Positions 1-64,000 of a stretch of DNA of 64,000 nt are shown piece after piece. Origin of the DNA: Crotophaga sulcirostris (lineage: Eukaryota; Chordata; Aves; Cuculiformes; Crotophagidae); contig VYZB01000096.1 of assembly GCA_013397455.1 (NCBI GenBank), forward strand, positions 629,495 through 693,494. The letters are read 5' to 3'. How positions within the stretch are numbered: the first letter of the stretch is position 1; every line of letters starts with the position of its first letter. A program made the translations under genes and the position numbers. The notes below the pieces were generated by a model, which was given only the letters and a program-made list of their open reading frames with translations, searched no databases and had not been told where the DNA came from.

Positions 1-3000
1 ATATTTTGGTGGATGGATCTAGGTCTGCAAATAACAAAATCTTGATTGCTGTTTTCAATAGCTTGCTTCATGGCTGGCCAGTTCATTAAATTCTTTTGTA
101 TGTGACCAGTTTCCCCATGTGCCTGAGATACTGCTGGCTAGGAATCTTTGTGTTATAGTTAAGATGCTAAATGAAGTGCTAATTGTTATTATTCTTTGAC
201 GTCATTACTGTGGAATATACAGCCAACTCCTTATTGTTCTGTATAAAGGGCAGTTCGGGACTGTTCGAATAAGGGATAAAAAAGGATAAGGAAAATTGGA
301 GGAAGAGCTGTTGAAGGAGGGCAGAGATAACCAGCTCCGTTAAGTCAGTGCAGATTGTTGCTTCCTATCACTCCAGTTTCTGAGTGGATTACAAAACTGA
401 ATGTGGTTCTGGATCCAAGTTGATGCCATATACCTATGTACATTAAAGCAAATAAACCTTCTGAGATGCTGAGGCATACAGCACACAGACAACAGCAGTC
501 AATTCTTACCCAGTCAACCCAGTCCATGGGGTTTCTGGCACATGGTCCAGTTGTCTTTTGGACATGAATATTAGGACCATTTTCTCAAAAGGTGCCACAG
601 TTTCCAAACTAGAGTTTGCAGTCCTCTTTTCCTCTCCAAAATACTGTAGTGCCAACAACAATTGACTCTTCTTCATGGTGTCCTTGAAAGTGATCATCTT
701 TTGAGGAGTGAAGGAAGGCATTAATACTATATCATTTCTTGCTTATGCTCCACTGAAATTTAAAATAAAATTTACCTCTGACTTTAGTTAGAGAAAATTT
801 AGGCAGTGAATCCTTGTGTTTTCCACAAAGACTGCCAGCTGTGATACTTAGGACCGTACTTTCTATGGAGTGGACTGGAGCTGACTAAGAACAGGACTGT
901 GACAATCAAGTGATTTTGCATATGCCACAAAAAATCTTTAGATGATCATAATCTGGAACAAATTAGAACTAAAAGTCTACTGGAAAAAGATCACATGGGA
1001 CATCAGCAGTCCCCTGAGCCAGCTGCATTCCTAAAAAGTTTACTATAAAATCTACCGATCTATCACAAAAAGAAAAAAAAAATTAACAATGCCATGTGAT
1101 GCATATGAAAATGTATGCATTTCTGCTCCTCCTCTGATTTCTGTGCCAGAAATTAACTCATCAAATACTCTCTTACCAGCACTGTGTCGACATCAATCAA
1201 TAGTGCTGTGGAACAAACAAAGATATTGTGGCACAAAAAGTTGTTTAACAGAATTGGAATGGCAGCTGTACAAAAAATGAGGGTGAATCAATGATTCCTA
1301 AATGGAAAAAGTCAAAATTAGTAGGGGGAAGAAAAATATTTTTGTACTTCCAGAAGGGCATTATAAACAAAGGAGGAAAAAAAAAAAACTGAAGTTCAAA
1401 TGAGAACAAATGAAGCAGAGAGGGATTTCACAAGCCTTTGTTGATGTTATGCATGCTTCTGAAATAGAAAAATCTCAAAAAAAGCAATTTCCTAAGTTTT
1501 GTTCAACTTATAAAGAGATAGATTTCTGTATTTTTATACACATCAAACAGTGATACAGTTATGTGAATGATCCTGTGTTTGGTACCATCGTGAGCTATAT
1601 TGTTAAAAACAGAGTCTCAGATATTTCCCAAGTTCCCAACTTGCGGTCAAGACATGGCTGATGTTTGCATTTGGGCCTAAGAACTGGAAACCACATCAGG
1701 CTCCACAGCTCAGACATTAACATTCATGTGGGGTGGGTTTTTTTCCACTTTTTTTCCCTGAACTGGAGCGTGGTTCTGTATTAATTGTTGTCACACTGAA
1801 GTCCTCCAGGTTCAGAGGGCCTATCTGAAATAGACACACTGTTTATTTCAGCAACCTTGTTTAGATAAACTGGATTTTTAACTAAGTCATACACGATATA
1901 TCTGTCATTCTTACCTAAAAGTTTGACTTAGACAAGTCTAAGTCATCATTCATTGCCAGGAACATTCTTCACTATCATCTGATTTCTTAGAAAAAAACCC
2001 ACATCCAGCAAAATACTTCCTTCCAGTCCCTGTTCCTTGATCCAATCCATTAAAATGATGCCGGGATTCTTTTGGCTGTTGTGTTTTTAAATGTTATGTT
2101 GCCTGTCTGCAATTGAAATAAAGTCAGCAAAGACAAGTTTTTTATACTGTTCCTTCTCTTTTCCTTGTTTGATGAGATTATTTGCTCCATATTTGCTTAC
2201 GCTGGGAAAATTTTTTCATTCCTCATCATTGTTTTTCCAGACAGGAACTTATGGAGTTAAACTAGCTTTACAGACAAATACTCCAACCTCCAGTTTAACC
2301 AGTTAACACAAAATTGTTACATGTAGTTCGGTCTCTACAGTTCCACCTCAGCAAATGGCAGCCCATCAGATGTAGATCTCACGCATTCCTAGGCTGGGTT
2401 CAGCTCCAGAGAATGTCCAGGGTAGGAACAGCATGGGAGCAGTTTCTCCACTTGACAATGAAAGCAAGGACCACAGCCGAGGACAACAGGCCAAAGCATT
2501 TCACGCTCCTTTTCAAAGTACAGTTCAGTTGATGTGCTGTGACATGCTTTGACTTCACACCAGGCAAAATTCTCTAGCTCCAAACATCATCTACCATATG
2601 GAAAGTATCTTATGCCAGATGATGTCTGCATGACCTGCCCAGAAGTCCTGGTGAGTGTGTACACACAAGTACCTGGTGCGTTTGCCAGTGTTCACCTTGA
2701 TCATGGATGTGTTACAATAAGTCTGAGCAGAAGATTCATGGTTACCCTTCCGAAGTCCAAAACCATTGAAAGGAGTATTCTTCATACCTTAATGGGGTTT
2801 AGATCAGACCTGTTGTTAGCTTCTGTTTGTCCAAAATGTGACCAGTGGTCATCTGACCTCTGGGAAAGTGAAAAGTGGCCAGCTGCTGCTGTTCATACAG
2901 CTATTGTTTTGTTCAAAGAGTTAATGCTGTCAGAAAATGTCAGCCTATCTTACATTTGGGCGTAAACAGTGACTGTGAAGTGCGAAAGCCTCCTTCAAAC

Positions 3001-3630
3001 AGAATATTTGGCTCGCTCTGCACAAGGCACTGTATTTGGCCCCTTCCTTGGTTAGGTCCAACAGACTTAATCTAGGCAGCTCTTGGCTCAGTGTGCCACT
3101 CTCAGAGGAGCAAGCTGAGTAGAGAGAAGCCGCCTTGCTCAGGTTAGGGACTGCACCCCATGGGGGTGACACGTAAAAATGGACAGCTATGGGATTTAAG
3201 CTAGAGACATCTCTGCCCTCTGTTTTATTTACCCAGTACAATATGGAGCTCATTCTCATTTACACAGGCCCAGGTCCTGTGTAAAGTGCCACTTTTGCAA
3301 TTGTTTCCTATGGCAAGTTTTTAGAGCTTTTCTCATCAGTTTCTAAACCTCTCATTTTAGTCTGTTTTAATTCATGTTGAGGTGATGACATGTTAAGTGT
3401 TACGAGATGTTGGCATATTTTCCTTTCTGGGTCTGAAATGACAAACTAGAAGGAAGGGGGTGGTCTCTTTCAGATATGTTGTGACTTGTATCATCATATT
3501 GCAGTCATGTGAACAAAATGGTGTTCATTTACGAAAAGAGAGTTCATGAACACAGAACCAAAAATAAAATAACAAGTACCCCAGAGATGACGTATTTCTT
3601 GACCTCTTTATGACCTGGTGAACACATTGT

Positions 3631-3690
3631 GAGCCTGAAAGCTTGTCTGTTGTTTCCAATTACATCACCTGGTCTAATAAAAGATATCCC
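3631..3690 (+). mobile_element. possible relic of an ancient amniote retroposon 3' end
   Basis: GAGCCTGAAAGCTTGTCTGT, then a CACCTGGTCTAATAAAAGATAT block, resembles the 3' end of an old SINE-like repeat common in reptile genomes (GAAAGCTTGTCTCT ... GGTCCAATAAAAGATATTACC). Recognised from memory only. Confidence 0.4.
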
Positions 3691-5719
3691 CTTTTCCTAA
3701 AAAAATGCCATTGCTTTTGTTTATTTTGGTGTGGGAAGAACCTATCAATTTAGGATTGCTATGTTGTGTAAAGACTCCATAGCTTTTATTTGATATTTGT
3801 GGTACTGTAGATACAACAGATTTTCTTTGCAATCATAACTTTGGCGACACTTGAAGTCGCAGCAGTCAGGAGTCTGTGACTACAAAATCCCGAGTGGAAC
3901 TAAAATTGATGTCGGCTTGTAGTTCCAGGTTTGCAAAGTGAGGCACAGTCAGAAGTGTGAGGCTTCCGGGAAGCAGTCGAATCATCTGTTTATGTTTTTT
4001 TAACAAACTTGTTATAGGCATAAACTTTTAAAAATAAGTGTACTTAAACCAGCCTGTTTTAACTTCGTTGTTTTGTTTGAAATGATCTAATTAGGAAATT
4101 GTGGATCTCAGGTTTCTACTGCATTGAGCTTCATGATTAACGAAACTGGCAATAGATAACAGCATAAGCAACCTTAGTTAAATATATTTTGATTAAATTA
4201 ATTCAGGGTACATTTTCCTAAGACAAATTTGGCCATGTTCAGTACCGCGATACATGTAAACGTCTGGGAAAATTGCAGCGTTTTTCCAAGCAGGAGGCAT
4301 GAGATTACTATAATCCATAGCCTCCACCACAGTATTAATTAGCATGGCTCGCTAACCAGGGATGTAATATTTGTAAATGAAACTCTAGAAGGGCATCAGT
4401 AAGGAACAGGATGTTGAAGCCAAATGGAAAACATGAACCAATAAAAAGGCTGATCTAGCTAGAAGTGCAAGCTCAGCCTTTGAAGTTAGTTCAAGTACTG
4501 CATGCTTTAATTTTGGTGTAATCTTATGATGGGGGTACAAACAAGAACTCAGAAACAGATTTTGTAACATTTGGCCCAATTGTAGATGAATCAGTTTGTT
4601 GATGGTTACCAACAATTGCACAGCCAGAGAAGCTGTGGTCTTTGTTAAATTAGATTGAATAATTGGCTTCAGTGGGAGTTTCGGGTGCAGAGCAAATGAA
4701 GTGTCATGGCCCTTGACTATCGTTAGATTCCTTAGCAGGGGCTAAGCTTTCACATTCAGAGCAACCTGAATATGGATTCAGAGAAAATAAGTCCCTCGAG
4801 TTCATCTTCTCACTTCCCTGCCCCAATATGGGTCTCAAAATACGTAGTCGTTCCTGGCAGATGTGCGTATCTTATCTGTCTTCAGAACCCCTCTGATGAC
4901 AATAAGGATGCCAAAGGCTCTCTAGGCAGTTTACTTCCAATCCTTAACTATTGTCTCGGAATACAAATCTGTGATTAGTACTACATCACCCTGGAAAGCC
5001 CACCTAAGCCTATATATTTTTGTATTTTGATTTTGTTACGCTCTGGTTTTTTTAATATACTTTTGTGTGGAGCTGCAGTGACTACGCCGTGCTTTCCAGG
5101 TGTTTCACTCAAAGTAAAAAAAACAAAGATCACTGTTTTCGTCCTTTGGGCAGCTTTCTGAAGGCCTGCTACTGCCAGGTGCTGAGCACCTCTGGAGATG
5201 TGAATTAAGAGAACAATACATTAATACATTCAGGAAATTTCAGGATCAGGGAGCCAGGAGCTAAGATGATCTTTGAACTAGAAGGTCATAACTAGAAGAT
5301 TAATACGATCAGACATACTCTCCTTTTTTTTAGATCAAGCATTCAGTTCATTAGCCTGAAAACAGTAAATCATTTATCGTAGCCTTTAGTTAATAGAGCA
5401 ACATGTGCTCTTAATTACTTTCTCATTTGGGAGAAAAAACAGAGAGAAAGTTATTTTTTTTCTTGCGTATGCTTTCTAGAGGAAAAAGAACTCCCAAAAA
5501 GTGCGTTTATTTTCTCTTTCCAGCTATGAAGACCTCTGGAAGAAGCCATGTTCCTCAACAAAGCAAGTGTAGTGGCTCTGTCCTCTGAAATGCAAGTGAG
5601 TACAAACCCAAACACTTCAATGAATCATGAAGACCTTCAATTAAAAAAAAATACACCAAAGAAAATGGTTGGAATAGTGTATTAGAAAAAAGATTATATA
5701 CACCAAACTTAAGCCCTAT

Positions 5720-5870
5720 GTGATGACAGTAATGTTTACCAAACAAGGTAATTTTATGCATATATGAGTATAGTGTATATGTACACAAGCACATACAAAT
5801 CCATGAAGTATAGATTTTAGAGACATGTATACATGCCTGCACACACATATATGCATACAGAATTGTAAAG
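5720..5870. repeat. degenerate TA/CA-rich tract
   Basis: Alternating ATATGTAC, CATATATG and ACACACATATATG motifs; simple low-complexity sequence. Similar short tracts occur at 9606-9652, 35350-35400 and 63040-63120. Confidence 0.6.
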
Positions 5871-8800
5871 GTGTAAATTACTCTAGAGTCTCGACAGATT
5901 CAATTCCCAAAATACTTTTTTCTGGAATGAGTGGTATTCAAACCAGTCAGGATCTGGGGTTTACAAAACTAATACTGATCAGTTGGGTCTTGCAGCTGGG
6001 ATGAAATTCATGTGGTTGCCTACAGGTGAAAACTACTAAGGATGCTAAGTTTGTTGATTGCATTTGTTGAGCCATAGGCACCAGAGCCTATTACAATGAA
6101 TATTTCCAATGAAATCTCTGTATTTTCTGACTTTGACAGATGGGGAATATTGCATAAGCTGTTGAGTGCCTGTGCATTCCTTGAGTGTGATGCTGTGCTT
6201 TTTTTCTTGCTTGCCTTGTTATTTGTTTCATTTAACTTTCTCATTAACAGCACAATTTCTTTGCTTTGTTCAAAAATCCTTTTCTGAGAAGTGAGTATTA
6301 CTTTCTTTTTAACTTTCTTGCCAACAAAAGATTTACAAACGCATATGGTACAGAGGAATCATGTACAATTTTTTTAGAGTAAAAAGAAATATCTAAAATT
6401 AAAAGCACAATCCTCTTACTACATTTCCACTTTTCCTTTGACATGAAATGAAAACTTAACATGAGACATGCACACAGTTCACCAGCGTACTCTGAACAAA
6501 TACATAATTAACATGTGGAATAAGCAATACTGTTGTCAACGCTTCCACATATGTTACCATGAAACTAAAATATGTTAATTAATGGAGAAATAGAGTAAAA
6601 TCCAAATAAATTAGCTCAGCTCAATGAATATTAAAAATAAGAGAATCTCAACTATACCTTGGCAGCCCTTGCCATACTAGGACAACTTAGTGGGTCCTGC
6701 ATAATTCCAACCTGCTCCAGCTCTCTGATAAATTATTTCTTGGCAAAGAAGTATCCATCATGGCCATTGTGTGAATGCTTTACTAAATCACTGCTAGAAA
6801 TCAAAATGTGTGAGTTCATTAGCAGGTAGGTAAAAAGCGTAGACTTTGGTTTTTCATATTAATCCAATGTGCTGGACGGACAGAATTCTATTTGAAGGCT
6901 ACGTAATAAGAGGAAAAATAAAAAAAAAAAACTGTATAGCAATACCATGTGGCTTCTGATTTGGGAAATACAATTTGGCCTGTTAGACATGGACGTGTTC
7001 CAAAAGTGCACATTCAAACAATCATGCATGAAGGACTCAGAAACACAGATGTGAATTATAACTCTCTGAAATCCTGGGAATGCTCCAAATCAGGCCATTA
7101 GAGGTAGGTTTGAACTGTAAGTACAGATCCAGATCTAAAATTTTTGTTCAAATCTGTATTTTCCTAACATTTTTACAGCAACTACTGAATGTATTAAAAC
7201 CAGCAATGTTCCATAAGCTTAAAAAAAATACCAGTTAACTCCTTCTTAGCTGTATTCAAACATGATTCACAATGACTTACTAAACCATTCTATAAAAGGC
7301 AGTAACAAAAATCATCAGTTGAATGCAATATTTAAACAGGTCAAATTCAAGCTGGATTACTGCAGCTCCATTGGCCACATACAGCTACACAGTGATGAGA
7401 ATGGCCCAGTATTTAACATTAGAAACACAAATAATTTAAGGATTTTCTTTTCCAAGTTTGGAACAGAACTTTGAAACATGGTCTCCTTTCAATTGTTTTT
7501 TTTCACATATAAGCAAAAGTCAATAGTTTTGACTAGAGCAATAATGTTGGGTGGGATTGAGGCTGGCCATTTCACAAGCGTACTAGAGGTAGAGGATAGA
7601 AAATGTCCCCAGGTGTGTAATACAATATAGGGATAAAAGCACAGAAGGAGAAACGAAGGGATATCTGCCATTTTTCAGTGTTCACAAAAGCGGGGAACCT
7701 AAGGTCCTGCATTTATGAAAATACCCAGTTCAATGATACTTTTATTTATAGATTTCATTAATACTTTTATTTACAGACTTCATTAATGTAGGTTTCTCTT
7801 TTTTTAAGTCGAACAGATTGGCAAAGTGAGTCACAATGATTCTTCTTGTGTAAAAGATGTAGAAGGTGTGGCACAAACAAGTCTGGCCTTGGCCACCCAG
7901 TACTGTATAATAAGAGAACCAATAACAGAAATCAGGCCTGCTGCATCTGATCTACTGCTGCATCTGCAAAGCACCTCTCTTTGTTGCCGATCTGAATGCC
8001 TGATGATTAAATACTAGATTTCCACGCCTTGAAATGGATAAATGAATCCACAGCCCAGAGTCTAAGACCACTCCTCATTAGCAGTACTTCAAGAAACAGC
8101 CATTAAAAAGAGATCATGAGGAGCATTATACAGACACAAATGAGAAAGCATTTTGCCTGTTTTTACATGGCCTTGTGACCACCACTACCACTTGTAACTA
8201 TTTTAAGTGTGCGGCTTGATAACATAAAACAGCACTACATGTTTTCAGGAATTCATCTCATAGTCCGATACTTTGAGTCATGCAGTAGTAGGAGAGAAGT
8301 CAAAGCAAAATGTATAAAGCCCCTTCCTGAAGCGCGTAGTCACAGCTTGTGTTGATATCAAAAGTATTTGAAGGAGAAACGTCGGGACTACACCCTCAAA
8401 GATTATAAAATGTTTTAATAAACATGCCAGGTCTGATGAGAGAAAAGTGAAATACACAGTAATAGCATCTAAGTTTAAATATTTATGACTTCAAATGATG
8501 GCTTCAAAAAATTCCAAAGTAGTTCCAGTATGTTGCATTACTTGGGAGTAAACAACAAAAGTAAGTCTGAATGAATATGATTAGATTGTGTACTTTGAAT
8601 GCCACTAAAGCATAAATTCATCCAGAAGACTTTCTAGGTTTGCAGGTTTCTGAAAACAGAATCGTTTTTATTGTCTGTAGCAGCAAACTCCACAGAAAAC
8701 TGTTGATCTGCTGTAGACTTCTGAGAGTTCCAATGTATACGTAGTTAAAATAAACAAGGAATAAAGTTTTAGTTACCTAAGGGAAGAGGTGCTAGGATTG

Positions 8801-9176
8801 TTGAGTAGAACTTTTCTAGCCCTTAAAAACTGCTGAGCTCACTGAAGTGGTAGATCAGCAACCTGAGAGAGAATAGATCTCTAGAACAAGATAAAAAGGC
8901 AATAGCAGTGCAAGCTTCCTTAAGTGATATAGTTATCATTTAGAACAATGACATTTAATCAGTCTCTATACCTGCTCAGTTCTCAGGCTCTCAGCTGGAA
9001 ATGGCAGTAGTCGTTACTTGATCCCTTGGGACGAGACTAAAACCACTATTCCGTTTCAAATGTGTCACCAAATAGCAGTTATGGAGTGTCTGCCACTGCA
9101 TCAGATTAGGTTCAGTAACCCAGAAAGGAAAGCATCCCTGTCTTTTAATATATTCACTGTCCAATTTCTCAATATT

Positions 9177-9486
9177 TCATAGAATCATAGAACGGTTTGG
9201 ATTGGAAGGGACTTTAAAGATCATCCAGTTCCAACCTCCCTGCCGTGGGCAGGGATACCTTCCACTGGAACAGGTTTCTCAAATCCTCTTCCAACCTGGC
9301 CTTGAACACCTCCAGGGATGGGACATCCATGACTTCTCTGGGCAACCAACCTGTTCCAGTGCCTCATCACTCTCACAATAAAAAATTTCTTCCTAGTATC
9401 TACTCTAAATCCCCCCTCTTTCAGCTTAAAACTGTTACCCTTTGTCCTATCACTGGACAGAGTCCCTCCCCATCTTTCCTGTAGGA
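9177..9486 (-). mobile_element. CR1 LINE 3' end fragment
   Basis: About 310 bp of CR1 3' sequence in reverse orientation, starting with the AGAATCATAGAA terminal repeat and continuing through the typical GGTTTCTCAAATCC and TTTGTCCTATCACTGGACAG segments. It lies in the intergenic region 3' of RGS22. The sequence style is avian. Confidence 0.9.
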
Positions 9487-11993
9487 AAATTTCTTTAAAA
9501 TTAACACATAAAAAGGGCATAACAATATGACATGTATTTCTAGCATTACTAATGCATGTGATCCTCCTCAGTTGCATACTAAAGATAGGGCCTGTAAATG
9601 ACTGTGCACGTGCGTGTATATACATACATATATACGTGCATATATATTTCAGTTAATGTGGAGGTGGAACTGCAGACTTGATTGAGGGTTATCATCAGTT
9701 TGCACAGCTTTGAGTGGATAGAGCCAGTTTGCAAAATTCTACTCACTCATTGAAGTACATGAAGTACTACTTTTGCTTGTTTGAAGTTTGATAGACATGT
9801 ATGGCATTAATCATAGCAACTGTCTGGGACAATAGTTTTTGCATGGGGGCTGGTAAATTTTCGTTAACAATTTGGCAAGGCTGGAACATATTCACAAGGA
9901 GCTTTATCATCTGTGACAAATATCTGGATAATATTTTTCATTTTTAAAGTAATCCAAGTATGATTCAAGTCAAAGCTACCAGCATAAGCCTTGTCTTTGT
10001 ATTATTTAACTGTTCCAAAATGCCATGAAGGCAAGAATACAACAAAACAGAAACTGACTGCTGCACTCCAGCATTTGATTGCGTGCAGTGTACTGACCAC
10101 AGCAGTAGAAGGTGGCCTTTCACATGTTTTTTAGACTGACGTATATCACTGCGTTTATGGCATTTCGTGATTCTTCTTTGCCTTTCACATTAATGAGTGG
10201 TAGGCCACACAGTACCACATGTGCTCTGCTCACTACAAGATGCTACTTTCCACCCTCCTCAGATGTACTGAATATTAAAGTTTATTGTGTGAAATATGGG
10301 AAACCATGGAAAACGGGGACAAGAATTTTATATTTTACTCCCTTGGGGCTTCTACTCAAGACATTTTTCTCAGGTAATATCACACAAGCAAACAACCCAA
10401 ACACAGAAGGAATGGAGGTAATCGTGAAGCAAACTCTGTCTTTGAAGTGTGTGGGGAAAGTAAGAATGGAACCAATAATTTCTTTGCTCCTTCTGTGAGG
10501 ATATATGAGCAGGGCAGCTGTATCCATAAAAGAGAGTATCTTTCTTCCCTGTCAGCCTGTCTGAAGCAACTCCTAATGGAAATCCCATACAATTCTTGGT
10601 CACTGTGTCACAAGTTGTTCTTAGCTGCCACTCCATACTCAGGAGGAAAGCACTCATGAATGGTCCTTAGCAGTACTATCTAAGAGCTCCAAGAGAAAAA
10701 CCTTTACTTCTGACAACTGAGACAGGGCTGCATGACTCATTCTCCTTGTCCAAGATGGGGGGTTAGTTGGAGCCTGCTGATCTGTGTTACACAGATGTAA
10801 AGAAGAATGAAGCCAACTTTGTGGCTGGGAACTGGTGTTTATAGTGGTCTGAAAAATGTGGAGAGGTCTATCATCATCCTGTCCCCCTGCCTAGCAGTTT
10901 GTTCTGCCCCTGCCCCATTTTAACTCCCCCATTAATCCTTTGGCCATAGTCCCAACATCAACTCTGCCCCAATTATTTTTAAAACTCTCATAATGGTGGA
11001 AAAGTTCTCGATCACATATATGTCCTGAAGAATTTTAAGCACTTCTTGTGGATCAAAACTGAGAAATCAGGCAGAAGATGTCTTTGGACCAGGTAGCAGA
11101 CTGAATTGGGAGCAAACTACAAGAGGCTTTGATTTTATGATAGCTCAGACACCTCAAGAGTTATACATGATGAGCAGAAATTGCATGAATTGCAGTCCTG
11201 AGAGCATAGTGTGCTAAGACACACTGCTTCAGGGCTGTCAGTTCAATGTGGTGTTTTATTGATTCATTAGATTAGGCATTGAGGGACTAGGTTTGATTAT
11301 AAGATCTTAAGAACCAAGACCAACTAGTTGTTTGTACCATGTATACTTCAGTGGAATCTTACTCTGATTTGAGCCTCAAGGTGTACTATTAAACAAGTGA
11401 GTAACACAAGGGTCAGTATCACAATCATATTGATACTGAACACAGTAGAAGATGTTTATTTCCTACCCTTGACAATTGTCCCATGGTTCTTACTAATATT
11501 CCAAGTTGTCATCTTTGCTCTAGAAACACGAGGACAGACCTTGCATGCACATTATTTTTGTGTCTCCTGCCCACCTCCACTAAATGCCTCTGCATTTCTT
11601 TCCTCAAAAGATTTTAATATTGCTGCAAAAGATAGCAGAATGCCGTTGTGTGTTGCCAGTTGAAACAGTCAGAACAGTTCTTCAATAAATGCATCAAAAA
11701 GAGACAAACAAGGTGTGATTGGATTGGTCCTCATGAGCAGCCAGTTTCCCACCCAGCTGCTCACTCACTCACTAGTTGCTAGTTCTGTGTCAGGCCCTTG
11801 CCAGTAACCCCATGGAGTCTGAGCTTCCTCCGATCATCTCCTGCTCCTATTTAAAATATTTTAACTGGAAAGCTTAGATAACTGCATTTCAGAGACTACC
11901 ATTTTGGAGTAGAAACTGGAGAAGCCAGGCTTCAGCCCAGCTGCTTGAAGATGTGATCCAGATCTCATTCAAACCTGTTTCTGTGGCTGCAGC

Positions 11994-11999
11994 TTTATT
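11994..11999 (-). promoter_or_regulatory. candidate polyadenylation signal of RGS22
   Basis: AATAAA on the minus strand about 460 nt after the stop codon. It is the first canonical hexamer I noticed downstream. It would give a 3' UTR of roughly 0.5 kb (12459 down to about 11975). This rests on motif and distance only. Confidence 0.35.
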
Positions 12000-12459
12000 A
12001 GTGCTCAAATCTGAACTAAGAGAGTATACTCAGCTGACACAAGGGTGAGGCAATGCCTCTTATGTTCCCCCGAAAGCACACTGACAAACTGGTGAGAAAA
12101 TGTTTCAAAGTTTCATCTCTCTGATTGTATATAAATTGATGAAGCATGAGAAGCCAGGGAGGTGAAATATGTACAGGAACCAAATAGGATTGCCGTGCCA
12201 CCATGCAGAATGAAGAAATGGCCATATTCCTCTTTGCAGTTGGACCTGTGCAGTGAAAGCAATGCTGATACCCTGCAACTTTCACTTTCATAGCAAACTT
12301 ACCAGCCACAAGTGGAGTGCAGAGAGCAACTCTTCAGCAGGAAGTGTAAGAGAGACAGCAGTTTATGTACACAGTTCCAAAGGAGAGCAAACAAAGTCCT
12401 TAGACTAAAGAGAATTTCACTTAAATTATAACCTTGTCCTCCTAAACTACAATGCTTCA

Positions 12460-12570
12460 TTAACAATCTGTACGGAATGATGATGAGCTTTTCTCCAGAT
12501 CTTCTTGCATTTTAAGGAGTATTTTCTCCTGCTCCAAGGCTTCTATGTATTTGGAATAGGACCAGGAAGC
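12460..12570 (-). CDS. RGS22: RGS22 terminal coding exon with stop
   Basis: 111 nt, 36 codons and TAA; phase 0 in. Acceptor GGTTCTTGCAG. It encodes [20 protein letters not shown] and then [15 protein letters not shown], a short coiled-coil-like C-terminus matching the [13 protein letters not shown] motif of mammalian RGS22. The tail after it is shorter than I recall for human RGS22. Confidence 0.93.
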   Translation of the reverse strand, partial: ASWSYSKYIEALEQEKILLKMQEDLEKSSSSFRTDC

Positions 12571-15500
12571 CTGCAAGAACCATTAAAAACCATCAGTCTC
12601 CTGACCATGTCACTGGTACTTCCTTGTCCATTTCAACAGTGAGACAAAAGACTTGCTTATCTTATATCTCTGTTATTGAATAATCACAATTATTAAAAAG
12701 AAATATTGTCATGACAATACTGGAATAATGGGGAAAATAGTATTCCTGCAAATAAGCAATCTCAAAACACCATGAAATGTAATTTAGGCAAGCTTGGCAG
12801 ATATGTTTACATTAATTTATTCTCTATCCCTGGTCTGAGTCTTGTTCTCTGTTTTTTGTCTTCGAAACCTAAATACAGCAGACTTTTCTCCTTCCAAAAT
12901 TTCAGCCTTTTGTCCTATTAAGGACTTGATTTTATCTCCCTGCCACATCCTTCTAGTGTGTCCTTTCTGCAATCATTGAAGCTTTTATTAGCCTCAAAGT
13001 TCGTTCTGCCGCCTGCACCAGAGAATGCTGCTACCAGTAGAGGCAGATCAACTGGAGATGTCATCCTTTCCTCTTCTGAGGAGCAAATGTTGCTCCTTAC
13101 ATTGCAAAAACCACAGCTCAAATGCCATGTAAATTTTAGGTCACTTACCCAAATCAGTATGGGAACTGTACCTTTATTTGGCCTTTTTTACCTTACAGCC
13201 TAAAAGATTTGGGGCCAATTTGTCATTTCCTGACTCAGTAAGAACAACTTTTTGGCATTTTCCTGTAGCAGAAAGGGCTTGGAGCTCTATAAAAGATTAT
13301 TGCACTTTCTGCAATTATCTGTTTCTTGAGGGCTTAGGCATATGATATTGATAGACTGGCTCACCCAACCCACTTTTTTTTTTTAACAGGTATAAGCAAA
13401 GGTTAAAAGGTCTATTCAAGAGATAAGAGGGTGAGGTTAATGATGCAGTTTGCAATGTGGCTTCATATTTAGAGGGTATTTCAGACTGCCTGTTACTATA
13501 CTCTGCTCTGAGCTAGTCTTCCATGGGAAGATCACTATGGAGTGTAAGCAGTGGCCCAAATGTGATTTACTCCTGCATCACATGGCATAGCTGTGATGAT
13601 GTGGTTGCACAGATTCCCCATTATGTTATGGCAATGTGTCAACTCAGCCATGAATGAGCCCTTGATATGCCTGAGGTAGCATGTCTCTTCTTCCCCTTTC
13701 TCCAATAAAATGACAGCTATCCCTTCACTACAGATTTGATGCATCATGAGAGTTTTTCTGCCAGAAGTACTAAAGAGCTGGTTTCTGTCAGATTTTTTGT
13801 TGAAATACCTAGATTTCCTATATGCGTTCTGCTTCAGTTTTTTACATATGAGCAGAACAAGACTCAAGCTTAGACTAAATTCTTTCAGGATATGAATTTC
13901 CAAAGTAATTAAAAGCCTCTTATTCTGGAATTGAACTTGGTTTTCTTTAATTTACCTTTAAATAAAGGCTCATTTTAAATATACACACCTAAATGGTTTA
14001 TTATGTTGTTGGATACAAATACTACTCAGAACCTAAATCTTAAAAGTGAAGTTACTTGTAGAATAATTAAAAGTTATTCAAGGACCGTATGACAATTTTA
14101 TTCAAAATAGAACTCCACTTTCCCATTCTCCCAAAATCTGTTTATGTCTTTTGAATGATGATATGTGTAGCAACATGCTTGGTAGTCACCTGCTTCCCGT
14201 GTCCATCTGAAAATGATGCTGGTCCTCTCTCCACACCAATCTCATCTACTAAGGCACTGCTTGACAGACTGGTGAGTTTTGTTCCCATGTTTTCACTCTG
14301 CCAATAGTAAGAATGCATAATTAGTTGAAAACAATAGTTACTCAGCTAAAATAAAAAGCAAAGCCTGAGGAAGCAAAAATTGTCATTAGNNNNNNNNNNN
14401 NNNNNNNNNNNNNNNNNNNNNNNNNNNNNNNNNNNNNNNNNNNNNNNNNNNNNNNNNNNNNNNNNNNNNNNNNNNNNNNNNNNNNNNNNNNNNNNNNNNN
14501 NNNNNNNNNNNNNNNNNNNNNNNNNNNNNNNNNNNNNNNNNNNNNNNNNNNNNNNNNNNNNNNNNNNNNNNNNNNNNNNNNNNNNNNNNNNNNNNNNNNN
14601 NNNNNNNNNNNNNNNNNNNNNNNNNNNNNNNNNNNNNNNNNNNNNNNNNNNNNNNNNNNNNNNNNNNNNNNNNNNNNNNNNNNNNNNNNNNNNNNNNNNN
14701 NNNNNNNNNNNNNNNNNNNNNNNNNNNNNNNNNNNNNNNNNNNNNNNNNNNNNNNNNNNNNNNNNNNNNNNNNNNNNNNNNNNNNNNNNNNNNNNNNNNN
14801 NNNNNNNNNNNNNNNNNNNNNNNNNNNNNNNNNNNNNNNNNNNNNNNNNNNNNNNNNNNNNNNNNNNNNNNNNNNNNNNNNNNNNNNNNNNNNNNNNNNN
14901 NNNNNNNNNNNNNNNNNNNNNNNNNNNNNNNNNNNNNNNNNNNNNNNNNNNNNNNNNNNNNNNNNNNNNNNNNNNNNNNNNNNNNNNNNNNNNNNNNNNN
15001 NNNNNNNNNNNNNNNNNNNNNNNNNNNNNNNNNNNNNNNNNNNNNNNNNNNNNNNNNNNNNNNNNNNNNNNNNNNNNNNNNNNNNNNNNNNNNNATATGT
15101 AGTAACGTTTTGCAAGGCACAGTTTCATAATTCACCACGTTGGGTGTAATAAAAAATACCAGAAGATATTGCTTTCTTAAGATCTTTTTTATGTCTCTTG
15201 AATGATGATATATGTAGCAACATGTTTGGTCGTCACCTGCTTCCCACGTCCACCCAAAGACGATGCTGGTCCTGTCTTCACACCAGTCTCATCTACTGAA
15301 ACACTGCTTGACAGAGTGGTGAATTTCGTCCCCGTTTTTTTACTCTGCCAATGGTAAGAATGCATAATTATTAGCAAACAATAGTTACTCAGCTAAAATA
15401 AAAAGCAAAGCCTGAGGAAGCAAAAATTGTCATTAGAAATGAGATAGCGTCACACGCAGTAATGTATTGTAGTGCCCAGTTTCATAATTAACCATGTTGG

Positions 15501-18500
15501 GCGTAAATAAAAAATACCAGAAGATATTGCTTTCTTAAGATCTTTTTATGTCTCTTGAATGATGATACGTGTAGCAACATGTTTGGTAGTCACCTGCTTC
15601 CCACGTCCACCCAAAGATGATGCTGGTCCTCTCTTCACACCAGTCTCATCTACTGAAACACTGCTTGACAGACTGGTGAACTTCATCCCCGTTTTTTTAC
15701 TCTGCCAATAGTAAGAATGCGTAATTATTAGTAAACAATAGTTACTGAGAGAAAGTAAAAAGCAAAGCCCAAGGCAACAAAAATTGTCATTAGAAATGAG
15801 ATAGTGTCATACGCAGTAATGTTTTGTAATGCCCAGTTTCATAATTCACCACATTGGGCATAATAAAAAATACCAGAAGATATTGCTTTCTTAAGATCTA
15901 TTTATGTCTCTTGAGTGATGATATGTGTAGCAACATGCTTGGTATTCACTTGCTTCCCATGTCCACCCAAAGATGATGCTGGTCCTGTCTTCACACCAGT
16001 CTCATCTACTGAAACACTGCTTGACAGAGTGGTGAGTTTTGTCCCCATTTCTTCACCCTGCCAATAGTAAGAATGCATAAATAGACGTAAGCAATAGTTA
16101 CTGAGTTAAAGTAAAAAGCAAACTCCAAGGCAAGAAAAATTGTCATTAGAAATGAGATAGCGTCATATGCAGTAATGTTTTGTAATGCCCAGTTTCATAA
16201 TTCATTATGTTGGGCATAATAAAAAATACCAGAAGATACTGCTTTCTTAAGATTTATTTATGTCTCTTGAATGATGATAAGTGTAGCAACATGTTTGGTC
16301 GTCACCTGCTTCCCACGTCCACCCAAAGACGATGCTGGTCCTGTCTTCACACCAGTCTCATCTACTGAAATGCTGCTTGACAGACTGGTGAATTTTGTCC
16401 CCATTTCTTCACCCTGCCAATAGTAAGAATGCATAAATAGACATTAACAATAGTTACTGAGCTAAAGTAAAGAGCAAAGCCCAAGGCAACAAAAATTGTC
16501 ATTAGAAATCAGATAGTTTCATATGCAGTAGTGTTTTGTAATGCCCAGTGTCATAATTCATTATCTTGGGCATAATAACAAATACCAGAAGATACTGCTT
16601 TGTTAAAGAATTTCTTTGTCCTAATTGAAGTTTTCTGATCCCTACACTCCTGTTGACTCTCCTCCTTTCAGGTTCAATATGTATTCCAAAATATTGGTAA
16701 GTGAGAGGGCAGGTCTGCAGCAGAACTTATTTTAAAGTCAGAAGGGCCACTGTGGTTCACCAATTTGGCCGCAGGTATAAATGTAGAACATAGGATTTCT
16801 CACGATTAATTCCAAGTTGGTCCAGTAGCTGAGAATGAACTGCAGTATACACGTTAGGAAAATAGGCAATGTGATTATAAACATTGACACTGAAAGACAA
16901 GGCATTGTAACCCTTGGTAAACTGCTCTGATGATTAACTATTTGTCATTTTCATGTTGTTCCAGTGTTTTACTAGGGCTGCATCTTTGCACATTCTGTCT
17001 GATGATCCCAAAACTCTTTTGAACATTAATCAATGTTCATATTTAACCTGACATCATTAACCCCACAACATTCCCTTTAGGCAAGTAATATAACCCTCCC
17101 ACGTTGCAAATGAGAAATTGTGAAAAAAAGAGAAGTCAAATAGTTTCCCAAAGTCACTCAGAAAGCCCCCCAAAGATAGGAAAAGGATCAGAACATTCTA
17201 CTTCCTTGCTTCCAGGGTGCCTTTTCCATCTTCATATTCCCCACTGTCCTGTGGACCCATCATCTGTAAGGGTGACTTTTGGGTATAGAACTGCCCAGGC
17301 AATGGGCTGTTCATCTTCTCTCCGGAAGGCTTACTAACTTCTTCTTCTTCTTCCTGCTAACTCTCAATTGATTGAGCAGGGATGCCAAAGCATATACAGA
17401 AATAGTGTGTATACCAGTGTGCTACAGCTTATGTCTACTAGCTTTCTCAATGAGAATGGTGAATCAAACAAGGTCTTTAATAATGTTTTCTGATAATAAA
17501 TCAGGCAATGGTATGGAAATGTCATATCCCATGACATTACACCACTTATTAACAAATACACTTATTGCTAAGGAACTTAAGGAGAGATGAGGGAAACATG
17601 GAAAATTACTGCTTATGGTTTTATCTTTCTCTGCTAAATGCATGAAAGAGTAAGTACAGGTTTACAGTGTAAGTTGATTTTGTACACTTGAAAGCAAAAA
17701 ATCCAAAATCCGTTTTGAATGTAAAACATAGTTGTGTATACAACAAATTACAATTACAATTTCAGCTGAGTACTGAAGCAGTCACACTATGCTGAATGTT
17801 TGACCTTACTTCATCATGTAACTACCCATCCCTGCCTTCCAGACACTAAGTTTAAAACAGGTCTCTGCATTGTACAATGCTTGCATGGCATCCCTCGCTG
17901 CCAGCCACTTGTCCCCTGCACTGAGACCATTGTCAGAAAGCCTTCAATAAGATATGCCCCATAAATAACAAATAGGCACACACAAAAATATTGCAATAGT
18001 CAAATAATAAGCAGGTCACACACCACTGTCCACTGAAAGCCTCCTTGTCTGCCCTTTTTTTCCATTATACTACATAAAATTCGAACTCATATCCAGTCAG
18101 TTCAGAAAGTGAGGTAAGCCCAGGTAGATTGGGCACCCCAGGGAGAAATTTGTGAGAAGGGAGAAAAACTAAATTCCTCCCCCAGGACCATGACTGTTCC
18201 ATTTGACATAAATCCAAAATGGCAACTGATTTGAGGTGGGGTGGAATATATATAAGAAAAAAAGCATTGTTTCTAACCCTTGCCAGAGCTTTCATCTCCT
18301 TCAACATGAGCCTGGTGGGGCAGAGGAGCGTCGACATTATTTTAAATGCCAAGAAATCATCACCACCTACAAGCTGCCAAGTGAACCTGCTATTGCTTAT
18401 GTTGCATGAATGTTATCAGTATCCTTCAGGGACACTGAATCATTTGAATAGTTACGTTGTCACTGTGGGGACAGAAATCTCAGGCAGGAGAAAAGGGAAT

Positions 18501-21500
18501 GGCAAATTCTTTAAACAACAGCAGAGAGGGAAAAGAGTTTCAAAAACTTATCTGTTTCACCTTCTTTCAACAGATTTTAAAAGGTAACTGGTTTACTGGT
18601 AATTTTTTTGTGAGAAGAATGGTCTGCAAACTTTTTACTAAGCAGCGTTCGCTGCCTACCACTTTCTAAAATTTCTTATCCTGTTTCCCAGTTTAGAAGA
18701 GTAATTCACCTTTCCCATTTGTTCTCCATAAAAGCTAGGGTTTTGCCCTCCTGGCCAAGATTTGTTCTTTACTTCCTTGATCTTAATCAGAAATCTTATA
18801 GACAGGCAACAAACAGATGGAAAAAATAAGCCTGTGAAAATGCAAAAGCGCATTACTTTGAAATATTGCATTCTTGCACTGTAAGTATTGCCAATGGCCT
18901 TGCCAGACATATCTCTATGGAGGCAACATGCTTTGGAGAAAGGAACATTAATTCTTGGATTGTAGACTTCACTTGATATTGGTCAGTGAGTAACGCTTCA
19001 CTGGTCCTCAGTTATCATGTGTCTGAAAGAGGATAACAATGTGTACATGTTCTTACAGGCATATATACGTCTTTATCTGTCCAGGTACTCATGAGGTTCT
19101 CATCATTTGTAATATCTTACCACATAAGTACACGATATTTAAAATATATAAAGGTCTTTTAATGCTAATTCTGATAGTTTGCAAGTCCAGTAATTGCTCT
19201 GCCCCTAAAAGAATGTTCTCTCCTCAAGCTGGCCAAGAAATTACATTTTATAAAAAATAAACTTTTGCAAAGCCTATAATCAATATGAAAAAAAAATAAT
19301 AAAATTCCAAGAAAAACTACTTTACAAGCAAGCATTCTCCTATAGAGGTCACAGTTCTGTTAATACACTGAAACTGTCAAGAAACTTGTGAACAGTCTGA
19401 CAATTTCACTGGCAACACTAAGAAAAGACAAAGACAGTACAAAGCAATTAACACATAAATATTTTTTTAAATAATGTGCAGACTTTTCAAATGCTCCTTC
19501 AGTATAATAGGTATGAAATATTTTGGTTTGTTTTGCTTTGCTTTCAACAGTGACCTTGGACTTTAAAACAAGACAGTACTTACTGAAAGTGCCAACAGGT
19601 CTGCAGTTACCCACTGTAAATACAGATCATACATAGATTTTTTTTTTTTTAATCTAGCCCTCTTTTTCACTCTTCTCTTGGCACAAAAGATGACTAAAAT
19701 ATGTTTTCCCCTCTGCTTAATGAAAGAAGTATACCTTTGACTCATCTGCTTCAAGTTAAACATACGTATATGCATTGGCAGGATTGAGAACTAATCGCCT
19801 TAGGACCGGATCGTATGTAAAGCTTGAATTCTAACAAAAATATTTCGGTAGCTTTAGATCAGACTAAGAAAAGGATACTTGAATTCATTTATGTTCGCTC
19901 ATGAAGGAATTTTTATGCAGTTCGTCAGCTATCACCTGTAACTTCATGAGCCTTACCTCTACTGTTTTGCCTTTCTTCTTTCGGAACATTTTTCCCTTTT
20001 TCTTCTCCAAAGCAAGTAGAATTTTGTCAGTAGCCAAATCACTTCGAAACTTACAAAATTTTGGCCAAAATTTAAACAGAAGAGCAAAAATAGTCATCTG
20101 TACAGAAAGAAAAGAAAAGAAAGTCAATATTGACCATATTGCGAAAACAGAGTTTACTGTAAAGCAAAATGTAGTTTACCCTGAGAATGAAATAACTATT
20201 TCTTTTTGAATACACAGCCTTGTTCCTCCCACGTACTGTGTCCTGACATTTCAGTCCAACTTTGCTCAGCACATGCTTTTCATCAGTGTGTTTATAACTG
20301 GTGAGAAATCTTCCTAAAACACAGTTAAAAGGCACTTTCTTTTTTTTATATATCCCTAAACAATTGTTTGCATTAATGAAAACATCCATCATTTTTTACA
20401 AGTATTCCTGATAAAATATACACCAGTAGAATTTCTTTTGCAGCAGTGTTCTGCTCAAGTATTTCAAATATTCAGTTCATTAGGGAGAGAGGTTTTTTTC
20501 CCCTCCTTAAGAGAAAGGAAATACTTTTTTTGCCTCTGGAAAGGCTCTTAAACCATATTACAGATCTATGAACAAATCTTGGATAATTTTTAAATGATAT
20601 AATCTCTCACAGGGTCTTTTTTGAACTAGAATAAGAAAAATAATTTTAAAAAAAGCAAACAAAGGGGCTCAGTGAATTCTGTTGCTGCAAATACTAAGGC
20701 TCACATTTTTCAATTTATTTCGATGTTTAATTCTCATTGAGAAACTTGGCTTCAAAGGAGCCAAGCATGCTCAGCATCTCACTGCTTCTGGCTCAACAGA
20801 CTTGTAAGTGACATGCAAGTCACTGTCATGTTCCAGTCACAGCTTTTTGGACAAGTTCTTCTCTTGGGTTTGTGCCACATTTCTAGAATTCACTGAGTTT
20901 TACACAGGCTAAAATGAGACTTTTTATTTCTCTTAGGACCTGTATGAACCCTTTTCACTGACAAACCATTCATCTTCTGTGATCCAAACGCTTTATGGAC
21001 TCACAGTTGATGCTTAGAAGCGTTGGTAGCAATTTTATAGAAAAAAAAGAGGAACTAGCTTTCTTAGGTTTAGAAGGCAAGTAGGGAAGATGGTAACAAA
21101 GAATAAGAAAATAGTAAGTTTGTAGTACAGGTTCACACATTACTGTTCTGTCTGGTTAGTACAAGGATCAGAGAGAATATATTCTACAGCTATTTAATAC
21201 ACTTTCTGTAATAAGGGAAAAGCATTCAGTAAGTTAAGCTGTCTTTGTGCATTTTTTTCATAAACTACAAAACCTAGAAACTTTCTAACTACAAATTAAT
21301 TCTCTGACATTATCCAGGTGGTAAAGAACAAGCAATTAAAAACATAGACGGAATTCTTTTCTACTGCTAAAATTCCTAGCACAACCCTGGATAACACCTT
21401 TCCAGAATCAGCTAGCTCTCAGAGGTCGTCCAGTTTGTTGAGCAGTAAATACCTGAAACCTCTGTCATCTCCACCATACAATCTTCACTGATGCATGATT

Positions 21501-24500
21501 ATAGTGTTCTTCTTCATGCCCAGGCTTATGTATAGAGTCTAAAATTGCCACATAAGCAAAAAGAATGCCCTGAAAATCAGGCACGCAGACTCTAGCCAGA
21601 TCTATTACAGAGATTCTCCCAGCTTCTTACCTGTGCTTCTCTAAAAATGTAAGGTCCTAGTTCTTTCCTGTGCTCCAGAATCTTCTTTGCTTGTTCAGGT
21701 GGGATGTCAATCTGCAAAGCTGGGGGTATGGCAGAATTAATAAAGCAGTCGATAATAGCTGTGATCTTTTTCTGGACTGTGGCGTCATTACAATGAGAAT
21801 GGCACAAGTCCTGAAAGAAGAAAAATAGCATTTTCACTCAGCGGAGAGAGATGCAAGACCCTTTACAGGGGCCCAGTGATCAAAGACTACTGGCCATACA
21901 AAAATAATTATACAATAGATTTCTTCAGTATGTAGGACAAAATTCTTATAGCAAATGTGTATGCGCGAATACATAGTTAAAACATGAATGGGACTTCTGG
22001 TTTGCAAATGCAGATGTATAGCAGTCATTGTTTTTAGGTGATAATCTCTGCCTGCACATTCCGATGGAATAGGATAGCTTTTATCCTGCATTCAGTCTAA
22101 GTACATTACTGGCAAATAGGAGGCATTTCTGAAAAAAGAAACATGCCTACAGGTGTGAAATGCAGAGATTTTCACAATCAGTCTGCTATAATTAACATAG
22201 CCATGGTAACTGAAAGACAAAGAAATGCTCTAAGTACTCCAAGAAAAGAGGGGAATTACTTAAAGGGTACAAGGTATTATAAGGAGTAGTTTTGGCACAG
22301 GAGGAGACAATTTCAGCTACCATTTTCCTTGCATTGAAATCTTCTAGTTTCCCCATTCATTAAGAATTTCTGGTTTCTTAAAACCTCAGTGTTTGAAATA
22401 ACTCTGAGCAGAACAAAATACAAAACAATCCTGAACTTACAAGGTTGAGATATCAAAGAAGTACTGGGGTTTTTCTACTTTTTTAAAATGTGATCCTGTT
22501 GTTTTTGTAAAACTTGTTATTACTGTGTTTTCACACTCTGACAATACTACCATTGGACTTTGACAGGAAGGAAAAATAATTTGAAGAACTCCTTTCAAAT
22601 GCTTTGAAACACGAACTTTCCATCTATCCATAAACATCAAGAAATTTCTATAACTCTAGGAGATTATCACATATTTCTACTAAAGACACAATGAACACTC
22701 TAGAGAATTTTCAGGAAGAGCGCTCTCTAAATGAAGAATGTGCATTTAGTTCTGGTATAGGAGGCTGGATATTTACTTTGCAAAGAAATTAAAAACAGGG
22801 CTTTTAACCAGAAATGTGGTATGTGAAAGAGCTGGCTTGTTTTATTCTAAATACTTTTTAGTTTTGTGGAGGAAAAAAAAGAATGATAACAGCTACAATG
22901 AAGAAAATAAGGCAATACAAAAACATATTCAATATATCCTAAGAATATATTATGGTTTCCTTTGCTCATCTAACATAGAAGGCAGAGAGCTGTAGTAAGA
23001 GGGAAGACAAACAGGCCATATGATACAAAGAAGGGTGAGACATGAGCATAAAAGAACAGATGGAAACGATCCACAGAGTTATATTTCTTCATATTTTAAA
23101 AAAATATTTTTGGTTTTTGATTGTCCCAAGATGTGCCGCCAGCCCGGTGGGTTATGAGGAGCAACGCAGTCATTGACTCCTAAAGTGAGTTCTGTCTAAA
23201 CTGATGGCATGATAGGGCTCAGACAATACAAGTATGCACTGTGCAAAGTGCTGCCCACGTCTTTGGCAATATTCCTTCAGTCAGCCTGACCCACCGCACT
23301 CCTACTACTCCAGCACTTTGCTTCTATAAAGAGCATCAACTGCCAACCATGACAAATTGCATGTGTGTAGGAATATGGTCAGATTGTACTTTTGCTTGGT
23401 AAGAAGACAAATAAAATTAACATAAAAGAAGAAGAGAGGGTAGAACATAAAACAATGAATTCTTTCTTCAGGGAGCAGATCCACAAAGAAAAGCCTAAAC
23501 TACACTCCACATTAATTTGCAGAAAGTTTCCATGTTCTCCACACCACAGCAATGAAGAGTCACAAATCTACAAAAAAATATTCTGAGAACTATTTATGAC
23601 ACAGAACTTAAGGTGCCTTCGTGTCAAGGTTCTAGTCTAAGCTGGTCACTCTGTGACCGAGAGAGAGACAGCAGCACTCCCAGAGAGCATTTCAGTCGAT
23701 GATTCCTCGCTTGGGGATCAGACACTCTGTGAGGAGGGGAGATTGCCCCCTGGAAACAGAGGAACTCCAGCTTCTAAAGCAGACCCCAAACTCAAATCCA
23801 TAAAATGAAACAATAAAAATAAACCCATGTGCTTGCAGCAAGATCTCCAAGAACTACTGCAGCATCAACTGTGTTTACCTACTAATTTCTGAGCGTGTTA
23901 GCTAACCTCCCGCTCCCTGCCTGCCACGTGCACACAGGCTGTGTTCAGGAGTCCAGAGAAGCTCTGCACTCCAGTAGCACTATTGCATCAGCAATATCCC
24001 ACAGGCAAAAGGAATGAGGAGCAAGTGAAAGATCTGTGGTGCCCCTGCATTCAGTCCAGGGTGTTACTAGGAAGCTGCAGTGTGATTTAAATCTTCACTT
24101 CAGAGGTTTCCCATTGTGTTTCACCCCACAGAGCAGCAGCTGCACAAAGGGGAAAGAGGCAGTCCCTGCTGACCTTCCTCAAAACGTTTCATCTTGGCCA
24201 CATCCTCAGCTTCAGCCAAATGTGACTGTGCAGAGTGCAAGGGAGCTGGGCTCCGCATTGTACATATAAGCTTTTTGGGCAGATACTATCTTTACATTTG
24301 ATTAATTTAAAAGTTTTCTCTGATTTTTGAGGGATTACCAAATTCAGCAATAATCCTATTATTTAACAGTATGTAACTATAAAAACAGAATTAATATTTT
24401 AATGCTTGCATATTTTCTACTGCTTAACAGATGTATACCAAAATCTGGGAATTAGCTAGTTAGTAGTGTCCCTTTAGAGACTGAGAAAAATGTTACAGTT

Positions 24501-27500
24501 TGAAGAAGCATAAAGAAATACAGGGATAATACATTCAAGTCATTTAAAATAGCTACCCTTAAAAAGTAAGGATTTTCTCTGACGAAAAAACAGTTCAAAC
24601 AGTGGAAGAGTTTTTAATATGAACAGGAAAATGCATAGAGATATTCTTGTTAAATTTCTTCTAATATGCAGTAATGGATGCTTTGCTTACAAATTGAACG
24701 ATATTCCCCTTGCTTTATTTTACCACTGTACCTTATACTTCTGCACCTCTTGCCAAAAGAGTACTCCATTCTCCAGTAGGTCTCCTTTCAGTGACACAAA
24801 GCGTTGAAACTGATTTGCTGTCACTGGATTCAACAGCGCTTTGCGGAAAGCAATTATTTCACTAGATGAAGAAACCCACTTATTATCCACATGCTGTCGA
24901 AAGAAGAAATAAATGCACCAAATAAACTTTGTTTCAAAAGCAATAACAAAGGCATTAGTTAGCGTAAACTGTCTGATTCTTATCTTTGCACTAACCCTAA
25001 CTTTCAGTAGTTTATGACTTTATGACATGGATACAATAGAATGTGGCAAGGTTTCACTTCATTTTTTCCTTCTTTTTTTCTTTCTTTCAGTTTGGTTTGG
25101 GTAACATTTTTTGGAAGACGTGATGGGAGAGGAAATGACTTGACAATGATTTAGACCATATGACTACATACTGTAAAGTATGGAAACAGCTATTGTTATT
25201 GATTATGGCAACAGGCTACTTTTTTAGAGAACAGTTTGAGTTTTGTGCAAACAAACAACAAAGAGAAGAGAACAGACAAACCACATAGCTTCCAAGTTGT
25301 AAAATGTTTCTGACAAGGATCTCACTAACAAAATGAGCTTTGAAATGTGTTGCCATGATCACCAACAGAAGCGGGGAGTTTGCTCTCTATGGAATAAAGC
25401 TACTAATAGTAAAATATAATTTAAAGTCATTGAGACATTTTGGAAATCCTCATGCTGCAAAGCACAGAGCAGTAGGCAGTCAGGAAAGGGTGGAGAAAGA
25501 AAGATGGCTTATGTAGGGACAGTTTGTTCAAAATGAAGTTCAGGCTGGTGTGCCTTCCTGAACAAATAGTTTTTGTGCTGTCACTGAGAAGTAAGCCAAA
25601 CATCCCCCCATGTGTTATCAGATGGATGAATGAAAACTATCTTCTAACAGTGGTATAAAACTCTTGAAGTCTTGGAGGGGTGGAGTGTTGTTCAACGGTC
25701 AGCATGGGACAGGAAGATTTTTAGTTGCTGCAGGCAGTCCTGGAAATCTAACCTGATTCTGAGCTGAAAGTCTGTCTCTTAAAAAACAGGGGTTATGCTT
25801 AGTGTTCTGTCCCAGAGCCTGCCAAGGATGAGAGCATACCCTGGGGGGATGGTGGTCATCCAAAGTGTCCTTTGGGTAAAACAAAAGCAGCTCAACTTAG
25901 ACAGTAAGGTGGTATCTTCTCATCCCTCCTCCAGTTCTCAAAAAATGTACTATCCTCTGTGACCAGGATTTAGGCAACTTTTGGGAACAAAACGCTGCTC
26001 CCACCCCTATACTAAAATATGAACACTGTTTATTTTACGGATCAACAACCTAAAGCAGAACATGGAAAAATAACCATCTTCCTGACAAACAGACAAAGGG
26101 AAAACTCAGTTAACAGAACCCACATGCACTTTGGATCCCTTTCGAGCTAATGGTTTGCATGGATAATTGGTGACCGGGTCTCCAGTTTGATTTCGACAGA
26201 CAATAAAAGTTCAACTGAATAAATGTACACAACTTGTATGTTGGCAATCACAAAGAGTTCACTGCTCTTCAAGAGGAAAAACTGGCAAACATCTGATGAA
26301 ATGTATTATTACAAAGGTTTAAGATGTTTAAAACTGATATTATCTCAGTGCCGCAAGATTAAAATACAATTCTAAATGAAACAGATACTGTGAGATATGA
26401 TTAAACCTGCCCACTCCACTGCATACTTCACATTCTCTTTTGTGTCTGCACGTAATCCACTCGCAATAATAAATAAACTACCAGATGCTGGAATGAACAG
26501 CTTGTCCCAATAAGTCCAATGCATGCAAAATAAGATAAATGTGAATTAAAGGTGCAGTACCAGTTTGAGGAGGGTTAAGAGTGCCCCAAAGCCCAGGAAT
26601 AGAGACATGCTTTTTTCAAGTATGACCTCTCCAGCCAGGAAGGGAGAGAAATTTACCGTGAACATCCAGCAGGGAGCTAAGTTCACCAGGAATGTGAGTA
26701 ATCAGTGCACTCTAGCCAATACAATAATGCTGGCTTTTCACAGCATTACATTTGGGCCTCACACTGTCAGCAGGGAAATTGTGAAGGATGTGCAAGGTCC
26801 AAACAGGAAAGACAGTGAAACTGCACACCAAAGAGACATAGTAAACTTCACTTGCCTTCCACATCCTAGTTGACTTCTCCTGGTTTTGACGTGGAAGATC
26901 TTCATTTATGTCCTTTATCTACAGTTGAACAAAAGACTATAATTGTACTTTATAGTTCTTTGTGTTTAACATTCAGCCCTCTAATGACTGATACCAGAGT
27001 GACAGATTAATCGATATATTTGGATCTTGATATCTGAAACTTGTGGTGGGCCCACACTGAACCCCATCTCTTGTTCAGCTATAAATGAGCATATGCTCAT
27101 TAAGACTATGGAATTAGAGAAGACAAGAGGCAATAGCAGTTAAACATTGCCTTTCTACTGTTTTACCTTACCCCTAATGTTCTGAAGGACCACTTGTGTT
27201 GGGAACAGATTTGGGTCTATAATTTTTTTTTATGAAATGTTTTTAGTTCTTTTGGACAGATGTATCAGAAATAGGCTTGATTCTGCAGATTCTTTGTAGC
27301 AAAAATACACCTCAAATCAAGGGCAGATTTTCTGAATAAGGACTACATAGCATGCCCACAGTGTTTGGTCACTGTGAAATATGAAGCCAAGTGGAGAATG
27401 TCATATGGTTTCATTTCTTCTAAAATACATTCTTCAAAGGACCTTTTCATCCCCTGAATTTGCAGTAAGAAAGAGAAAAGAGCAGTCAAACATGAATGGA

Positions 27501-30500
27501 GCTAGGAAAAGACTAAAAGCTCATTAGAAATATGTATTTCCTCTAAACTGTTTATTAAATACAGCATTTTCCAAACTGCATGGGCTACTCTCCCTGCCAG
27601 CACAGTGCAGCAGGTGCAAGAAGAAGTATCAGCCAGCTTCCAAACCTGGAAGCACCTTAGCCTTATTGCATGGTCTTGTGCCAGGGCTTGTAGAGGAGGT
27701 AGATTTCAGCTAAAAAAGGGCAGGAGGTTAGGAAACTTTGCTTTAACATAATCATTATTAAAATTACAATATGCCTTATTAGAACATACAGTTTTCAGAT
27801 TGCTTAATGCTATGGGTCAATGAAAAAGATCCAGTTCATATGCGCTTCTGACAAAACTTCTAATGAACTTGATGTTAAAAAGACCATTGAAACCAAATTT
27901 AATCAATCAGTGCAGCCAGCCTATGTGTCTGCTTGGTGGAACTGTCAGGTTTCCTTCTGCTACGAAATTCACATTTCAGAGCTTTTGTGGAAGTGCAGAA
28001 AAACCAAATCTTTTTGCATCTGTCACCAGCAGGATGATCTCCTTACACAGATTCCAACCAGAGTCACTCTCATAAAAGGCACATGTTAGCTCTGCCCGTT
28101 CCCCAGTCTTTCTAATGAGCCAGCAGGAGTGAAAGGCTCCTCATTTCCAGTTTTCTGGCAACTTTCTGAAGTAACCAATTGGAAATAAGGCCTGTAGCAG
28201 CTAATCTCCCCACTCAGCAGAATTTCACAAGACCTGGAGTCATTTCTACAGACACTGCAGCTCCAGATGGGAGAATACAGTGTAAAATAGAGAGAGAGGG
28301 AGAGAGAGAGAGAATAGAGTGGGAAGCCCATTTGTTTGCTTGCATTCTTGTCCCCTTGGGCAAATCCTTTATACAAAGCAGCATTTCTTCTATGTGCAAG
28401 TGTACGGCTAGTGTGAAATGGCACATGCTGCACTACAGCAAAGATTGGTTTACTCTCCTCGTAGCCTGGCTGGCAGCAGAGCTAACACCATCTCCTTCCG
28501 ATTCAGGATGTAACAATAATACTGTCAGCCAGACTAAGCCTTCAGAGGAGCTGCCTTCACAATTATCAAGCTAAATGCTTCAACCTGTACAAGCTACAGC
28601 ATCTCTTTTGATGTAAACTGAATGTGAGTTGTGGGCTGCTTTTCCTCTGAACCATTTTATCCCAATGGTAAATTACAAGCCAAACAAAAAACAATGCCTG
28701 GATGTGTTATTATTGTTGTTAAAAAAATTACCTTTGCTTGTCCCTCTGCCCCTTGGTGTTCATCTGCCAGGAACAATGGCAGCCATTGTTTTTCTAATCT
28801 CTTCTGGACACATTGCTGAATTTGTAGCAGAACCGCTGCCGAAAGTCGATCATGAAAGACTTGTCTCCATCCTCCACCTGAACGTGTTAGCTAAGCAATC
28901 CAAATACAATAACACATGACATAAACTTCTGTGTGTACCAAAAGTCCTTTATCTCTCTACATCCTTAATTTAGCAAAGCATGAGCTTAACTGTAAGCAAA
29001 GCATTTAATGCATGCTTACCCAAGGCTCACATGTACTTTTCATAAAAGGGAACAGATTACATTTGTCCCTACCTATAATAGAATACAGACTCTGGCAAAT
29101 AATACCCCATATTGGCCGAGTAAATTTTCTAAGTATCAAGATATGTCGGAGTACCACAGCTCAGACTTGCTGTCTGTGGCTTTACTGGCATACTAAAATA
29201 GAAAACTGGAACAAGTCACTGCCTGAAAGCTGTTTTTACACTTTTTCTGAGCTGTGTGGTGCGTTCTCTGGCTGTGGCCTCAGATCAGGGTTTAAGGGAG
29301 ATGGTCTATAAGGATGGGGGAGGAAGAGCCTTAACAGGAAGGAAGGGACCCCCATAACCAGACCAGAACCAGCTTTCTGGCCAAAAATATAGGTAAGATT
29401 TGAGGAGATAGCTTGGGAAAACTGGAGCAAAACCGCTTGTGGACTTTTATTTCAGTCACAATCAGTGTGATTGTTCTTTATGAAGAGTTTTCTAACTGGT
29501 ACCTGTTCTTGTTGTTCTTTGGTAGCTGGGCTGTTTGGTCCAAAGAAGTATTTTTCATTTAAGTACTTATTTTTAATGTCCTTATATTTTTCCTCTCTTT
29601 TTTCTTTATCCTTGTGGTGCATCTTTCTGAACTGTTCAATATCTAGCCAGCACATGAGATCCATGCTACAAACAAATTTAAACAGAATGTTATTTCAATA
29701 TTGAGTTAATTTCATCAGCATTCTAGTGAGTTATTAGCTTAACCACAAGCCACCAAAGTGTTCAAGTCCTAAATACCAGGTCAAATTGGACTGAAATTTT
29801 ATGTCATTTTTTCTTTGCTAGTACCATCTGGTGAGACCATGGCACTTGCTGAACAGTCAGATCAAACACATATCTTAGGGATCTGATTTAGGGTCCCTTC
29901 TGGGGCACCCTGAAAGGCGTAACCTCCTCAATGTGCTGCTGCTAAATCCAGCAGGGACTGTGAACTAGAGCCATAGTGCAGAGCTCACAAAGAGAACAAA
30001 AAAATGAAACAGATGAGAATTTGAAGCAGTACTGAGGCTGTGAGCCACCAAGAGATGAATCAACACCCCCTGTTCTGCCTCCTCATCGTATCGCCTGAGA
30101 AAGGAGCAGGGATGACAGCTGGGAACATCAGCCCCAAAAGCCACCGCGTTCTTATGTCGTGTGAAGTGCTAGAGCTTATGTTGGTCTGCAGTCAAGCAGA
30201 CAAAACCAATTTATGGTAACTTTTGCTTCTAGTTTTTTTTGTGGGCTGCCTTTTCATAAATTACTGATTCTACTACATATTTCACTATTCATAATAAGTA
30301 ACAAATAACCTCCACATGCAATTCTTGATTTATATATATTGTTCATAATCATTTGAGTGTATACTATCAATTTAAGTATGTTTTAATGGAATATATATCG
30401 GTTTTGTTCTTTAAACCAGAGGATAGATTAAGTGACATACCTACAGTTTCAGTTTAATTTGTATGACTGTTTTCTGATAGCATCTTATTAGCTGAAGTTT

Positions 30501-33500
30501 TGTGAGCATTATAATACAGACATTCACTGTGTTTGCAGCAGGAAATACAAAACATTAAATTCAGACAAATCTATTCCACTTTTCCATTCAGTTAATAACT
30601 GGCTTTTTCATTAATCTATGAGTAAAACTTTCAAAAGCATCTGACTGATTTAAGAACAGATGTCCCCCTTTCAAAAGTCTTTTGAGACTCTCACAGATCT
30701 AAGTTCTATCGAGACTGAAATTCTTTCACTTGCTAGTTCATCACAATTTGAATCTGTTCACCCAAATGCAAGAAATCCAAGTTACTGTTGTTTATGGAGT
30801 TACTCCTTGGCATCTACCCATGATAACCGATCAAATACATCCATCTTATTTAAAAAGCAAAATATATAATCTTGAAGTGTGTTAAGTGAAACCATTTACA
30901 GTGCCAGCTTATCCTAGTATAGTCTACTTTTTTCTTTCAACAGATCAGGAACATGTGCATAGTCAGTTAATCTGGCAAGTCTAACAAATGGTAACCCACT
31001 AATCCAAAGTAACAGAAATTGTCCTGCAATTGTGTGAATACATCATGCATATTTAACAAAATATTAACTAATGGAACTTTGTTTAGTTTCTTACCAAAAT
31101 TTCTGCCCAAGCATTCGGCAGCCTGTCCTTCCTGAAACTTGGATCACTTACATTTAGACAATAACATAACCATAACTTTTGATGAAGCAGCAAATGACAC
31201 ATTTGTTGGTGTTTTTGCTGAAATTTTCCAGACTGCATTAGTTCTAGGATCCGTTCAGCTTATAGTACCATTAAGTATCTTTACTGTAGCATGCCAGCTC
31301 GACTTCAGAGTTGCAAGATCCGGAACCAGGTTTAAAACATTGTTTTATGAGACTTTTTCAAATGTTTTTCTTTATTATGAATTATTGCAAAAGAAAATTT
31401 CTCCATAACTTAAACATTCTTCTGCCTGGCTCTGTCACTTAAAGTGATTAACAGAAAAAAAGGAAATCCTAGAGGTGATTCAGCATACCTGTCCAGGACC
31501 CCATGCTAACCAGTGATCTCTTCTCTGGCAGTTCCTACCATATCCCCAGTTAGAGAGGATCTCTCGACCAGTGGTCTCTGAAGTGGGGCGTGCGCACCCC
31601 AAGAGATGTGTGAGATGATCAATTGTGGGAGCAGGAAGAAAATATTAGAACTTCAGTAGTGCATGTGTATGATTTATAAAAAAATAGGTATACATATATT
31701 GAGGGTGCATGCTCAAAAAATGTTTACTGGTGGGATGTATGATCAAAAAGGTTTGGAGTCCATTGGTATAGACAACTAACTCAGAAGTCACTTGACCCAC
31801 TTAGGCACCCACAGCATAAGAATCTTTTTCTGAACTCATTACCAACAGACTTTTTGTAGTCAGTAAGGAGAAACAGCCATCTTTAGGAATGATGCATCCA
31901 AGCTGGTTTTAGATGTTACCTTCAGAATTAGAAGAATTGTGTCCAGAAGTGCATATTTCTCTCTCTGACTACAAAGGAAACTTATGATGATAACCAAAAG
32001 TAATGACATTGAGTCTTGCCCAGAGAAATCCTGTGTTAGATGTCAGTCTCTGAACGCTTTTGAAAAAACTGACCAATATCCAATCTAAAATGACAGCAAT
32101 GTTGACTAGAAGAAATAGACAATATGCAAAACATCAGCTCATCAGAATGCAAGTTAAAGGAATGAAGTGACATTCTAAGGACTTGCTAGTGGTTACTTAA
32201 AAAGTATATTTGCCTTTTCATAAAACAGGATAGAAATTAATGTGGGGGGGGGAATGTGACAAACTCAAATTTACTTATGCTAGAACTTCTGTTCAGATCT
32301 TCATTTTTAAGCAAGTGGGCTCACTTTTTCAAAAACTCTGCATAAACTATGTCTGCTATGAGCTGGTACTTAATTCTGTTCAGATCAGTGCAAACGCAAA
32401 ACTGTGGTTGCTCTCACACTGTGAGAATAACATGGCTGTCTTCTGTTTGCACATTTTTATAACATCTAGCTTTAATTTTTAAAAGCTAAATTGAACCTGT
32501 ACTAAAAAAGAGAAAATTTTACTTATTATAGGCTAATTGTTCTACTCAGAGGCTTGCCACTAATCAAAGCATAAACTGAAAGCAGAACTGCAAGACAAAC
32601 ACATTAGGACAGAAGAATTTTTATGCCCAAAATATTAAGACAATTCAGTTGTCTGAACAATATGCATGTGTATTTCAGAAATATATAAACACATTTTTAA
32701 AAAAGACTAAGATCTGTAAGCATTTAGATAATCAAGATCCCCATCAGATTCCTTTTGAACTGAGAAATGGGTAAAATAGTAATAACAAAGAAACGCACCT
32801 AGCAGAATGCTCATTAAGAAAAGCCCAGAACTGTTCTAACTTCTCTTTGTCGTGGACCAGGTCAGATAGATTAAGACCTTTCAATTCTTTGGGAACTTGA
32901 TATAAGTGCTGATCTTCTTTGAGAGCATCAGGGCAGGATGGCAGACCAGTGTCAGCAGCAGTACTCTGAGGGAAGAAATTATTTCACTTGCATAACTGCT
33001 TCATTCATCTCTTTATTTTACTCAGCCTAATAATCCTTGCACTAGATAACTTTTGTCTCTGTAGAACATCTTTCTGATTGCTGAGAAACTAAATTAAGGC
33101 TCTAGCTCTTAATTAGCTTTAGTTTTATGTTTACTTTAAACATACTGGTGTGTGCAGGTTTCACAATCAAATAAACCAATATATACCTGTAATTTACTTG
33201 AAATTGAGGTATTTAGTTAAGATTAAGGGTCCAGAATACATTCCACAGATTTTAGTGGAAGCTGTCTCATTGACTCCAGTCATACAGCGGTCTGATATTG
33301 ATGTAACTGACAGAAGACCTGTATTTGTAATTAATACAGAGGTATCAATCATTCCCTGAAAGGAACAGTAGAAATCAGACTACTTTCTTCTCCAAACTGG
33401 CATGTGGTCAGTCTTTCATTGCTGATACTCAAAGCGTTAACCCTCTCTGATAGAAGAAGAGTTTGTTTTTGTTAGTAGGTACTTGTCTTACCTCATCCTT

Positions 33501-36500
33501 CTTGGAACCACTCTCTTGATGCAAAGCCTGGAGCTTTCTAAAGTACACGGAGTCCAGCTGTCGAGTTTCTTCCACCAACTCCACCTAATAAAAATAATAT
33601 CTTATGTCATCCCTACAGTATACATTATAGAAAGATGGAGAACTGGACGGGCACCTTTCCAGTGACAGCAGATAAAAAAAAATACATTTGCCAGTAATGA
33701 GACTGATGTTTAGAAGACACTAGAAGTCACATCCTTGTGACAAACAATTCAATTAAAAGCTCTCATAGAACAAAATGTTCAGATCTGTGTGGGATCACAT
33801 GTAGATTTCTACAGAACACCACTAAATAATCTAACTATATATATAAGAGAAAAACTTTATATTTTAAAAAAATGCTAAATTTTATTGTGTATGTATTATA
33901 TTGCGTATATCGTGTCAGACTTCGAAATTTCCTATACCAGCAAATTTTATTTCAAACTGCCACTGAAGCAGGGAAAACAAGTCTGAAAACTATGACTCTC
34001 ATTGGGAAAAGTAAAAAAGATAGAGTGCCACAGATTTCCAGAAATGGAAATTTAAGACAAGAAAGATGCTGTAATATCTGAACAATGAAGGTAAGAGCTT
34101 TCAGACTTTTAGTCTTGTCCTCTTCCTTAGTTTTACATCAGGTAATGCCTTAAAATAATAAATTGTGCATGATTAGAATTCATGAAGCATTAACATTTTT
34201 TTACTTAATTAGAAGCCTTGTGTGTAAAACTATGTTTTACACAGAGCAGTTATCTATGTTATGTGCTAACAACCGGTAACTGTGTAAGGAATAATGTGGT
34301 GACCCTCTCAGCTGCCTAAACCGTTCAAATGCAGATTTGAGGATATTTAGAAAATTGAGCCAATACATTACACTGATTATCATGCCCATTACAAAGATTA
34401 GAAATCTGTAGTCTTATTATTACAGAGTTTATGTGCAGGAGAGAGAAGAGAGTTTTTAGATTAATATTAATTACGCTTTTGTCTAAATGTGAATACCACA
34501 CTAATCACCGTGTTATCTGAATGCCTTCAGGCTCAGTGTAACTCTATTCCACTGTTAGAAAGTGCTTTTGGGTATTCTTTCCTTTAAAAGAAAACTTAGT
34601 TTAAAAGTAAATCGGAAAATAATTCAGAACATTTTTCATAATGTTAAACAGAAAGCAGATAGAGGCAGGATGAGAGTCAACAATAAAAAGGAACTCTCCT
34701 GTTTTCATGTTTCATTTAAAGATAAAAATGTAGATACATACTGACCATGTCCCAAATAAACAATTCTGGACTCACCTAATCCTTGATAAAATATCTTGTT
34801 TCATTATGGGCCAAATATATCCTGCTGTATGCTAGAACAAAGGGAAAGAGTAGAGCCAAGGACTGAACAAAATACAAAGCAGACCTTGTCTTTGTGCTGG
34901 GAAGGAGCGTGCCTAAGCATCAGCCTGCGCCTACTACAGAGACTCTAGTGCCTCCTAGAACAGGTCAGTTTATGTCTGTGTACTATAAGTCTTCATGCAA
35001 GGATTTAGTTGTGGTTTTTTGTGCTCTGATTTAGGTGTTTGTGTTATTAGGGCGGTGAGAAGTTTGCACTATCTACACTTGCAAAGCAAAGCATCATCTA
35101 AACTGAAAGGGCAATAGATTATCCCTTGGTTAACTCACAGGTACAAATTGACACACACAAATTAAAGTCTCAAATTAAAGCAAAAGTTTACATTTTCAAT
35201 TCTTACTTTGGAGGAATTCTTCCATTGCTAGAAGCACTGAAAACCCTGTATTCAAAGACTTTTTTTTTATGCAAAAGCGATGTATAATAATACTCGACTC
35301 ACTGAGGATGGGCAATAGATACTAGACAACCAGTACTGATAATACACATGGAAAATATACATTTATATATACAAAACATACAAATATATAAATATACAAA
35401 AAAACTGCAAAGTTAGTCTGATGGAAAATACATAAAAGTTCGTATTAATGAAAGTGTCATTCAATTACACAGTGCTCTCCAGGCCATAAACAATTTTAGA
35501 TGAAATAGCTTAGAAAAAATAATTTATCTGAAAGCTTAGAAAAGAAGCTGAAAAGAGGGGAGGATATTTTGCAGATGTGTTTGTATTAGTATATTTCATT
35601 TTAGTAAGTTTCTTCAATGTTTAAACTTTCAAAGTTTCTCAAGGAAATAAATTTATCAGAGGATGAGAGGGAAGGTCCCCTTGTGAATTAATTAGAAGGT
35701 AGAAAATCAGAAATAAAGAAATAAATAACTTTCATAATGGGGTGTGGTTCCTGTTGGAGTCTCAGAGGGATCTGCGCTGAGGTTGTTTTTTTAAACATTC
35801 AGAAATTATCTGGAAAAGGAGGTGAGTAAGGAGACAACAAAGTTTGCAAAATTATTCCACAGAGCAAAAAAATGAAATTGATTGTAAAGAGCTGCAGGAT
35901 TACAGGACACTTTACCGTCTGGATGATAAAAGGGCAGCTGAATTCAATGACAATAAACATTAAGTCATTCCAGTGTGCTCCAAATTAGGGCTTTACATTA
36001 GCTGTTATTACTCAGTAAAGAGATCTTAGAATCATTGCAGATGGCTATTAGCTTACATTTTGCACATCCACTCAAAGTTCACCAGGAATCAAAAGGCAAT
36101 TAGAATCATAGGAACAATTAGGAAAGGATCAAAGAGCAATGCAGAAAACATGATTATGCCACTGAATAATCCTTAGTGCATCCAGATCTTAAGTACTGCT
36201 TACATCTCATCAAAGAATATAAAATAACAGATACAGATGGGTGATATTGTAACAAAGGTATGGAACACTTTTTGTTAGAGGAAAGGTCTGATAGTCTAGG
36301 ATTCTTGAGTTTCAGAGAGATATAATTGAGGTGTGATATAACAGAAACCTGTAAAAGCATAACAGCACTGAGAATAGCAATTGTTCACTGTTCCTCATGA
36401 CATATAAAAGCAGGGCACTACATAAAATTATCAGAGATGGCTTTGCAAACTAACCAAGATAAGCATTTTGTTTTCTTATTGCGTGATTAAACTATGGAAC

Positions 36501-39500
36501 CCACTGCTACAGCAAGACCAAAGATATAAAATGACTCGACACATTTACATAAATCCAGGGGGAAAACAAAACTCATCAAAGACTATCAAGCACAAAAATG
36601 TAGATTAAGACCTCTGCTTCACCAACCTCCTCAGCTGCAAAGTCCTGCAGTTGGCAATACTGCTCTATGTTTTTTTCCTGTTCTTATATTCTATTCTTAA
36701 ATGTTTAATACTGGCCACCACTTAATAGGCCTAGAAGACCTTTCTCAACTTTGATTCTAGATTCCTGTTCTCCTAGTTGTTCATACATACATGCATCATA
36801 CAGTAACAAAAACACACTGTACTACAGAACTTCCACAAAAGGATTTTGAAATGTTTTGCAGGGGACAATGCAAGCATGCTTTCATTTCATGCTGACACAA
36901 GTATCAGCAGTAAGTGATGATATTTCCTGTAAAAATAGTGATACTTCATCTAAGGTCTCATTGGAGAAAGACAGGAACAAAAACTTACTTAGAGCCCTCC
37001 AGCTCCTGGTTCTCCATTGTAAATTTCTCTTTCCATACCCAAGAGAGAAATGTTAAAGACTTGAAATTAAAATGGTGACCTACAGCTCATAACTTGTGAG
37101 TTTACAAAGAGCAGAGAGCCATAGCATCCATCACTGCCTCTTCCAATTCTTCTTATTATTTGTCAAATGCAGAGTCAGAACTGCAGCCATCTCCTCTGAC
37201 CTGCTCAATTCAAGACTTCAGAGGCTTTGTGGGATTAGAGCGGAGTACAAGACTAAGGCACCAGCCTGCAGGGCACATAGCCCTAACAGAGCAGGGCAGC
37301 TATCTAGAAAGCTTTTGGAACAAATACGGCTGGATCATGATATCACATTTCCTCTTAGGCTAAACAGTAGCTGCACTTTAATTCTGAACACCAAGAAATA
37401 CTTAATACAATTAATATGGATCTAGCATGACTGTACTGACATTCTAGAAACACAGCTTATTTTGTGTTTCTGATTAAAAACATAGAAGACTTGTGGGCAA
37501 TCCATCATAAGAAAATTACTTCTGATCAATAGCAAGATTACAGAAACATGACACTTCCTGAGTGCAAAGAGAAATTTTGCCATAGCAGGATGCATTCCTC
37601 CCTAATTCACAGACCAAGGGGTCTATGAAGCAGGCTTTCTTTTCAGATGGGAAGTCTGCTTTCCACAGGAAGTTCAGACTACTCCATGCATCAGTGTAGA
37701 AAGGAGTGGGTTAGAAAAACATCCCATAATACTTCTCTCTTCCTGACTATAATAGAAACAGGGTTGTATATGAAGGCTCTTGTGATTTGCATCCCCAAGG
37801 TAAGCATTGTCCAGATCAGTTACCTTTCCATAAGTGTATTTGTCTGATTCCACCATCTTCTTCCAAGCTTCTAGCAGAACGGTGAGGATATGTTCTTCTG
37901 CTGGGTCAAAAAGATCCTCAAAAGCTGGGTCAATTTTCTGGTAAATCATGTTTTTCTTACTCTGATGAAGTCCAATGTCCATACTGGCAGATGGGGCAAT
38001 GTAAGTTGCATAAAGGAACTACAATAAAACAGAAGAAAACTGTTTCTCAGCCATCATCCTTTCCAATGGTCACAGTCCATTGAAGGAATTAATGCATATT
38101 TGTCCCCCACTGCCCTGCTATATATTCTGAACGTATATCTAATCATACCTGCCTTTTTTAACAAATATTACTATTTTGTCAAAAATTCAGTTATTGCCAT
38201 AACTGATCTCCCTGCCATTTTTACTCCTACTTGTTAAAATGGTTAGATCACAAAATAATGACTAATGTAATTTTTGCTTGGAGATATTTGGCTGATTCTT
38301 AGATAGATTCAGATAACAATAATCACTACAGCAACTGCACTCTTCATGAAGTCACATTGTTGTTTTGCAGAATATGTGCTGCACCAACTCATGAAGGAGT
38401 CTTCATCTGAATAGAATGGAATTTGTAAATTTAAGGTTAAAACTAATGAAAAATTATAAGATTTCATTCTCTGTGGAGATTCTCTTGCACCATTCTTTTA
38501 CATTGGTGAGACTCCAATACAGTATAAGATCCATAACAGAAGAGATCTGTTATAAAGTGTAATTTCTTACCAAAGCAAGGATTACAATATGCTTTTATTG
38601 TGAAGCACAAAGTTTGCCATTCAACATGTATGAACAGAAGAAAGCTGAACCTGGAGAATGTTTCCTTCTCACTAGCTGCTCATTCTTGAAGCATCAAGTA
38701 ATTTTTTTATTTATTTCAAAGGATTTTCTTTCCAAATAATCCCTTAAGTCAAGTTCTTGGTTTTTACATGTTTCATACATTGCTATGAAAAAGAACATTG
38801 AAAACTCAGGGAAAAGCACTTTATTCCAGGAATATCTTGGAAGAAGATATACCATAATACCTTCCTAATACATCATGATTCTGACTGCAGCTAGAAACTC
38901 AAGTGAAAAAAGATGCTGTCATAATAGATTTCATATACTTATAAATGTTTTCTCTGCTTCAAATTGTCTAACTAAGTCTAACTAATTTTCAAACATATGG
39001 TCGGGGATCAGATTAGTGGCATAAATCAGAATTTCTCTCTAGGATGTTACTGAGAAACCCATCTTCACTATTTATTATCACACAGTTTTGACAATAAAAA
39101 ATGCAGGTTTCTGGTAATTTTAATTTTCCTTATGTTGCTAAAATTCATCTGCAACTAGCAGATGTACAAAGCAGCAGAAAAGAGGATAATACATTTACAC
39201 TGTGTTCAAGCAGCAATGAAACTCAGTGTGTTTAGATTTCAGGCATAATGGAAGAATGTTTGAGTACATTTAATAATTATGTTTCTGTTTGTTTTAAATG
39301 ATTTATTAGACTCTTTCTTTTGAACAGCAACAGTTCCAGACTACATCCTCTTTATTTTGGATACTAACAATTTGAAACAGATCCTTTAGAATCTCCTGAT
39401 ATCAGGTCACTGAGGAATACAGGGCTATGATGGCTGATATCCACCCTCCAGTTCAAACTTAAGTATTTGCTGTCTGTGCAGGATTCCATCCCCTTTCTAC

Positions 39501-42500
39501 ACAGATCTAAATAACTGAAAGCAAAGATGATTTGTTGCTGTTGTGGACCATGTTATCAGTGCAATAAGGACCCCTGAGTGTAAGGGTAAGGTCAACCACA
39601 GGAAGAGCCCTTGTTGAAGAACAATACCACATTTATCCTAAATTATTCCTTTCTCAGCAAATTCCAAATAAATTTAAATTTAACAGAGACAGCATTAGCT
39701 ACATCCATAGCGATTTCAAAAGTTGGAAGCTATTTTGATGAACCCTAACACTAGTAAAATTTCAATTACATCATGCTCTAGTCTGATCCAAAACATTTAA
39801 TATATAAAATAGCCAAATTAGAAGTGACCAGTCCAATGTTATAAAGATGTGTTATCTTTAGAAATAAACTTTTTAAAGAGGGGTTAACTATATTCTTCAT
39901 CATTAGGGCTACATTGCTCCACCTGTTATGACTCATAAAACACCACACAAGGGATTTGTAAATCGGTGAAAAGGGTCCAAAATAGGTCATCAATATTTTA
40001 ACATGTATTTAACCTGGTTCCTTAAATGGCTGGACATTTTAACATGGTTTCAAGAATAAAATCAAAACAAACACCCCACAGCTTTCTTGGGTGGAGCCAT
40101 GCTTTCCCCAGTGAAAATAAAATAGCTTAATTTGAGTATATTTGCTACTTTTCTTTAGAGCCAACAAAAAAAATATCAGCCCACAGAGTCAGAAATTGCC
40201 CAGACTAAGAAAGCTTTGGCCAAAAACTAATTACAATTACATCACATAAACACTGTTGTAATATGTTGCCACATTAGGGGCTGTGTTTGCAGACTGCTGT
40301 ACCTGTAGAACTGCCCCCAATCCTGTATAATTTCACATGAAAGACTAGAGCATAGTAAAGAGGAGGTGGTTTTTTTCCAGAAACAATAGTTAGGGCTGCT
40401 AATATATAAGAAGCAGAAATTTAGAGATGGTTAAACAAGGTCTAGGAGTGCGCTTTTCCAAGCTCAAAAGACCAGACAGTGCTGTAATCAGGATTTGCCT
40501 CTTCACTTTTGAAGGATGTAGATTTACAGTGACTGAGGATTTAGCCTGATGCCAACTTTTTGCTTAAATTCTTGTAAGAATTCACTGGTACGGGATATGA
40601 TCCACCACGATAAAGATAGCACCACAAAGTGAATGCTTGCACTTGCAGATAGGGGAGAAATAAGAAGCTTTCATCCCTGTCCCTTGCTGAGGGTTCAGGC
40701 ACATCTGCAGATCTGCACTAATTAGAATGCAAGGGCTACTAATCCTGAAGAGTTCTAGACATGCCGAAAAACAGGAAACATCTCCATTCACAGCTTTCAA
40801 CACTGGGCAATGAAGTTAGCAAGATACAGGAGGAAATACATTATATCCTTTAAAAAGGAATATTTGCAGGCTTTTTTGACTCTCGTGTCATGGAAGTCTT
40901 GTGGTTTTCTGAATCTCAATGGAATAGTGAAACTGTTGTATTGTTCAATCTCCTAAAGAATCAACAGCAAATAATCACATTAAATTAACTTAAAGGTTAT
41001 CAAATTCATGCAAAAATCTTAAGCATGCGGTATGGTATCCAGTGCCCGTCATACTTCTTTTATTCAATGTTTTGTTCCTTTTGTAAAACACAAAGAATTT
41101 TCCTACCTGCCAGCTGATTATCTTCCTATAAATATATTTAATAAGTGATGGATTGAACCCAAAATCCTATCTAGAAATTTGGTTAGTTTGCATCTTGAAA
41201 TTATATATAATGGCACAAATCTCAAGTCACAAAATGCTTAGGAATTTCAGATTAAGATTTTAGCTTCATTTGTGAGTTTACAAATCAGGGATTGTGCAGC
41301 CCTTGAGTTTTGGTGTGAATTCATCCCCAGACTAAGCGGCTTTAGTAAGCAATCTCAGAAAGGTTAGAGTGAAGCATGAAACACAAGAAAGATTTAAGTC
41401 CAAGTGCTTTGTATTGCTGCCCAAAGGCATGGATACTGCTCTGACCTAAATGAGGGGCTTGTGCAGCTGCTTGACAGAATCATATTGTAGAAGACAATAC
41501 ACTGACTGATCTTAAATGGAAAGGCTAAGCTACCTTAACTCACCTCATCACTTTCCACTAACATAAATCTTGTGTCTGACCCTAAAAGTTCACAGTAAAG
41601 ATAACTCCCTTTATCTAAATTGATTCCCATAATTGTATTAAATTTTCTAACTCTGAATAATTACTTTTTAATTGAAAACTACAGTATGTGTTTCTTCATT
41701 GATTTTCTTTCCTGACTTATTTTATATTCCTATGCATGTGTTTATAGTGAATAACCATATATGTTCCTGGATGATTACCGGTACTCATTGTTTCTCTTAT
41801 CTGTCAGATTTCATTCTCACTGTAGTTTCTTTCTCTGGATGAATGAATATGCACCTTGGAATGCATTTCCTCACTCTATCATAAAGCTGAGATAAAAATG
41901 CCTAACAAATGAAACAATGAGTAGCAGATACACAGCAATCCAGGTTTGCTCTTGTTTCTAACAGGAAGCAGACAGAACATATACAGAATACTCTGGATGT
42001 CTCTTTCTGTAATAAATAGTAAAGTATCTATAATGATGTGTTGTGCGAATCTGATCCACATTCTCTCAGGAGTATTTGGAATTACTATCTTATTGTGCCA
42101 AAGGTGAGCGCAGAATTTGGGAAGGCATCCCTTCTATAAGCAGACCCTGTAGATTGGATGCAGCTTGACTCTTTACTGTGTTCCAATGCAAACAAGAATA
42201 ATTTTTGTACAGCCTTAAAAGGCAAGCTTGAGAATGATACCAAATGTTGCAGCACATGTGTTGATTTGTTATGTTACTTTTCAACTGTTAGTTATGCTAA
42301 TGGAACAGTTTCACATATTTCGTTTTGATGTATTTACTTTAATGGTTATGTGTATGTAGCTCTCTGCAATTGCCTGGTAACACTGATTGTATGATGTTCT
42401 GCTGTCACCACCAGGCCAGCACTGGAAACAAGATAAGAAAAGTAAAAAAGACTTGAGCCTAAATTTTCAGCCATGCAAACATTGCAGAAAGACCATGAGC

Positions 42501-45500
42501 TGGTGTGAAATGAAACCAAATTGAAAACCATCATAGACCATAATCTAAGTTTTGGCCTGCAACAAAACATGTAGGAAAATGAAGACACAGTCTAGATATG
42601 GCTAACTTGCAGGCCTGTTGTGAGCGGGGTCCCTAGCTGACCCCGGTCAGTCTTAGGGGTACATTCAGCCTCAGGCTTTAAGCAGAGCTGGAGGAGAAAA
42701 TAACTAAACAGGGTAGCAGTTCAAGTTAGCCGGTGTGTGACAAGAGAGAGGAAGGAATCTGTGCCTCAGCCTCTGCTTAGAGTTTCTGTACAAATAACAC
42801 TGAGTCAAGTGAGAATTCTAGACAAATAAGCAAAATTCTGTCATTTGCCTCAGTAATATCTCCAAGTAGGAAAAGAAGACAAATTGAAGGAAGTCCAGAT
42901 GCTCAGTAACATAAGCCATACAAAGAGATTATTGTCCACTGCTCTCTACAGATAATTGTTCCAAGGACATGTGAAGCAGTTGTGCTCTATTACAGCATAT
43001 ATTGAAATATGCGGATAGGATATACTCCTACACAAGGTTTACAGAGGAAAAACAGACTGAAGTTTCACAAAGTGATTTGAAAAGCTGTTTGGAGACCTTC
43101 TAATGGTATCACACTGCTGCAGCCTTCTTCCCTGGCAGTATCAAACTATTCTGCGGCTGGTGACAACTATCACCACCCATGTGGTAAACCAGTTCAATTT
43201 TGGTTTATATCCTGACTGAAAGTGCATGCTTAATTAAGAATGCCTGTTTAGAGGAAAAATCAGTTCTGCATGACAGTGAATGAGGGTCTAAAGATCAAAT
43301 GGAGGAGGGTGACAACTGCAAAAAGAGTATAATGATGCCCTGACAATCAGAAAAAGTACAACAGGACTGACAACTGAAAGATTCATTTTAGGACTAAGGT
43401 TACTATCTGAGGTCTGGACTGTGAGACCTGCAATTCTAACCCACACAGGAGACGGAAGAAAATGTATAGCACAATTAGATAATTTAGAAAAAATATTATC
43501 TCAAATGTTAACCCTAAGCAGACGCAATGCAGAGTAGCAAAGGGGAGATGAGGCAAACTGAGTATAATAGATAAAACTGGGAATAGGCAGCAGAGCCTAG
43601 AAATCAAACTATGCACATGTTTAACATTTAAATCAATATATTCCATGGAAACAATCCAAGCAGCTTCTTTTATTGTCCACAACCCAGATTTACTTTGGTG
43701 TGGGTTGTCAAGATTTGGAAACTTTACTACTTTCTATCTTCTTTTCAGTTTTTACGCAGAACAAATGTGTTTGTGAAGGGAATGAACAAATACATTTCTG
43801 AAGGGAAAACACATTATTTACAACTTACTTCAGCTTGTTTGCGTATTTTAAAGGGATGAAGAGTTTCTTGGTAGAAAAGCTGATGATAAGCCTGTAGGTC
43901 AAACCAAAAGTACGCACAGTTCTTCCACAACTAGAGATGAAAAATGTTGTAAGTTATTGCTATTGTTAAGTTATATCACAGCTTTATAAAAAGTTGACTT
44001 TCCAATGCAAGCAACTATTTAGCTCCTTCAGGTCATCATAAATCAAGCTCATTTTAAGAAGGACAACATATTTAATTGCATCATCACTGTGATACTATAT
44101 CTTTTATTGTATCCTTTTTGCATAATTGGCCATTAAAATTGTTAACATTGTAGTTAACATTTGAAAAGTAACCACATTTCAGTGGCATAAAGCCAGCACT
44201 AAAGAAGAAATGCTGATAATGGGCATGCAGAATTTGTGCCATGGTGAAATAGCATTTTGCAGCAATAATCAAAACAAATATTGTGTACTTGACATATGCT
44301 ACTGGGAATATAATTACATGCTTTTCTGAGGCACAGAGTCTTGGCCTTATTTCATAAATTCAAACAAACATCAAAAGATCTTTCATAAGGAGTCTAGATC
44401 TTTCCCTGAGTCTTCTCTTCTAATCATGTGCTTATGAGGTTTGGATCTTAAAAATGCCCTGAAACCCCCATCACTGGACCATAAAGGAAGTGTTCCAAAA
44501 AGATAGAGGCAGGGAACTGCTCCACAAACTATAGTCTACCTGGCATATGAGTGAAATTGGCTCCACAGATGTGGACAAAACCTTAAAGAAATCATTTTCA
44601 AAGGAGTCCAGCACCTGCAAAGTCTAGAGGATGTGTGGGTGGGTGCCTATCTCCAGTGGAAAAATAAAGATATTTTTAATTAGATTTCTATCTATACACA
44701 TTTAACATTTTTAGCTTTGGAAACACTGCCTCTTGCTTTCTGGTAGCCAAAGGCATTTCTAGCTACTGCTGCTGGATTCTGGCCTGTACCAGCAGTGAAA
44801 CAGATGTCCACCTTGATTGCATTCAAAACTTCTCTAAAGACTCAATTTTTCTGCAAAGCCACTAAACACTCAGATTCATAACTTGTTCCAACCAGTCCTC
44901 AATTTACACCCAGCAATGAATGATGGATCTGCTGACTGCAAAGAAGTAGCATTATGTGCCTCAGAAATCCAAGAAGCTTCATGGAAGCAGAACAGTTTTA
45001 AAAATGGGAGATTTTGGACATCACTAACCCAACAAATAAGAAGGAGGTGGATTATCATGAGTAATAGCATAGAGTATTTTCCATCTTTTTAAAACATGTT
45101 TTTGTGGGTTAAGACCTCATTCTTTCTGCCAAGGTAAAGGCTAGTTTTTAAAAATTATTAGTCTTTTTTTTATCCCTGATGGTACAATCAGATTTTCAAT
45201 AGGTTTGAGACAGTTAGGATCTGACAGCTTGGTTAAGATCTGTCATTAGTTTGAATATACACATGAACAGTTTATTGTTGTTGAGGGATTGAAGTCTCAC
45301 AAGTAATAATTCATCCAGTCATCAATCTTTCTTTTCCATTTTTTTTTCAGTCTGGCTGCCCTCTATAACTTGGCATTCAGTCAATTGTGGACTAAATTAT
45401 CACAGGGTAGGAAAATGCTCATACCTTATTCCCTGACTTCTCACAGAAGTGTGTGAAGTAGTAGCCTGCTCTGTTCTCCAAATAAAGAGACTGCAGCATG

Positions 45501-48500
45501 CTTCCCATTCTTGATCCCCCTAAGACAACACTGCCAGCAGCACTTTTCCCCTGGACAAATAAAATATAGTTATACAGCAAGGAATAAAAGGCTTTCATTA
45601 TTTTCAAATGTCAGTACATTGCAATGGAAGGCCATGCAGTGTGTTCAATTAGTGTCTTCATCCCAAGAAACCAGGCTCCATTTTCTACTACATATGCAAT
45701 TGATCATAGCTCTCCATACCATTTTCTCACTAAATATTCACATCCAGTGGAATAAGTCTGATGACTGAAGGGATGCAGATTAGCAAAATGACCATAGCAT
45801 TCCTTAGGGGGTTCCTCAATACTTGAAACAGGAAAATTAACTCTTTAACTCCGAGTCCTCGAAATTCCAATGATATTAAACTGTACCACTTAGCTGTCAA
45901 AAGTTGTATCAGCTGAGGCTACTGTGTTTTGAACCAACAGAAGTTAACCAGTGGTTATTTGGTCAAACCTCAAAACGTATTACCCCTCATGGAACAAAAG
46001 ATATATCTCCTGGGATTACACCTCTTCCATCACCATCAAAATCACGAGCATTTTAGGGGAGAGGAAATCCATGCCCTTTACTGTGGCTGCCTCCTAGAGC
46101 ATTTGAGGAAGAATACATCCATTTTGACAGTGCTCACAGAGAAACCAGAGGAGAATACAAATTAGTAAATTAGCTTCTGATGATCGTAAAAGAGAAACTT
46201 GGCTGATATGCCACCTCTAATGGTAAAAGTGGGAGCAGATGAGTGCGGTGGCTGACAACCAGCTTCTTTTGAAATAGTAACAGGGATGGAGAAGGGCAGG
46301 AGGAAGCCAGACTTCTGAAGCAGGGCAGGAGGAAGCCAGACTTCTGAAGCAGAGCAGGAAGATCCCGCTCCCCAGTATGAAGTTAAACTATGGATTCATG
46401 CATTCCCCTTTGCATTATATTTGTGACGGCAAATACTGGGGTCCTGACTGTAGGTTCCAGTCTAGCCCTGTAAGTGTAAATGGATAGTACTTTCATCCCT
46501 CTGCCAGAGGGAAACTGCAGGTGTATAGTGAAGGTGCATAGTTCATAGCTCAACTAATAGTTCATGGTATGAACATTTCCTTAATATAACTTTCTAACTG
46601 CAAATGCTCCTTGACTGCAAAGATTATCCTTTTCTTCTGCCAAAATTAACAAAGTAATAAAATTATTGTAGTAAAGTAATAAACAATGTGTGATTTTGAT
46701 GTGAAAAGCAAAACAGTTGTGCTCCAGTGATCAGGAAACTCCGTGCATATGTGAACAGGCTCAGATTTCGTAACATGGGTTTTTTTTGAAGTTGCAAGGC
46801 CATGTGAAAAGTTTCAGATATATTTTAAATTGACAAATCTTGACATCTCATGTGTTTGATTTGTCAGCATTTTAACTGTTACTGAGAAAATTCTATTCTG
46901 TGCAGCCTGTCCCTCCTGAGGTTTGCTGGATTGAAGGCCTGCTTAGCAGGCAATAATTCAACAAAGAAAAGAAAGAAGTACAGAAGCAATGAAGAGGAAT
47001 TGTACAAATTAAGCATTTTCCTCTTGTGAATTTTACTATTTTAATTACTTTCTAGGGCAGATTCAGTTTTTACTGAAAGTATGGTATGCTTCCCTAGCCA
47101 ACGATTCCACCAGAGCATTTATCCAGTGAGTTTTCCATAATAATCTACTGAATACATGGTCACCATGGAGAAGATCAACATTTTCTAGTGAAAATAAACC
47201 TCTCTATGTACCATGATTTCCTATCAAATAGGTGACAGATATCACACAGAAAATGCTGACATTCTAATTATACCTCTGCATACAGCACTGACATTCACAT
47301 AATCAAACCCATTTCTCCCCAGCATTGACTACTTTGCCTTTAATACTACAGAATAAAGTGTTTTAATCCAGGATTCAGGACAACTAAAACTTTCACGCAC
47401 TACTTACCTGGAGCAACTCAGCATAGGTGTACTTTCTATGAACCTGGTATTTTGAGCCTTCAGTGTCATCCAAAGCTGAGGAATGAATCATGTCTCTGCC
47501 CACTGACACTGGCCTGGGTCCACAAACAAACAAGTTTTCAATACCTATTTAAGAAAAAACTAGGACTGCTTACAAAATAAACAGCTAAGAAGGGGCATGA
47601 GAGAGTTGGAATGACATAGTGAACAGTACAGGGGAAAGTACATGGTGGTCAAATTTATAATAAATGTAAAAAATGTAGAGGAATAATTTTTCATGTGGCC
47701 CTGTGGAAATGACTGACACAGCTTACCTCTGAGGGCGAGTACTCAAGACAGTTTAAAAGAATAGAAATGTACATAAAGAATATTAGTGATTATTCAAGAG
47801 GTGGTAAAACACCTGTATTTGGAGAAATATACTCTTTTGTGTTGTGGTTCGAACAACTGAATCATACAATTATAGCATCACTTGGTTGGAAAAGACCTTT
47901 GAGATCATCAAGTCCAATCATACCTGTCCACTACTAAACCATACCCCTGAGCACTTCATCTATCCGTCTTCTAAATACTTCCAGGGATGGTGACTCAACC
48001 ACCCTCAGCCACCTGGGCAGCCTGTTCCATCAGTGCCTGAGAACCCTTTTGGTGAAGAAACTCTTCCTGATATCTAATCTGAACCTCCCCTGGTGCAACT
48101 TGCATCTTATTTTCTCTCATCCCATCACTTATTACCTGGGAGAAGAGACCAGCACCCACCTCCCTACAATCTTCTTTCAGGTAGTTGTAGACAGTGATGA
48201 GGTCTCCCCTCAGCCTCCTCTTCTCTAAGCTTAACAGCCCCACTTCCCTCAGCCGCTCCTCATAAGAATTGTTTTCCAGCCCCTTCACCAGCCTCGTTGC
48301 CCTTCTCTGGACACACTCCAGCCCCTCAATGTCCTTCTTGCAGTGAGGGGCCCAAAACTCAACACAGTACTCGAGATGTGGCCTCACTCACGCTGAGTAC
48401 AGGGGCACAATCACTTCCCTGCTTCTGCTGGCCACGCTGTTTCTGATACAGACCAAGACGCCATTGGCCTTCTTGGCCACCTGGGCACACTGCTGGCTCA

Positions 48501-51500
48501 TGTTCAGCTGGCTGTCAATCAATACCCCAAGTCATTCTCTGCCAGGCAGCTTTCCAGCTGCTCTTCTCCAAGCCTGTAACTCCGCACAGGGTTGTTGTGT
48601 TCCAAGTGCAGGACCCGGCCTTGGTGAGCTTCAGCCCATTGGTCTCAGCCCATTGATCCAGCCTGCTCAGATCCCTCTTGTAGAGCCTCCCTTCCTTCAA
48701 GCAGATCAACACTTCCTCCTATCTTAGTGTCAGCTGCAAACTTACTAAGGGCACACTCAATCCCTTCATCCAGTCGTTGATAAAGATATTGAACAGAACC
48801 GGACGCAGTGCTGAGCCCTGGGGAACACCAATTTTGACCAGCCTCCAACTGGATTTAACTCCATTTATGATGACTCTTTTGGCCCAGCCATCCAGCCAGT
48901 TTTTTACCCAGCAAAAGATGTGCCTGTCCAGGCCAATGGCAGCCAGTTTCTCAAGCAGAATACTGTGAGAAACAGTGTCAAAGGCTTTACTAAAGAGTTC
49001 AGGTGCACTATATCCACAGCCTTTCCCTCATCCATTAAGTGGTTATCACCTTGTCACAGAAGGAGATCAGGTTGGTCTGGCAGGACCTGCCTTTCATAAA
49101 CCCATGTTGACTGGGCCTGATCTCCTGATTGTCCTGCATGGGCTGTGTGATAGCACTCAAGATGATCTGCTCCATGACCTTCTCTGGCACTGAGGTCAGA
49201 CTGACAGGCCTGTAGTTCCTTGGATCCTCCCTCCAACCCTTCTTGTAAATGGGCAAAAATTTTGCCAACCTCCAGTCAAGTGGAACTTCTCTAGACAGCT
49301 AGGACTGCTGTTAGAAGTTGGAAAGGGGTCTGGTGAGCACTCTACCAGCTAACTGAGAAACTAATCAGCCAGGGAGGAATTCTCCATGCATGTAATCAGT
49401 ACCATAACTGTGCTTCACTAGGCAGATATTATTATTATTATTTTCTATATAATAGAAAAGCATTCATGAAAACAGTAGGATCTAAAAACCTTTCATAAAT
49501 ATTTGAGATATATTCACGTGCAAGGGACTTTCATACTTACCACTTTCTACAGCTAGAAATGTCATCTTTCTCGGGGCTCTGACTTGATGGCAGGGTAGGT
49601 GATAATCTTAATGATCTCTTCAAAGAAAAATTTGGTGTAGATAGTTTTAATAAAGTCGTTGGTGAGCTTGTTCTACTTTTCTAAAAGGCATAACAAAAAC
49701 TAGGCCATTCCAATTATTTTTCTACCTTTGTGTTTGCTTAACATGTTCCCATCAACTGCTCAAATATATTCAAGAGCTTTCAGAGCTATTTTGCCTTGTC
49801 AAGCACAATATGTAAAACTTCAAATAGCAAAAATCTTCTCTGAATACTTCACAAGATTTTTCAGCACAGCTTAATAACCACTATAGCTTAACAATTACAT
49901 TTTTAACAAGTAGAAATATGTTACATGTACTTTGTACAGAATTACAGAGGATGGCAGGTGAAGAGCATGTGAACACGTTTTGTGAATCTTTACTCAGATG
50001 ACCTTGACTGGCTTACTATCAACCAGGACTGTAAGGCAGATACAGCCACCCATACTAAGAAAGAAAGAGGATATTCAGGCACACCATCACTAACTTATTT
50101 TGAACAAAAACATGGTATGACATTTTGGAGATGCAAGTTGCCTTCAGAGTGTCCTCAGAAATTCACCCAGATTTGCTGCTTTTTCTAAGCTCTTGCAAGC
50201 ACAGCAGAGCTGGAAGATTCAGAAGTCCAGATTTATTACAACAGAACAGAAAAAAGCAGCAAGGAACAGACCATCAACTAATTCTGTGAGGTTCATGGGT
50301 GTCAGGTCATAGTTTTTTCAAGTACTGAACAACAGGGGCTGAAAAACCTGCAGTTAGGATCCTGTCTACTTGACCTACAGCTAGTCCCAGGGCATTAGTA
50401 CACCTCGTGAAGCCAGAACTGGTCTCTGTAAGAGGCAGCAGCTTCTGGCTCCCATTCCTGCTGTGATCAGCAGGAATCTGGCTCCTGAACCCAGCTTCTT
50501 CTGAACAGGAATCTGTCCCACTGTTTTTCCTCTGTTATCTCCATGAATTAGCTTTTTGAAAAATATAATTGTGGTCTAAAACTATCCAATTCAAAGTAAC
50601 AGAGGTATGTGTGAACAGATCTATGGTATAGCCCATCCAATTCTCGTTACTGGAACCACGGTCTCGATTCACAATCTCTAAGTACATTCTGTCCTGAGGC
50701 TTAACACTGTGTTGTTGAAAACCTGCAGCTTTCATTGCAGTTTCCTCTCAAATTCAGACTTTCAAGGAAGAACAGAGTCAAAACTGAACTGGCGACCTGC
50801 AAGCTACATGCTGTGAAAAGGTCAGATCTGTGTTGTGTGGCTCATGGCCCTCAGTAGAGAGCAAAGTCGTGTAGCTGATTAAAGGGCTATGGTGATAGAA
50901 AATGAGCAGAACTCTGACCTTTTTACAAATATGAGGGGTAGATTAACAGTAACTGCAGTGAAGTTGTAAGAATTACTCTGGTTTAACATAAGTCTGATCG
51001 AAGGGCAAAATCTGTGCTGCTAAATCTTCGGTCTTGCAGTTCTGAGAATCTTGAGACAAAATATCTATCAAAAAGACTTATTAAGTAGCCAGGATGTAAC
51101 TAAGAAGATAATTCGACTCAATTTATTGCAACCTGTTGCATTAAGTACAGTAAATTTTTTCTACATTTTTATACATAACCATTTGCAACAGATAATCTTG
51201 CTAAATCTTCACTTCCCAACAACCAAGGACCATATCCTTGTCCCATTGAATTTGAGGAATTTTATCATTATTTTTGATGGGACAAGGCTTTGTTTTTCAA
51301 TGTTTTGATCCTACCTACCTGAGGAAGGGAAGGTGGTATTTTAGGTGTGCAAGACTTAGATGTCAATGGTAGCAATGATACCATTTGTGGAAAAGGATCA
51401 ATGTCCACCCTTGGCCTCTCTTGGCACGTGTGCCAGAGCTTCAGTTTTGCACTGGCACTTTCTATGGCTGATGAATGAGTGACACAAAATCTGGGACCCC

Positions 51501-54500
51501 TAGGGAAAAAAAAAAAAGAAATACTAGGCTATTTGGCTTCTTCTTTTTTCCCCCCATGATGGTGTTTACTATAGCAAGATATGGTGCTATATGCATCTAG
51601 AAATAAAAATCAGGTAGTGCCTGTTTAGACACTGCACTCTTCCAAATCTAAAACCAAGCTACAAATAAATAAACTCGGGTTGCAAATTCTGCACCATTAC
51701 ATAGTTGTCTTTGTATGAGTTTGCCACATCCATCCTACAGCAAAGAACAGGAAAGGACTGTAGGTCACAGAACATAGACTGTAACTCTCATGAGGCTCCA
51801 CAGCAAAGTTCACAGTTGCAGGTATTTGTTTATGCCTGAAATTTGTTAATCCCTCCACCCCTGGGAAGGAGAGAAGAAGTTCAAACTTGAGCTTATGTTT
51901 TGGAAAGAGGTTGGAGTTTGCATCCTTGCTTAAGCTGTCAATACGACAAGGGCATTTTATATGACAGGCACTGAACAGTGAAGTTTCAGGGTCAAATTTC
52001 ACATAGATGCGTAAACAGAGTATCCTCCGAAACTTGAGAAGGGCAATATGGGGAGTAGGTTAGGATAGAATTAATCTTCTTTGCCTGGAGGACTTTCTTG
52101 ACTCTGCAGCCTAAATTTAGTTGAATAGTATTGAAAGCAGCTATACACAAAGTAGCTCATATGCTCTGGCAGTAAAATAACAAGGGCTCAGCAAGGCAGA
52201 TCTACCTGGCTTCTCAGCAGATTGCAGTGTAGTTCAGGCTCAACTAAAAATTCAGTGGCTACATCTGCTAATATTTACAACGGCACTGCATCCCATAATT
52301 GCAACGGGATAAGTGAGATGAAATAAGACTCATAGGACTATGAAAGAAAAGGGAAATTTGTTAAACAACAGAATCTTAGTTCAGGTTCATTTTTTCATAC
52401 CAGTAAAGAAGCAGAGGTTTCACTACTTCAGGCTGGATCTGACTTAAGTGGTTTATATTCCATTGATCTCCATGCAGTAGATCAAGTCTGAGTAACACTT
52501 CTGAACTGAGGAAATAATCTCCACTGCTCACCAGATAGAGTTTTTTCATCTTACTGAGTTGCCTTGAAACAACAAAAATAGTCACATAAGCATGTATCAG
52601 ATGCTATACAGAATCTAGTACAGTTCATCCTATTGCTTAAACTGCTGTCATGCAACATGTTTTTAATTGCAAATGGCAGAAGACAAAACAATTTTTCTAC
52701 AAATTAGAGACATGTTGTGTATAAGATGAAATGTACAGTGCCTTAGAAGAAACAGTCTGAATGCCTTAGAACAGACAATTTGAATCCAGCAGAGCCTTTC
52801 ACTAAAGCAGTTTGTCATACTGAATGTCCTACTTGTTAATTTACATTCTTTTATTATTTTTTTAATTTCTGTTGCCATCTGTTTGCCAAATCTCTTTCTA
52901 ACAAACCCTTAATACTATACTGATTCTGACTTCATGTAAGCTTTGCAAACATGACTCTGCAAAAAGAGTTTTATCAGCTTCAGCAGAGTCATTCCTGACT
53001 CACCTTGTCAGGACATTCATGATTACTTCAATTGTGTTTGTTTTATTCAAACATTATGATTTATTCTGAAATCTCAAAACCTGCATTGATCTAGCTGGGT
53101 TACAAGTATTAAAAAAATGGGAATAACTATTAAATAATGGGAAGTACCGCTGTTGTCTTGTAGCGTCCTTTAGAGCCTTTAGTCTTTCAATATCCATCCA
53201 GAGCCACCAGTACTTTTCCCCAAGTGTTCCTTTAATGAACTTCTTGAATCGTTCAAACTCATGTCTGTTGCCAGTGTCGTATGTCCTGTGACTGGTACAC
53301 CAGGCAGCCCTAGTGTCTGCCCCACTGCTTTCAGAACTTGATCTTAAGCTTACTTCTTCAGTATCTTGTTCTCTTACATCTCCCTGGGGCTCCAAGACAG
53401 TAAATGGAGAAGAACTTTGGGAAAAGAGTGACTCTGTAGTACCACCGGCAGATTCATTATTTGCTAATTCATGTACAAACACTTCAGGCCGTTTGTGGAA
53501 ATCCACATTGGCCTCAATGTCAGCAGGTGGCTGGTGGGTCAGTTCTGAAATGGGTTCCTTCATTACAAACTGAGCATAAGCTGGTGGGAGTTCTTCCAGT
53601 TTCTGAAAAGTTGTGTTTCCCTGTTCATTTCCTTCCTTTGCAGCACTTTCCAATTTTGGGTCTAGATAAACTCTTAACTGAGTGTGAGAAGGAGATTCAG
53701 CAACGGCCACAGAAAAATCCTCCTCAGCTTCTCTAGATGTCTCCCTGATAATGTCGGCTTTTGCTGATGTTGTCCTTGAAGGGGAAAAGAAACCTCGTTG
53801 CTCGAATTCCTTAGACTGGGAACCTGCTTCTGCATTAAATCAAAAAAGATCAGTGAACACCCTTTCAGGACTGCTCTCTTGCATATCAACTTTTCCAAGT
53901 TAAAAAATGCAATATATTTATATTGTGCTGCTGCAGAATAATCAGACCGTGTCACATTGCAGAGCACAGAACAGCAGAGGTGCTTACAGTGCTTTCTGGC
54001 TAGAAACTTAGTCCCATGGCTCAGAAATTCACTTTTTAGTTCCAGCAGAGCAGCAGAGTACAGGAACAACTCCCTCTGGAGCTAATTGTCTTGTTCACTC
54101 AGCTGAGCATCCCAGCTCCTCAGCACTTGTTAAACCGCCTTGTTGCGCTGCAAGGCCTAGTTTCTTCCTGAGCATTTGGCCATAGTTTGATCAAAGTCAC
54201 AGTATGTAGCAAGACTCATTTTTGTTTAGGCATGAGGAAGCTAGTAAGTCATAATTCTTATGTTGATTATTCCATAAGACTGAAACATCAAACAGGCCTC
54301 TGTCAGTTGGCTAAAATCTTGACATATATAGAAGAATAACAAAACAAATTATTATGTCAAGGGCTCTGGAAATATTTAACAAACCTGCAGTCCAGTCTGC
54401 CACCCAGAAATGGCTCCTGGTCTGCTGAGAAAGAAATGGCAAACCCAAGTACTTCTGCAGCATGTTAGCAAGGATGACCTTGACTAGGTTAATGCTGTAC

Positions 54501-57500
54501 AAGTCAGGCCTGTAAAACTGATCAGAATAACTACAGGTACTGTGAACAGAAACAGAACCTAAGTGAAAGGAAAAAAAAAAGCAAACAAACACCAAAGTCA
54601 TAATTCTATTATGGCCCTACAATATCTCGTGTTATTCCAATGCTTAAACTATAGAATAAACTGAATCTTCTCTCTTTAACTAAAGCCAAGATGTAATCGT
54701 TCATACTCTGTTGTATCCCTAGGGCAAAACATTGTCACTGAGGAGACTTGCTACAACCTGTAAGTATATGTGCTACATCAGACAGTGAAAGAAAAAGGGC
54801 TAAATCTCTCAGGTCCATTAAATACAACCTGTGTAAATCTCTGTGATGGCCTAGTCAATAAATGGCGATGGCAGTTAGACATTCCTTTCATCTTCCTTCA
54901 AAAATAAGCCATGTCTAATTGGTGCTGGCCTCTGTCACAGACAGATAATGGTTTAGGAACGTAGCATAGAGGTTCCCTGCTCTGCACTTACATAATTTCA
55001 TGTGTAAGTGCATATGGCACACTATATCAACATTAACATAAAAATCGGAGCAATTTAAAATATATTATCTTATTTCTAAACTACGTTAAATATTTTCAAT
55101 TGACAAAGAAAAATTATAGCTTCTAAACATAGTTCTGTGGAACTGAAACATGAAGAATGATTTCAGAGGACCTGAGGGAATTAGGGAGAGATATACACAG
55201 CTCTTCAGTAATCAAAACCCAAGTGGCTTAGGGTTTTGCTCAAGTCATTAACTGATAACCTCAATCCAACTGAGGCAGTGAGCAAGGAATTCAAACTGGA
55301 TTGTCCAAGCAAATACCTTCAGCTATTGAACTCTTTCTCATTGCAGGCTTGCTCTGAGAAACTTAGCTGATGCCCTTTATTGCTTCTGGTGCCTGAGCCC
55401 TACACCAGGTGAAAACTGCCTATAACAATTTGTGACTGAAAGAATGTTGGATTTCAAATGAAATAAGCATAAAGAAGAGTTATAATGACATGTAAAATGA
55501 AGGTCTATGTTATAAAATAAGATTTTCAGTGAGAAGACTTAAAATATTCCTTGAGGCAAAATCCTGTTGACTGCAGGACAACTACAGCAAAAGAAGAGAC
55601 AGAAAGACTTTCCACAGGTCTATGGTTCGCCCACTGTACAGAGCGATGTTACATTACGATGCTTTGCAATGGTGGGCACGTGATCTCTCTGCTCAAAGCA
55701 CTGCAAAAACTGGTGATAGGGTCATGAGCTGCAAACAAGTGCAACTTGGATAATTTCATTAATGATCCATGAATCAGCAATATATTTCCTGGGGTGATCC
55801 TCATGGGTTTGGGGAAGACAGACTTCTGCAGTTAGCATATCTTACAATTTTCCATTCAACCATTGAACCCTGAGGTCCCTGCCATACAAGTCTCAAAGTG
55901 GAATAGCTGCTTTTTCCTCTGAGAATGAGGAAGAGAGAACCCCTAACCTAAGATGAGACCTCTCTGTTCATCTTGGTACTGTCTACAGATCAGAAGCAAG
56001 ACTACGCAATCAGGTATATCCATATGTGCAATCTGTATGTTCTCTCCCAGTATCTTTGAAACCTGCTGAGGAATTTCAGTTAAATTTGACATAGACGGGA
56101 GTGTCACAAATTATTATAAGATTCAGAAAAACTGGCAGCCAAAAAATCTTTAAGTGCCCAACACAAGTAACCTAAGAAGATGGCTGCAACACAAATCATA
56201 CATTATCAAATACCCGAAGATTCCAGGCAAGAACGTCTTTCAAAACATACTGAATATTAAAAAAAAGGCCCTCAGCTGATTTATGAGACAGAAATATGAA
56301 AGAAAAGAGGCTTCAGTTATCACAAAGTTACTTATCTACTAGCTCAAATTTTAATTTAATGTTGTGCCTATGGAAAGTAAGAAAACCCCATCTGAAACCT
56401 AAGGTATCATGCAATACTCAGAAGGTAATAAGTGGAGTTAGCAACAATTCCTTGAAATGCCTTTTCTTTCTTTATAATTTGCATTATAAGTACTATGGCT
56501 GAGCCCCTGTTACTTACCCAGAAGGCTATCTTGTTCACTTAATGAATTGTCTCCTTCATGCTGCCCAGGAAAACATTGAATATCTTGAATTTGACTGGAA
56601 GCTACAGGATGTATCAATGAAATAGCTTCAAAGGATTCGCTTTGTTTTGCTAAAGTAAACCAATCCTTTGACTGAGAAACCGTAGCCTAGGAAAAGAAAT
56701 GTCATAGAATAATCCAAATTTCTTTATTTATTGCAATGTTTCTGAGAGTAGAGCTTACAGTCTGTGGTCATTTTATGCAGTCCATTTGCATAGATTTCTG
56801 TAACAATAGTTCCCAGTTCACTTTAAGCTGTTTTACAACCCATCAACCTTCTTCTATAGCACAAAAAGCTTTGAAAAGTATCAGTTGTCCAATTGGGATG
56901 TGACCTAAGTTACAATAATTTAACCCAATTCATTCAATCTAGCTTGATATTACACCCATTAGATGTGTTCATTTTACCTGGCCAAATGATACGTAGAACT
57001 TCTCCATAATTGATGAAGTGTCATCCTCCTCAGGTGAGGGAGGATCTGGGTCTCTCTTCTTTATCCAGGGATAATAATCACTATCTATAATGAAATTGAT
57101 GCCAGTCTTGCTCCATTCTACCTGCGATATCAATTTAGCTAACCTGAAATTAAGTATTGAGACAAGCATGTTGTTAATTTTAGCTTTGAGTCAAAGAAAG
57201 AATTGATTTTTCCCTAGGTTAGGCAATAAAAACCATGATCACAAATTGCTACAAGGAACTTCATGATCTGCTTTATTATTTCACCCCTCACTTGCTGTCA
57301 CATATATAAACACCAGTACTGCCAATCCATATTCCACCAGCTCCAGAGTTGGTGTCTTGGTTTGCATTTTCAAGCTTTACCACTAAAGCTTATTTCTGTC
57401 AGGATGATCTCACGTGTATCTATTCAGTCCCAAGCCTGCCAAGAAATCCTTGAATGCTTTGATTGCTAAAGAGGTTCTCTCAGATTACAGAAGCCCTGTG

Positions 57501-60500
57501 TTACTACCAGACACTACATTTTCTGGTCCTGTATCTTACAGGACAAATAGGATTTCACCTTAAGGAATGTAGAGGCAGATTCTTCCAAAAAGCACACTGA
57601 ACCTCCTGAACATCTGCTGAAAGGACATCTGGAAAAATGCAGCAAGTGTATAACTGTAATTCATCCAGCTATGCCATGGCATCCCACAGAGAACTGTGTG
57701 AAAGGAAGTCTGACAGTGGGCCCAAAGATACAAAGCTAATAATTGAAATAAAAAGATCTGGCTGGGTTTTTTCCAAATAGCTTTCATGGATTCATATCTT
57801 CCACTTACATGACGTCCATGTTAATTAAAAAGACATACATTGCTGCCATGATATCTCCATGGAACAGTGATTCAGAAAACAGAAAACCCCACTCTTTCTC
57901 TCTCTCTGTAATGGTGTAATACAGTATGCAATTCATGGCCAAGGAAAATTATAGATTGATGAATGAAAAAAGTCACTGAAGTTACTTTATCCAAGTCGTT
58001 CAAATGCTAAAATTAAATGGGACAAGAGTCGGGAGAAAACATATTAAGGGTGCTGTCAAGATGAATTAGTCAGAATATAAAAATGTACAAATTTAAAGCT
58101 GAGAGACTTCATAGAAGATTGCATTACCTGTATTCAAAGTAACAGTCGCTTTCTAGAAATGCTGGCAGCCTTTCTTTCTTAATCCACTGAATTGCTTGAT
58201 CTCGATCAAGACACTATTAAAAAAGAAATGCCAACGGTTTGCATTATTCTTGTGTTTCTTGTTTTGTTTGCCATGTAACTGATTCTCTCCATTCCCATCT
58301 ACAGAAACATTGTTTCAGGAACACAAATACACAGTGATCACCACCTTTATTATCCAGTTAAGCCTTAATTGTGCCAGGAGTTGATTTATTTTCCTATTAA
58401 CAGCTAAAAAGGTCTAAAACTGATCTCACCTATGAGAGTACAACATTTTCAACAAAACACAACTGTTTTTTCTTCAGAAATAACATGTGTATGAATCATG
58501 CTTTTCTGCAATAGGAAACTGTCAGTTTTCCTGACTTTAACACGTTTTATAAATAACCACTATTACATTTTTCCTCAAGAATTTAAAGAATCAGGAACCC
58601 TTACATTAAAATTATACTCCCAGAACGTGCATGTTAAAAAGAAAATCAAACAAATAAAATGCCAATCAGTTATAACCTTCCTGCTTTTATGCTGGAGCAC
58701 TGCATAACTGCATTGCAACAAATAACTCTTGAAGTGGAAATGTGAGTGCATTATGAATCGAGCCCGTAACAGATTTATGCTCAGGCAGCTGAAACTTCAG
58801 TGTCTCATCAAAGTAGAAAGGGAGGTGCCTTGTAAGAGTGGTTTAAGGGTAGAAAGGAGGTGTTGAACAGTGAGCTAAACAGAGCCAGCTAATCGAAAAA
58901 CTATGCCTAGGATCTTACACAGAGACCAAACTTGCTGACTGTTGGCCACAGTAAGCCATAGCTTTCTCCCTTAGAATTGACATGTAGCACACTTTTTAAT
59001 ACTTTTTTTAAGAGCATACATTTTCCACTCTTAGGGGATGACCTGGTTTATTTATCTGAGGTGCTTTTTCCTTTTAGTGAAGGTGCGACTGATGATTCGG
59101 AAGAATCCATCAACCCCATTGACCATAAAAACAGGTGAAGTTCGGGCAAGGATGGATGCTACTTGCTATATCAAATAATCAGATCATGTAGATTACATTT
59201 TAAATTTATTTCCATGAGCTAGTATTCCATTAGGGATAAGCTTTATATATGCCTCATATCTATCTATAGGGGATTAAAAAATTCGAATTACTCAGAAAGT
59301 GAGTGGTTTCATTTAGTGAGAAGGAAATATTTCAAAATATGGAAAGCTTATGTTGGCTGTGGCTCATACAATGTAATTTGTGGAGATGGAGACTAATTGC
59401 TCCCAATCACACAGAGTATGCCTCCTTTGGTAAGTGACATGCTTTTTTTGAAATACAGATCATCTCTTTCTTTTGGCATTTAGTATTTATTTATTTACTG
59501 TTTTATAACCCAGCTTTTTGTCTGAGTGATATATAACATGTCCACATCTGTACATGGCTGGTACACAAAATCATATATACTATCAGAATGAAAGAACCTG
59601 TACTCCTTCCTCTTCCCCAGAGAAAGATGCTACGTTTAATCTGATAGGTTTTGTTACTTTGGTTAGCTTCCTTAACCAGTCAGCCTTAGGCCTTGCTGGG
59701 ACCCAATCCAGCAAAGCTTTTAGCACGTGTTTAAGTTTAAGCATGTGTTTAACTTCCCTTGATTAAAGTTAAACACATACTTAAGTGCTTTGCTGAACTG
59801 GGGTTTCTCTGAAGTAGGGTATGTGGGATACCAGCCAGTTTCTTTCCATAGTTATTATCAATTCTACCCAACTCCACTGTTTTTTTTTTTTAATATATTT
59901 TACACCAAGTTGATTTTTACTATTGATAAGAAGATACCTCCATATCAATAATTTGCAAGTGTGCATGCACACATGCAGAGAATTTTTGCTTATCTGTAAA
60001 GTTGTAACAGTCTGAGAGGGAAATGAAATACAGACAAAACTGCTCCTGGATGCCTTTCTTAGGCAAGCTGTGTTTAAATTCAGGCTGTAGCTTGAAAGAC
60101 CTACTAGGATTCTCTGATCATAGGTCATTTTCATTAGTAATATGCCAGTAATGGCCACTCAAGGTGACTTTCTGTAGCAAATGTAACATTCAAAGCAACT
60201 CTCAATCTCTTCGGATAGTGTGAAGAAAGCAGTCAAAGAAAAGGAGGCAGCATCCCCCAGTGCCCAAAATATCAATTTCTATTTGATTTGAACTGAACTA
60301 CTGGATGCATTTGTTCTGGTATGATTTCTTCTGGTTCAGTCACAGTGTGATACAATAAATTGAGCTTATTTCTTTAACCTTGTGTAGTTGCAATAACAAT
60401 TTTTGGCATGCTGTTTTGCAGGCGACTTAGAGATGCCATGTTGAACTGGATGAGACATCTATGTTAACTCTCCAGTTAAAGCAGGAATCAAAAATAAAAA

Positions 60501-61985
60501 GAAACATCATCCTTTCTCTGAAAAAGAAGAAGTAAGTGTACCAAAGCATATTGTTCCTCAAAAGGCAAAGGCCATAATGCTTCCCATCTACAGAAAATGG
60601 CACAGAGAAAGTAATGTATTATTAACTAATACAGAAGCCCTGTAATATTGAGTTCTCAAGATAAATATTTGTGAAAATAATCATTAAACATGGTGGGGAT
60701 ATGCCTGTGAGCCTTGTTCTGTTGTAGCATTTGTCCATTTAGATGCAGATAATTGAGGTCTCACATTACTATCATTTTGTTAAACATCATTGCCTTTTGA
60801 CCTCTCTCAACTGTTTTCTTTTCTGAAAATCATTAAGCTTATACTGAGCAATGCAGCAGTCTGTTACAACTCCCTGTTTTTCTCTCAGCTTTCCAGCTAT
60901 GACATAATTTAGAGCAGCCGCCTCTAAAAATGTACCAAGACCTTAGACTGGCCTTGAATGAAATGAGCTGAAGTCACATCAGTCACATCAATGCAAAGTT
61001 AGCAAGAAAGGAATAAACCAAGTATCCCAGAGAAATATATTGTTCTCTTCCAAAGATGTTGTTTCAAGGTAAACTCCCACAACTAATTCTACAGTCTTGT
61101 AGACTTTCAGGTGCATATGGTTCTTCAATTCCCAATTTTAACCTGACTAATTTGTTGCTGAAGAAAGCCCTGAAAATAAACAGGTAAGAATACCAAAATT
61201 GATAGTGTCTGAGCAAGTCTGAAACAAGAATTTTTTTTGAAATCCACCCTGTCTTTCCATTAATTTAGCTTTCTAGTTGCCAAAGATTATTTTCTCTGGC
61301 CATTTCCATTGAAGCTAACCATGTAAATCCCTTGGGAATTAATGGAAGAGAGACTTATGTGTTGCCAGACCACAGATGAGCTCATAGCCACACAAGGAAA
61401 TTAATTAATAAGGAAAGACTGAGATGCATTAGTTTCAGTCAATTTGCACATTCCAGGGATCACTAGTAAAGTAAATGTTGTCATAATATTTTTTCTTTTA
61501 ATATTAAAAAGTATTCAGACCACACAACTGAATCCTGCCCTACAGAATCTTCAAAATTCTGTGCTACAGGATGTACATGTGTAATTCTATTCACTTGTCT
61601 GGAAGACACATGTGCCTTGCAGGGCATAATTTGGCCCATCATTATGTTTTTCTAACATAAATTACCATTTTTCCCAAGCTACTATGCCAAACACAACAAT
61701 AACTACTGCCAGTATCTCTACAGTAAGATCTAAATATAAACTCAGGGGCTACAAGATGCTTACCATAGTGTTGTAATTTGGATCAATATTGAAGGCTGGA
61801 GAAACGCTGCACATTTTCGAGAGCTGCACATCATTCTTTGCTCTCCTTAGAACACCATAAATGGGGTTTGGAGGTTTCTGATCATGTAGAATCTTTTTCA
61901 GCTGGCTTTCCAGGCATTGTGGGGCATCATTAATAACTTCAAAAACCCCAAAGTCAGAGTTAAACTTAACTGGCTGGATAAAAGT
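12460..61985 (-). CDS. RGS22: RGS22, regulator of G-protein signalling 22 (5' end outside window)
   Basis: Large multi-RGS-domain protein. The family is known mainly from testis and ciliated tissue and is reported to bind G-alpha 12/13/11; its RGS domains should act on or dock to G-alpha subunits. Seen here: 21 exons that join in phase, an array of at least five copies of one further exon, and a terminal exon with a stop. Introns are GT-AG except one GC-AG. Without the array the visible exons total 3750 nt, so 1249 residues; one array copy gives 1285, five give 1429. Human RGS22 is about 1264 residues, as remembered. Counting from the first visible residue, RGS-like segments lie near 460-590, 710-835, 890-1020 and 1065-1190. 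Diagnostic stretches include [40 protein letters not shown] and [20 protein letters not shown]. The first residues (start codon, about 40 residues) were not found and are probably beyond 64000. Expression and regulation cannot be judged from this window. Confidence 0.95.
12571..14132 (-). other. RGS22 intron before the terminal exon
   Basis: Ordinary AT-rich intron between the array and the terminal exon. No repeat recognised. Confidence 0.8.
14190..14297 (-). CDS. RGS22: RGS22 repeated exon, copy A (last before terminal exon, most diverged)
   Basis: 108 nt, phase 0 in and 0 out, open. Acceptor CTATTGGCAG, donor CAG|GTGACT. It begins [19 protein letters not shown] and ends [12 protein letters not shown]. 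Compared with copy B it differs at about 20 of 108 bases and 14 of 36 residues, although the adjoining upstream intron is almost identical. Confidence 0.78.
14390..15094. other. assembly gap (705 N) inside the exon array
   Basis: A run of 705 N. The left edge stops after CATTAG in the intronic part of unit A and the right edge resumes within the same unit position, shifted by roughly 20 bp. A gap of two units would be about 730 bp, so the size fits two more exon copies. Any reading frame spanning the N run is an artefact. Confidence 0.98.
15237..15344 (-). CDS. RGS22: RGS22 repeated exon, copy B
   Basis: 108 nt, phase 0 in and 0 out, open. Acceptor CCATTGGCAG, donor CAG|GTGACG. It begins [19 protein letters not shown] and ends [12 protein letters not shown]. 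It lies next to the assembly gap. Its acceptor half resembles copy C and its donor half resembles copy E. Confidence 0.78.
15594..15701 (-). CDS. RGS22: RGS22 repeated exon, copy C
   Basis: 108 nt, phase 0 in and 0 out, open. Acceptor CTATTGGCAG, donor CAG|GTGACT. It begins [19 protein letters not shown] and ends [12 protein letters not shown]. Differs from copy B at three residues. Confidence 0.78.
15950..16057 (-). CDS. RGS22: RGS22 repeated exon, copy D
   Basis: 108 nt, phase 0 in and 0 out, open. Acceptor CTATTGGCAG, donor CAA|GTGAAT, the only copy with A at the last exon base (Gln kept). It begins [19 protein letters not shown] and ends [12 protein letters not shown]. Closest to copy E in its acceptor half. 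Confidence 0.77.
16306..16413 (-). CDS. RGS22: RGS22 repeated exon, copy E (most 5' in transcript)
   Basis: 108 nt, 36 codons, phase 0 in and 0 out, no stop. Acceptor CTATTGGCAG, donor CAG|GTGACG. It begins [19 protein letters not shown] and ends [12 protein letters not shown]. It corresponds to the single exon between the last RGS-like segment and the tail in mammalian RGS22; similarity is modest, but position, phase and length agree. Confidence 0.8.
16606..19956 (-). other. RGS22 intron between window exon 21 and the exon array
   Basis: Unique AT-rich sequence. A short (CTT)n tract lies at 17338-17355 and a poly-T run near 19639. No further copies of the repeated exon were seen here. Confidence 0.75.
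19957..20097 (-). CDS. RGS22: RGS22 exon 21 of window (end of fourth RGS-like segment, basic tail)
   Basis: 141 nt, phase 0 in and 0 out. Acceptor TTTCTGTACAG, donor GAG|GTAAGG. It encodes [20 protein letters not shown] and then a Lys-rich stretch ending [13 protein letters not shown]. The next exon downstream is the first copy of the repeated exon. Confidence 0.94.
20098..21630 (-). other. RGS22 intron, window exons 20-21
   Basis: AT-rich intron; nothing recognised. Confidence 0.8.
21631..21810 (-). CDS. RGS22: RGS22 exon 20 of window (fourth RGS-like segment)
   Basis: 180 nt, phase 0 in and 0 out. Acceptor TTCTTCTTTCAG, donor CAG|GTAAGA. It encodes [38 protein letters not shown] and REAQ. 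This is among the best conserved parts of RGS22 and covers the middle and end of the RGS-like fold. Confidence 0.96.
21811..24731 (-). other. RGS22 intron, window exons 19-20
   Basis: No gene or classified repeat seen. The segment 23630-24270 is more GC-rich than the rest and may be an old unclassified insertion. Confidence 0.7.
24732..24893 (-). CDS. RGS22: RGS22 exon 19 of window (fourth RGS-like segment)
   Basis: 162 nt, phase 0 in and 0 out. Acceptor TTCTTTCGACAG, donor AAG|GTACAG. It encodes [20 protein letters not shown] and [15 protein letters not shown], with the FWxEVxxYK helix of an RGS fold. Confidence 0.95.
24894..26855 (-). other. RGS22 GC-AG intron, window exons 18-19
   Basis: Starts with GCAAGT on the minus strand and ends with CGACAG. 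No repeat recognised. Confidence 0.8.
26856..26918 (-). CDS. RGS22: RGS22 exon 18 of window, short, with a GC donor
   Basis: 63 nt, 21 codons, phase 0 in and 0 out. Acceptor GTTCAACTGTAG. It encodes [20 protein letters not shown] plus Lys, equivalent to the IK...DI...WK linker of mammalian RGS22. The donor is AAG|GCAAGT, a non-canonical GC site that otherwise fits the consensus perfectly, as is typical of GC-AG introns. Confidence 0.85.
26919..28731 (-). other. RGS22 intron, window exons 17-18
   Basis: Contains the GA microsatellite. Open frames here are short and without recognisable motifs. Confidence 0.75.
28289..28313. repeat. (GA)n microsatellite
   Basis: AG dinucleotide run with one GGG interruption, in the intron between window exons 17 and 18. 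Confidence 0.9.
28732..28890 (-). CDS. RGS22: RGS22 exon 17 of window (end of third RGS domain)
   Basis: 159 nt, phase 0 in and 0 out. Acceptor ATTGCTTAG, donor AAG|GTAATT. It encodes [20 protein letters not shown] and [17 protein letters not shown] second AG in CGTTCAG 13 bases inside would put the frame into an early stop, so the upstream acceptor is used. Confidence 0.92.
28891..29502 (-). other. RGS22 intron, window exons 16-17
   Basis: 612 bp; nothing recognised. Confidence 0.8.
29503..29665 (-). CDS. RGS22: RGS22 exon 16 of window (third RGS domain)
   Basis: 163 nt, phase 2 in and 0 out. Acceptor TTTGTTTGTAG, donor CAG|GTACCA. It encodes [20 protein letters not shown], a Lys/Glu-rich stretch and [15 protein letters not shown]. 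These are strongly conserved RGS22 motifs. Confidence 0.95.
29666..32798 (-). other. RGS22 intron, window exons 15-16
   Basis: Contains the hAT-like MITE and a 37-bp candidate cryptic exon at 31095-31131. Confidence 0.8.
31567..31768. mobile_element. hAT-like nonautonomous DNA transposon (MITE) remnant
   Basis: About 200 bp bounded by imperfect inverted ends: ACCAGTGGTCTCTGAAG on the left and, read inverted, ACCAATGGACTCCAAAC on the right. The inner ends, with GCGTGCGCACCCC and a GATCAAAAAGG block, resemble CAGTGGTCTCCAAACTTTTTGATC-type hAT termini. No coding capacity. I could not establish target-site duplications. Confidence 0.5.
32799..32965 (-). CDS. RGS22: RGS22 exon 15 of window (start of third RGS domain)
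   Basis: 167 nt, phase 0 in and 2 out. Acceptor TTCCCTCAG, donor TAG|GTGCGT. A variable start is followed by [20 protein letters not shown] and NEHSA, the opening helices of the third RGS domain. Its final AG joins the C of the next exon to make Ser. Confidence 0.9.
32966..33491 (-). other. RGS22 intron, window exons 14-15
   Basis: 526 bp; nothing recognised. Confidence 0.8.
33492..33584 (-). CDS. RGS22: RGS22 exon 14 of window (linker after second RGS domain)
   Basis: 93 nt, phase 0 in and 0 out. Acceptor TTTTATTAG, donor GAG|GTAAGA. It encodes [20 protein letters not shown], nearly the same as remembered mammalian RGS22, probably a helical or coiled linker. Confidence 0.94.
33585..37823 (-). 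other. RGS22 intron, window exons 13-14
   Basis: 4.2 kb, with the decayed CR1/L3-like LINE on the opposite strand and an AT-rich simple tract near 35350-35400. Confidence 0.8.
35755..36575 (+). mobile_element. ancient CR1/L3-like LINE 3' portion, heavily decayed
   Basis: In the intron between window exons 13 and 14, opposite strand to RGS22. Recognisable blocks in order: TCTGGAAAAGGAGGTGAGTA near 35809, AAAGAGATCTTAGAATCATT near 36016, AACAATTAGGAAAGGATCAA near 36112, CTTAAGTACTGCTTACATCT near 36188, and CTATGGAACCCACTGC near 36492. This is the order in the 3' reverse-transcriptase region of L3/CR1 elements. No open frame remains. Confidence 0.7.
37824..38018 (-). CDS. RGS22: RGS22 exon 13 of window (end of second RGS domain)
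   Basis: 195 nt, phase 0 in and 0 out. Acceptor TTTTATTGTAG, donor AAG|GTAACT. It encodes [20 protein letters not shown] (the IYxxYIxxxAxxxINI part of an RGS domain) and [20 protein letters not shown] (the final helices). Confidence 0.95.
38019..43828 (-). other. RGS22 intron, window exons 12-13 (longest in window)
   Basis: 5.8 kb splitting the second RGS domain. No classified repeat recognised. A more GC-rich patch lies near 42600-42760 and is unassigned. Confidence 0.75.
43829..43930 (-). CDS. RGS22: RGS22 exon 12 of window (second RGS domain)
   Basis: 102 nt, phase 0 in and 0 out. Acceptor CATCTCTAG, donor GAA|GTAAGT. It encodes [20 protein letters not shown], corresponding to the FWLACEDF helix of canonical RGS domains, and ends RKQAE. 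It joins directly to the [11 protein letters not shown] of the next exon, which is the normal RGS order, so no exon is missing in the 5.8-kb intron. Confidence 0.95.
43931..45424 (-). other. RGS22 intron, window exons 11-12
   Basis: 1.5 kb; nothing recognised. Confidence 0.8.
45425..45550 (-). CDS. RGS22: RGS22 exon 11 of window (start of second RGS domain)
   Basis: 126 nt, phase 0 in and 0 out. Acceptor TTTGTCCAG, donor AAG|GTATGA. It encodes [20 protein letters not shown] and then FCEKSGNK, the first helices of an RGS domain (the usual region ending FxxFLxxE). Confidence 0.95.
45551..47407 (-). other. RGS22 intron, window exons 10-11
   Basis: Contains the 29-bp tandem duplication; otherwise unremarkable. 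Confidence 0.8.
46294..46360. repeat. 29-bp tandem duplication
   Basis: The 29-bp unit GGGCAGGAGGAAGCCAGACT plus TCTGAAGCA is repeated from 46294 and 46323, followed by a partial third copy. Intronic, between window exons 10 and 11. Confidence 0.9.
47408..47513 (-). CDS. RGS22: RGS22 exon 10 of window (linker)
   Basis: 106 nt, phase 2 in and 0 out. Acceptor GTGGACCCAG, donor CAG|GTAAGT. It encodes a linker ending in [12 protein letters not shown], similar to the RRYAYTEE region of mammalian RGS22. A CR1 LINE lies in the intron just upstream of it. Confidence 0.82.
47514..49540 (-). other. RGS22 intron, window exons 9-10
   Basis: About 2 kb, mostly occupied by the CR1 LINE, which starts some 350 bp from exon 10. 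Confidence 0.85.
47866..49355 (-). mobile_element. CR1 LINE, 5'-truncated, with degenerate reverse transcriptase
   Basis: A CR1 non-LTR retrotransposon in the intron between window exons 9 and 10, same strand as RGS22. The 3' end at 47866 has the degenerate ATTCTATGATT-type terminal repeats. Reverse-transcriptase pieces are seen in several frames: [20 protein letters not shown] near 49210-49150, then [14 protein letters not shown], and [20 protein letters not shown] near 48380. The catalytic FADD motif reads FAAD near 48740-48729. Frameshifts separate the pieces, so the element is dead. The endonuclease part is absent. Confidence 0.92.
49541..49680 (-). CDS. RGS22: RGS22 exon 9 of window (linker)
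   Basis: 140 nt, phase 0 in and 2 out. Acceptor ATGCCTTTTAG, donor GTG|GTAAGT. It encodes a Ser/Thr/Lys-rich linker ([20 protein letters not shown]). Sequence conservation is low; the call rests on phase and splice sites. Confidence 0.8.
49681..51318 (-). other. RGS22 intron, window exons 8-9
   Basis: 1.6 kb. A perfect 10-bp inverted repeat with a 4-base loop lies at 50454-50477 (ATTCCTGCTG / CAGCAGGAAT). No classified repeat. Confidence 0.75.
51319..51499 (-). CDS. RGS22: RGS22 exon 8 of window
   Basis: 181 nt, phase 2 in and 0 out. Acceptor TTTTTCCCTAG, donor CAG|GTAGGT. It encodes [20 protein letters not shown] and [15 protein letters not shown], both recognisable RGS22 blocks, then a Pro-rich end that starts the linker to the second RGS domain. 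Confidence 0.92.
51500..52400 (-). other. RGS22 intron, window exons 7-8
   Basis: 0.9 kb; nothing recognised. Confidence 0.8.
52401..52562 (-). CDS. RGS22: RGS22 exon 7 of window (first RGS-like segment)
   Basis: 162 nt, phase 2 in and 2 out. Acceptor TGTTTCAAG, donor CTG|GTATGA. It encodes [20 protein letters not shown] and ends in [12 protein letters not shown], a motif shared with mammalian RGS22. Confidence 0.93.
52563..53147 (-). other. RGS22 intron, window exons 6-7
   Basis: 585 bp; nothing recognised. Confidence 0.8.
53148..53829 (-). CDS. RGS22: RGS22 exon 6 of window (large linker plus start of first RGS-like segment)
   Basis: 682 nt, the longest exon; phase 1 in and 2 out. Acceptor TTTAATGCAG, donor GCG|GTACTT. 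The first two thirds encode a Ser/Glu-rich, probably disordered linker. The last third encodes [20 protein letters not shown] and then the start of an RGS-like helical bundle, [20 protein letters not shown] second AG ten bases into the exon is in a different phase and could not replace the chosen acceptor. Confidence 0.93.
53830..54384 (-). other. RGS22 intron, window exons 5-6
   Basis: 555 bp, beginning with the atypical GTTTGT donor; nothing else recognised. Confidence 0.75.
54385..54558 (-). CDS. RGS22: RGS22 exon 5 of window
   Basis: 174 nt, phase 1 in and 1 out. Acceptor TTCACTTAG, donor CAG|GTTTGT. It encodes [20 protein letters not shown] and [11 protein letters not shown]. The phases fit both neighbours and the ORF is open. 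I do not clearly recall an equivalent in mammalian RGS22, and the donor is atypical (+3 T, +4 T), so this is less certain than its neighbours. Confidence 0.78.
54559..56517 (-). other. RGS22 intron, window exons 4-5
   Basis: 2 kb; nothing recognised. Confidence 0.78.
56518..56686 (-). CDS. RGS22: RGS22 exon 4 of window
   Basis: 169 nt, phase 0 in and 1 out. Acceptor TTTTCCTAG, donor TGG|GTAAGT. It encodes [19 protein letters not shown], matching the conserved KDWFxLAKQS motif of RGS22, followed by a poorly conserved hydrophilic linker. Confidence 0.9.
56978..57143 (-). CDS. RGS22: RGS22 exon 3 of window
   Basis: 166 nt, phase 2 in and 0 out. Acceptor TTAATTTCAG, donor CAG|GTAAAA. It encodes [19 protein letters not shown], then a Pro/acidic stretch ([11 protein letters not shown]), then [10 protein letters not shown]. 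The first part matches the RGS22 N-terminal block; the acidic stretch is probably a flexible linker. Confidence 0.92.
57144..58127 (-). other. RGS22 intron, window exons 2-3
   Basis: Nearly 1 kb; nothing recognised. Confidence 0.8.
58128..58213 (-). CDS. RGS22: RGS22 exon 2 of window
   Basis: 86 nt, phase 0 in and 2 out. Acceptor TTTTTTAATAG, donor CAG|GTAATG. It encodes [20 protein letters not shown] and then a SDCYFEY motif typical of the RGS22 N-terminus. The split codon AG|G (Arg) joins exactly to the next exon. Confidence 0.93.
58214..61763 (-). other. RGS22 intron, window exons 1-2
   Basis: 3.5 kb containing the palindromic repeat at 59698-59807 and a poly-T run at 59880. No other feature recognised. 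Confidence 0.8.
59698..59807. repeat. imperfect palindromic ancient repeat
   Basis: Left arm CCAGCAAAGC...TTTAAGCATGTGTTTAACTT is mirrored by AAGTTAAACACATACTTAA...GCTTTGCTG. The arms, about 50 bp each, are separated by under 10 bp and have a few mismatches and one indel. The sequence resembles a short palindromic repeat of amniote genomes rich in GCTTAAGTGCTTTGCTGG. It sits in the intron between window exons 1 and 2. Confidence 0.55.
61764..61985 (-). CDS. RGS22: RGS22 exon 1 of window (N-terminal region)
   Basis: 222 nt, 74 codons, phase 0 in and 0 out. Acceptor TTTTGTAG, donor ATG|GTAAGC. It encodes the conserved N-terminal RGS22 block, including [20 protein letters not shown] and [19 protein letters not shown]. 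It is the most 5' exon I can find; it begins inside the reading frame with no start codon, so at least one upstream coding exon is missing. Confidence 0.92.
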
Positions 61986-64000
61986 CTACAAAAGAAGTTT
62001 GAAAAGTTTATTACATTACAATAAGGAAACTTTCATTTAAGAAAGTTACTTGTTATAGTATAGAAGCATCCTACGGAATGCAAGCTGCTATTAGGAGGCT
62101 TCTTTCCCTTGCCTGCTGTAGCTTATGTTCAGGACACAGATTTTCTGCCTTCTTGTTTTTTAGTCTCTTCACTGTATAGCTTTCCAACGCTTTCCTACTT
62201 TTTGTCTCAGCAATGCTTAATTGTCAGGAATTTAACTCATTTCTAGAATATATAACTCACAGTGACCTTAGTAACGGTTCTCCAGGCAACCACTTATCTA
62301 TAGGACCAGATCTCCCATGTTATTCTCTCATTCATTACCACAAACAATCAAGGATTGAAAAGATTAGTAATAAGGCTGACCTTTTAAACGTGAGATGTAT
62401 TTAAGGAGGATGAATCTGAAGACTTCCATATATAGGAAAGTCTTTTCATATTATTGTTACTTGTAGGTCAAACACCTACCAAAACCTATGGCCTGCAATG
62501 TGTTTTATTATATACCACTAGTTCAGTCAGATACTGAATAATACATGAGGTAGACCAAACTTCAACTTCAGCCATGTAATTGTAACTTTTGCCAACAGAA
62601 AAAAAACCACTGTATATGTACACATTAAAACAGAGACTTCTTTCATCTTTTGAGCTCTGGTAATTGGCATTTCTCTGGCTAAAAGAGCAACGTACTTCTG
62701 TCTTTCAAATTCTATTATTTGAAATGAAATGGGAAAATATGGATGGATTTTACAGAAATAAGGGGGGGAATATTCAGGACAGTTATGAATTTGTATGAAT
62801 TTATATACAACAGAGCATATAAGCATCTCCACAATGAGCTGGAGGACAAGAAGGCATGTTGTATTTAAGAACTGAATAAAATCTTGGCCATGTACAGACC
62901 CAATGTCAAAACTCTTTTTGGCTTCACTCCAGACAGTATCCCACCTGATGTTTCTACAGTTGTTGTTCCCCAGCACCTAATAAAATTATTTTATTTTTTC
63001 AAGCACTGTATTTTTCATTTCCTTGAACTTTGTCATGTATCACATATATACACATACAGACATAATTCATATACACATTGCATATGCTGAATACATGCTA
63101 CATATAATACATAAATAAATCACAGACCAATTTTATTCTTCTTCACACCTATATAAGTCCAAAGTAACCATGTCAGTGTCAACTATTTTGTTGTCTCTGT
63201 TTGAAACCCCTTTGCTGATCAACATCTTGTAGACGAATGTCCAGGATTGAACCATGTGGCTGCAACATGTGTTTACAACATTCCCTACTTATCCCATAAT
63301 GTCTCACTGTGGAGACTCAGCCTGGTAAAGCACATAGCATGTGAGAGCTTTAAGTGTATGATTAGTGCCTATGACATCAGACTATCACTGCTCAGTACCA
63401 TTCATTGAGTTGAATTAGCATGTTTAGTCACCTAACTTCAGCTGAAATCATGGGTTGGTTTTTGTTCTCTGACACCTTGTGCCTCTTTTGGAATTAATTT
63501 TCTCCAGGGTACTCTGCAGGTTTTAGTGTTTTTTCTCCAGATGTACTGAACAGCACTTTAAAGAGGCTTTTATGTGTAGTAGATTGCTCTATACTTCATT
63601 CAGACCGTTTCCCAGTTTGATATGTGTACATTTGATTTACTTTCAAACCTAATTTGGGGCTGCTACTAGCTTTTACGTGACTAACTGTTCAACCTTAATA
63701 ATTTCCAAATGTATTCTCCCTTATTTATTTTTTCTTGTTTTTTAAAAAGAAACAGAAGCATAGTAAGAAACAAGGTGCTTCTGTCTCTCATGAGTTAAAA
63801 TACTCTTGCTTGTGGAAAAAAAGCGAACAAAATGTGAATTCCATAAAATAATACTATGTGACTAGACGTGACCAGATTATTTTGGTTCCATGTTATTCAA
63901 CTTGAAAACTAAGTAAAGACATTAGTTTATCACACACATCTACTTTTACTTAATCCTTTGTAACTTCCAGTACATATTCTTATTAACTGAACAGAAAACA
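61986..64000 (-). other. 5' part of RGS22, probably intron
   Basis: No upstream coding exon with the remembered N-terminal RGS22 sequence could be found, and no CpG island or promoter is visible. A TA/CA-rich tract lies at 63040-63120. Most likely the intron before the first visible exon. Confidence 0.6.

Follow-up and report, generated by a model that had tools for sequence, protein, structure and literature searches.

What follows when a single exon of a vertebrate gene comes to stand in the genome as a tandem series of copies, each with its own splice sites? Here, we address this question for RGS22, a gene of sperm and cilia, in the groove-billed ani, Crotophaga sulcirostris, using a window of 64,000 nucleotides, the whole stretch of DNA that was analysed. 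In this species, the window corresponds to the RGS22 locus. Of the deposited ani RGS22 protein, P0001, 20 exons besides the one array copy (c5) that it contains can be placed on the minus strand, in their proper order between 61985 and 12469. They map to the window in exact stretches, with the residues VE added at the 19957 junction, and where tblastn of P0001 against the window gives mismatches, these sit at exon ends. The joined window exons also match 9fqr_Ha, a solved RGS22 chain of 1257 aa, with an E-value of 2.9e-211, in agreement with the gene name proposed in an earlier, sequence-only reading. Orthologous RGS22 exons stand in order around the array, which is placed between an upstream exon (19957..20097, minus strand; ending in ...KKKGKTVE, with the phase-0 donor GAGgtaagg at 19957) and the tail exon (12469..12570, minus strand), which starts at 12570 with a phase-0 acceptor.

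The array itself repeats an exon-plus-intron unit of ~356 bp in tandem on the minus strand, from 16605 to ~14138 (14138..16605 with a gap included; edges by inspection). Five copies are readable, each with an exon of 108 bp: c1 (16413-16306), c2 (16057-15950), c3 (15701-15594), c4 (15344-15237), and c5 (14297-14190), the 3'-most and the sole array copy in P0001. TTGGCAG before the exon, an open frame of 36 codons, and GTGA after it are present in 5/5 copies, and all placed array junctions are in phase 0, which makes the exon symmetric (phase 0-0); the array described from the letters alone is thus borne out in copy number, unit length, and phase. Tandem Repeats Finder reports a period of 356 over 15101-16606, with 4.2 copies, 91% matches, and a score of 2357, and a separate repeat search joins the c5 unit to the array at 77%. 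The locus holds what defines a tandem exon amplification, namely, several paralogous copies of an exon with its flanking intron, of which five can be read.

A run of 705 N (14390-15094) interrupts the array and leaves space for about two further units. The c4-to-c5 spacing is 1047 bp, or 2.94 units, and two hidden copies fit inside the gap, provided that its size is correct. Five flanking stretches, 48.8 kb in all, contain two other N runs, with lengths of 211 and 40, and this variation makes the gap sizes look like scaffolding estimates. When one unit was used as a query against the 1.058-Gb assembly, all reported matches (6/6, from a search that scored only the best candidates) fell within the array.

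The copies are related but far from identical. Their exons differ by 5-11% among c1-c4 and by 16-19% between c5 and the others, at dispersed sites, and their upstream introns by 4-18% overall. Copies c4 and c5 form a mosaic, with upstream introns that differ at 4/92 positions and exons that differ at 20/108, a pattern that would be expected from recombination between units. The intron divergence among c1-c4 (10.8%) would translate into a rough age of tens of millions of years under a bird neutral rate. We do not rely on this age, as gene conversion and crossing over blur the estimate.

In other vertebrates, the same position looks simpler. By protein comparison, what stands between the corresponding flanks in human and goat RGS22 is a single segment with no repetition, and turtle and crocodile RGS22 likewise have one unrepeated segment at the array position. 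The earlier proposal that the array corresponds to a single mammalian exon stands as far as one unrepeated segment with the same flanks is concerned, the segment being known from proteins. We fetched 188 proteins from RGS22 searches and counted a BLASTP E-value of 0.01 or better as an exon match: the array exon was matched in 91/188 proteins, P0001 included, each at one place, and the 97/188 proteins without a match are partial, diverged, or lacking the exon. No protein of another species with a repeated array exon was found in three protein searches, which unannotated arrays would escape; one search returned the best 120 of 693 hits, and each scored only ~7,990 candidates sharing most words. 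Cuckoos other than the ani were represented by Cuculus (twice), Phaenicophaeus, and Centropus, with no other crotophagid in the sample. Six proteins considered as possible array transcripts were rejected, since none contains the array.

The timing of the duplications can be approached through codon 35, which is Lys in 5/5 array copies vs 0/70 in-register exons of other proteins (the 70 of 119 36-mers that share at least 14 of 36 residues with c5; the other 49 were set aside because they were out of register or resembled c5 too little). The exon of Cuculus and Phaenicophaeus has Trp before the final Gln. A Lys common to all copies most simply places the duplications after the ani lineage split from Cuculus and Phaenicophaeus, unless gene conversion spread the residue among the units. 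When scored against the consensus of the 70 exons, c5 is the closest copy, agreeing at 18/20 conserved sites, and c1-c4 agree at 12-13/20. We do not read this as constraint on c5 alone, as the filter behind the consensus set selected for likeness to c5 and the asymmetry shrinks with cuckoo outgroups: by inspection against the two cuckoos, the sites that have changed number about five in c1-c4 (15, 16, 29, 30, 31) and about three in c5 (3, 20, 23), which leaves no clear case for c5 as the slower copy.

Would the additional copies be recognised as exons? We scored splice sites with consensus matrices and compared them with medians over the 20 P0001 junctions that could be placed in the window, c5's own two sites being among the 20. 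Donor scores for c1-c5 are 3.8, 0.9, 4.7, 3.8, and 4.7 (junction median 3.85) and acceptor scores 4.1, 4.1, 2.4, 2.4, and 2.8 (junction median 4.15). Copies c1, c3, and c4 are near c5 in both sites; the donor of c2 (CAAgtgaat) is the weakest of the five and lies below 16/20 junction donors, and all five array acceptors are at or below the junction median. As the splice sites of most copies are near those of c5, inclusion would be the default reading; the effects on the protein that the sequence-only reading had put conditionally keep that conditional form. Elsewhere in the gene, the P0001 donor at 28693 scores -9.5 and looks like an error of the P0001 model.

The copies bear no visible mark of selection. 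Pairwise dN/dS among them ranges from 0.43 to 1.28 (10 pairs), and c1-c4 vary at 15/108 exon sites and 46/247 intron sites (Fisher P 0.36). A neutral simulation of four copies (5.4% change per copy, star tree, 20,000 runs) left all four without a stop in 48% of runs, and in 21% every AG and GT was kept as well; at a neutral probability of 0.21, intact frames and splice sites are not evidence of selection. The intactness to which the sequence-only reading had pointed is present in all five copies, but it weighs little as evidence, since neutral drift gives it in about one run in five. Neither purifying nor positive selection, nor constraint on the copies, was detected by dN/dS, exon versus intron variability, or simulation, applied to five short copies.

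The protein segment encoded by the exon was placed with the AlphaFold2 model of a Buceros RGS22 (P0121), of which we used only local features given its mean pLDDT of 63.3 and pTM of 0.32. Residues 575-615, the array-equivalent exon included, are unstructured in the model (block mean pLDDT 24-49), and residues 614-641 are modelled as a helix; the array exon is predicted to encode a disordered linker after the last RGS-like domain and before this C-terminal helix. Bird RGS22 proteins have ~1.2-1.3 thousand residues. Structural work places RGS22 in radial spokes 1 and 2 (RS1, RS2), with a contact to TRiC at RS1, and describes an RS2-RS3 bridge formed by RGS22 with EFCAB5 in bovine sperm (PMC11779644). 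In another report, RGS22 was immunoprecipitated with EFCAB5 in HEK293T cells (PMC12423330).

Taken together, we consider it reasonably probable that a symmetric RGS22 exon was amplified in the ani lineage, that most or all of its copies are spliced in, and that a disordered linker is lengthened as a result. What this reading adds to the observed copies, phases, and locus, namely, a timing, a mechanism, a splicing outcome, and a tether role, would run as follows. In the ani lineage, once it had split from the other sampled cuckoos, the phase 0-0 exon would have duplicated together with ~248 bp of intron, and unequal crossing over or gene conversion would then have multiplied and partly homogenised the units to give five to seven copies. 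With splice sites near the strength of the parental exon's and short introns, the spliceosome would most likely include most or all copies. The Ser/Thr/Gly/Lys-rich linker, for which the distance from LFKFW to SYSKY is 78 residues in P0001, would reach ~224 residues with five copies and ~296 with seven, and might serve as a longer tether for the RGS22 tail in the radial-spoke head.

Three other readings have to be weighed against this one. The array may be a passenger, with c1-c4 as intronic duplicates that are mostly skipped or used at a low level and c5 as the working exon, which we regard as possible but rather unlikely. Such an array would explain why no constraint is detectable on the copies, why c5 does best at conserved residues and stands alone in the deposited model, and why the c2 donor is weak. 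However, the splice sites of c1, c3, and c4 have about the strength of c5's, and the upstream introns of c1-c4 are only 4-16% different from that of c5, so that there is no visible reason for the spliceosome to ignore these copies; with cuckoo outgroups, moreover, the apparent slowness of c5 fades. As for the deposited model, P0001 omits the VE at the 19957 donor and appears to have been built by homology and not from RNA.

Alternatively, the copies may be chosen singly, as mutually exclusive exons, or in variable number, yielding isoforms of different length in steps of 36 residues. A symmetric exon keeps the frame with any copy number, and two predicted goose isoforms, X3 (P0057) and X4 (P0050), are set apart by the array-equivalent exon, which suggests that skipping may occur even where the exon is single. 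With introns of ~248 bp, sequential splicing should nevertheless be feasible, and we hold such alternative use to be distinctly unlikely. That the copy number is simply wrong, a short-read assembler having mishandled the repeat, was a concern raised together with the first description of the array, and the N gap within it, with nearby N runs of differing length, gives that concern some substance. Even so, exon copies that are 5-19% apart at dispersed sites diverge too much to be one sequence repeated by the assembler, which is in any case likelier to hide copies than to create them, and we judge an artefact highly improbable.

If inclusion of most or all copies is indeed the case, the linker of the ani would have 2.7 to 3.5 times the median length seen in 108 related proteins, and nature would have run an experiment on length in a motility structure. 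These 108 are the proteins, among 125 listed, in which both linker anchors were found (17 were without), and their linkers range from 51 to 198 residues, with a median of 84. At the threshold used, 10/108 contain an internal tandem repeat, in several lineages and with different units, a count that ignores phylogeny, treats species that are not independent, and includes some automatic models. Two isoforms of Pezoporus flaviventris (P0064, P0067) carry a 45-residue repeat; 8-residue repeats occur in Neopelma, Pithys, Empidonax, and Serilophus, 5-residue repeats in Centropus, and 7-residue repeats in Merops, and there is a Gly-Tyr run in Gallus and a Lys/Glu run in Penelope. In four control regions, repeats were found in 2/74 (short and Ser-rich), 0/73, 0/106, and 0/88 of the proteins in which the end motifs were located. 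The standard deviation of linker length is 19.7, compared with 10.2 and 22.2 for two other variable regions (medians 87 and 236), and in two domain regions it is as low as 0.2 and 0.5; relative to the medians, the linker is the most variable, yet other variable regions exist.

The bird RGS22 linker looks like a place of repeated tandem gain, in which the ani would stand out by using whole exons. What is new here is that this linker repeatedly acquires different tandem repeats and the control regions hardly do, a pattern in which recurrent length evolution of a sperm protein can be put to the test. A bolder idea, to which we give little credence, is that, in birds, the linker acts as a rapidly evolving regulator of length in the sperm radial spoke. 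It would be lengthened by different routes (whole exons in the ani, a duplicated 45-residue segment in the parrot, and short repeats of 8 residues in suboscines and of 5 residues in the coucal), perhaps tuning the RS2-RS3 bridge or the contacts between spoke and TRiC, and hence flagellar beating under sperm competition.

Among the open-licence papers listed for RGS22, also in combination with exon duplication or with birds and sperm, none was on exon amplification in this gene, in line with the earlier statement that none was known. The amplification of a symmetric exon in one lineage is a known kind of event, and ani RGS22 has its genomic features. Within the same gene, the Pezoporus flaviventris protein resembles that of the ani in that one segment of this linker is duplicated almost exactly, whereas the 45-residue unit, seen in predicted isoforms only, has no similarity to the 36-residue ani exon that is evident by eye. 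Giant sarcomere proteins use tandem exon duplicates inclusively. Obscurin and nebulin, treated along with others in an analysis of human and fly genes with tandemly duplicated exons (PMC9013439), share with ani RGS22 the tandem duplication of exons inside one gene, but they are giant proteins and bird RGS22 is one of ~1.2-1.3 thousand residues. The mutually exclusive clusters of Dscam are likewise tandem arrays of exon copies (PMC1397879), for which a single choice per transcript is defining; in the ani array such a choice would be hypothetical.

The closest system that we found is piccolo b of teleosts. There, a zinc-finger exon with frame-0 ends has undergone 8- to 16-fold amplification in various teleosts, with an ordinary structure in the other vertebrates examined, and unequal crossovers were proposed (PMC3484663). 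As in the ani, one frame-0-ended exon multiplied in a single lineage into closely spaced copies; the ani exon, too, is symmetric (phase 0-0), and it is matched at a single place in 91/91 annotated proteins, P0001 among them. The two differ in that the piccolo b exons are large (702-1350 bp in zebrafish) and encode parts of a folded zinc finger, whereas those of the ani have 36 codons and predicted disorder, and in that the zebrafish structure is backed by cDNA or RNAseq. Beside this precedent, the ani RGS22 array would gain in interest if both the inclusion of its copies and recurrent selection on linker length hold.

The deposited ani RGS22 model (P0001) is probably wrong at 28693 and 26856-26918 on the minus strand, since a further stretch present in the Cuculus protein (P0004) matches 26918-26856 of the window on that strand; the donor that the model uses at 28693 (minus strand) has a very low splice score. 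Directly past the phase-0 donor at 19957, the minus strand continues in frame through VRLMKLQ (19936-19956) and then reads gtgata, and because this ani peptide matches the additional VRLTKFQ of many bird RGS22 models, two donors 21 bp apart, one at 19957 and one after VRLMKLQ, may compete.

At the C-terminal end, the frame of the ani tail exon (12469-12573, minus strand) meets a stop. The stop falls shortly past SSSSFRT (SFRTDC, then stop), whereas the Cuculus protein runs on for ~40 residues beyond this point. As read from the sequence, the ani protein would either continue through a donor (TCCgtacag) into a last exon not found here or end in a truncated tail.

Elsewhere in the window, 47995-49298 (minus strand) holds broken, reverse-transcriptase-like reading frames, which look like those of a CR1-type LINE.

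In other birds, the same RGS22 linker, the predicted disordered segment between the last RGS-like domain and the C-terminal helix, carries tandem repeats of varying unit length in P0064 and P0067 (both Pezoporus flaviventris), P0103, P0114, and P0120, and also in P0099, P0045, P0063, P0101, and P0112.
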